A stretch of 33,669 bases of DNA from Phycisphaeraceae bacterium (lineage in GTDB: Bacteria > Planctomycetota > Phycisphaerae > Phycisphaerales > Zrk34). Position 1 is the first letter of the stretch, and each line of letters opens with the position of its first letter. Positions 1-33,669 of the stretch are shown here, one piece after another. A program made the translations under genes and the position numbers. The DNA is taken from NCBI GenBank assembly GCA_028282685.1, contig JANQHK010000017.1:1-33669 (forward strand), read 5' to 3'. The notes below the pieces were generated by a model, which was not told the DNA's origin, did not search any database, and saw nothing but the letters and a program-made list of their open reading frames with translations.

Positions 1-430
1 TGGTGAAAAACGGATTGCCCGTGCCCGCGGCGAAGATCACGATTCGCCTTTTTTCCAGGTGACGAATCGCCCGGCCTCGGATGTACGGCTCGGCCACGGC
101 GGTGAGGTTGATCGCCGAGAGAACGCGCGCCGGCTGACCCAGCGTTTCCAGCATCTCCTTCAGCGCCAAGCCGTTGATCACCGTGCCGAGCATGCCCATG
201 TAATCGGCGGTAGCCTGGGGGACGCGCTTGTCGGCGGCGAGCTGCGCTCCGCGGATCACGTTGCCCCCGCCGACCACCACGGCGATCTGCGTTCCCTGTT
301 CGTGAGCGGAGAGAATCTCGCGCGCCACCTTCTCCAGTTCCTCGCCGTCGATGCCCTTGCCGCCGGTCGGACAGAAGCCCTCGCCGGAGATTTTCAACAA
401 CACGCGCTGGTATTTGGGTTGATCCGCCAT
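1..430 (-). CDS. pyrH: UMP kinase (partial, runs off left edge)
   Basis: PyrH phosphorylates UMP to UDP in the cytoplasm, the first step towards UTP and CTP. I translated the minus strand from the ATG at 430 and obtained about 143 residues open to the window edge. The N-terminal Lys-Ile-Ser-Gly-Glu stretch (about residues 13-17), a VVVGGGNVIRG nucleotide-binding loop and a TADYMGMLGTVINGLAL helix are hallmarks of bacterial hexameric UMP kinases of the amino-acid-kinase fold. Family members are about 240 aa, so roughly 100 C-terminal residues lie outside. A GGAG Shine-Dalgarno (minus strand, 439-436) sits 5 nt before the ATG, which fixes the start. The gene diverges from ribD. Confidence 0.95.
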   Translation of the reverse strand, partial: MADQPKYQRVLLKISGEGFCPTGGKGIDGEELEKVAREILSAHEQGTQIAVVVGGGNVIRGAQLAADKRVPQATADYMGMLGTVINGLALKEMLETLGQPARVLSAINLTAVAEPYIRGRAIRHLEKRRIVIFAAGTGNPFFT

Positions 431-454
431 GGTCGCTCCGATGGTTGATCCATG

Positions 455-483
455 ATTTCACCGGGTTTACGGCGGTTGGTCAA
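455..483 (-). promoter_or_regulatory. Predicted pyrH promoter
   Basis: On the minus strand TTGACC (483-478) is followed by a 17-nt spacer and TGAAAT (460-455), a sigma70-like arrangement. Transcription would begin near 448 and give a short leader carrying the GGAG ribosome site before the pyrH ATG at 430. The -10 matches consensus at four of six positions. Confidence 0.5.
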
Positions 484-542
484 GTCACACGCACCCAAGC
501 CCAGCCGTCGCGGGCGGAATCGGTCGTGCGGCGAATCGCTGT

Positions 543-548
543 TACACT
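543..548 (+). promoter_or_regulatory. -10-like hexamer of ribD (leaderless layout)
   Basis: TACACT lies 7 nt before the ribD ATG at 556, so a transcript would start at or beside the start codon. No Shine-Dalgarno is present. No convincing -35 is visible at the expected distance. Confidence 0.4.
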
Positions 549-555
549 ATCTGTC

Positions 556-1668
556 ATGGACGACCGCACACACATGCTGCGGGCCATTCGCCTGGCCAGA
601 CAGGGGCAGGGGTATGTCGAGCCCAACCCGATGGTCGGCTGCGTGATCGTCCAGGGCGATCGCATCGTCGGCCAGGGGATGCATCAGAAATACGGAGCCG
701 CGCATGCCGAGGTCAATGCCCTGCTGGCGGCAGGAAAGCAGGCGCGCGGCGCCACGGTGTATGTCACGCTCGAGCCGTGCGTGCACTTCGGCAAGACGCC
801 GCCCTGCGCCGATGCGCTGATTGCCGCGGGGGTGAAGCGCGTGGTGATCGGTTGTCCCGATCCGGTCGATGCGCACGCCGGGGGCGAAGCGAAGCTGCGG
901 GAGGCGGGGATCGATGTGGACATCGGCGTCTGCGCCACGGAATGTGCCGATCTGATCGCCCCGTTCACCAAGGTCGTGCAGCGAAAGATGCCGTGGGTCA
1001 TCGCCAAGTGGGCGGCAACGATCGACGGACAAATCGCCACGCGCACCGGCGACAGCCAGTGGATCAGCGGTGAGAAGTCGCGGCGCATCGTCCACCAACT
1101 GCGCGCGCGCGTCGATGCGGTGATCGTCGGCGTGGGCACCGCTCTGGCCGACGACCCGAAACTGACCGCACGGCGGGTGAAGCTCCGCCGGGTGGCGCGG
1201 CGGGTGGTGATCGATCCGCGACTGCGACTCGAAGAAGAGTCCATGCTGCTGCGGACCATGGACCTGGCCCCGCTGACCGTCGCCGTCGCCCCCGCCACGC
1301 TCAAATCAAAAAAAGTCAAGGTGCAGCGGCTGCGCGATCGGGGCGCGGAGGTGGTGTCGGTCAAACGGCGGACCGGCCGGGCGCGCCAACTCGACCTGCC
1401 CGCGCTGCTCAAACACCTTCAGAAAAAACACAACGCGACGAACGTGCTGGTCGAGGGCGGCTCAGTCACCCACGGCGCGCTTTTCGACCAGAAAATGGTG
1501 GACGAATTGCTGGTGTTCGTCGGCCCGCTGGTATTGGGCGACGGCGAGGCGCGCCCGCCGGTCGATTACGGCCGATCCGTCCCGCGCATGGCGCAAGCGC
1601 GGCATATGAAACTGGTCAACGTCCGCCGCGTCGGTGAAGACGTGATGATGCGGTATCTTCCCGATTGA
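556..1668 (+). CDS. ribD: Bifunctional riboflavin biosynthesis deaminase/reductase RibD
   Basis: RibD carries out two consecutive steps of riboflavin synthesis: deamination of the diaminohydroxyphosphoribosylaminopyrimidine and NADPH-dependent reduction of the ribosyl side chain. The N-terminal domain (about 1-145) has the cytidine-deaminase-type zinc site: H50-A-E52 and PC75 xxxGxTPPC84, with E52 as the expected proton shuttle. The C-terminal reductase domain (about 150-370) has the typical KWAATIDGQIA and GDSQWISG segments and a late LVEGG motif. At 370 aa it has normal family length. The open frame extends upstream to a TTG at 445, but family homology begins at the ATG at 556, which has a -10-like hexamer just ahead and no Shine-Dalgarno. 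Other rib genes are not in the window. Confidence 0.95.
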   Translation: MDDRTHMLRAIRLARQGQGYVEPNPMVGCVIVQGDRIVGQGMHQKYGAAHAEVNALLAAGKQARGATVYVTLEPCVHFGKTPPCADALIAAGVKRVVIGCPDPVDAHAGGEAKLREAGIDVDIGVCATECADLIAPFTKVVQRKMPWVIAKWAATIDGQIATRTGDSQWISGEKSRRIVHQLRARVDAVIVGVGTALADDPKLTARRVKLRRVARRVVIDPRLRLEEESMLLRTMDLAPLTVAVAPATLKSKKVKVQRLRDRGAEVVSVKRRTGRARQLDLPALLKHLQKKHNATNVLVEGGSVTHGALFDQKMVDELLVFVGPLVLGDGEARPPVDYGRSVPRMAQARHMKLVNVRRVGEDVMMRYLPD

Positions 1669-1697
1669 ATTGCATCGTCATCCACGAGGTGTGCATT

Positions 1698-2693
1698 GTG
1701 AATCGATGGGGTATCCTGTTTCTGTGTGTGGCGGTGGGCGTGATGATCTGGGTATCGCAGTACCCCGGGAAGGACGGATCAATGCCTGACGTGCGAGCGG
1801 AAGATGAAGCGGGCCTGCCTCAGCGTCTGGAAGCGCACGTGCGTTTTCTCAGCGAGATCGATCCGCCGCGTTGCTACCTGCATCCGGATTCGCAGCTGCG
1901 CTGTGCCGAGTACATTGCCGAGCAGTTCCGTAGCGTCGGCCTGACCCCCGAGTTTCAGGAATATCGGGTTGATGATCTGACATTTCGCAATGTGATCGCC
2001 CGGCTGGGCCCAGCCGAGGGACCGCGTCTGGTGGTCGGAGCGCATTACGACGTCTGCGGCGACATGCCCGGCGCCGACGACAACGCTTCGGGCGTGGCCG
2101 GGTTGATCGAGACCGCACGTCTGCTGGCCGATACCGACCCGCCAGTGACCATCGAGTTCGTCAGTTATCCCTGCGAGGAGCCGCCCTACTACGGCACGAA
2201 GAACATGGGCAGCTACCGTCATGCCTTCGCCCTCAAGGAAGCCGACGTCGAAGTGATCGCGATGATCTGTTACGAGATGATCGGCTACTTCAGCGATGCC
2301 CGGGGCAGCCAGAGCTATCCGCTGGGTGTTTTGGGAATCGGTCGGCCAAAGGTGGGCAACTACATCGGCGTCGCCGGGCGCACGCAGGACCGCGCGCTGG
2401 TGCGCACGGTATCCGATGCGATGCGCGCCACGGGTGAAATTCCCGTCGAACACATCGCCGCTCCGCCGTTGTTGTTCATGATCGGCATGTCCGACCATCG
2501 CAACTACTGGAAAGCCGGATACAACGCCGTGATGATCTGCGACACCGCTTTCTACCGAAACAAGAACTACCACACAGCGGATGACACTGCCGACACGCTG
2601 GACTACCATCGCATGGCGCAGGTGGTCCGCGCCACGACCGCGGCGATCAAAGAGCTGGCCACAAGCAGCCAACCACCGGCAAGCAGCCGCTAG
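1698..2693 (+). CDS. Membrane-anchored M28-family metallopeptidase
   Basis: This is a predicted zinc aminopeptidase-like enzyme of family M28, held at the membrane by an N-terminal hydrophobic segment (about residues 5-19) with the catalytic domain outside. Metal-site motifs are visible: GAHYDV (about 115-120), GADDNASG (about 125-132), the tandem Glu in CEEPPYYG (about 159-166), MSDHRNYW, and a late YHTADDTADTLDY that supplies the final His. The start is the GTG at 1698, because GAGG (1686-1689) stands 8 nt before it; the longer frame from 1665 has no such site. At 331 aa it fits the family. It follows ribD by 29 nt and could be cotranscribed. The substrate is unknown. Confidence 0.85.
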   Translation: MNRWGILFLCVAVGVMIWVSQYPGKDGSMPDVRAEDEAGLPQRLEAHVRFLSEIDPPRCYLHPDSQLRCAEYIAEQFRSVGLTPEFQEYRVDDLTFRNVIARLGPAEGPRLVVGAHYDVCGDMPGADDNASGVAGLIETARLLADTDPPVTIEFVSYPCEEPPYYGTKNMGSYRHAFALKEADVEVIAMICYEMIGYFSDARGSQSYPLGVLGIGRPKVGNYIGVAGRTQDRALVRTVSDAMRATGEIPVEHIAAPPLLFMIGMSDHRNYWKAGYNAVMICDTAFYRNKNYHTADDTADTLDYHRMAQVVRATTAAIKELATSSQPPASSR

Positions 2694-2707
2694 CTACGGA
2701 GATGCCA

Positions 2708-3007
2708 ATGCTCGTTCACACCGTTCTGTTCTGGTTGAAGCAGGACCTGACCGACGCCGAGCGCGTCGCCTTTCGCGAAGGCCTGGAAACGCTGGTGCGG
2801 ATCGACACGGCGCAGGACGTTCTGATCGGCACGCCGGCCGACACCGCCGCCCGACCCGTGGTCGATCAATCGTTCGATTTCATGCTGACGGTGGTCTTTG
2901 AAAGCCGGGCCGAGCACGATGCCTACCAGGCCCATCCCGTCCACGCCGCTTTCGTGGAAAACCACAGCCCGCAGTGGGAGCGCGTGGTCGTGTATGATGC
3001 GGACTAA
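2708..3007 (+). CDS. Dabb (stress-responsive alpha/beta barrel) domain protein
   Basis: A 99-aa protein made of one Dabb domain, a dimeric ferredoxin-like fold. It has the characteristic opening MLVHTVLFWLK, a central DFMLTVVFES strand and a terminal HPVHAAFVE segment with conserved His. Members include plant stress proteins and small bacterial proteins, mostly without known substrates, so no reaction is assigned. GGAG at 2698-2701 is 6 nt from the ATG at 2708 but abuts the in-frame ATG at 2702, so 2708 is the better start. It begins 14 nt after the M28 peptidase stop and probably shares its transcript. Confidence 0.85.
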   Translation: MLVHTVLFWLKQDLTDAERVAFREGLETLVRIDTAQDVLIGTPADTAARPVVDQSFDFMLTVVFESRAEHDAYQAHPVHAAFVENHSPQWERVVVYDAD

Positions 3008-3090
3008 AAAATCCGCTCCGGCTCTGAACGATGGAGCCATCCGAGCGTTAAAAAAGAGGAACTCCTCCACCCCCGGGCAAAGGAATCATC

Positions 3091-4221
3091 ATGAGAATCA
3101 CCTCTTTGGGTTGCGTAGCTCTGTGCATCGGTTGTTTTCTTGTTTCCCCTGCCTTCGCGGAGCTGCAATCGGGTCCAGCGACAAGGCGCTCGCCCGCACC
3201 ACCGCCACCCGCCTCGGGTACGACCGAGCCGGATGCCAACGCCGACAACGGCGCTGATCCCGAGTCGGCCCCCGCAGCACCGGTGAAGCAGGAGTACCAG
3301 GGCCACGCGTTCAAGCTGTGGGACGGCTCGCGCATCGTGGGCCGGCCGGAGATCGAAACGATTGTGGTCCATACCGATTACGGCACGCTGAACGTACCCA
3401 GCCGAGCCGTGGTGCGGATCGTCCCGGGCCTGCGCAATCGCCCCGAGTACGCCGGACAGATCGAACAATGGATCAACAACCTCAGCCACGAGCAGTTCCC
3501 CAAGCGTGAAAAAGCGCAGCAGCAATTACTCAAGCAAGGCCCGGCAATACGCAACCTGCTCGAATCGCACCGCCACAGCAATGATGCCGAACGACAGCAC
3601 CGCATCCAGAAAATCCTGGCCGAGTTCAACGAGCTCGAAATCGAGCGCGACAAGATGGGTGAGCGCATGGTCGAGCCGATCATCGAGGACGACCGCGTGG
3701 TGACTTCAACTTTCACCATTGTCGGTCGAGTGGATTTGAAGGAAATGAAAGTGGCGGCGGGCTTCGGATCGGTCACGCTGGCCTTTGCGAACCTGAGCGA
3801 AATGGCGCTGGTCCGCACGGGGCGGGAGCCGGTCCAGAAACAGTTCACCATCACGTTTCAGGATCAGGCGGGCGCCGCGGACAAGAACACGGGCATCCGC
3901 CTGCAGCGCGGCGATCGTGTGATCATCTCCGCTTCCGGACAAATCACCATGTCGGCCTGGTCCAGCAGCTACAAGTCCACCCCCGAAGGACTGAGCAACT
4001 GCGGCTGGTACAAGAACAACGAAATTTACTACGGGGCGTTGACCGGGCGAGTCGGCAGCGGAAATGTGTTCAAAGTCGGCACCCGCCACAACTTCACCGC
4101 CGAGCGACCGGGGCTGTTGAAGCTCGGCTTCGCCATCACCTCGAATTACACCAACAACCGGGCGTTCCCCGGGCAATACGAGGTGCGCGTGCGCGTGGTT
4201 CCGGCGGAGACCGGGGAATAA
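3091..4221 (+). CDS. Secreted protein with HEAT-like helices and C-terminal LecA-like domain
   Basis: A 376-aa exported protein of unknown role. A signal peptide (about 1-23, ending AFA) is followed by a Pro/Ala-rich linker (about 28-66). Two short beta modules (about 74-113 and 203-242) share the pattern G-x-I/V-x-G ... v-h/a-x-x-x-G-x-l/v-x-v. Between them are two helices (about 127-180) of the HEAT-like type common in planctomycete secreted proteins. The C-terminal region (about 250-371) has GDRVIISASG, YYGALTGRVG, the FKVG turn and an N-rich end. That pattern resembles the PA-IL/LecA galactose-binding fold, where late Asp/Asn residues bind calcium and sugar; sugar binding here is inference. 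AAAGGAA at 3079-3085 precedes the ATG. It converges with the RNase HII-like gene with a 3-nt gap. Confidence 0.7.
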   Translation: MRITSLGCVALCIGCFLVSPAFAELQSGPATRRSPAPPPPASGTTEPDANADNGADPESAPAAPVKQEYQGHAFKLWDGSRIVGRPEIETIVVHTDYGTLNVPSRAVVRIVPGLRNRPEYAGQIEQWINNLSHEQFPKREKAQQQLLKQGPAIRNLLESHRHSNDAERQHRIQKILAEFNELEIERDKMGERMVEPIIEDDRVVTSTFTIVGRVDLKEMKVAAGFGSVTLAFANLSEMALVRTGREPVQKQFTITFQDQAGAADKNTGIRLQRGDRVIISASGQITMSAWSSSYKSTPEGLSNCGWYKNNEIYYGALTGRVGSGNVFKVGTRHNFTAERPGLLKLGFAITSNYTNNRAFPGQYEVRVRVVPAETGE

Positions 4222-4224
4222 GCT

Positions 4225-5199
4225 CTACCGCGCGCGGATCAGTTGGTCGCGCCGGACGCCGAGCCGGTCGGCCACGGCTTCGATCTGCTTGAGAAAACGC
4301 CGGCCGTCCTGCACGTAACCGGCCGTGGGTTTGAGGTCGGGAATCTGCCGCATCCAGAAACGGTTGAAGCGGGCCATCAGCAATTCGCGCACGTACTTGG
4401 CCGTCATGCTCGCCAGCGCCGCCGGCAGGTGCGCACCGTCCGCCTGGACCTGAAAACTGACCACCAGCGAGCGCGGGTCGTCGGTCAGCTCGTATCGGCT
4501 GAGCACCGACGATTCATCCATCACGCGCAACTGCGCCTCGGGGAAGCTGGTCTGCAGCCAGCGGCGGTAGTGCTGCCGACCCCCCTGCCGATCGACCACC
4601 ACGTGCGGCCGGTGCTCGCCATGATCTTGCAGAATCGCCGCCAGGTGCTGGCTGATGAAGGCCCAGGCACAGCGCGGCTTGGAACCGGTCGCCTTCACCA
4701 AACGATTGAATCGATCTTCGTAAACCACCGACGTGCGCAAACCCAGCGGTGCGACGGCGGCGCGCTGTCCGGCGCGGCGCAGTTGAGCGGCCGCGATCGC
4801 AATCGTGCCTTCCTCATGGCACGCAGGCAGTGCCGTGGACTCGGCCCCATCACCGTACCAAAGCAGATCGGGCAGACACGAATCGTCGTCCGCCCCCACC
4901 GTCGCCAGCAGTTGCTCCAGCGTATCGACAGGCCGATCCGACCACCGCAACACCGCCAGCACGCACCGCTCCAGGTGCTTCAGACCCGCCGAGCGCGTGA
5001 AGAGTTTTTTGGAATCGTCGATGGCGATGCGCTTTTTCTTGTCGCGCGCGCCCCGGCAGACCGCCGCGTTCAACAAGCGCCAGAGATTGGGCGTCGGCTC
5101 GGCATCATCGTCCAGTGCGAAGACCGAGCAGCCGATGACCAGCGGCCCGAACATCGGCCCGTACCCCGCCTCGTCGATGCCCGCGTACACGCGCATCAT
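4225..5199 (-). CDS. Divergent ribonuclease HII-like protein
   Basis: Resembles RNase HII, which cuts RNA of RNA-DNA hybrids and removes single ribonucleotides. Visible landmarks: D9-E10 in GIDEAGYGPMFGP, DSKKL at 62-66, D203 in VVVDRQGG, D254 just before the ASMTAKYVREL helix (263-273), and a late GY (294-295). The four acidic residues expected for two-metal catalysis are therefore kept. Two things are unusual: it is 324 aa against about 200 for typical RNase HII, with a long middle insertion, and the family GRG triplet reads G12-Y13-G14. Substrate preference may differ. The start overlaps the serine dehydratase stop, so translation is probably coupled; the second ATG at 5196 has slightly better spacing from GGGGA and is an alternative. 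Confidence 0.75.
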   Translation of the reverse strand: MMRVYAGIDEAGYGPMFGPLVIGCSVFALDDDAEPTPNLWRLLNAAVCRGARDKKKRIAIDDSKKLFTRSAGLKHLERCVLAVLRWSDRPVDTLEQLLATVGADDDSCLPDLLWYGDGAESTALPACHEEGTIAIAAAQLRRAGQRAAVAPLGLRTSVVYEDRFNRLVKATGSKPRCAWAFISQHLAAILQDHGEHRPHVVVDRQGGRQHYRRWLQTSFPEAQLRVMDESSVLSRYELTDDPRSLVVSFQVQADGAHLPAALASMTAKYVRELLMARFNRFWMRQIPDLKPTAGYVQDGRRFLKQIEAVADRLGVRRDQLIRAR

Positions 5200-6434
5200 T
5201 CGTCCCCGGCCGGTTGTTCGTGTATCGGTGCATGTTCGATCGTCATGCGGTAGATTTTCGCCAAGCCGCCGATCGACGTCTCCCGGTAGACCCGCGGCAT
5301 GGCCCGGCCCACCTCGTCCATGACCGACACCGCCGCGTCAAATGGGATGCGATGCCGGCCGTCGGAGAGCATCGCCAGGTGCGCGCAACTGATTGCGCGC
5401 GAAGCCGCGTAGACATTCCGCTCGATGCAGGGAATCTGCACCAGCCCCCCCACCGGGTCGCATGTCAGGCCCAGGTGATGCTCCAGCGCCATCTCCGCAG
5501 CGTACTCGATCTGCGAGGGCGATCCGCCGAGCAGTTGCGTCGCCGCGCCCGCCGCCATGGCGCACGCCGCGCCCACCTCGCCCTGGCATCCCACCTCCGC
5601 GCCGGAAATCGAAGCGTTGTGCTTGATCAGGTTTCCAAGGATTCCCGCCGTCGCCAGCGCGTGGTGCACCGCGCGCCGGTCGCATTGATGCAGAGCGGAC
5701 AGGTGTTTGAGAACCGCCGGGACCACGCCGCAGGCCCCGCAGGTCGGCGCCGTCACCACAATCTGCGCGTTGGCGTTTTCCTCCGACACTGCGTAAGCGT
5801 ATGCGGCCAGTTCCGCGCTGCGGCGTAAATCGTGATTCATCAGCTTGCCGCGTCGCAGAATCGTCGCCGCCTTGCGCGGCACACCCAGTCCGCCCGGCAA
5901 CACGCCCTCGGCGCGCAATCCGCGCTCGATGGAACGCACCATCGCTTCCCAGATTTCATCCAGCCACGGCCAGACATCCGCCTCCTCGTGCTTCTCAACG
6001 TACTCCCATAGATTGCGGCCGTGCTGTTCGCAGTGATCGACGATGTCCTTCATCGTGCGATCGGGATAGGTCGGTTCGGCGGAAAGTTCCGGGTCGTCAA
6101 GCAACGCGCCGCCGCCGATGCTGTAGGCCTCCGATTCGCCGATCGTTTTGTCGGCCTCATCCACCGCCGCCAGACGCATGCCGACCGGATGTTCGGGCAA
6201 TTCCTCGTCGGCATGCCAGGTGAATGTCACCGGTTGCGGCGCAAAAATTTCACGGAGCACACGGTCGGTCAGGTGCCCGCGGCCCGTGGCGGCCAGCGCG
6301 CCGTACAGCGCCACGCGATACGCCGCAGCATCCGGAAAACGCCGGCGAAACCGCTCGGCGGCGCGCTGCGGTCCGATCGTATGGGAACTGGAGGGGCCGC
6401 GGCCGATCCGATAGAGATGACGTAACGACTGCAT
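5196..6434 (-). CDS. sdaA: L-serine ammonia-lyase, iron-sulfur type
   Basis: Converts L-serine to pyruvate and ammonia in the cytosol using a 4Fe-4S cluster. The N-terminal beta domain opens with GRGPSSSHTIGPQRA (about 12-26), typical of this family. The alpha domain has APTCGACG, GCQGEVGAACAMAAG and CDPVGGLVQIPCIERN; the cysteines of the last two match the cluster ligands known from the family. At 412 aa it is a single-chain enzyme, slightly shorter than E. coli SdaA. The open frame begins at 6479, but homology starts at the ATG at 6434, preceded by AGGA about 9 nt upstream. It overlaps the downstream RNase HII-like gene and diverges from mnmA. Confidence 0.92.
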   Translation of the reverse strand: MQSLRHLYRIGRGPSSSHTIGPQRAAERFRRRFPDAAAYRVALYGALAATGRGHLTDRVLREIFAPQPVTFTWHADEELPEHPVGMRLAAVDEADKTIGESEAYSIGGGALLDDPELSAEPTYPDRTMKDIVDHCEQHGRNLWEYVEKHEEADVWPWLDEIWEAMVRSIERGLRAEGVLPGGLGVPRKAATILRRGKLMNHDLRRSAELAAYAYAVSEENANAQIVVTAPTCGACGVVPAVLKHLSALHQCDRRAVHHALATAGILGNLIKHNASISGAEVGCQGEVGAACAMAAGAATQLLGGSPSQIEYAAEMALEHHLGLTCDPVGGLVQIPCIERNVYAASRAISCAHLAMLSDGRHRIPFDAAVSVMDEVGRAMPRVYRETSIGGLAKIYRMTIEHAPIHEQPAGDE

Positions 6435-6521
6435 GATGTTGCGTCCTGCCAAGGGGGATCGGTGTGAAGCCCGGTCCATCGCCGTTTCACGTCATTTCTG
6501 GTTCCCGATCCGACCGCGTTC

Positions 6522-6528
6522 TATCATA
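6522..6528. promoter_or_regulatory. Shared, near-symmetrical -10 element between sdaA and mnmA
   Basis: TATCATA reads TATCAT on the plus strand (6522-6527) and TATGAT on the minus strand (6528-6523). The plus-strand hexamer is 6 nt before the mnmA ATG, a leaderless layout. The minus-strand reading would give sdaA a leader of about 80 nt. Neither direction has a strong -35. Confidence 0.4.
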
Positions 6529-6533
6529 ACCGC

Positions 6534-7676
6534 ATGGCTGCATCGAAGGGCAAAGTTCTGCTGGCGATGAGCGGCGGGGTGGACAGCTCCGTCGCCGCCG
6601 CGCTGCTCCGGGACGACGGCTACGAGGTTGTCGGCTGTTTCATGCGTCTCGGTTCGCCGGGCGAACAACTCGCCGAGGGACCGGGCGTTTGCGACCCCGC
6701 TGCCGCCTGTCCATCGAAGCCATTGCACATCGGCAAGCAAGGCTGCTGCTCGATCAACGATGCCCGGGATGCGCAGCGTGTCGCCGCCCGTCTGGACATT
6801 CCGCTCTACGTGCTGAACTTCAAGCGTGATTTCGGACGGATCGTTGCGTACTTTGTTTCGGATTACCACGCCGGTCGCACCCCCAATCCCTGCGTGCGCT
6901 GCAACGACTGGTTGAAGTTCGGCAAGCTGGCCGAGTACGCCCGCTCGATCGACGCCGACTTCATCGCCTCGGGGCATTACGCCCGCGTCGAGCGGATCGA
7001 CGGCCGACCCGCCCTGTTGCGCGGAGCGGATCAGGCCAAGGACCAGAGCTACGTCTTGTTCGGGGCGCCGCGCGATCGCCTGGAGCACATGCGGCTGCCC
7101 GTCGGGCGCTACCGCAAACAGGAAATCCGCCGAATCGCCGGCGAACTGGGATTGCCCGTCCACGACAAGCCCGACAGCCAGGAAATCTGCTTCGTCCCGT
7201 CAAACAACTACATGGATGTGGTGGGCAAGACGGGCTCGGGGTCGGTTCGGCCGGGGCGAATCCTCGACACGTCGGGAAAAGACCTCGGCGAGCATCCGGG
7301 CCATCAGCATTTCACCATCGGTCAGCGGCGCGGTCTGGGCGTGGCGTTGGGCTATCCCATCTACGTGGTCAACAAGGATGCAAACAACAACACGGTGACC
7401 ATCGGCAGCCGGCGGGATTTGCGCTGCGCATCGCTCGTGGCCGACCAGGTCAATTGGTTAGTCGATCCTCCGGCCGATGCGCCGTTGCGCTGCGCCGCGC
7501 AGGTGCGCTACAACGGGGCGGCGGTTCCCGCACAGCTTACGTGCGAAGAAGACGATCGCATTCGGGTGCAATTCGATAAACCGGTCGAAGCGGTGGCGGC
7601 GGGACAGGCGGTGGTCTGTTACGAGGGCGATCGCGTGTTATGCGGCGGATGGATCGACCGTACCCATTCCACATAG
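6534..7676 (+). CDS. mnmA: tRNA-specific 2-thiouridylase MnmA
   Basis: Installs the 2-thio group of U34 in tRNAs for Lys, Glu and Gln, using ATP and sulfur relayed from a cysteine desulfurase. The PP-loop SGGVDSS is at 13-19. The catalytic cysteine is C120 in NPCVRCN and its partner C219 in SQEICFVP. The central domain has HFTIGQRRGLG, and a C-terminal beta barrel completes 380 aa, a normal length. Oddity: after the second strand (about 40-72) there is an insertion with C53, C59, C71 and C72, longer than in E. coli MnmA. The ATG at 6534 has no Shine-Dalgarno but a -10-like TATCAT 6 nt upstream. A 7-bp hairpin begins at the stop codon. Confidence 0.95.
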   Translation: MAASKGKVLLAMSGGVDSSVAAALLRDDGYEVVGCFMRLGSPGEQLAEGPGVCDPAAACPSKPLHIGKQGCCSINDARDAQRVAARLDIPLYVLNFKRDFGRIVAYFVSDYHAGRTPNPCVRCNDWLKFGKLAEYARSIDADFIASGHYARVERIDGRPALLRGADQAKDQSYVLFGAPRDRLEHMRLPVGRYRKQEIRRIAGELGLPVHDKPDSQEICFVPSNNYMDVVGKTGSGSVRPGRILDTSGKDLGEHPGHQHFTIGQRRGLGVALGYPIYVVNKDANNNTVTIGSRRDLRCASLVADQVNWLVDPPADAPLRCAAQVRYNGAAVPAQLTCEEDDRIRVQFDKPVEAVAAGQAVVCYEGDRVLCGGWIDRTHST

Positions 7677-7696
7677 CCGCACTGTTCCCGTGCGGC
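7676..7696 (+). other. Hairpin at the mnmA stop codon
   Basis: GCCGCAC (7676-7682), a 7-nt loop and GTGCGGC (7690-7696) make a perfect 7-bp stem directly after mnmA. No T-run follows, so it is more likely a 3'-end stabilising structure than an intrinsic terminator. Confidence 0.4.
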
Positions 7697-7751
7697 CATC
7701 CAACTTCATCACATTGTGTCGGCGCGGTGATACGCGATTAAATCCGCGCAT

Positions 7752-7786
7752 AAAAAAAGGCGCCTGGTAGGGGACGGCCAGGCGCC
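7752..7786 (-). terminator. Intrinsic terminator of the small-RNA candidate
   Basis: On the minus strand a perfect 9-bp stem (GGCGCCTGG / CCAGGCGCC, positions 7786-7778 and 7767-7759) is followed immediately by seven T's (7758-7752). This is a textbook Rho-independent terminator and sets the direction of the hairpin locus. Confidence 0.75.
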
Positions 7787-7895
7787 CGGGGTTACGCAAG
7801 TCTTGGGGGAGACTTGCGTGAGACGTCCGGTGGGGAAGGCCGGACGTCGTTCGGGCGGTGAGGCAGTCGGGGGAAGGACAGGATTCCTCACCGCC
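7752..7895 (-). ncRNA. Candidate small RNA of four consecutive hairpins with C-rich loops
   Basis: Read on the minus strand this locus is almost entirely paired. Hairpin 1: 10-bp stem 7895-7886/7863-7854 with a 22-nt loop. Hairpin 2: 9-bp stem 7848-7840/7830-7822. Hairpin 3: 10-bp stem 7819-7810/7803-7794. Hairpin 4: 9-bp stem 7786-7778/7767-7759, followed at once by seven U's. All stems are perfect. UCCCC occurs in the loop of hairpins 1, 2 and 4 and at the stem-loop junction of hairpin 3. A promoter-like pair upstream places the RNA start at the foot of hairpin 1, predicting a transcript of about 145 nt. There is no start codon or reading frame of note. It lies in the mnmA-lysC gap, antisense to neither gene. 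A trans-acting role through pairing with G-rich ribosome sites is inference. Confidence 0.6.
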
Positions 7896-7901
7896 TTACT
7901 A

Positions 7902-7929
7902 ATGGTATCTTAACTACGGGGCACAGCAA
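7902..7929 (-). promoter_or_regulatory. Predicted promoter of the small-RNA candidate
   Basis: Minus strand: TTGCTG (7929-7924), 16-nt spacer, TACCAT (7907-7902). Each hexamer matches consensus at four of six positions. The start would fall about 7 nt further on, near 7895, where hairpin 1 begins. The -35 lies within another inverted repeat (7920-7945). Confidence 0.45.
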
Positions 7930-7998
7930 ACTTGATCTCTGTGCCATGGATAAGGTTGTTCGTTAACAACCCCATCACATTGCAACAATGTAAGGCAA
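7920..7998. repeat. Cluster of three short inverted repeats plus a direct repeat
   Basis: The rest of the 486-bp mnmA-lysC gap is AT-richer than its surroundings and holds three perfect inverted repeats: 7920-7926/7939-7945 (GGCACAG/CTGTGCC), 7954-7960/7965-7971 (GGTTGTT/AACAACC) and 7977-7982/7986-7991 (ACATTG/CAATGT). The octamer TAAGGCAA occurs at 7991-7998 and again at 8008-8015, 17 nt apart start to start. No reading frame is convincing from 7677 to 8162. They could be operators for the small RNA or for lysC. Confidence 0.5.
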
Positions 7999-8102
7999 CG
8001 ACTGAATTAAGGCAATACCCTATACCAAGATTTTTATTTACTTATGGATCCAGGTCCGCATAACTCGGGCAATGATTCCGCATAGCTGGAAATTTCTGAA
8101 TC

Positions 8103-8131
8103 TAGACCTCCCTGCCGTAACATGCTACGAT
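8103..8131 (+). promoter_or_regulatory. Predicted lysC promoter
   Basis: TAGACC (8103-8108), 17-nt spacer, TACGAT (8126-8131) with an extended -10 TG at 8123-8124. Transcription near 8138 would give a leader of about 25 nt with AGGA at 8147-8150. Confidence 0.5.
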
Positions 8132-8162
8132 CCGACATTTTAACGCAGGACCAGTGCAGACC

Positions 8163-9479
8163 ATGAGTTTGAAAGTCGCCAAATTCGGAGGCAGCTCCCT
8201 GGCCGACGCCGGGATGATCGATCGCGCCGCGTGCATCGTCCGCAGCGATCCGGACCGACGTTACATCGTGCCCTCGGCCCCGGGCAAGCGTCACGCCGAC
8301 GACCGTAAAATCACGGACCTGCTGTATCTGTGTCATGCGGCCGCCGCCCAGAAAGTCGGTTTTGAAGAAACTTTCGGGCTGATTCGTGATCGGTATCTTC
8401 AGATCGTCAAGCTGCTGGAGTTGAAGCTCGAACTCGAATCCGTGCTGGACGACATTCACCGGCAGATCGCTGACGGCGCCTCGTCGGCATTTACCGCCAG
8501 CCGCGGAGAATACCTGAACGGCCTGATCCTGGCCGACCTGCTGGGGTTCGCTTTCGTCGATCCGGCGGGGATGATTATCTTCGACGAGCACGGCCGATTC
8601 CAACCCGAGCAAACCAACGTCGCCGTCGCACGCGCCCTGGGTGAGCACCCGCGCGCGGTGATCCCGGGCTTCTACGGCTCGGGGCCGGACGGCGCCATTC
8701 ACACTTTCAGCCGGGGCGGCTCGGATATCACCGGCGCCATCGTGGCGCGGGCCACCGAAGCCGACGTGTACGAAAACTGGACCGACGTGCCGGGCCTGCT
8801 CATGGCCGATCCGAGGATCATCGACCAGCCCCATCCGATTGACAAAATCACCTACCGCGAATTGCGCGAGTTGGCCTACATGGGCGCGAACGTCCTGCAC
8901 GACGAAGCGATCTTCCCCGTGCGCAAGGCCGGAATCCCCGTCAACATTCGCAACACCCACAACCCCGATCAGCCCGGGTCCGTCATCGTGCCCGACGACT
9001 ATCCCATCGCGCACACCGGCACAATCACCGGCGTGGCCGGGCGGAAGAACTTCACCATCCTCACCATCGAAAAAGCCCTGATGAACAGCACGCTCGGCTT
9101 CGGCCGACGCCTGCTCAACGTACTGGAAGTGCACGGGATCAGTTTCGAGCACCTGCCCTCCGGCATCGACACCATGAGCGTGGTCATCAGCGACGATCAA
9201 CTCAATGACAAACTCCAGTCCGTGCTCGACGACATCGAGAACGAGTTGCATCCCGATTCCGTTGAGGTGAGTCCCGAGATGGCATTGATCGCGACGGTCG
9301 GCCGGGGCATGTCGCACACACCGGGCATGGCCGCACGCCTGTTCAACGCGCTGGCCGAGGCATCGATCAACGTCGGCATGATCGACCAAGGCTCCAGCGA
9401 ACTGAATATCATCGTCGGTGTGGAGGCCGACGTCTTCGAAACCGCCGTCAAGGCGATCTACCACGCGTTCGTGGAGTAG
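8163..9479 (+). CDS. lysC: Aspartate kinase
   Basis: Phosphorylates aspartate, the committed step to lysine, threonine, methionine and diaminopimelate. The kinase domain opens with KFGGSSLA (7-14) and has SRGEYLNG and FSRGGSDITGA, which bind aspartate and ATP. Two ACT domains occupy the C-terminal part (about 295-438); in this family they bind amino-acid effectors, so feedback inhibition is likely. The segment PSAPGKRHADDRKITDLL resembles the longer single-chain aspartokinases of Bacillus (YclM/ThrD type) rather than the alpha/beta type. I start at the ATG at 8163 because family homology begins there; a GTG at 8154 is only 3 nt from AGGA. It ends 10 nt from the convergent glycosyltransferase gene. 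Confidence 0.93.
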   Translation: MSLKVAKFGGSSLADAGMIDRAACIVRSDPDRRYIVPSAPGKRHADDRKITDLLYLCHAAAAQKVGFEETFGLIRDRYLQIVKLLELKLELESVLDDIHRQIADGASSAFTASRGEYLNGLILADLLGFAFVDPAGMIIFDEHGRFQPEQTNVAVARALGEHPRAVIPGFYGSGPDGAIHTFSRGGSDITGAIVARATEADVYENWTDVPGLLMADPRIIDQPHPIDKITYRELRELAYMGANVLHDEAIFPVRKAGIPVNIRNTHNPDQPGSVIVPDDYPIAHTGTITGVAGRKNFTILTIEKALMNSTLGFGRRLLNVLEVHGISFEHLPSGIDTMSVVISDDQLNDKLQSVLDDIENELHPDSVEVSPEMALIATVGRGMSHTPGMAARLFNALAEASINVGMIDQGSSELNIIVGVEADVFETAVKAIYHAFVE

Positions 9480-9489
9480 GGCCCGGTGC

Positions 9490-11253
9490 TCAATCCCTGC
9501 CGTTCACCACGCGGTCGAGCATGGGGGCCAGTTTGTGTTCGATGACCTGGTCCCAGCCCATCTTCTGAATGATCTTCTGGCCCGATTCGAGCAGATCCTT
9601 GCGGTGCTTTTCCGTGGTGGGCAAACGTTCCAGTAACACGTCGGCCAGGCGCGCCGATTCCACGCGCTCCACGGCATCGCGCTCGGCCTGCGACATGCCG
9701 AGCAGTTCCTCGATGGAATGCGGTCGATCGATCCGGGTGTAATCGGCAACGACCACGTTATCCAGCGGCTGACCGCCGGTGGCGTATTCCACGAAGCCCT
9801 CGCAACCGCAGACGTTGGAGATCACGCAGACCGCCCCGGAGGCCAGCGGCTCCAGCGGGCTGATGCCGAATGGCTCGTAGCAGGCCATGCCCAGTTCCGC
9901 ATCGGTGGCAAAGCGCAGGTCCGCGATGTTCATCTCACGCGGCAGTCGTCGGCCGATGCGATCACGCGACCAGCCGAACTGGTTGACCAGAACGATCTTC
10001 ACGTTCTTGTGTTCGCGGTTGAACGGCTCGATCATGTCCCAGAAGTCCTCTTCCGGGCCGACGAGGTCCGGGTAGCCGCGTCGGTGATCGAGCGGCCAGC
10101 CGTACTCGGATTCCATGGAACGGATGTCCTGCGCGCGGCGGACGCCGCCGGCACTGGTGAGCAGGTAGAGCACGGCGGTCCGGCCTTGCTCTGCCAACCG
10201 CGCATCCAGTTCATGGCAAAGCTGCACATCGCGCCACAGCGCCTTGGAGATCACCGGGCGCGTGACGTGGGTGAGCAGGTAATCGGGCTCGTGACCGAGC
10301 AGCGTGCTGGAGTATTCAACCAGCATGGCGCGTGACTGTTTCTTACGCGCCATGGACACCTTCATCGCGGGCACGCCGTTGTAGACCAGGTTGATCCGGT
10401 GGTGATCGAACTGGCGTCCCAGAAAGTGCATTTCCTCGGCGGTGTGATCGCCGACGGCGATCACGCCATCGCACAAACACGCCCGGCTGATCAGCGCATG
10501 GCGCAGATGCACCGACTGGTCGCCGAAGACGTCCTCCACGTAGCGTCCCTGCTCCCGGGCCTGGCGGAGCACGTTGTAAAACATGGTGTCGTGTCCGGGA
10601 TGGTGCTCGACCAGGTGCCGCGCGGTGGAACATTCGTGGGCGTGGAAAATCGTGCGGAACTGGTCTTCGCCATCGAGGATGGCCTTGAATGCCGTGGGCA
10701 GACCCATGAACTCGTGGGCGAAGAGAATGCAGGGCAGTTCGTCTTTTCCAAGCAGCGCCAGCAGCGCGTAAAACGCCGGCTCGGCCAGACGCACGTATTC
10801 CTCGTAATCCCAGCGGTCTTCGTACCGGCGCGAATCGATCCCGAACGTCTCCCACAACCGCAGCTTGAACTGCGCCAGACGGTCCGGATTGGGGCGGAAG
10901 ACATCGATGAGCAGCACGTCGGCCTCGCCGGTGCGCTTGTCGCCCTCGACCGCATAGCGGCGCTTGCCGTAGATCAATGCGACGTTGAAAGCCCATTCGA
11001 TCGGGCGCAGGCGATTGCCCAGACCGAGCGTATCGATGTTATCGACCGAGCTGTAATGGACGGTCCCATGCTCGCCGAGGCGGTGCTGCGGGTCGACGGC
11101 GGCGCTCGTGGCGCAAGGCCCGACAAGAATCGACCGACCGACGTGCTGCTGGTAGACCGGACTGGTCATCAAACCTTCAAGAACGGTGCCGATGCCGCCG
11201 AGTTTTTCGACGGCCTCGTGCGTCACATGCGCCAGAGTGTATTTGCAGGACAT
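9490..11253 (-). CDS. GT-B glycosyltransferase, glycogen/starch-synthase-like
   Basis: A 587-aa cytoplasmic GT-B glycosyltransferase. The N-terminal KLGGIGTVL (17-25) corresponds to the donor-binding K-x-GGxGxV loop of glycogen synthases. The C-terminal EPFGISPLEPLASG (from about 460) is the E-x7-E nucleotide-sugar motif found in GT4/GT5 enzymes. A middle FHAHECSTARHL segment resembles the acceptor-side His motif. It is longer than bacterial GlgA (about 480 aa), with an inserted central region, so the product may not be glycogen; donor and acceptor are unknown. The frame opens at a TTG at 11280, but the ATG at 11253 has AGG about 8 nt upstream and begins the homology. It follows ilvN by 48 nt on the same strand. 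Confidence 0.75.
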   Translation of the reverse strand: MSCKYTLAHVTHEAVEKLGGIGTVLEGLMTSPVYQQHVGRSILVGPCATSAAVDPQHRLGEHGTVHYSSVDNIDTLGLGNRLRPIEWAFNVALIYGKRRYAVEGDKRTGEADVLLIDVFRPNPDRLAQFKLRLWETFGIDSRRYEDRWDYEEYVRLAEPAFYALLALLGKDELPCILFAHEFMGLPTAFKAILDGEDQFRTIFHAHECSTARHLVEHHPGHDTMFYNVLRQAREQGRYVEDVFGDQSVHLRHALISRACLCDGVIAVGDHTAEEMHFLGRQFDHHRINLVYNGVPAMKVSMARKKQSRAMLVEYSSTLLGHEPDYLLTHVTRPVISKALWRDVQLCHELDARLAEQGRTAVLYLLTSAGGVRRAQDIRSMESEYGWPLDHRRGYPDLVGPEEDFWDMIEPFNREHKNVKIVLVNQFGWSRDRIGRRLPREMNIADLRFATDAELGMACYEPFGISPLEPLASGAVCVISNVCGCEGFVEYATGGQPLDNVVVADYTRIDRPHSIEELLGMSQAERDAVERVESARLADVLLERLPTTEKHRKDLLESGQKIIQKMGWDQVIEHKLAPMLDRVVNGRD

Positions 11254-11301
11254 GGAGATTACCTGGTTAAACGTTGACAAAAATCCGTTTTCGGTACGCC
11301 T

Positions 11302-11892
11302 TTATCCCGGCGGCAGATCCTCCGGCCGAATGTCGTGCGTGGGCGCGTTGCCCTTGTCAGCCGGGGCTTGGGGGCGTTCGGCGCGGCGCTGGGGGCGGGG
11401 GATTTCGCCTTCGATCTTTTCGCCGCGGGGCATGGCGATCACGCCCGTCCGCGCCAGCTCGACAATGCCGTAAGGACGAAGCAGTTCGACAAAGGCCTCG
11501 AGCTTGTCCTCGGTGCCGGACAATTTGATCATGAGCTGGGTGGAGGCGACGTCGACGACGGTGCCGCGGAACATATCGACCATCTCGAGAATTTCCGAAC
11601 GCTGGTCGGGGGCGGCGCTGACGCGCAAGAGCATCAGATCGCGCTCGACGAAATCGACATCGGCATAGTCAACCACGCGCACCACTTCGACCAGCTTGCC
11701 CAACTGCTTGCGGACCTGGTCGAGCATCTGGTTGTCGCCGTTGATGACGATGGTCATGCGGGAGATCTCGGGGTGTTCGGTGCGGCCGACGACGAGGGAG
11801 TCGATATTGAAACCGCGCGCGGCGAACATCCCGGCGACGTGCGCGAGCACGCCGGGTTCGTTCATGACCAGGGCGGCGATGACATGACGCAT
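11302..11892 (-). CDS. ilvN: Acetolactate synthase regulatory (small) subunit
   Basis: Regulatory partner of acetohydroxyacid synthase, the first common enzyme of valine, leucine and isoleucine synthesis. The N-terminal ACT domain (about 2-75) starts HVIAALVMNEPGVLAHVAGMFAARGFNIDSL with the Asn and Gly residues expected at the valine-binding interface (described here in family terms). The second domain (about 80-165) includes ELLRPYGIVELARTGVIAM. A charged, Pro-rich tail (about 168-196) is extra. AAGGAA precedes the ATG by 4 nt. The catalytic subunit gene is not adjacent, which is unusual because ilvB normally abuts ilvN; ilvD lies about 9 kb away on the other strand. Confidence 0.93.
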   Translation of the reverse strand: MRHVIAALVMNEPGVLAHVAGMFAARGFNIDSLVVGRTEHPEISRMTIVINGDNQMLDQVRKQLGKLVEVVRVVDYADVDFVERDLMLLRVSAAPDQRSEILEMVDMFRGTVVDVASTQLMIKLSGTEDKLEAFVELLRPYGIVELARTGVIAMPRGEKIEGEIPRPQRRAERPQAPADKGNAPTHDIRPEDLPPG

Positions 11893-11925
11893 GGCGTTCC
11901 TTTCAAACGGTCCGGCAAATAACGC

Positions 11926-11938
11926 GGGTATTGTACCC
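11926..11938 (-). promoter_or_regulatory. -10-like hexamer inside an inverted repeat upstream of ilvN
   Basis: TACAAT (minus strand 11935-11930) lies within the inverted repeat GGGTA-TTG-TACCC. It would give ilvN a leader of about 30 nt containing AAGGAA. No good -35 is visible. Confidence 0.35.
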
Positions 11939-12012
11939 AGTGAATTGGATCATGGCGCGACCCGCGCTTGCACGGGCCCTGCCGGGGGATGCCTCGTTAA
12001 CGCAAAGGCAAC

Positions 12013-13689
12013 TTACGTCTCGTCCGCCGGCTCGGGATTGACCGGGTTGGGCAGGTCGGGTTGGGCGTCGGATGAAGTCACGGTTTTCTCCGCTGCGGCG
12101 GTGGGACGATCGCCGCCGCCGTCATCGGTTTCGACGAAACACTGGCCCATGTCGGTGCCGTCGCAGCGCCGACGCAGCAGCAGATAGATCGTGCTCGTGG
12201 CGGAGAAGTAGTAGCTGATCGCATACGCCGCCACCAGGCCGATCGCCAGGTAGACCCACACGCGGATCAAGAACGTCGCCACCAGGCCCGACCAGTTGAG
12301 CGCATCGAGATCGCTTTGCATGGCCAGCTCACCGAAGCGCGGCTCGGGCATCATGGTTTCAAAACGATCGACGCTGATCCCGCCGTCGAAGCAGCCGACC
12401 GCCGCGTGGGTCAGGTAGAGCGTGAGGAAGATCATCGCCCCGACAAACAGGTACGTCGCCGCGCCGTACACCAGCGACACCAACCCGTACCCAAGCAGGC
12501 GCCACGGGCGAGCGTAGACGTAAGAATAGCCGCGGCTGATCGCATCAAACGCATCGGAGCCCTCGGCGCTGAGCGCGGGGTACATCAGATGCAGACCGAA
12601 GGCGTAACCCACCAGGACCATCGCCATCAGAAAACCCAGTAGCAACGCCAGGATGAACAGCAAGCCGGCCAGAATGTCGGTCACCCAACCGATCACGATC
12701 ACGCTGCCGACCCACTGGAACAGAAACACCCCCAGCGCGGCCAGGAGTAACCCGGCCAATCCGATGATCGCCACGGGCGCCAGCGGCGCAGCGAGGTAGC
12801 TTACCCAGCGCTTGCGCACAAAGCTCAGCGCCTGGGAAAGGGTCAGCCGCTCATCGCGCGCCGCCTCGAAGATCGCCATGCGGCTGATCGCTCCGCCCAG
12901 CAGCGACCAGACCACCAGCCACAGCATCAGCCAGATGACCAGGAACACCGGATGGGCATGCCACAACCAGGCCGGAAGCATGACCAGGGCTTCGGCTGCG
13001 TCGACCAACTCGGCGCGCGCCTGGGCATCGGTGATGATGGCCGGGTCCACCGCGCGGGTCATGATCCGCTTGACCGCGGCCAGCTTGAAGTCCAACGTGG
13101 CGGCAAAGACGCCTTGCGGCCGCAGGGCTCGCAGGTCGGCCTCCGCCTTTTGACGCGCCGCACGGTACAATTCCATCGCATCGCGCTGCCCCTCGGAATC
13201 GCCGGCGTAGTTCGTTTCGATCTCTTCCTGCCGCTTCCCGAATTGTTCTTGCAACAACTGCTGGGCCTGACGGTAGCGATCGGAGCGCAACTTCCGTTCG
13301 TCTTCGTCGTCCTCTTTTTCGTCCCCCTCTTCTTCGTCATCGATTTCATACACGGTGGCCAACGCCTCGGCGCGGTCCAGCCGCGCGCCGCTTTGCAGCA
13401 GGGCGATCAGCTGGTTGGCGTTGTCCATGCGGGTGGCGGTCATCCAGGCGTCGAATTGTTCGGTGTCCTCGGCCACCACATACGCGGCGATCTCATGGGG
13501 ATACACCGCTTCGCCGAAGCCCATCCCATCCAGCATGCGCCCGGCGATGTAGAGCAGCACGACCATCAGCAACGCCGGAAGCAGCTTGCCCGGATGGATC
13601 GCGATGCGGAAGCTGCGCAGCAGTTCGGTGAAACGGTGCGGCCCGTCGGATACGGTTTCGAGCAGATTCGGATCGCTGGACTGGTTCAT
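12013..13689 (-). CDS. Uncharacterised multi-pass membrane protein with acidic linker
   Basis: Not recognised as a named family. It is 558 aa. One hydrophobic segment lies near the N-terminus (about 32-50). A soluble, helix-rich region (about 60-230) follows and contains an extremely acidic stretch of Glu/Asp near 130. The C-terminal half (about 235-500) has five or more strongly hydrophobic helices, consistent with an inner-membrane domain. The tail is polar and Pro-rich. The start is the ATG at 13689, with GGGAGG just upstream; the frame opens further up at 13815 without support. It diverges from the 113-aa gene at 13797 and precedes ilvN on the same strand by 120 nt. No enzyme motif is visible. 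Confidence 0.75.
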   Translation of the reverse strand: MNQSSDPNLLETVSDGPHRFTELLRSFRIAIHPGKLLPALLMVVLLYIAGRMLDGMGFGEAVYPHEIAAYVVAEDTEQFDAWMTATRMDNANQLIALLQSGARLDRAEALATVYEIDDEEEGDEKEDDEDERKLRSDRYRQAQQLLQEQFGKRQEEIETNYAGDSEGQRDAMELYRAARQKAEADLRALRPQGVFAATLDFKLAAVKRIMTRAVDPAIITDAQARAELVDAAEALVMLPAWLWHAHPVFLVIWLMLWLVVWSLLGGAISRMAIFEAARDERLTLSQALSFVRKRWVSYLAAPLAPVAIIGLAGLLLAALGVFLFQWVGSVIVIGWVTDILAGLLFILALLLGFLMAMVLVGYAFGLHLMYPALSAEGSDAFDAISRGYSYVYARPWRLLGYGLVSLVYGAATYLFVGAMIFLTLYLTHAAVGCFDGGISVDRFETMMPEPRFGELAMQSDLDALNWSGLVATFLIRVWVYLAIGLVAAYAISYYFSATSTIYLLLRRRCDGTDMGQCFVETDDGGGDRPTAAAEKTVTSSDAQPDLPNPVNPEPADET

Positions 13690-13784
13690 GGCGCCTCCCG
13701 CTAAGTGGAAATCGCGCGCCGGTCCCCGCGCCGGCTTGCCACGATGATAACCCCGACGCCGCGCGATCGACAAGCGGATTGGGT

Positions 13785-13790
13785 TACACT
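13785..13790 (+). promoter_or_regulatory. -10-like hexamer of the 13797 gene (leaderless layout)
   Basis: TACACT stands 6 nt before the ATG at 13797, in the same layout as at ribD. No Shine-Dalgarno and no clear -35 are visible. Confidence 0.35.
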
Positions 13791-13796
13791 GTTGCC

Positions 13797-14138
13797 ATGG
13801 CCGACTACGACGCACGCAAGATGACCTGGGCGGCGCTGCTGGGGCGGTGGATCGAGTTCGCCCGGTCGGCCGTCGCTCTGCCCGACAACGCCGAGGGAAC
13901 GGCCTGGAAAAAGTCGGTCCCCGCGATCATCGCCCTGCAGGCGGTGGCGATGGCGCTGGGCGAAGCCGAGCAGCTCGAGGCCGACCAGCGTGCCCTAGGC
14001 ATCGACCGCTCGCGATTGCTCATCGAGCGCCACACCGCCGAACTGCACGAGGCCTTCGGCCAGGAAAACCTGCACCCGATGTTAATCGAGTTGATCGACG
14101 AGGCGCGTGCGGCGGTGGAAAAAGCGGAAGGACGGTGA
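13797..14138 (+). CDS. Small conserved-looking protein of unknown function
   Basis: A 113-aa soluble, mostly helical protein that I do not recognise. It has WAALLGRWIEFARSAVALP near the N-terminus, a central Ala/Leu-rich helix (about 45-60) and a Glu-rich C-terminal helix. There is no signal peptide, membrane segment or cysteine motif. Codon use looks like its neighbours, which supports a real gene. The start is the ATG at 13797, preceded by a -10-like TACACT. It diverges from the large membrane protein gene and converges with the LamG gene across a 37-nt gap in which no clear terminator is seen. Confidence 0.6.
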   Translation: MADYDARKMTWAALLGRWIEFARSAVALPDNAEGTAWKKSVPAIIALQAVAMALGEAEQLEADQRALGIDRSRLLIERHTAELHEAFGQENLHPMLIELIDEARAAVEKAEGR

Positions 14139-14175
14139 ATCCGAGCGGTTTTTTCTGACGCGGCTGCTCGCCGAT

Positions 14176-16842
14176 TCAGTCCGCCTCACTGCGGATGGAA
14201 AACGTGGTGGGCGAGGAAGATTGCATTTCAAACCAAGCGATCAACATGCGTGATCCATCGGTATCGCGGACGATGCCCTGCCGGATGCCGGGGAAGGGCT
14301 TGCCGTCGATCCGGATCACGGCTTGACCCGGACGGTTCCAGCCGCGCAGGACGAAGCACGGATTGGCCAGCGGCTGCTCCGCTGAAGCGTCGAGGGTGAA
14401 AGACAACGGGGTCTTTGCATTGTCAAAGCGGTACGCTTTCTGCGCGTTGTCGAATGTGCCCGACTCGGCGCCTTGCAGGTTCCGGAGGGCGGGCGGATGC
14501 CGCCACATGCGCGCCAGGGGGACCAGAGCTTTGATGGGTTGCTTTGTGAAACCATAGAGAACCAACCCGCTGCGCCGGGCGCCGTCATTGGCGCCGATGG
14601 CGAAGTGCGTGACGCGATCGTGGGCCACGGCGTAGCGGCCGTCCGAAGGGGCCAAGTGCATCGGCCAGTGGTTCCAGGGACCGGCGAAGGGATCGGACGT
14701 ATATCGCGATTGCTCGCGATGGCCCCAGGGATTGATGTGTCCATCCTGAAAAACAGCGAATACCTTGTACCGCGACTTGCTGTTCAGCCATTCGATGCAC
14801 GCTCCGGGCAGATCGTTGCGCGGCACCCGGTTGGGCGGTTGCCAGGTCAGGGCTTTGGTTTGGCCGTCCAGGTTGGCCACGGTCATGGCCTGCAAATGCA
14901 TCACGTCCAGCGCCGTTTCGCCGGGATTGGTCAGGAACTGGATGTCCTGGAAGCCGGGTGCGTCCGTGCCGCCGTTCCACACCACCTGTCGAACCCCCGT
15001 ACCGTCGGGATAGATGACGTGATACTCGTCCGTCCAATGCCGATGGCTTTCGCAGTTGTAACCGACATCCACACAGGGATAGCGCCAGTGCATCAGGACA
15101 CGCGCGGGCGTGTTCTCGATGATGCGTGCGTAGCTGTGGCGCGTCTGCTTGTCGCTCATGTGCTCGGAACAGCCGTGCGGCCCGCCGATCTCGGAACTCT
15201 GGTCGGCCATCCAGCGGTTGTTGTCGGTGACCCAGTTGGGTGCGAAGTTGGTGCCGCGCCAGTAAACCACACTGCATGGCTGGTCTTCGAACTTGACCAC
15301 GATCTCCGCACCTTGCGAAGGACGCCAGAGCCGATCCCATACTTCGCTGAAGGCAAGGTTCTTGTAGGCGGCGCCGAAACGTTCGGCTTTTCCCAACTCG
15401 CCGGGCAATACCCCCTTTTTCAAACTGGACTGGGCATTGGCCGGACGCATGGCCGCGCAGGCCAGCTTGACCTGCTCCGCGGTAAACGCCTGGTCGTAGA
15501 TGCAAACCTCATCCAGCAGGCCCGGCAGGCCCAAGCAAAAGGGAATGTTCGTTGGGTCTCCGCGCACCGTATCGGTGTTACGCTGCCTGGTGTTGTTCAG
15601 GCCCAGCAGAACGGGCGTGCCCGGTGTGTTGAATTGGCGATCGACGTCGCCGACAGCGACTTCGCGCCCATCGACAAACAGGCGCGCCCGGCCCGAGTCG
15701 ACCGTTGCCGCCAGGTGAACCCATTGGTGCAAAGGCAGCACGACATTCTTCGCCATCACGGTCTTGCCCGATACGGTGAGCAGCGGATGCCCGTAAGCAT
15801 CGAGCCCGAGATACCAGCCCCGCTCTCCCAGATCGGAGGATTGGTGCGCCAGCGGCGCGATGTTGTAGGGGTATGCGTCCAATGCGAGCCACCCTTCAAC
15901 CGTCAGCGCCGCTTTCTTTGCTGCTGAACTCTCCCGCTTCACGCCGGTGTAGTACCCGTCAAACGCCAACGCCGTACCCGAAACGCCCGGCTTGAAAAGC
16001 GTCATGAGCCCCAGAATCGGGCAGAGCGATTCCGTTTCCTTTTCGGTCGCGTGGTCGCGCACGGCGTCGAAGTGCGGCTCGAGTCCTTCGTCAAAGGTGA
16101 ACCGATGAATGGGGCGAGGGAGATTGGGCGGACCGGCTTTCACGGGATTGCCCTGCACCGCGGGACGCGGCCCGAAAGGCGGTTGCGCACCAGGAATAAC
16201 CCGCCCGTGACGAACTCCGTCGTTCTTCAGGTGCAGAACCTGTCGCGTAGCCAGCTTGGGGTTGATCCAGTCCTGATACCTTGTGTGATGTGCCGAACGG
16301 ATTTCGCGCTCGACCCTTCCATCCGGATAGACGGTGAACAGCTCGTGCACAACGCCGGTGATCCCATGCGGCGTCAGAACGTCTTTCGCCCTGTTGGCCC
16401 GGACCAGCGTCCGGAGATCGGGGAAGTGGCGCCAATGAACGACAATCTTCTTCGAGCTGGAATTCATCAGTCGCACGTAGGCATAGTCGCAATGCGGATC
16501 CGGATCACGATCGGGATACAGATCATCGACGGCATGCACCGCGTCCCCGGTGCGCCATTGCGGCCGATATCCACCGGAACGCAGAAACTCCAGCCGACCG
16601 CGATCGCCCAGCACGACGATCAGATCGGCGTACCGGCCGGCTCCCGCGTCAGCGGAAGTTTTCGCGCGCGTGTGGTAAGCGTAGAAATCGCCCTCAGCGG
16701 CCACGCCCGGCGCGCCAGTTACACCGACAAAAGCCACGCAAAGAACGTAAAAAGACAGATGTCGACAGACGCGCAACCCTCCCGGCAAGACCGGCGTTTT
16801 CACGGACGATTCGCACACGACGCGATGGGATGTATGAACCAT
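14176..16842 (-). CDS. Large secreted LamG-domain protein
   Basis: An 888-aa exported protein. A signal peptide with a long charged N-region ends near residue 50. A central LamG/concanavalin-like domain (about 246-465) shows ALTVEGWLALDAYP, PLHQWVHLAATVDSGRARLFVDG and LLDEVCIYDQAFTAEQV, the usual order in planctomycete carbohydrate-associated proteins. The flanking regions (about 70-215 and 500-670) look like copies of one another: each has a YARI/YAYVRL strand, an HWR segment, a VIYPDG/TVYPDG turn and an MHLQ/LHLK end. No catalytic site is recognised; polysaccharide binding is inference. The ATG at 16842 has GAGG 7 nt upstream. It lies 133 nt after the toroid lipoprotein gene and is probably the end of that operon. 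Confidence 0.7.
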   Translation of the reverse strand: MVHTSHRVVCESSVKTPVLPGGLRVCRHLSFYVLCVAFVGVTGAPGVAAEGDFYAYHTRAKTSADAGAGRYADLIVVLGDRGRLEFLRSGGYRPQWRTGDAVHAVDDLYPDRDPDPHCDYAYVRLMNSSSKKIVVHWRHFPDLRTLVRANRAKDVLTPHGITGVVHELFTVYPDGRVEREIRSAHHTRYQDWINPKLATRQVLHLKNDGVRHGRVIPGAQPPFGPRPAVQGNPVKAGPPNLPRPIHRFTFDEGLEPHFDAVRDHATEKETESLCPILGLMTLFKPGVSGTALAFDGYYTGVKRESSAAKKAALTVEGWLALDAYPYNIAPLAHQSSDLGERGWYLGLDAYGHPLLTVSGKTVMAKNVVLPLHQWVHLAATVDSGRARLFVDGREVAVGDVDRQFNTPGTPVLLGLNNTRQRNTDTVRGDPTNIPFCLGLPGLLDEVCIYDQAFTAEQVKLACAAMRPANAQSSLKKGVLPGELGKAERFGAAYKNLAFSEVWDRLWRPSQGAEIVVKFEDQPCSVVYWRGTNFAPNWVTDNNRWMADQSSEIGGPHGCSEHMSDKQTRHSYARIIENTPARVLMHWRYPCVDVGYNCESHRHWTDEYHVIYPDGTGVRQVVWNGGTDAPGFQDIQFLTNPGETALDVMHLQAMTVANLDGQTKALTWQPPNRVPRNDLPGACIEWLNSKSRYKVFAVFQDGHINPWGHREQSRYTSDPFAGPWNHWPMHLAPSDGRYAVAHDRVTHFAIGANDGARRSGLVLYGFTKQPIKALVPLARMWRHPPALRNLQGAESGTFDNAQKAYRFDNAKTPLSFTLDASAEQPLANPCFVLRGWNRPGQAVIRIDGKPFPGIRQGIVRDTDGSRMLIAWFEMQSSSPTTFSIRSEAD

Positions 16843-16975
16843 GTGTGAACCTCGAAGGTTGAATGCGTGTCGATGCTCGGCGCGGGATTCCATTTCGCCA
16901 ATCCACTGCACATACCGGACGCGCCGCCAGGCATGTCCAGGACGAACGCCCGATTCATCTTCACGCAAGTTATCC

Positions 16976-18151
16976 TTATCGCGCGGCGGCCAAACACAGC
17001 AAGGCATAGGCCGTGCCGTACGTCTGATGATAATTGTAGAGCGGGTAATCCCACCACGAGCCGTCTTTTTCCTGCAAGGCTAGGAGAACGGCGACGAGCT
17101 TTTCGCGATACGGGGCGCGCTGGTCGGCAGGAAGCTGTTCGATGCAACCGGATGCGTAGAACAGGCCGTAGTAGAAGAAATAGCCGGAGTTGGCGGCGAA
17201 GGATTCGTGCGGGATCGGCTTCTTGCGCGCCATGTCCATCCAGCCCAGGCGGTTGAACAACAGATCCAGCCACCTGCGCAGCATGGCGTCCTCAATCGGC
17301 TCGTCCCACAGACGCATCGCCAGATGGCAGACCTGGCTGCGTCCCAGCGAGCCGGTGTGGCGATTGATCGGATGACGCGGCCTCCACCAGCCCGTATCGC
17401 GATACACGAACGCGCCGTCGGGCAATCGACAGTGACGCAAATTGCGTAAACCGCCTTCAATGATGCGCCCCGGTATTTCCATGCCGATCTCATGCGCTTC
17501 GCGCAAAGCGATCAGCACCGTGCCGGTGGTGAATGACATGGCGGACCAACCGGGATGCCGGGTCGGATAATCAAACTCGTAATACCCCCAGCCCCCCTGC
17601 ACCATCTGGAAATGATTCAGCAGATCCACCTGCGACTTGATCAGCAAACGGATGCGCCGGCGGCGGGATTCGTCACCGGCACGGTCGTGCATGCGCACCA
17701 GCGCGCGGATGGCGTAGGCATGGGCCCAGACGTTGTAAATTACCTCGGGAGAAATGCGCTTGACGCGCGACACATTGTCCACGATGTATTTTTCAGCGCG
17801 CTGCGCCGCGGCGATCACTTCCGGCCGATCGCTGCGCAATTCATGCAAGGCCATCACAACCAGGGACGTGCAAGCCATCTGAAAAGAATGATGCGAACCG
17901 GGCATCGGCGCCAGAACATCCATACCCGTGGTGCGCGTGGGCGAACCCCAGGAACCGTTCGGATTCTGATTTTCCAGCAGGAAATCGACGCCGCGCCGGA
18001 TGGACAGGTCGATGTCTTTCGCCGAGGGGGCGGCGGTGTCCGAACGCGCGGCCGCGGGCATCCCACCCGGTGCGCCGGCGGACTTGGCAGCGCAACCGGC
18101 CAGGCCGACGCCGGTGATCAGAACCAGTAACAGGCGCAGAGCGAATGGCAT
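16976..18151 (-). CDS. Lipoprotein with prenyltransferase/squalene-cyclase-like toroid repeats
   Basis: A 391-aa lipoprotein: hydrophobic signal followed by the lipobox GLAGC near residue 20. The mature part consists of alpha-helical pairs with QW-type turns, for example QNPNGSWGSP near 63 and QEKDGSWWDYPLYNYHQTYGTAYALLCL at the end, typical of the alpha/alpha toroid seen in squalene cyclases and related proteins. The cyclase DxDD motif is not seen, so a binding or non-cyclase role is more likely than terpene cyclisation. Its ATG overlaps the stop of the HlyD-type gene (TGATG), which implies translational coupling. Location: periplasm, lipid-anchored. Confidence 0.75.
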   Translation of the reverse strand: MPFALRLLLVLITGVGLAGCAAKSAGAPGGMPAAARSDTAAPSAKDIDLSIRRGVDFLLENQNPNGSWGSPTRTTGMDVLAPMPGSHHSFQMACTSLVVMALHELRSDRPEVIAAAQRAEKYIVDNVSRVKRISPEVIYNVWAHAYAIRALVRMHDRAGDESRRRRIRLLIKSQVDLLNHFQMVQGGWGYYEFDYPTRHPGWSAMSFTTGTVLIALREAHEIGMEIPGRIIEGGLRNLRHCRLPDGAFVYRDTGWWRPRHPINRHTGSLGRSQVCHLAMRLWDEPIEDAMLRRWLDLLFNRLGWMDMARKKPIPHESFAANSGYFFYYGLFYASGCIEQLPADQRAPYREKLVAVLLALQEKDGSWWDYPLYNYHQTYGTAYALLCLAAAR

Positions 18152-19578
18152 CACGGTTGATCGAGGATGAGGGTTTCGCCGGTCTTCAGTCCTTCGGTGA
18201 TGACGGCGCGCCCGTCGTGCGTCGGGCCGAGCGTGACGGAACGCTTCTGCAGGCCGGTGTCGGTTTGCACGTTCACGTACCAGCCGGAATCGCGCGCGAA
18301 GACCGCTTGTTCGGGCACGACAATGCCGGACTCGGCGCGGTGGATGACAAGCTGGACCTTGCAGGTCATGCCCGGCGCCAGCAAATCGTCTTCGGCAAGG
18401 GTGATCGTCCCACCGAACGTCCCGTCCGACCGGGGTAAGACGGGCAATGCATTGAGCGTTCCCGACAGGCGACGATGCGGATACGCGGCGGGCAACACCG
18501 TCACCGGCGAATCATCCTTCATCACGTGGGCCAATTGTTTTTCCGGGATGGCCGCCACCACGCCGGTCTTCATCTCGGGCAGCAGCGTCATCACGATCTT
18601 GTCGGCGGCGATGGTGCTTGCGGGTTTGAGCGCGGCGTTGTTGCCGGCGCCCTTCCACACGCCGCGCTGATCGAACTCGCCGTGATAAACAATGCCGTCC
18701 GCCGGCGCGGCGATCGTCTGTTTCTTGAAATCGGCCAGGGCGTCTTTCAGGTCGCGTTCCGCCTTCTCCTGGGCAACGCGTTTTTTTTCCAGGTTCAGCC
18801 GTTGTTCCTGAAGCGTCAGTTCGGCCGACTGTTGCGCCTGCTTCAAGGCCAGTTCAGCATCCCCGACGGCGCGGCGGGCGTCCTGCTCGCGGCGCGGGAT
18901 GGTGTGCTCCAAGGCCACGCGGCTCTTCTCGGCGATCCGCGCCAACGCGTGCTCGGCCCGACGAAGGTCGTCCTGCGTTCGGCGCAGGATGATTTCCTCG
19001 GTCTCCTCGGTCAGATCGTCCGCCTTGTACATCTGCTGCAACTGCTTGAGCGTTTCACGCGCGTAGGCCAGGCGGTCCTGTCCGCTCAGCATGCTTTCTT
19101 TGGCATCGGCGATCGCCAGGGCCTTACCCTTTTCCAGGAATTGATTGAGGTCAGCCGCGACACGCTCCAGCGCAATCTTCAACTTCTCGATTTGGCGCGG
19201 TTGAGTCTGCTCGGCATGGGCCAGTTTCAATTCCGCCAGCTTCAATTCCACCGCCCCGAGCTTGACCGCCAGCTTGCGGTCGGCCAGGTCCTTCTCGATG
19301 TCTTCGGTATCCGGCTCGACCAGAACAGCACCCTGCCGCACCCTGCTGCCGTGCGCCGCGACTTGCTTGATCTTCAATTCCCGGAGCACTTTGCCTTCGT
19401 ACCGGATCGGCTGAAATGCCTTGGCCGTGACTACGCCGTCCAGTTCAAGGATCATCTCGACCGGACCGGCGGCGACGGTGTGGGTTTTGGGTTGTTCATC
19501 GGCAAGGAGCGGCAGCGCCGTCCCAAACAGACACAACAAGGTCAACGGCGCGACGAATGAGCTACGTTGCAATCGCAT
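18151..19578 (-). CDS. HlyD-type periplasmic adaptor (membrane fusion) protein
   Basis: A 475-aa exported protein of the membrane-fusion/adaptor type. A signal peptide (about 1-26) is followed by a barrel/lipoyl half (about 30-90) containing AHGSRVRQGAVLVEPD, a very long helical hairpin rich in Glu, Lys, Ala and Gln (about 93-285), the returning lipoyl half with IAAPADGIVYHG, and a beta-barrel end (about 320-475) with LLAPGMTCKVQL and IVVPEQAVF. Such adaptors bridge inner-membrane transporters to the outer membrane. No transporter or TolC gene is nearby, so it is an orphan adaptor here, coupled instead to the toroid lipoprotein. GGAGG precedes the ATG. Confidence 0.85.
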   Translation of the reverse strand: MRLQRSSFVAPLTLLCLFGTALPLLADEQPKTHTVAAGPVEMILELDGVVTAKAFQPIRYEGKVLRELKIKQVAAHGSRVRQGAVLVEPDTEDIEKDLADRKLAVKLGAVELKLAELKLAHAEQTQPRQIEKLKIALERVAADLNQFLEKGKALAIADAKESMLSGQDRLAYARETLKQLQQMYKADDLTEETEEIILRRTQDDLRRAEHALARIAEKSRVALEHTIPRREQDARRAVGDAELALKQAQQSAELTLQEQRLNLEKKRVAQEKAERDLKDALADFKKQTIAAPADGIVYHGEFDQRGVWKGAGNNAALKPASTIAADKIVMTLLPEMKTGVVAAIPEKQLAHVMKDDSPVTVLPAAYPHRRLSGTLNALPVLPRSDGTFGGTITLAEDDLLAPGMTCKVQLVIHRAESGIVVPEQAVFARDSGWYVNVQTDTGLQKRSVTLGPTHDGRAVITEGLKTGETLILDQP

Positions 19579-19635
19579 CGGCCACCTCCTGGCAATACAC
19601 GGTGAATGGGGGCAGGTTTAAAAAATCGTGTCGCG

Positions 19636-19641
19636 ATTATA
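19636..19641 (-). promoter_or_regulatory. -10 element upstream of the adaptor gene
   Basis: A perfect TATAAT on the minus strand (19641-19636), about 57 nt before the adaptor ATG. The -35 region lies at the end of the PDZ gene and is not recognisable. Confidence 0.4.
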
Positions 19642-19669
19642 GCGGGATAGACGATGCGGTGCCCTGCCG

Positions 19670-20530
19670 TTACTTGCGGGGTACGGGCATAGGCATCACT
19701 TGCGTTTCGATAATCACGCGCGGTCCATAGATCGCTTGGGGAGCGGGCGGTTCATTTTCGAGCGGCTTGGCGAGCATGGCGCGATCCTTGCTCAGCACCT
19801 CGGTGGGAATATGCAAACGCCCTTTGAGGAAGGCGTGCTCCCACCACATGCGATAGAGATGATCGATGCGCCGTTCGATGAAGTCGTGGTGCGGTTCGCG
19901 GTAGGCCTCGGGCATCTGACCGAGCGTGGCGATCAGTTCGATTTCCTGCCCGTTGCGCACCAGTTTGATTCGCGTCTTCGTCCCGGGGGTTCGATTCTGG
20001 ATCGCGGCGAGGAAAGAGCCGGCGGGATCGGCGGTATTCAGCGGCATGCCGTCCAGCGCGACGATGACATCGTGCGGCTGGATGCCCGCTCTCTGCGCTG
20101 CGGTGTCGGGCAAGACATTCGTGACGTAAACGCCCTGGCGATCGTCGATCCGCCCGGGCACGTGCGAGACTCCCAGAAAGGCCGGCTGACTGACGGCTTC
20201 AATGTAGTGGCCGAGCAGGCGCTGGCGGAAGAGTGTCTCGGCGTAGCGCTCGATGCGCCAATGCGCTTCGGCATTGTCGCTGTTGCGGTAATGCTCGCTG
20301 ACGGCGGCCACCGCCTCGACGGGCAGATCTTCCAGGCGCTGCTGCGTGGCATGGCGTATGCTCCAACTCTCATGGCTCAAAAGTCGAACCAGTTGGTCCA
20401 CTTGCCAGGAGGTTCCCGGCCCGGCCTTCGCCAAATCGCCGCGCAGCGATTTCAGATGTTCGTCTTTGCAGGCAGCGCCGTGCGCCCCGGCACATCCGAT
20501 CCATAGAATCAGGCAGAACCATCGCCACAT
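19670..20530 (-). CDS. PDZ-domain protein with HEAT-like helices, exported
   Basis: A 286-aa predicted exported protein. After an N-terminal hydrophobic segment (about 3-18) comes a helical pair (about 40-90) of the HEAT-like type also seen in the 3091 gene. A PDZ domain follows (about 115-205), with [35 protein letters not shown] and [20 protein letters not shown] in order. A charged C-terminal region ends the protein. There is no serine protease domain, so this is a stand-alone PDZ protein, perhaps a peptide-binding scaffold. The start is the ATG at 20530, which has a TACAAT 6 nt ahead and a -35 at the right distance. It diverges from ilvD. Confidence 0.8.
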
Positions 20531-20536
20531 GCGGGT

Positions 20537-20565
20537 ATTGTAGAGCCGCCGAGCCCGACAACCAA
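20537..20565 (-). promoter_or_regulatory. Predicted leaderless promoter of the PDZ gene
   Basis: Minus strand: TTGGTT (20565-20560), 17-nt spacer, TACAAT (20542-20537), then 6 nt to the ATG at 20530. This is the best example in the window of a complete promoter placed so that the mRNA would start at the start codon. Confidence 0.6.
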
Positions 20566-20604
20566 GAAAAACGCGCCGCAGGGGAAAAACGACCGTACTG
20601 CCGT

Positions 20605-20610
20605 TACAAT
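20605..20610 (+). promoter_or_regulatory. -10-like hexamer upstream of ilvD
   Basis: TACAAT would give ilvD a leader of about 25 nt carrying GGAGG at 20631-20635. No clear -35 is visible. Confidence 0.35.
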
Positions 20611-20641
20611 GCCCCGTTTGAACACAGCCCGGAGGTATCCG

Positions 20642-22330
20642 ATGCGCAGCGACACCATCAAGCAAGGCATGACTCGCGCCCCCCACCGCTCGTTATTGCG
20701 GGCGACTGGCGTGGTGCGCGAGGAAAGCGATTTCGATAAACCCTTCATCGCCGTGTGCAACAGTTTCGTGCAGATCGTGCCCGGCCACGCCCACCTGGAC
20801 AAGGTCGGTGTGAAGGTCCGCGAGGCGATTTACGAAGCCGGCGGCGTGCCGTTCGAGTTCAATACGATCGGCGTGGACGACGGCATCGCCATGGGCCACC
20901 TGGGCATGAAGTACTCGCTGCCCTCGCGGGAGTTGATCGCCGACAGCGTGGAAACCATGCTGCGGGCGCACTGCTTCGACGGCGTGGTCTGCATCCCCAA
21001 CTGCGATAAGATCGTGCCGGGCATGATGCTCGCCGCGGCGCGCGTGAACATCCCGGCGATCTTCGTCTCCGGCGGGCCGATGAAGGCCGGCCAGCATCCC
21101 GAGACCGGCCAGGCGCTCGACCTGGTCAGCGTGTTCGAGGGGGTGGGCAAGGTGTCGGCCGGGGTCATGGCGGAAACCGAACTGCTGACCCTGGAGCAAA
21201 GCGCGTGTCCCTCGTGCGGCTCATGCTCGGGGATGTTCACGGCCAACAGCATGAACTGTCTGTGCGAGGCGCTGGGGCTGGCGTTGCCGGGTAACGGTTC
21301 GATTCTGGCGATCGACCCGAAGCGCGACGAGTTGTTTCGAGAGGTGGGCCGGCGCATCATCGATCTGGTCGAGCGCGACATCAAGCCGCGCGACATCCTG
21401 ACGCGCCAGGCCTTTGAAAACGCCTTCGCGCTCGACATGGCGATGGGCGGCTCGACGAACACCGTGCTGCATACGCTGGCGGTGGCCATCGAAGCGGACA
21501 ATCCATTCGACCTGGCGCATCTGAATGATGTGGCGGCGAAGGTGCCGCATATCTGCAAGGTCAGCCCCGCCGGACAATGGCACATGGAAGACGTCGACCG
21601 GGCCGGTGGCATCAGCGCGATTCTCAAAAACATCAGCGTCAAGCCCGGTGTGCTCGATCCGGATTGCATCACGGTGACCGGCAAGACGCTGGGCGAAAAC
21701 ATCGCCGACGCCGAGGTGATGGACGACGACGTGATCCGCCCGATCGACCGTGCCCACAGCGAGACCGGCGGCCTGGCGGTGCTCTTCGGCAACCTCGCGC
21801 CCGACGGGTGCGTGGTGAAGACCGGCGGTGTGGCCGAGTCGATGATGATGTTCACCGGCTCGGCGGTCATCTTTGAAACCGAGGAAGATGCGGCGAAAGG
21901 CATTCTCGACGGGCGCGTCAGTCAGGGCGACGTGGTGGTGATCCGTTACGAAGGGCCGCGCGGCGGGCCGGGCATGCAGGAAATGCTCGCCCCCACCGCC
22001 AACATCATGGGGCGCGGTCTGGGCGAATCCGTGGCGCTGATCACCGATGGGCGTTTTTCCGGCGGGACGCGCGGCGCCTGCATCGGACACATCTCCCCCG
22101 AAGCCGCGGCGGGCGGTCCCATCGCGCTCATCGAAGAAGGCGACATGATCGAAATCGACATTCCCAATCGCACGCTGAACCTGCTGATCGACGAGGCGGA
22201 GATGACCAAGCGGCGCGCCGCATGGAAAGCGCCGGCGCCGAAGGTGGACTACGGTTATTTGGGCCGCTACGCCGCGCAGGTCACCAGCGCCGATACCGGC
22301 GCCGTGCTGCGCAAACCGAAGCTGGATTGA
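20642..22330 (+). CDS. ilvD: Dihydroxy-acid dehydratase
   Basis: Dehydrates dihydroxy acids to the 2-keto acid precursors of valine, leucine and isoleucine, using an iron-sulfur cluster and Mg2+. It is 562 aa, a normal length. Visible landmarks: C39 in AVCNSF, C121-D122-K123 in [10 protein letters not shown] (the Lys is the carbamylated Mg2+ ligand in the family) and C189/C192/C195 in [12 protein letters not shown]. The C-terminal part has [14 protein letters not shown] and [16 protein letters not shown], typical of the IlvD/Edd family; the substrate call rests on overall IlvD-like motifs. GGAGG is 6 nt before the ATG at 20642. Its stop codon directly abuts the stop of the convergent PEP-CTERM gene. 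Confidence 0.95.
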
Positions 22331-22831
22331 TTAACGGCGACGTCGGCGACGAAGCACGAACGCTCCGCCCAGGCCCAACAGAGTCAGCGTGGCCGGCTCG
22401 GGCACGGCTTGCCCCGTTGAAATGAAGACCGGGTGCGTTGACGGGCCCGTCGCCGGATCGAGATCGATCGCATCACTGGCGAAAAACTCCATATCGTCAT
22501 TCCCGGCCCCCAAGCTGCGGCGGGCCGATCCCATTCGATCATCCAATTCCAGGTAGTGTGGCGTCGGAGGCAACGAGGTCAACACCACCTTCCGCAGCCA
22601 GTCGTGATCGGGTTTGATCACGATCGCTCCCAACGGCATGCGGGTGTCGATTTGCTGGTAGGACGCGGCCGAGCGTTGCCTGCGAAGTTGCAGGAAAAGT
22701 TGAGCGGCATCGGACAAATCGTGTTGTGCTTCGATGTTTCCCGACGGGCGGGTACGAGGCGGATCGGTCGGAATCAGCCACGCCACCGCCAGAACGGCCA
22801 ACGGGATCACCAGGCAGAGCTTGTACATCAT
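22331..22831 (-). CDS. Small PEP-CTERM-anchored secreted protein
   Basis: A 166-aa exported protein with a signal segment (about 4-20) and a C-terminal sorting tag: VPEPATLTLLGLGGAFVL followed by six Arg. This is the PEP-CTERM tripartite signal (PEP motif, hydrophobic helix, basic end), recognised in other bacteria by exosortases for cell-surface or exopolysaccharide-linked display. The middle (about 30-140) matches no domain I know. The tandem ATGs at 22831 and 22828 are both possible; GAGGAG lies just upstream. No exosortase gene is in the window. It converges with ilvD with no intergenic base. Confidence 0.8.
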   Translation of the reverse strand: MMYKLCLVIPLAVLAVAWLIPTDPPRTRPSGNIEAQHDLSDAAQLFLQLRRQRSAASYQQIDTRMPLGAIVIKPDHDWLRKVVLTSLPPTPHYLELDDRMGSARRSLGAGNDDMEFFASDAIDLDPATGPSTHPVFISTGQAVPEPATLTLLGLGGAFVLRRRRRR

Positions 22832-22855
22832 GCGGCTCCTCAACGCACCACATCT

Positions 22856-22875
22856 GCTTCCGCCGGAAGCGGCGG
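22856..22875 (-). other. Overlapping hairpins in the PEP-CTERM gene leader
   Basis: Two perfect inverted repeats share bases: GCTTCC-GCC-GGAAGC (22856-22870) and CCGCC-GGAAGC-GGCGG (22860-22875). They cannot both form, and lie 25-45 nt before the start codon. The rest of the 222-bp region up to 23053 shows no convincing gene or promoter. Confidence 0.35.
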
Positions 22876-23053
22876 ATCGACCGGTGCGTCAAGTGGTATC
22901 GGAGCGGCGTGCGATGGCGCATGAATGGACCAGCGGAAGGCGCCGATAACCTGAGGGGACGGCGACTTACCGGAACCCGAAGAATGGAAAACCCCTGGGA
23001 AAAAGGCGAAATCAGGCCAACCGAGACCGCGTGATGGCCGTGGACGGCGGTGA

Positions 23054-24493
23054 TCAGAAGGTGAACGCGTTGTAGAGATCGAAGAAATCGTCGAAGGCCG
23101 GGCGCACACGTTCCTCGATGGTGAAGCGCATGATGTGCTTGGTCAGGTCCGTTGAGCCGTTCAGAACCACGTGCTCCCCCCCGCCGGTGTCTGTGATCGT
23201 CTTGTAATTTCGGTGGGTCATGACGGCGGGATATATCGCAACAGCGTGGATCTTGATGCGGTTGTACTTGTATTCGTCTTCGATCAACTTGGTGATATCG
23301 GGCAACTCGGCGGCATGCGAAGGCATGTCACCAACGATCACCAAGTGCTTCTCCGCCTCATCGCTCCAGCCTAGTTTCAGGCAGGCGCGCAGACCGGAAA
23401 GGATCGATTCCTCGGGGCTCCGGTTACCGCCGTGCGCCGTAATGCGCAGCAGGAAGGTACGGATGCGCGCGGTGCTGTCGGTCAGGGGGTGCGGCTCAAC
23501 GACGTCGGCATCGGTGGTGTCGCGGTACGCGCAGAAGCCGAACCGCATTTTCTGCGACAGGTCGTTCAGCACCAGCACAAGCCGATCCACCTCGGCCTGA
23601 GCTTTTTCGATCGCGTTGCGCATCGAACCCGTGCCGTCCATCGCCACCGTCAGGTCGATGTTGGTCTTGGCCAGTGTATCGAGATAGTTGATGAGTTCAG
23701 AAAACTTCTCCGCGGAAATGGCAGCGATCCAGGGCGCCAGTTGGTTCTGGTAGGTGGCGCGCCGATCGGGCAAGGTCGCCAGGGAAATATTGCCCATGAC
23801 CTGTATCTGCTCCTGCCATTTCCTCGGGTCGGTGGGCACCTGGGGCCAACCGATCAACCCGGCGATACGCTGGCTGGCAATGACGTGCTGGGACTTATTC
23901 ATGCGCACCACCAGTTGCTTGATGCGGCGTAACGCACTGCGGCGCAACGCCTCATCATCGCTCATCGCCGCGATGTCCAGGCCGATCAAAACCTCCCCGA
24001 TATCGCGGGAGCGCATGGCACGGCCAGCCACCAACGAAACGGTGCGCGGCTCCAGCTTGAAGCCCATCAATATGGCGGTGCGCACCACGCGCGGATCCTT
24101 CTCCTGGTCCAACGCCCCTTCGGGCAGTTCAATGCCGTGACGCACCATCGCCCATAGCGCAAAACAGCGCACGTGGAAATCGGAATCCTTCAAGACATCG
24201 AGGACAATCGGGTGAATGGCATCGTCCCGGTAGCGGTCCAGCCGCATCAGTCCGAACACGCGGTAGTGCCAGAGCTTGGCTTCCTCGAGCAGGTAGAGAA
24301 TCTGCCGTTTCTCGTTCTGGTCGATTTCGGAATACGGCAGTGGTGTAAACGGCTTACGCGGCTTGGGGCGATAGATCAGACCGGCATCAACGTCAATGAC
24401 GGGGCGGTGCTGTCCCCACGCCGCAGACGTCGCCACGATCGACAACGCCACCCACATCAGAACCAGACGGAAGCGGTGCAAGGGGCTTTTCAT
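23054..24493 (-). CDS. Exported protein with HEAT-like repeats and a vWA domain
   Basis: A 479-aa protein. A signal peptide (about 1-27) is followed by a helical HEAT-like region (about 60-225) with repeated short helices. A von Willebrand factor A domain (about 278-460) starts DLTVAMDGTGSM; D286, T288 and S290 occupy the positions of the metal-ion-dependent adhesion site, with Thr in place of the usual first Ser. GFCAYRDTTDADVVE and LVIVGDMPSHAAE follow as expected strands. The role is unknown, possibly protein-protein contacts in the periplasm. The frame opens far upstream at 24895, but the ATG at 24493 begins the signal peptide and has GGAG 8 nt ahead. It diverges from the ABC ATPase gene. 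Confidence 0.8.
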   Translation of the reverse strand: MKSPLHRFRLVLMWVALSIVATSAAWGQHRPVIDVDAGLIYRPKPRKPFTPLPYSEIDQNEKRQILYLLEEAKLWHYRVFGLMRLDRYRDDAIHPIVLDVLKDSDFHVRCFALWAMVRHGIELPEGALDQEKDPRVVRTAILMGFKLEPRTVSLVAGRAMRSRDIGEVLIGLDIAAMSDDEALRRSALRRIKQLVVRMNKSQHVIASQRIAGLIGWPQVPTDPRKWQEQIQVMGNISLATLPDRRATYQNQLAPWIAAISAEKFSELINYLDTLAKTNIDLTVAMDGTGSMRNAIEKAQAEVDRLVLVLNDLSQKMRFGFCAYRDTTDADVVEPHPLTDSTARIRTFLLRITAHGGNRSPEESILSGLRACLKLGWSDEAEKHLVIVGDMPSHAAELPDITKLIEDEYKYNRIKIHAVAIYPAVMTHRNYKTITDTGGGEHVVLNGSTDLTKHIMRFTIEERVRPAFDDFFDLYNAFTF

Positions 24494-24537
24494 AATCGCA
24501 TCTCCAAGATGTGGAATCCGGTTCATCCAGTTCATGT

Positions 24538-24546
24538 AGTATACCA
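24538..24546 (-). promoter_or_regulatory. Extended -10 promoter of the vWA gene
   Basis: Minus strand TGG-TATACT (24546-24538) is an extended -10 element, about 45 nt before the ATG. The leader carries GGAG. The -35 is AT-rich but not clearly consensus. Confidence 0.45.
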
Positions 24547-24634
24547 GCGATATGCCGACATAAAAGCACAAGCCCGCCCCGATTTGGCGTGGTCGCCGCG
24601 GAGAGGGGCGCTGTTCAAACCGCCCGCTCAGAAC

Positions 24635-24640
24635 TAGAAT
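24635..24640 (+). promoter_or_regulatory. -10-like hexamer of the ABC ATPase gene (leaderless layout)
   Basis: TAGAAT lies 7 nt before the ATG at 24648, with TGTTCA at 24612-24617 as a weak -35 at 17 nt. No Shine-Dalgarno is present. Confidence 0.4.
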
Positions 24641-24647
24641 ACGCAGC

Positions 24648-25685
24648 ATGATTCGACCCGATGACAGCGCGTCCGGCCGCACCCCCCTGCTCGAAGTGCG
24701 CGATTTACACACGCATTTCCCCGTCCGGCGCGGTCTCTTGAAAAAAACCGTGGGATATGTCAAGGCGGTGGACGGAGTCAGCTTCGATGTGTTTCCCGGT
24801 GAAACGCTGGGGCTGGTCGGGGAATCCGGCTGCGGAAAAACCACCGTCGGGCGGACCCTTTTACGCTTGATACCGGCAACGAGCGGGCAGGTCACGTTCG
24901 GCGGCGTGGACCTGTTCGCCCTCTCCGCGGGCGAGATGAAAACCTACCGCCGCAAGATGCAGATCATCTTCCAGGACCCCTATGGATCGCTGAATCCGCG
25001 CATGACGATCGGGCGGATCATCGGCGAGCCGATCCAGGTGCACGGCTTGGCGCGCGGCAGCGAGCTGAACGATCGCGTGGCATCGCTGTTGAAACGCGTC
25101 GGGCTCGATCCGGACTATGCCCGGCGATACCCGCACGAATTTTCCGGAGGCCAGCGGCAGCGCATCGGTATCGCCCGTGCCCTGGCGCTGGAGCCGAAGT
25201 TTATCGTTTGCGATGAGCCGGTCTCCGCGCTGGACGTCTCCATCCAATCGCAAGTGCTCAACCTGCTGGACGACCTTCAGGATGAGTTCGGACTGAGCTT
25301 CCTGTTCATCGCACACAACCTGGCGGTGGTGGAGCATTTCTGCGATCGCATCGCCGTGATGTACCTGGGGAGAATCGTCGAGCTGGCCGGTCGCGAGCAG
25401 CTTTACCGCAACCCGCTCCATCCCTACACGCAGGCGTTGCTCTCGGCGGTGCCCGAGCCGAATCCCGTTCGCAAACGCCAGCGCATCATGCTCACCGGCG
25501 ATGTGCCCAGCCCGATCAGCTATCTGGACGAGAAATACGGCCAGACCACAATCCAGGCCGCCCAGACTACCACGGCGACCACGGAAGAAGGCGTGGAATG
25601 CATCGACCGGGCGGCCCTGCTGGACCGCCCCCCGCTGATCGAGGTCCCCGACGATCCGGGCCACTTCGTCTCGGCCCAGCCGTAA
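24648..25685 (+). CDS. Oligopeptide/dipeptide ABC transporter ATP-binding protein (OppF/DppF type)
   Basis: The cytoplasmic ATPase of a peptide-type ABC importer, 345 aa. Walker [10 protein letters not shown] is at 58-66, the Q-loop in [12 protein letters not shown] near 108, the ABC signature FSGGQRQ at 165-171 and Walker B FIVCDEP at 185-191. The C-terminal extension with [21 protein letters not shown] is characteristic of OppD/OppF ATPases. A further 60 residues after this end in a Thr/Glu-rich stretch. Such ATPases normally work with a second ATPase, two permeases and a binding protein; none is adjacent, since the next gene is rpmE. It may serve components encoded elsewhere or lie at the end of a dispersed set. 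Confidence 0.88.
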
Positions 25686-25723
25686 GGATGACGGGCCAAT
25701 AACCACCGCCCCGCAAACGATTC

Positions 25724-25751
25724 TTGGCAATCCGGCCGGTCCTGATATAAT
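25724..25751 (+). promoter_or_regulatory. rpmE promoter
   Basis: TTGGCA (25724-25729), 16-nt spacer, perfect TATAAT (25746-25751) with an extended -10 TG at 25743-25744. This is the strongest promoter in the window, fitting a ribosomal protein gene. The leader carries GAGGAA at 25771-25776. Confidence 0.75.
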
Positions 25752-25782
25752 ACTTGGCTCGATTGATGACGAGGAATTCGAC

Positions 25783-26049
25783 ATGAAAGACAAGATTCAT
25801 CCCAAGTACCAGTCGGTGGTGTTCGAGGACGCCAGCGCCAATTTCCGTTTTCTCACCCGCTCGACAATGACCAGCGAGCAGAAGACCAAGTGGGAAGACG
25901 GCAAGGAATACCCGCTGGTGCGTGTGGACATCTCCAGCGCCAGCCATCCGTTCTACACCGGCAAGCAGAAGTTTGTCGACGCCGCGGGCCGTGTCGAAAA
26001 GTTCCAGAAACGCTTCGGCGGGAACTACTTCGGCAAAAAGAACGATTAG
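25783..26049 (+). CDS. rpmE: 50S ribosomal protein L31, type B
   Basis: An 88-aa large-subunit ribosomal protein. It starts [28 protein letters not shown], the type B L31 opening, and has [25 protein letters not shown] near the end, the universal L31 signature. No cysteine is present, so it lacks the zinc site of type A. In bacteria with both forms, type B replaces type A under zinc shortage; whether a type A copy exists here cannot be told from the window. A strong promoter precedes it and a hairpin with a weak T-tail follows. It is 107 nt upstream of prfA, a common gene pairing. Confidence 0.93.
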
Positions 26050-26069
26050 CTGCACGATCCAGCATGACC

Positions 26070-26105
26070 AACCGTGGGCGCATCGCGCGTCCGCGGTTAT
26101 TTGTT
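26070..26105 (+). terminator. Hairpin after rpmE, probable terminator or attenuator
   Basis: A 12-bp stem with two G-U pairs (26070-26081 with 26087-26098), a 5-nt loop and a weak tail ATTTGTT. It would end the rpmE mRNA or limit read-through into prfA. Confidence 0.5.
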
Positions 26106-26156
26106 GCCATCAACGATTGACTTTGTGCCTTTTGGTCTTCATGGTTCAATGGCATC

Positions 26157-27230
26157 ATGGCTGACGACCGGCTCATCTCGAAACTGGACGAACTGCTCGA
26201 GCAGCGCGCGGCATTGGACGGGCAACTGGCCGATCCGACCGTCTCCGCCGATCACCAGAAACTGGCTGAACTCGGTCGCAAGCGTGCTGCGATCAACCCG
26301 ATCTGTCAGCTTTACGAGCAATACCGTGCCGCCGTGTCCGAAGCGGACGATCTGAAGCGATTGGTCGAATCGGACGATGCCGAGCTGCGCGGCATGGCCG
26401 AAGAGGAGCTGCCGCAACTCGAACAGCGTGCGGCCGAACTGATCGAAAAAATTCGCTCGGAACTGGTCACGGCGGACGACCGGGCGATCGGCTCGGTGAT
26501 TCTGGAACTGCGCGCCGGGGTGGGCGGCGACGAGGCGGGCATCTGGGCCGGGGACCTGTTGCAGATGTACGAGCGTTACGCCGCCGAGCACGGATGGAAA
26601 TGGCAGGTGATGGAGCATGCCCCGAACGAAATGGGCGGCTGCCGAAGCGCCGTGGTCAACGTCAGCGGTGAAAACGTCTGGCAGCGGCTGGGCTACGAAG
26701 GCGGTACGCATTGTGTCAAACGCGTGCCGGCGACCGAAAGCCAGGGGCGCATCCACACCTCCACCGCCACCGTGGCCGTGCTGCCGGAGCCCGAGGCCGT
26801 GGACGTGCAAATCAATCCCGATGACGTGGAAACGGACATCACCACCAGCCAGGGGCCGGGCGGTCAAAACGTGAACAAGGTGGCGACGGCGGTGAAACTG
26901 AAACACCGGCCCACCGGCATCGAGGTGCGCATGCAGGACACCAAGAGCCAGCATCAGAACCGCCAACTGGCCTGGCAGCTGCTGCGGGCGCGCGTGTACG
27001 AGTACTTCCAGCAGCAGGCCGACGCCGAGCGCGCCGCCTCACGCAGCAAGATGATCGGCACCGCCGAGCGCGGTGAGCGCATCCGCACTTACCGCTATAA
27101 GGACACTCTTGTCGTCGATCATCGGATCAACCGCTCGTTCAATCTCCAGGAGGTGCTGGCCGGGCGACTGGATGAATTGGCCGAGGCCCTGATCGAGCAG
27201 GACAAGGCGCAGCGTCTGGCGGCATTGTAA
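26157..27230 (+). CDS. prfA: Peptide chain release factor 1
   Basis: RF1 recognises UAA and UAG stop codons and triggers release of the finished peptide. The codon-recognition tripeptide P191-A192-T193 (PxT class, RF1 rather than RF2) lies in RVPATESQGRIHTS. The GGQ motif is at 235-237 in QGPGGQNVNKV, where the Gln acts at the peptidyl-transferase centre. At 357 aa it has normal length and a clear N-terminal helical domain. The ATG at 26157 has no Shine-Dalgarno; TTCAAT lies 6 nt before it, and TTGACT at 26117 is too far away to pair with it. The usual partner prmC (RF methyltransferase) is not next; a transposase gene follows instead. Confidence 0.95.
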   Translation: MADDRLISKLDELLEQRAALDGQLADPTVSADHQKLAELGRKRAAINPICQLYEQYRAAVSEADDLKRLVESDDAELRGMAEEELPQLEQRAAELIEKIRSELVTADDRAIGSVILELRAGVGGDEAGIWAGDLLQMYERYAAEHGWKWQVMEHAPNEMGGCRSAVVNVSGENVWQRLGYEGGTHCVKRVPATESQGRIHTSTATVAVLPEPEAVDVQINPDDVETDITTSQGPGGQNVNKVATAVKLKHRPTGIEVRMQDTKSQHQNRQLAWQLLRARVYEYFQQQADAERAASRSKMIGTAERGERIRTYRYKDTLVVDHRINRSFNLQEVLAGRLDELAEALIEQDKAQRLAAL

Positions 27231-27268
27231 ACGCAACGGCAGGAAACTATCCAGCTAAATCAATTGTA

Positions 27269-27297
27269 TCCGGCGTGGTCACATTCAGTGACCATGT
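27269..27297 (+). repeat. Left 29-nt imperfect repeat flanking the RAYT gene
   Basis: Begins TCCGGC and ends CCATGT. It contains a perfect 7-bp palindrome TGGTCAC-ATTCA-GTGACCA (27276-27294). Its inverted counterpart at 27935-27907 matches at 25 of 29 positions. Confidence 0.75.
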
Positions 27298-27312
27298 CTT
27301 ACCAAACCAGAA

Positions 27313-27891
27313 TTACTTCATATAGCGCTTGTAAGGCACACCGGACATAAACGCTCCCAATTTCAGGGCACGCTTTACGCCCCGATCCAATTCAATGCGC
27401 ACCCGTGTATGTGGATAGGATTGCCATGCGGCGGCAACCCCGTGGCGAACACTTTGGTTCAAGGTGTATCGGTAAGCCAAACGGCATTGCTTTTCATCAC
27501 GTATACAACCATCAAAGTAGCCCTTGTCTCTGCGGTCGGCCCAGAAGGGACGATGTCGGTCCGGTAGCAGATCATTGGTTAACTTCGCTACCGATCCATG
27601 CAGTTTCCGCATCATTTTGCCGAGTTGTTCACCCTCGCGAAGATAACCCAGCGTGTGATAGTGGTTGTCCAATAGCGACGTTATCCAGGGAACAAAACCA
27701 TGCCGTTGCGTGTAGTGTTCGAAGCGGTCCCAGAAGACTTGCTTGGCGGTTTCTCCGGCAAACACCGGCACGCCCTCTCTGCTACGAGCAGTGATAAAAT
27801 AGACCTGATTATCACGGTACCAGTGCTCAAAGCGGTGGCGCCCCTGATATTCGCAGTGGGAAGAATGGGAGCTTTTTCGGAAGGTCCCCAT
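27313..27891 (-). CDS. REP-associated tyrosine transposase (RAYT, IS200/Y1 family)
   Basis: A 192-aa HUH single-strand transposase relative. The HUH motif is H77-Y78-H79 in LLDNHYHTL, where two His bind the metal. The candidate catalytic Tyr is Y142 or Y140 in the AYRYTLNQSVRHGV helix, which corresponds to the RYIxxNPVRAG region of RAYTs. The N-terminal HWYRDNQVYFITARS strand is typical. In this family the enzyme cuts and joins single-stranded REP hairpins and often acts in house rather than as a spreading insertion sequence. It is full length, without frameshift. The ATG at 27891 lies 16 nt inside the right repeat, so the promoter would be within or beyond it. Confidence 0.85.
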   Translation of the reverse strand: MGTFRKSSHSSHCEYQGRHRFEHWYRDNQVYFITARSREGVPVFAGETAKQVFWDRFEHYTQRHGFVPWITSLLDNHYHTLGYLREGEQLGKMMRKLHGSVAKLTNDLLPDRHRPFWADRRDKGYFDGCIRDEKQCRLAYRYTLNQSVRHGVAAAWQSYPHTRVRIELDRGVKRALKLGAFMSGVPYKRYMK

Positions 27892-27906
27892 GTCGGATAT
27901 GTTATC

Positions 27907-27935
27907 ACATGGACACTAAAAGTGACCAAGCCGGA
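27907..27935 (-). repeat. Right 29-nt imperfect repeat flanking the RAYT gene
   Basis: On the minus strand it begins TCCGGC and ends CCATGT like the left copy; differences are single bases scattered through the unit. Its internal palindrome TGGTCAC-TTTTA-GTGTCCA has one mismatch. Confidence 0.75.
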
Positions 27936-27971
27936 AGGGGAAGGGGAAATCGGAGTCGGCGGGCGACGGGA

Positions 27972-29039
27972 TTATCCGTTGGACAATTCGATCAGCATGT
28001 TGAGCGTGGCCAGGGCCTGGCGTGAGTCGATCGCTTCCGCGGCGCGTGCCAGACCCTCTTTCAAGTCCTCGACCAGATCGGCCACAACCAGAGCCGCGGC
28101 GGCATTGAGGCAGGCGATGTGACGCGCCGGGCCCGATTCCCCGGCCAGCACGGCATACACCATCTGGGCGGACTCTTCGACGCTATCGACCTGAAGATCG
28201 GCTATCGTCGCCTGGGGCAGACCCAGGTCCTGGGGATGGACCCGGATGTGTTCAAGCCGACCCTCGTGCAAGGTGGTGATGTGCGTTGGGCCGGTGGTGG
28301 TGATTTCATCGAGTCCCGACCCGCCGCGCGTGTTGTCGGGAGAACCGTGCGTGGCGCCGTGCACCACCATGGCGTGCACCGAACCCATCTCGAGCAGGGC
28401 CTGGGCGAAGGGTTCGGTCAAGGCGTTGTCGTAGACGCCGATCACCTGCCTGCGAGCGCCGGCGGGGTTGGTCAGCGGCCCGACCAGATTAAAGATGGTG
28501 CGGAAGCCGATCTGCTTGCGGACATGGGCGACATGCTTCATCGCCGGATGGTGGACCGGGGCATAGGCAAAGCAGATGCGGGCCTCGGCCAAACATTTCT
28601 CCAGCGTGGCATCGTCGACTTCCAGTTTGACCCCCAGGGCTTCAAGCACCTGGGATGAACCGGACTTGCTGGTCACCGAGCGGTTGCCGTGCTTGACCAC
28701 GGCGGCGCCGGCGGCGGCGGCGATCATCGCGGCCGTGGTGGAAATGTTGAACGTGCGGGAATGATCCCCTCCCGTCCCCACCACGTCGATCACCTCCACC
28801 CCTTCGGGAACGGTAATAGGACGCACGTGCTGACGCATGACCTGGGCAGCGCCAATGATTTCATCCAACACCGGACCGCCCGGACGGCTCTGCAACGCCA
28901 TCAACAGCGCACCGATCTGGGCGTCTTCGGCCTGACCGGTCATGATGGCGCCAAAGACCTGCCGAGTCTGATCGCGGCTAAGACAGGCCCCTTGCGCCAA
29001 CTCCGCCAGGAGTGAACGAATATCGCTCGACGTATCCAC
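27972..29039 (-). CDS. trpD: Anthranilate phosphoribosyltransferase
   Basis: Transfers phosphoribose from PRPP to anthranilate, the second step of tryptophan synthesis. GTGGD at 88-92 binds PRPP, and KHGNR at 116-120 followed by SVTSKSGSSQVLEALG is the family signature. The 355-aa length is normal. I place the start at the GTG at 29039 because GGAGA (29049-29045) stands 5 nt upstream and homology begins there; an in-frame ATG at 29063 has no ribosome site. No other trp gene is adjacent, so it is a dispersed trp gene. It diverges from the outer-membrane barrel gene. Confidence 0.93.
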   Translation of the reverse strand: MDTSSDIRSLLAELAQGACLSRDQTRQVFGAIMTGQAEDAQIGALLMALQSRPGGPVLDEIIGAAQVMRQHVRPITVPEGVEVIDVVGTGGDHSRTFNISTTAAMIAAAAGAAVVKHGNRSVTSKSGSSQVLEALGVKLEVDDATLEKCLAEARICFAYAPVHHPAMKHVAHVRKQIGFRTIFNLVGPLTNPAGARRQVIGVYDNALTEPFAQALLEMGSVHAMVVHGATHGSPDNTRGGSGLDEITTTGPTHITTLHEGRLEHIRVHPQDLGLPQATIADLQVDSVEESAQMVYAVLAGESGPARHIACLNAAAALVVADLVEDLKEGLARAAEAIDSRQALATLNMLIELSNG

Positions 29040-29083
29040 GGTGCTCTCCAGTCCGCTGCACATTCGGATGATGAGGCGGCCCC

Positions 29084-29089
29084 AGTGTA
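29084..29089 (-). promoter_or_regulatory. -10-like hexamer of trpD
   Basis: TACACT on the minus strand (29089-29084) is about 44 nt before the GTG start. No clear -35 is seen. Confidence 0.3.
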
Positions 29090-29129
29090 CCCGATCGCCT
29101 CACCGGGTGATATTGGGGGATTTCTCATG

Positions 29130-29159
29130 TTGCCTGTAGGACAGGATTTGTCATACAAT
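29130..29159 (+). promoter_or_regulatory. Predicted promoter of the barrel-lipoprotein-FecR operon
   Basis: TTGCCT (29130-29135), 18-nt spacer, TACAAT (29154-29159). The start would be near 29166, giving a leader of about 24 nt with AGGA before the ATG at 29190. Confidence 0.5.
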
Positions 29160-29189
29160 CCCCGCTTTACGGGACCAGGAAAACACAGC

Positions 29190-30689
29190 ATGCGTATCAA
29201 CCTCTATTTGTTGATTGTGACGGCTGCGGTAGTCTGGATGGGATCGGCCGAGGCGGTTCGCGCCCAGGCCGACGCCGCCTCCCGTTTGGAGCGCCAACTT
29301 CGCCAGGTCGAGCAGGATTACATCCTCCAGGTGAATCGCGGTTTGAGTCTCGGCGAGCGCGCGCAGTTCGGGTACGGCGCCGAAGTCAATTACGCCTTCA
29401 TGGCCATCGACGATACCGACCAGGCCACGCATCTGCTGCACCGGATCGATGCGCGCCTGTTTGCGCTGGTGAACATCGACCAAGCCCACCAGTTCTACGG
29501 CCGATTGCGTTTCGATTACCGCCACTACAACGAAGATGACGGTTTCACCGGCGACGATTACGAACTGGAATACCCGCTCAGCGATCGCTATTGGTACCGC
29601 TTCAATCTGCGCGAAGCGATACGTGCCCAGGAAGGACGCAGCATATCCGACAACCTGACCGTCCAGATCGGTCGCCAGTACGTGCTGTGGGCCAGCGGTC
29701 TGACTTTCACCAACGAGTTGTACGCCGTGCGCAGCTGGCTGGAACTGGCCGGTCCGCAGATCGAGCTGCAAGGGCTGGTGGGCTACACGCCCGAATCCTC
29801 TTTCTACGACATCGATTCCTCGCGCCTCAGCTACAACGGCGATACGCAACGTTTCTTCTTCGGGGGAATGCTGACGTACAACGGCCTGCGCGATCACCGC
29901 CCTTACGTCTTCTACCTCGGCCAGCGCGATAACAACGATGAAGACGACGGGGTGTTGCTGGTCGAGAATCCCCTGCCCCTGCCGCCGGACTTTATCGAGT
30001 TCCCGTTCGACACCCATTACGACAGCGATTACTTCGGGGTCGGCTCGACGGGCGACCTGATCTGGCCGCAGTTGAAATACAAGGCCGAATTCGTCTATCA
30101 GATCGGCTCGACGCTCTCTTCAACGCTGGGCGTGGGAGTGGATCCGGAAGATCCGCAGACCGAAGACGACATCGAGGCCTGGGCCGCCCGAATCGAACTG
30201 CGCTGGCTGTTCCAAGACAACAACCTCAGCGAATTGATCTTCGAGACGATTCTGGCCAGCGGCGACGACGACCGGTTCCTCGACACCACCAACACCCTCG
30301 GCGGCAACACCGCCGGCACCGACGACAACGCCTTCAACGCTTTCGGGTATGCTGATACGGGCCTGGCCTTCGCCGCCCCCGTCAGCAACCTGATGCTCTT
30401 CCGCATCGGCGCCGCCGCCAATCCCCTGCGCAATCATCTCACGTTCAAAAATCTGCGCACGGGATTCAACCTTTTCGTGATTAACAAAATGGACGCCGAT
30501 GCGCCGCACAACGAAGCCACCCGCGACGAACGCTACCTGGGATTTGAATCCGATGTGTTCGTCGACTGGCAATTGACTTCCGATGTGACGTTGCGATTTC
30601 GTTACGGCATCTTCTTCCCCGGTTCGGGCATCAACGGTGACCGCGATCCGCGAAACTTCCTTTATACCGGTGTGACCTATGCATTCTGA
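29190..30689 (+). CDS. Outer-membrane beta-barrel protein (alginate-export/porin type)
   Basis: A 499-aa exported protein. The signal peptide (about 1-25, ending VRA) is followed by a short helix (about 28-45) and a long series of amphipathic strands rich in Tyr, Asp and Arg. The last residue is Phe, in the pattern YTGVTYAF, the usual barrel-assembly signal. The strand spacing and the LQVQIGRQ-like segment (TVQIGRQYVLWASG, about 160-173) resemble AlgE-type alginate export barrels; the transported molecule is unknown. The start is the ATG at 29190, which begins the signal peptide; the frame opens earlier at 29085. Its end overlaps the next gene by 11 nt. Confidence 0.75.
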   Translation: MRINLYLLIVTAAVVWMGSAEAVRAQADAASRLERQLRQVEQDYILQVNRGLSLGERAQFGYGAEVNYAFMAIDDTDQATHLLHRIDARLFALVNIDQAHQFYGRLRFDYRHYNEDDGFTGDDYELEYPLSDRYWYRFNLREAIRAQEGRSISDNLTVQIGRQYVLWASGLTFTNELYAVRSWLELAGPQIELQGLVGYTPESSFYDIDSSRLSYNGDTQRFFFGGMLTYNGLRDHRPYVFYLGQRDNNDEDDGVLLVENPLPLPPDFIEFPFDTHYDSDYFGVGSTGDLIWPQLKYKAEFVYQIGSTLSSTLGVGVDPEDPQTEDDIEAWAARIELRWLFQDNNLSELIFETILASGDDDRFLDTTNTLGGNTAGTDDNAFNAFGYADTGLAFAAPVSNLMLFRIGAAANPLRNHLTFKNLRTGFNLFVINKMDADAPHNEATRDERYLGFESDVFVDWQLTSDVTLRFRYGIFFPGSGINGDRDPRNFLYTGVTYAF

Positions 30690-31230
30690 GCAACCTACGC
30701 GCGTGATGATCGTTCTTAAGACCTGGCAGATCACGGCCCTGCTGCTGCTGACGGGGGCGGCGCTGGCCGGTTGCCAGGGCACCCTCGTCAAGGAAACGGT
30801 GGATACCGAGTACGACTCGGCCAACGCCGTCGCCGCGGTCGATTTCTGGCATCGGGTGGCCGAGCGCCCCATCTGCACCAACAACGAAGCGCTGCACGGC
30901 CTGCTCCTCTTCGACGAGGGCAAGGACATCTGCAACGACTACAATGAACGCCTGCTCCTGCTCAAATCCAAGGGCTACCTGAGCGACTCGTTCAACGCGC
31001 CGGCCAACCAGGCGGTGCAACGCGGCACCGTCGCCAAGGTGCTCTGCCATATCCTGGATATCCAGGGAGGTTTATCGATGCGGCTGATCGGCCCGCATCC
31101 ACGTTATGCCACGCGCGAGTTGGTCTATCTGGAAGTTTTTCCACCCTGCTCGCCCAATCAGTCGATGTCCGGCATAGAATTTGTGGACGCTATCAGTCGT
31201 TCAGAAACCTACCAGGAGGACCGGCCATGA
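30679..31230 (+). CDS. Lipoprotein of unknown function
   Basis: A 183-aa lipoprotein with a hydrophobic segment ending in the lipobox LAGC (Cys near 32). The mature part is acidic, with several cysteines and a VYLEVFPPCSP stretch; I recognise no domain. The ATG at 30679 overlaps the barrel gene's end, which suggests translational coupling; the ATG at 30706 would still leave a complete signal and is an alternative. Its stop overlaps the FecR start (ATGA). It probably works with the barrel and FecR proteins in the envelope. Confidence 0.7.
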   Translation: MHSEQPTRVMIVLKTWQITALLLLTGAALAGCQGTLVKETVDTEYDSANAVAAVDFWHRVAERPICTNNEALHGLLLFDEGKDICNDYNERLLLLKSKGYLSDSFNAPANQAVQRGTVAKVLCHILDIQGGLSMRLIGPHPRYATRELVYLEVFPPCSPNQSMSGIEFVDAISRSETYQEDRP

Positions 31231-32093
31231 ATCGAGCGATGGTCACCTTATTGATGCTCTGCCTGGCATCCGTCGCAATGGCACAGGCCGATAACGACGC
31301 CGGCGCTCCACAGCCCCGGGTTGGTAATGCGGCGCAGCCCATGCCGAACACCCCTGCGCCGAATGCCCCACAGGCGTTGACCGCGACGGTGCTCGAAGTC
31401 ACCGGCCGGGCCATGACCCGCACCGGTGCCGAACAGCCCTGGAAGCCGATCCAGAAAGGCGCCAATCTGCCCGTCGGAGCCGAGGTGCAGACCGGTTTGA
31501 AATCGTCGATCGTTATCCAGACCGGGCCCAACGCCACCATCGTGATCGAGTCGCTGAGCAACATCATCATCGGCCAGAACGAAATCGACGAGCAGAAGAT
31601 CATTCGCACCAACGTGGGCAAGAAATACGGGCGCATGCGTTTCGATGTGCGCGATGCCGGCTTCAAGAACGACTTCCGCGTCACGACGCCGACCGGCGTG
31701 ATGGCGGTCAAGGGCACCAACGGCGGACTCGACGGCAATGCGCTCACCGGAGAACACGTGTTCGGCGATCCGTCCAACAGTAAAAACGCCATCCACTGGA
31801 CCACCGATTTCGAAACCTGGCTCAGCTCCAACGAACAGGTCAGCAAGTTCTTCCCCACCCCCGATGACTATCAGAGATTCCTCGCGGAACATCCGCCGAT
31901 CCCCGGCACGTTCAAGGCCCTCGAAGCCAACTTCGACAGCGGCCGCAAAGTGAGCGGGGCCGACATCTTCAAGAGGCATATACTCTCCCTGCGTGTCCGC
32001 AACACCTACACCGCACTGGACAAGTTCAGACAGGACTCGAACGGCAGCGGCGGTGAAGGCGGAGGCGGAGGCGGAGAATCGGTATCGGATTAA
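31227..32093 (+). CDS. Secreted FecR-domain protein
   Basis: A 288-aa exported protein. A signal peptide (about 1-19, ending AMA) is followed by a Pro/Asn-rich linker. A FecR domain (about 52-180) shows the expected V-x-G ... G-A-x-L-P-V-G-A-E-V-x-T-G ... and FRVTTPTGVMAVKGT order. The C-terminal helical region (about 185-275) ends in a Gly/Glu-rich tail. FecR domains are beta-helical sensors or scaffolds; outside iron uptake they are found beside CHASE2 cyclases. AGGAGG lies just before the ATG, which overlaps the lipoprotein stop. A strong terminator 43 nt after the stop ends the operon. Confidence 0.85.
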   Translation: MNRAMVTLLMLCLASVAMAQADNDAGAPQPRVGNAAQPMPNTPAPNAPQALTATVLEVTGRAMTRTGAEQPWKPIQKGANLPVGAEVQTGLKSSIVIQTGPNATIVIESLSNIIIGQNEIDEQKIIRTNVGKKYGRMRFDVRDAGFKNDFRVTTPTGVMAVKGTNGGLDGNALTGEHVFGDPSNSKNAIHWTTDFETWLSSNEQVSKFFPTPDDYQRFLAEHPPIPGTFKALEANFDSGRKVSGADIFKRHILSLRVRNTYTALDKFRQDSNGSGGEGGGGGGESVSD

Positions 32094-32135
32094 AAAAGAT
32101 CGCCTGATCCCCCCCCCATCCACTCGACTCAATCC

Positions 32136-32159
32136 ATCCGCCCGAAAGGGCGGATTTTT
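32136..32159 (+). terminator. Intrinsic terminator after the FecR gene
   Basis: An 8-bp stem ATCCGCCC / GGGCGGAT with a stable GAAA tetraloop (32136-32155) and a five-T tail. It separates the barrel-lipoprotein-FecR operon from the CHASE2 gene. Confidence 0.9.
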
Positions 32160-32181
32160 CATACGGCCACGCCGATGCGCA

Positions 32182-32211
32182 TTGGGGATGCGGCCGGTTC
32201 TGGTTTATCAT
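32182..32211 (+). promoter_or_regulatory. Predicted promoter of the CHASE2 gene
   Basis: TTGGGG (32182-32187), 18-nt spacer, TATCAT (32206-32211), then 8 nt to the ATG at 32220. The transcript would be leaderless or nearly so. Confidence 0.45.
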
Positions 32212-32219
32212 GCAAGGCC

Positions 32220-33669
32220 ATGGCCAAAGCCCCCGCCCCATCCACCGCGAAATCCGGCCGATTCACCGGCAGCGTGGCCATCGGTATCACGCTGACCTGC
32301 ATCGTCATACTCCTGACACTGTTCGGCGTCCTCGGTTTTCTCGAACGCCCCCTGCTGGACCTGCGCCATCGGTGGTTCGCCAAGTTCAATCCCGCACCGT
32401 CCGCGAAAATCGTTCACATCGACATCGACGACAACTCGCTGGCGCGCACCGGGCGCTGGCCCTGGCCGCGCAGTTACCTGGGGCGCGTGGTGGACGAACT
32501 GGACCGCGCCGGCGCCAAGGTCATCGGCTTCGATCTCCTACTCGACGAACCGCAGGGAATTGAATACAAGCCCGACGACAAGACCGGCAATATCAAAAAA
32601 ATCGATCACGATGAGCAGTTCGCCCGGGCGATCGAGCGCGCGGAAAACGTCGTCCTGCCGGTCAACATCGTCTACTCCCCACAGGATGCGCCCTCAGTCA
32701 ATGCGGCCATGCAACAACTGATCGCCGATCCAACTCTGAAACTCGATGCATTACGCCAATCGCTCGGCGGAAACGATCCGCAGACCAGGCAAATCGAGTC
32801 CATCCTGCCATCGCTGAAAACCCGTGCCATTCAACAACGGCTGCGGGAACCCCTGCCGCCGAACAGCGAACCGACCGAGCAGGCCTGGCTTGACCACGTT
32901 TTCGGATCAAACGTTCCGGGGCAGGTGGAGCAGGAACTGTTCCAAAGGGAACTCGATCGCCGGTATGCCGTCGATCTGCTCTCGGCGGAACTGCCGCGCA
33001 ACGAGCATGGCCATAGCCACGGCCCCGCCGGCCGCCGTGCCCAAATCACCGTACCCATCACGCGGCTAAGCCGACATTCCCGGGGGACCGGCTTCGTCAC
33101 CTACGAACCCGACACCGACGGCGTGGTGCGATCCGTTCCCCTCTGGCTGGAATACGAAGACAAACTCTACCCCCACTTCGCGCTGGCGCTGGCCTGCCGT
33201 TACCTGGATGTGCCGATCGAAAACCTGCACCTCGAGAAGGGCGCGACCGTCATTCCCGACGCGATTTTTCCCGGCGGAATCCGGCGCACCGTGCGTTTAC
33301 CCATGATCGAATCGCGCGCCGGAGATACCTGGCGCATCCGAAACGATCGCATGATGGTGTCCTGGCAAACCAATGCCGACAGTTGGGTCAAACTGTTTTC
33401 CCCCAAAGGCGAATCCCACGCGCAGCATTTTCCGATCGGCCCGCTGGTGGAAATCGCCGATTTAGAGCAGGAAGCCAAGCACAACGATTTGATGTCGGAT
33501 GTGGCGCTGCTGGGCCTGCTGGACAATGCAACGCTTACAGAGGCATTTGATGCCGAACTGGTCAGCCGGTACGACCGCGTGGTCACCCTGATCGACCAAA
33601 CTTCGGGCGACGTGGCTCCCATGCTGTCGGAAGCACAGAACCAATTGCGGCAGAAGTTTCTCGATCGCA
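32220..33669 (+). CDS. CHASE2-domain membrane sensor protein (partial, runs off right edge)
   Basis: I translated 483 residues from the ATG at 32220 without meeting a stop. A membrane segment lies at about 18-42. The extracytoplasmic CHASE2 domain begins with IVHIDIDDNSLARTGRWPWPR and GAKVIGFDLLLDEP (about 64-115). Its second half, GFVTYEPDTDGVVRSVPLW ... YPHFALALACRYL, comes about 180 residues later, after a long helical insertion. CHASE2 proteins usually continue into membrane helices and an output domain (adenylate/guanylate cyclase, GGDEF or kinase), which lies outside the window, so the output is unknown. Position next to a FecR gene is a recurrent pairing. The ATG at 32210 is in another frame and is not used. 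Confidence 0.85.
   Translation, partial: MAKAPAPSTAKSGRFTGSVAIGITLTCIVILLTLFGVLGFLERPLLDLRHRWFAKFNPAPSAKIVHIDIDDNSLARTGRWPWPRSYLGRVVDELDRAGAKVIGFDLLLDEPQGIEYKPDDKTGNIKKIDHDEQFARAIERAENVVLPVNIVYSPQDAPSVNAAMQQLIADPTLKLDALRQSLGGNDPQTRQIESILPSLKTRAIQQRLREPLPPNSEPTEQAWLDHVFGSNVPGQVEQELFQRELDRRYAVDLLSAELPRNEHGHSHGPAGRRAQITVPITRLSRHSRGTGFVTYEPDTDGVVRSVPLWLEYEDKLYPHFALALACRYLDVPIENLHLEKGATVIPDAIFPGGIRRTVRLPMIESRAGDTWRIRNDRMMVSWQTNADSWVKLFSPKGESHAQHFPIGPLVEIADLEQEAKHNDLMSDVALLGLLDNATLTEAFDAELVSRYDRVVTLIDQTSGDVAPMLSEAQNQLRQKFLDR

Follow-up and report, generated by a model that had tools for sequence, protein, structure and literature searches.

A conserved candidate small RNA with repeated C-rich hairpin loops in the Phycisphaerales

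Between mnmA and lysC of a Phycisphaeraceae bacterium lies, very likely, a real, conserved and uncatalogued small RNA (sRNA) gene. We describe it in a window of 33,669 nucleotides (the whole stretch of DNA that was analysed; its genome is called G000 below). Taken as a whole, our reading is that a minus-strand sRNA is made here and that base-pairing through its C-rich loops is its most likely mode of action; we put the probability of this complete statement at about 0.55. As far as our Rfam and literature searches extend, it would amount to an undescribed RNA family in a lineage with little known riboregulation, where hfq was not found in the 21 genomes of the order that were searched (G000-G020).

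Architecture and transcription signals

The predicted sRNA occupies positions 7752-7895 of the minus strand (about 145 nt, 5' end at 7895 +/- 3; covariance-model match 7750-7895). It is flanked by two plus-strand genes, mnmA (6534-7676; NCBIfam MnmA equivalog, 400 bits) and the aspartate kinase gene lysC (8163-9479; NCBIfam aspartate kinase equivalog, 536 bits). The first-pass annotation had described four perfect stems of 9-10 bp with their spacers and loops, a run of seven U residues and promoter hexamers, and all of these are found on the minus strand at the positions that it gave. Hairpin 1 (H1, 7854-7895) combines a 10-bp stem with an inner 3-bp GUC/GAC stem that closes the loop CUUCCCCC; H2 (7822-7848) has a 9-bp stem and the loop CCUUCCCCA; H3 (7794-7819) has a 10-bp stem on which UCCCC starts at the last stem base, the loop itself being CCCCCA; and H4 (7759-7786), the terminator hairpin, has a 9-bp stem and the loop CCGUCCCCUA. 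The spacers measure 5, 2 and 7 nt, the last being a single-stranded linker, AACCCCG (7787-7793), of which AACCCC is invariant in G000 and two relatives of one genus, G008 and G001. The U7 tail of the intrinsic terminator follows at 7752-7758.

This fold is far more stable than its composition would predict: the minimum free energy of the minus strand is -74.1 kcal/mol, whereas dinucleotide shuffles give -41.8 +/- 3.3 (z -9.8), none of the 200 being as low. The array also stands out within its genome. Of the 418 perfect stems of 8 bp or more that we counted in 1.49 Mb of G000 (121 pieces, about half of the genome), 20 have C4/G4 loops, and H2, H3 and H4 account for three of these; H1 fell outside the count, its loop being above the loop limit of the script. 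No second cluster of three hairpins with C4/G4 loops occurs in these 1.49 Mb, and a covariance search of the genome returned a single copy of the sRNA. Another four-hairpin cluster in G000, at L239:16640-16794, has short perfect stems and the loops AGGGAC, CTAC, GACT and GGTC. Elsewhere in the window (22331-22843, minus strand) is a gene whose product NCBIfam recognizes by a PEP-CTERM sorting signal at its C terminus; together with the presence of csrA and the failure to find hfq, it points tentatively to Planctomycetota.

Which strand is transcribed? A -10 box, TACCAT (7902-7907, minus strand), lies 6 nt before the H1 stem, and a -35-like TTGCTG, recognized from sequence only, is placed 16 nt from it (7924-7929, minus strand). 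Of this proposed promoter the -10 element has held up: although the copy in the window matches the -10 hexamer at only 4/6 positions, a similar hexamer stands 3-11 nt upstream of H1 in 6/6 homologues, five of which have at least 5/6 matches, a result that 0 of 20,000 shuffles reached. Coming from one genus, G008 and G001 do not count as independent, yet even so the agreement is far above what chance would give. The -35-like hexamer shows no clear conservation among the relatives. At the other end, a U-tract follows the array on the sRNA strand in G008, G001, G003 and G002, and weakly (UUU) in G007; on the plus strand none follows it in any of the six genomes. G.U pairs, often informative in this respect, give no decision here, with 25 for the sRNA strand versus 27 for the opposite one. 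An automatic promoter and terminator scan returned nothing, because the terminator loop is longer than the 8 nt that it allows and TACCAT has only four of six matches. Judged by these signals, transcription very probably proceeds from the minus strand.

Conservation and selection within the family

Homologues were found in five further genomes (G008, G001, G007, G003 and G002), so that, with G000, the predicted sRNA is carried by 6/9 genomes and 5/8 genera of the family. In G008 and G001, which represent two species of a single genus in the same family as G000 but outside its genus, a DNA search matched the terminator hairpin, and reading of these loci revealed the whole array. A covariance model built from these three sequences matches G003, G007 and G002 at E 8e-9 to 4e-6. 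When a second model, built from all six sequences, was run on 400 genomes of the order and 397 of the class, the sole addition was G045, from another family, at E 0.003. This candidate (L109, about 1495-1625) is a shorter putative sRNA that carries a GATACAAT box, leaves CCCCCACCC (CGCCCCCACCC) unpaired and has UCCCCC (CUCCCCCA) in the loop of its terminator hairpin; it may be a distant relative or a product of convergence. Weak covariance matches in G006, G126, G005 and G132 were set aside as chance after inspection of the sequences, and a pattern search for the H4 motif with two mismatches in 400 genomes gave a frequency about equal to that of the reversed control. Absence outside the family is weakly supported, because the wide searches evaluate only a small number of candidates in each genome.

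The homologues occur in two unlike neighborhoods. In G000, G008, G001 and G007 (three genera) the sRNA is located between mnmA and lysC, and in G003 and G002 (two genera) it is divergent from a sigma-70 gene, which implies that the unit is independent of its neighbors and does not need flanking transcription. By its genomic settings, the predicted sRNA is an autonomous unit. The sigma-70 gene itself (L073:123-1169; L075:2181-3155) is 77% identical between the two genera, and is a possible target or regulator of the sRNA.

The first-pass annotation had pointed to covariation in relatives as a check on the structure, and the stems indeed stay paired through compensatory changes. Every pair of the structure is standard in G000, G008 and G001, and two-sided changes affect eight pairs, of which seven are among the ten of H1. 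None of 500 shuffles equals the three-sequence structure in the number of cells paired, and structures slid along the alignment pair 35-46%. The H1 stem is kept in G007 and G003, where its sequences differ again. H4 has two compensatory pairs across the six sequences; its covariation taken alone is weak, 13 of 500 shuffles being as good.

The loops follow a looser rule. UCCCC had been proposed to mark every loop, and this is true of the G000 copy, but not of the family, where H3 departs from it in G008, G001 and G003 and H2 does so in G007. Likewise, conservation of the loop motif is borne out at H4, where UCCCCU is invariant in 6/6 genomes, whereas the loops of H2 and H3 vary. The H1 loop contains CCCC in 5/6, the C-rich H2 loop is common to G000, G008, G001 and G003 (in G007 it is GCAAAG), and H3 is kept as a hairpin while its loop sequence is not, reading AGAAAG in G008, lacking C-richness in G001 and G003, and carrying UCCCCCC in G007. 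In G002 the 5' half is a different one and contains CUCUCCUU. As read from these alignments, the family rule is one of C-rich loops at H1 and the terminator, plus one or two between them. Comparison thus shows the predicted transcription unit, its orientation, its stems and the C-rich loops of H1, H2 and H4 to be under selection in the family. Covariance, the conserved -10 box and the U-tract accordingly back the proposal of an sRNA that stands alone on the minus strand, is about 145 nt long and has its own promoter and terminator.

Possible targets and alternative functions

How might such an RNA act? We envision a transcript of about 145 nt that would start near 7895, run leftwards, fold into four independent hairpins and stop at the intrinsic terminator at 7752. 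Its exposed UCCCC loops would serve as redundant seeds for GGGGA stretches in the leaders of a limited number of mRNAs, and pairing, mostly at or near the ribosome-binding site, would block translation. By analogy with LhrC, alpha-r14 and RepG, look-alikes of demonstrated mode of action in which exposed C-rich loops on rigid stems seize G-rich mRNA sites, the RNA probably silences mRNAs to which it can pair at a G-rich stretch close to the start codon. Since hfq was not detected in the 21 genomes, such pairing would have to be independent of Hfq. More tentatively, the RNA might be a multivalent regulator in which several stable hairpins with C-rich loops replace the chaperone, and in which the difference between G-rich leaders and AGGAG sets a defined regulon.

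A general targeting of Shine-Dalgarno (SD) sites, as first suggested, does not fit this genome. In the -20 to -4 windows of 1064 predicted genes of G000, AGGAG occurs 87 times versus 3-9 times in control windows, whereas GGGGA, at 17 versus 11-17, is not enriched; the 3' end of 16S rRNA in relatives is the usual CCUCCUUUCU. With SD sites of the AGGAG type and GGGGA unenriched at starts, we reject a general anti-SD role of UCCCC; the loops would reach only a limited number of G-rich or GGGGA-containing leaders. AGGGGAC, the complement of the H4 loop, is present in 4 of 1064 ribosome-binding-site windows against 0.45 expected, an excess to be read with the fact that AGGGG is itself SD-like and that such words are enriched anyway. 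A check of targets at ribosome-binding sites had also been proposed, and the one target traced through orthologues, comM, is not conserved: its site (AAGGGGACGCAUG in G000) is absent from the orthologues with a readable start. AGGGGA or GGGGAC stands directly before the start at L215:217, at L244:1785, and in front of a response regulator gene (L194), clpB (L124) and a PilZ protein gene (L199), all candidate targets of the H4 loop.

A convincing mRNA target was not found, and the C-rich loops of a real sRNA could instead bind a protein or 16S rRNA, making it a sponge or decoy. We consider this unlikely. Protein sponges, too, set similar loops on variable stems, but no bacterial protein with affinity for C-rich loops of this sort is known to us. 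As to rRNA, the H4 segment UCCCCUAC (window 7766-7773, minus strand) could pair without mismatch with GUAGGGGA, close to the 3' end of the relatives' 16S rRNA. This complementarity is kept in G007 but lost in G008, G001, G003 and G002 (loops UCCCCUUCC, UCCCCUGCC and UCCCCUCC); we reject it as a function and regard the match as probably due to chance.

Still less probable is that the plus strand is the active one, transcribed either by read-through of mnmA or from its own promoter, and titrates CsrA by one GGA per hairpin (AGGGGAC, GGGGGAGA, GGGGAAGG and GGGGGAAGG). The ingredients are present, in that csrA was found in 21/21 genomes of the order searched (one copy in G000), every plus-strand loop has a GGA, the plus strand is equally stable (-88 kcal/mol, z -7.6), and G.U pairs do not tell the strands apart. 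The minus strand, however, is the one that has the U-tract and the conserved -10 box, no mnmA lies upstream in G003 and G002 to supply read-through, and the conserved word is GGGGA rather than the A(N)GGA of CsrA sites. The likeness to sponges of the CsrB/RsmY type, which also repeat hairpins with one conserved loop motif, is offset by the fact that here the GGA loops would sit on the other strand, which has neither terminator nor promoter. In the minus-strand RNA GGA occurs only twice, at the foot of the inner side of H1 and in the H2 stem, and never in a C-rich loop.

That the array yields no functional RNA, being a terminator or a stable palindromic repeat that arose by chance, is very improbable even though intergenic palindromes are common, given the compensatory changes, conserved loops and -10 box, the two unrelated genomic settings and the single copy in the G000 genome, and, for a terminator alone, the facts that one hairpin would suffice and that no minus-strand gene ends there.

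Comparison with known RNAs

The preferred reading, a minus-strand sRNA that pairs through its C-rich loops, describes an RNA whose family is uncatalogued as far as Rfam and literature searches reach, and whose kind is already known. The annotation had recognized no family, and Rfam agrees: no family of Rfam 15 matches at its gathering score, permissive thresholds also give nothing, and the scores against two models of alphaproteobacterial sRNAs are at chance level (Rhizobiales-2, 18.5 bits versus 40, E 4.2; mmgR, 15.8 versus 41, E 0.58).

Its likening to sRNAs with UCCC loops was apt. In S. aureus, the UCCC motif of RNAIII, RsaE and SprD is the mRNA contact, as summarized in work on LhrC (PMC4132741); these RNAs have no sequence relation to the present one, and their targets are SD sites. 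LhrC of Listeria monocytogenes itself binds the G-rich lapB leader through three UCCC sites, which lie in two loops and a linker (PMC4132741). It too is a short sRNA that has its own terminator, and its redundant UCCC seeds are spread over a loop, a single-stranded linker and the terminator loop; here UCCCC is found in H1-H4, and the linker reads AACCCC, not UCCC. LhrC differs in having two stem-loops and five copies, versus four stem-loops and one copy here, and in its low-GC host with Hfq; homology to LhrC1-5 is not detectable at the Rfam 15 gathering score. RepG of Helicobacter pylori binds a G-repeat through its terminator loop (PMC8295292), and so resembles our RNA in opposing a C/U-rich terminator loop to a G-rich leader rather than to the SD as such, but it has one binding loop, two stem-loops and a long G-repeat as its target.

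Similar in layout are alpha-r14 of alphaproteobacteria, with three hairpins, identical anti-SD motifs and diverged stems (PMC10746234), and the NfeR1 'cuckoo' type, which share with the present RNA a row of hairpins that present the same unpaired C-rich motif on diverging stems. They have three hairpins, belong to another lineage and use the motif CCUCCUCCC, which is absent here, CCUCC not occurring in 7751-7897 of the minus strand in the G000 copy. The likeness to the LhrC and alpha-r14 design, equal C-rich loops on freely changing stems, is apparently convergent, and the sRNA makes it testable whether a layout of multiple C-rich loops works without a chaperone and why it has evolved repeatedly.
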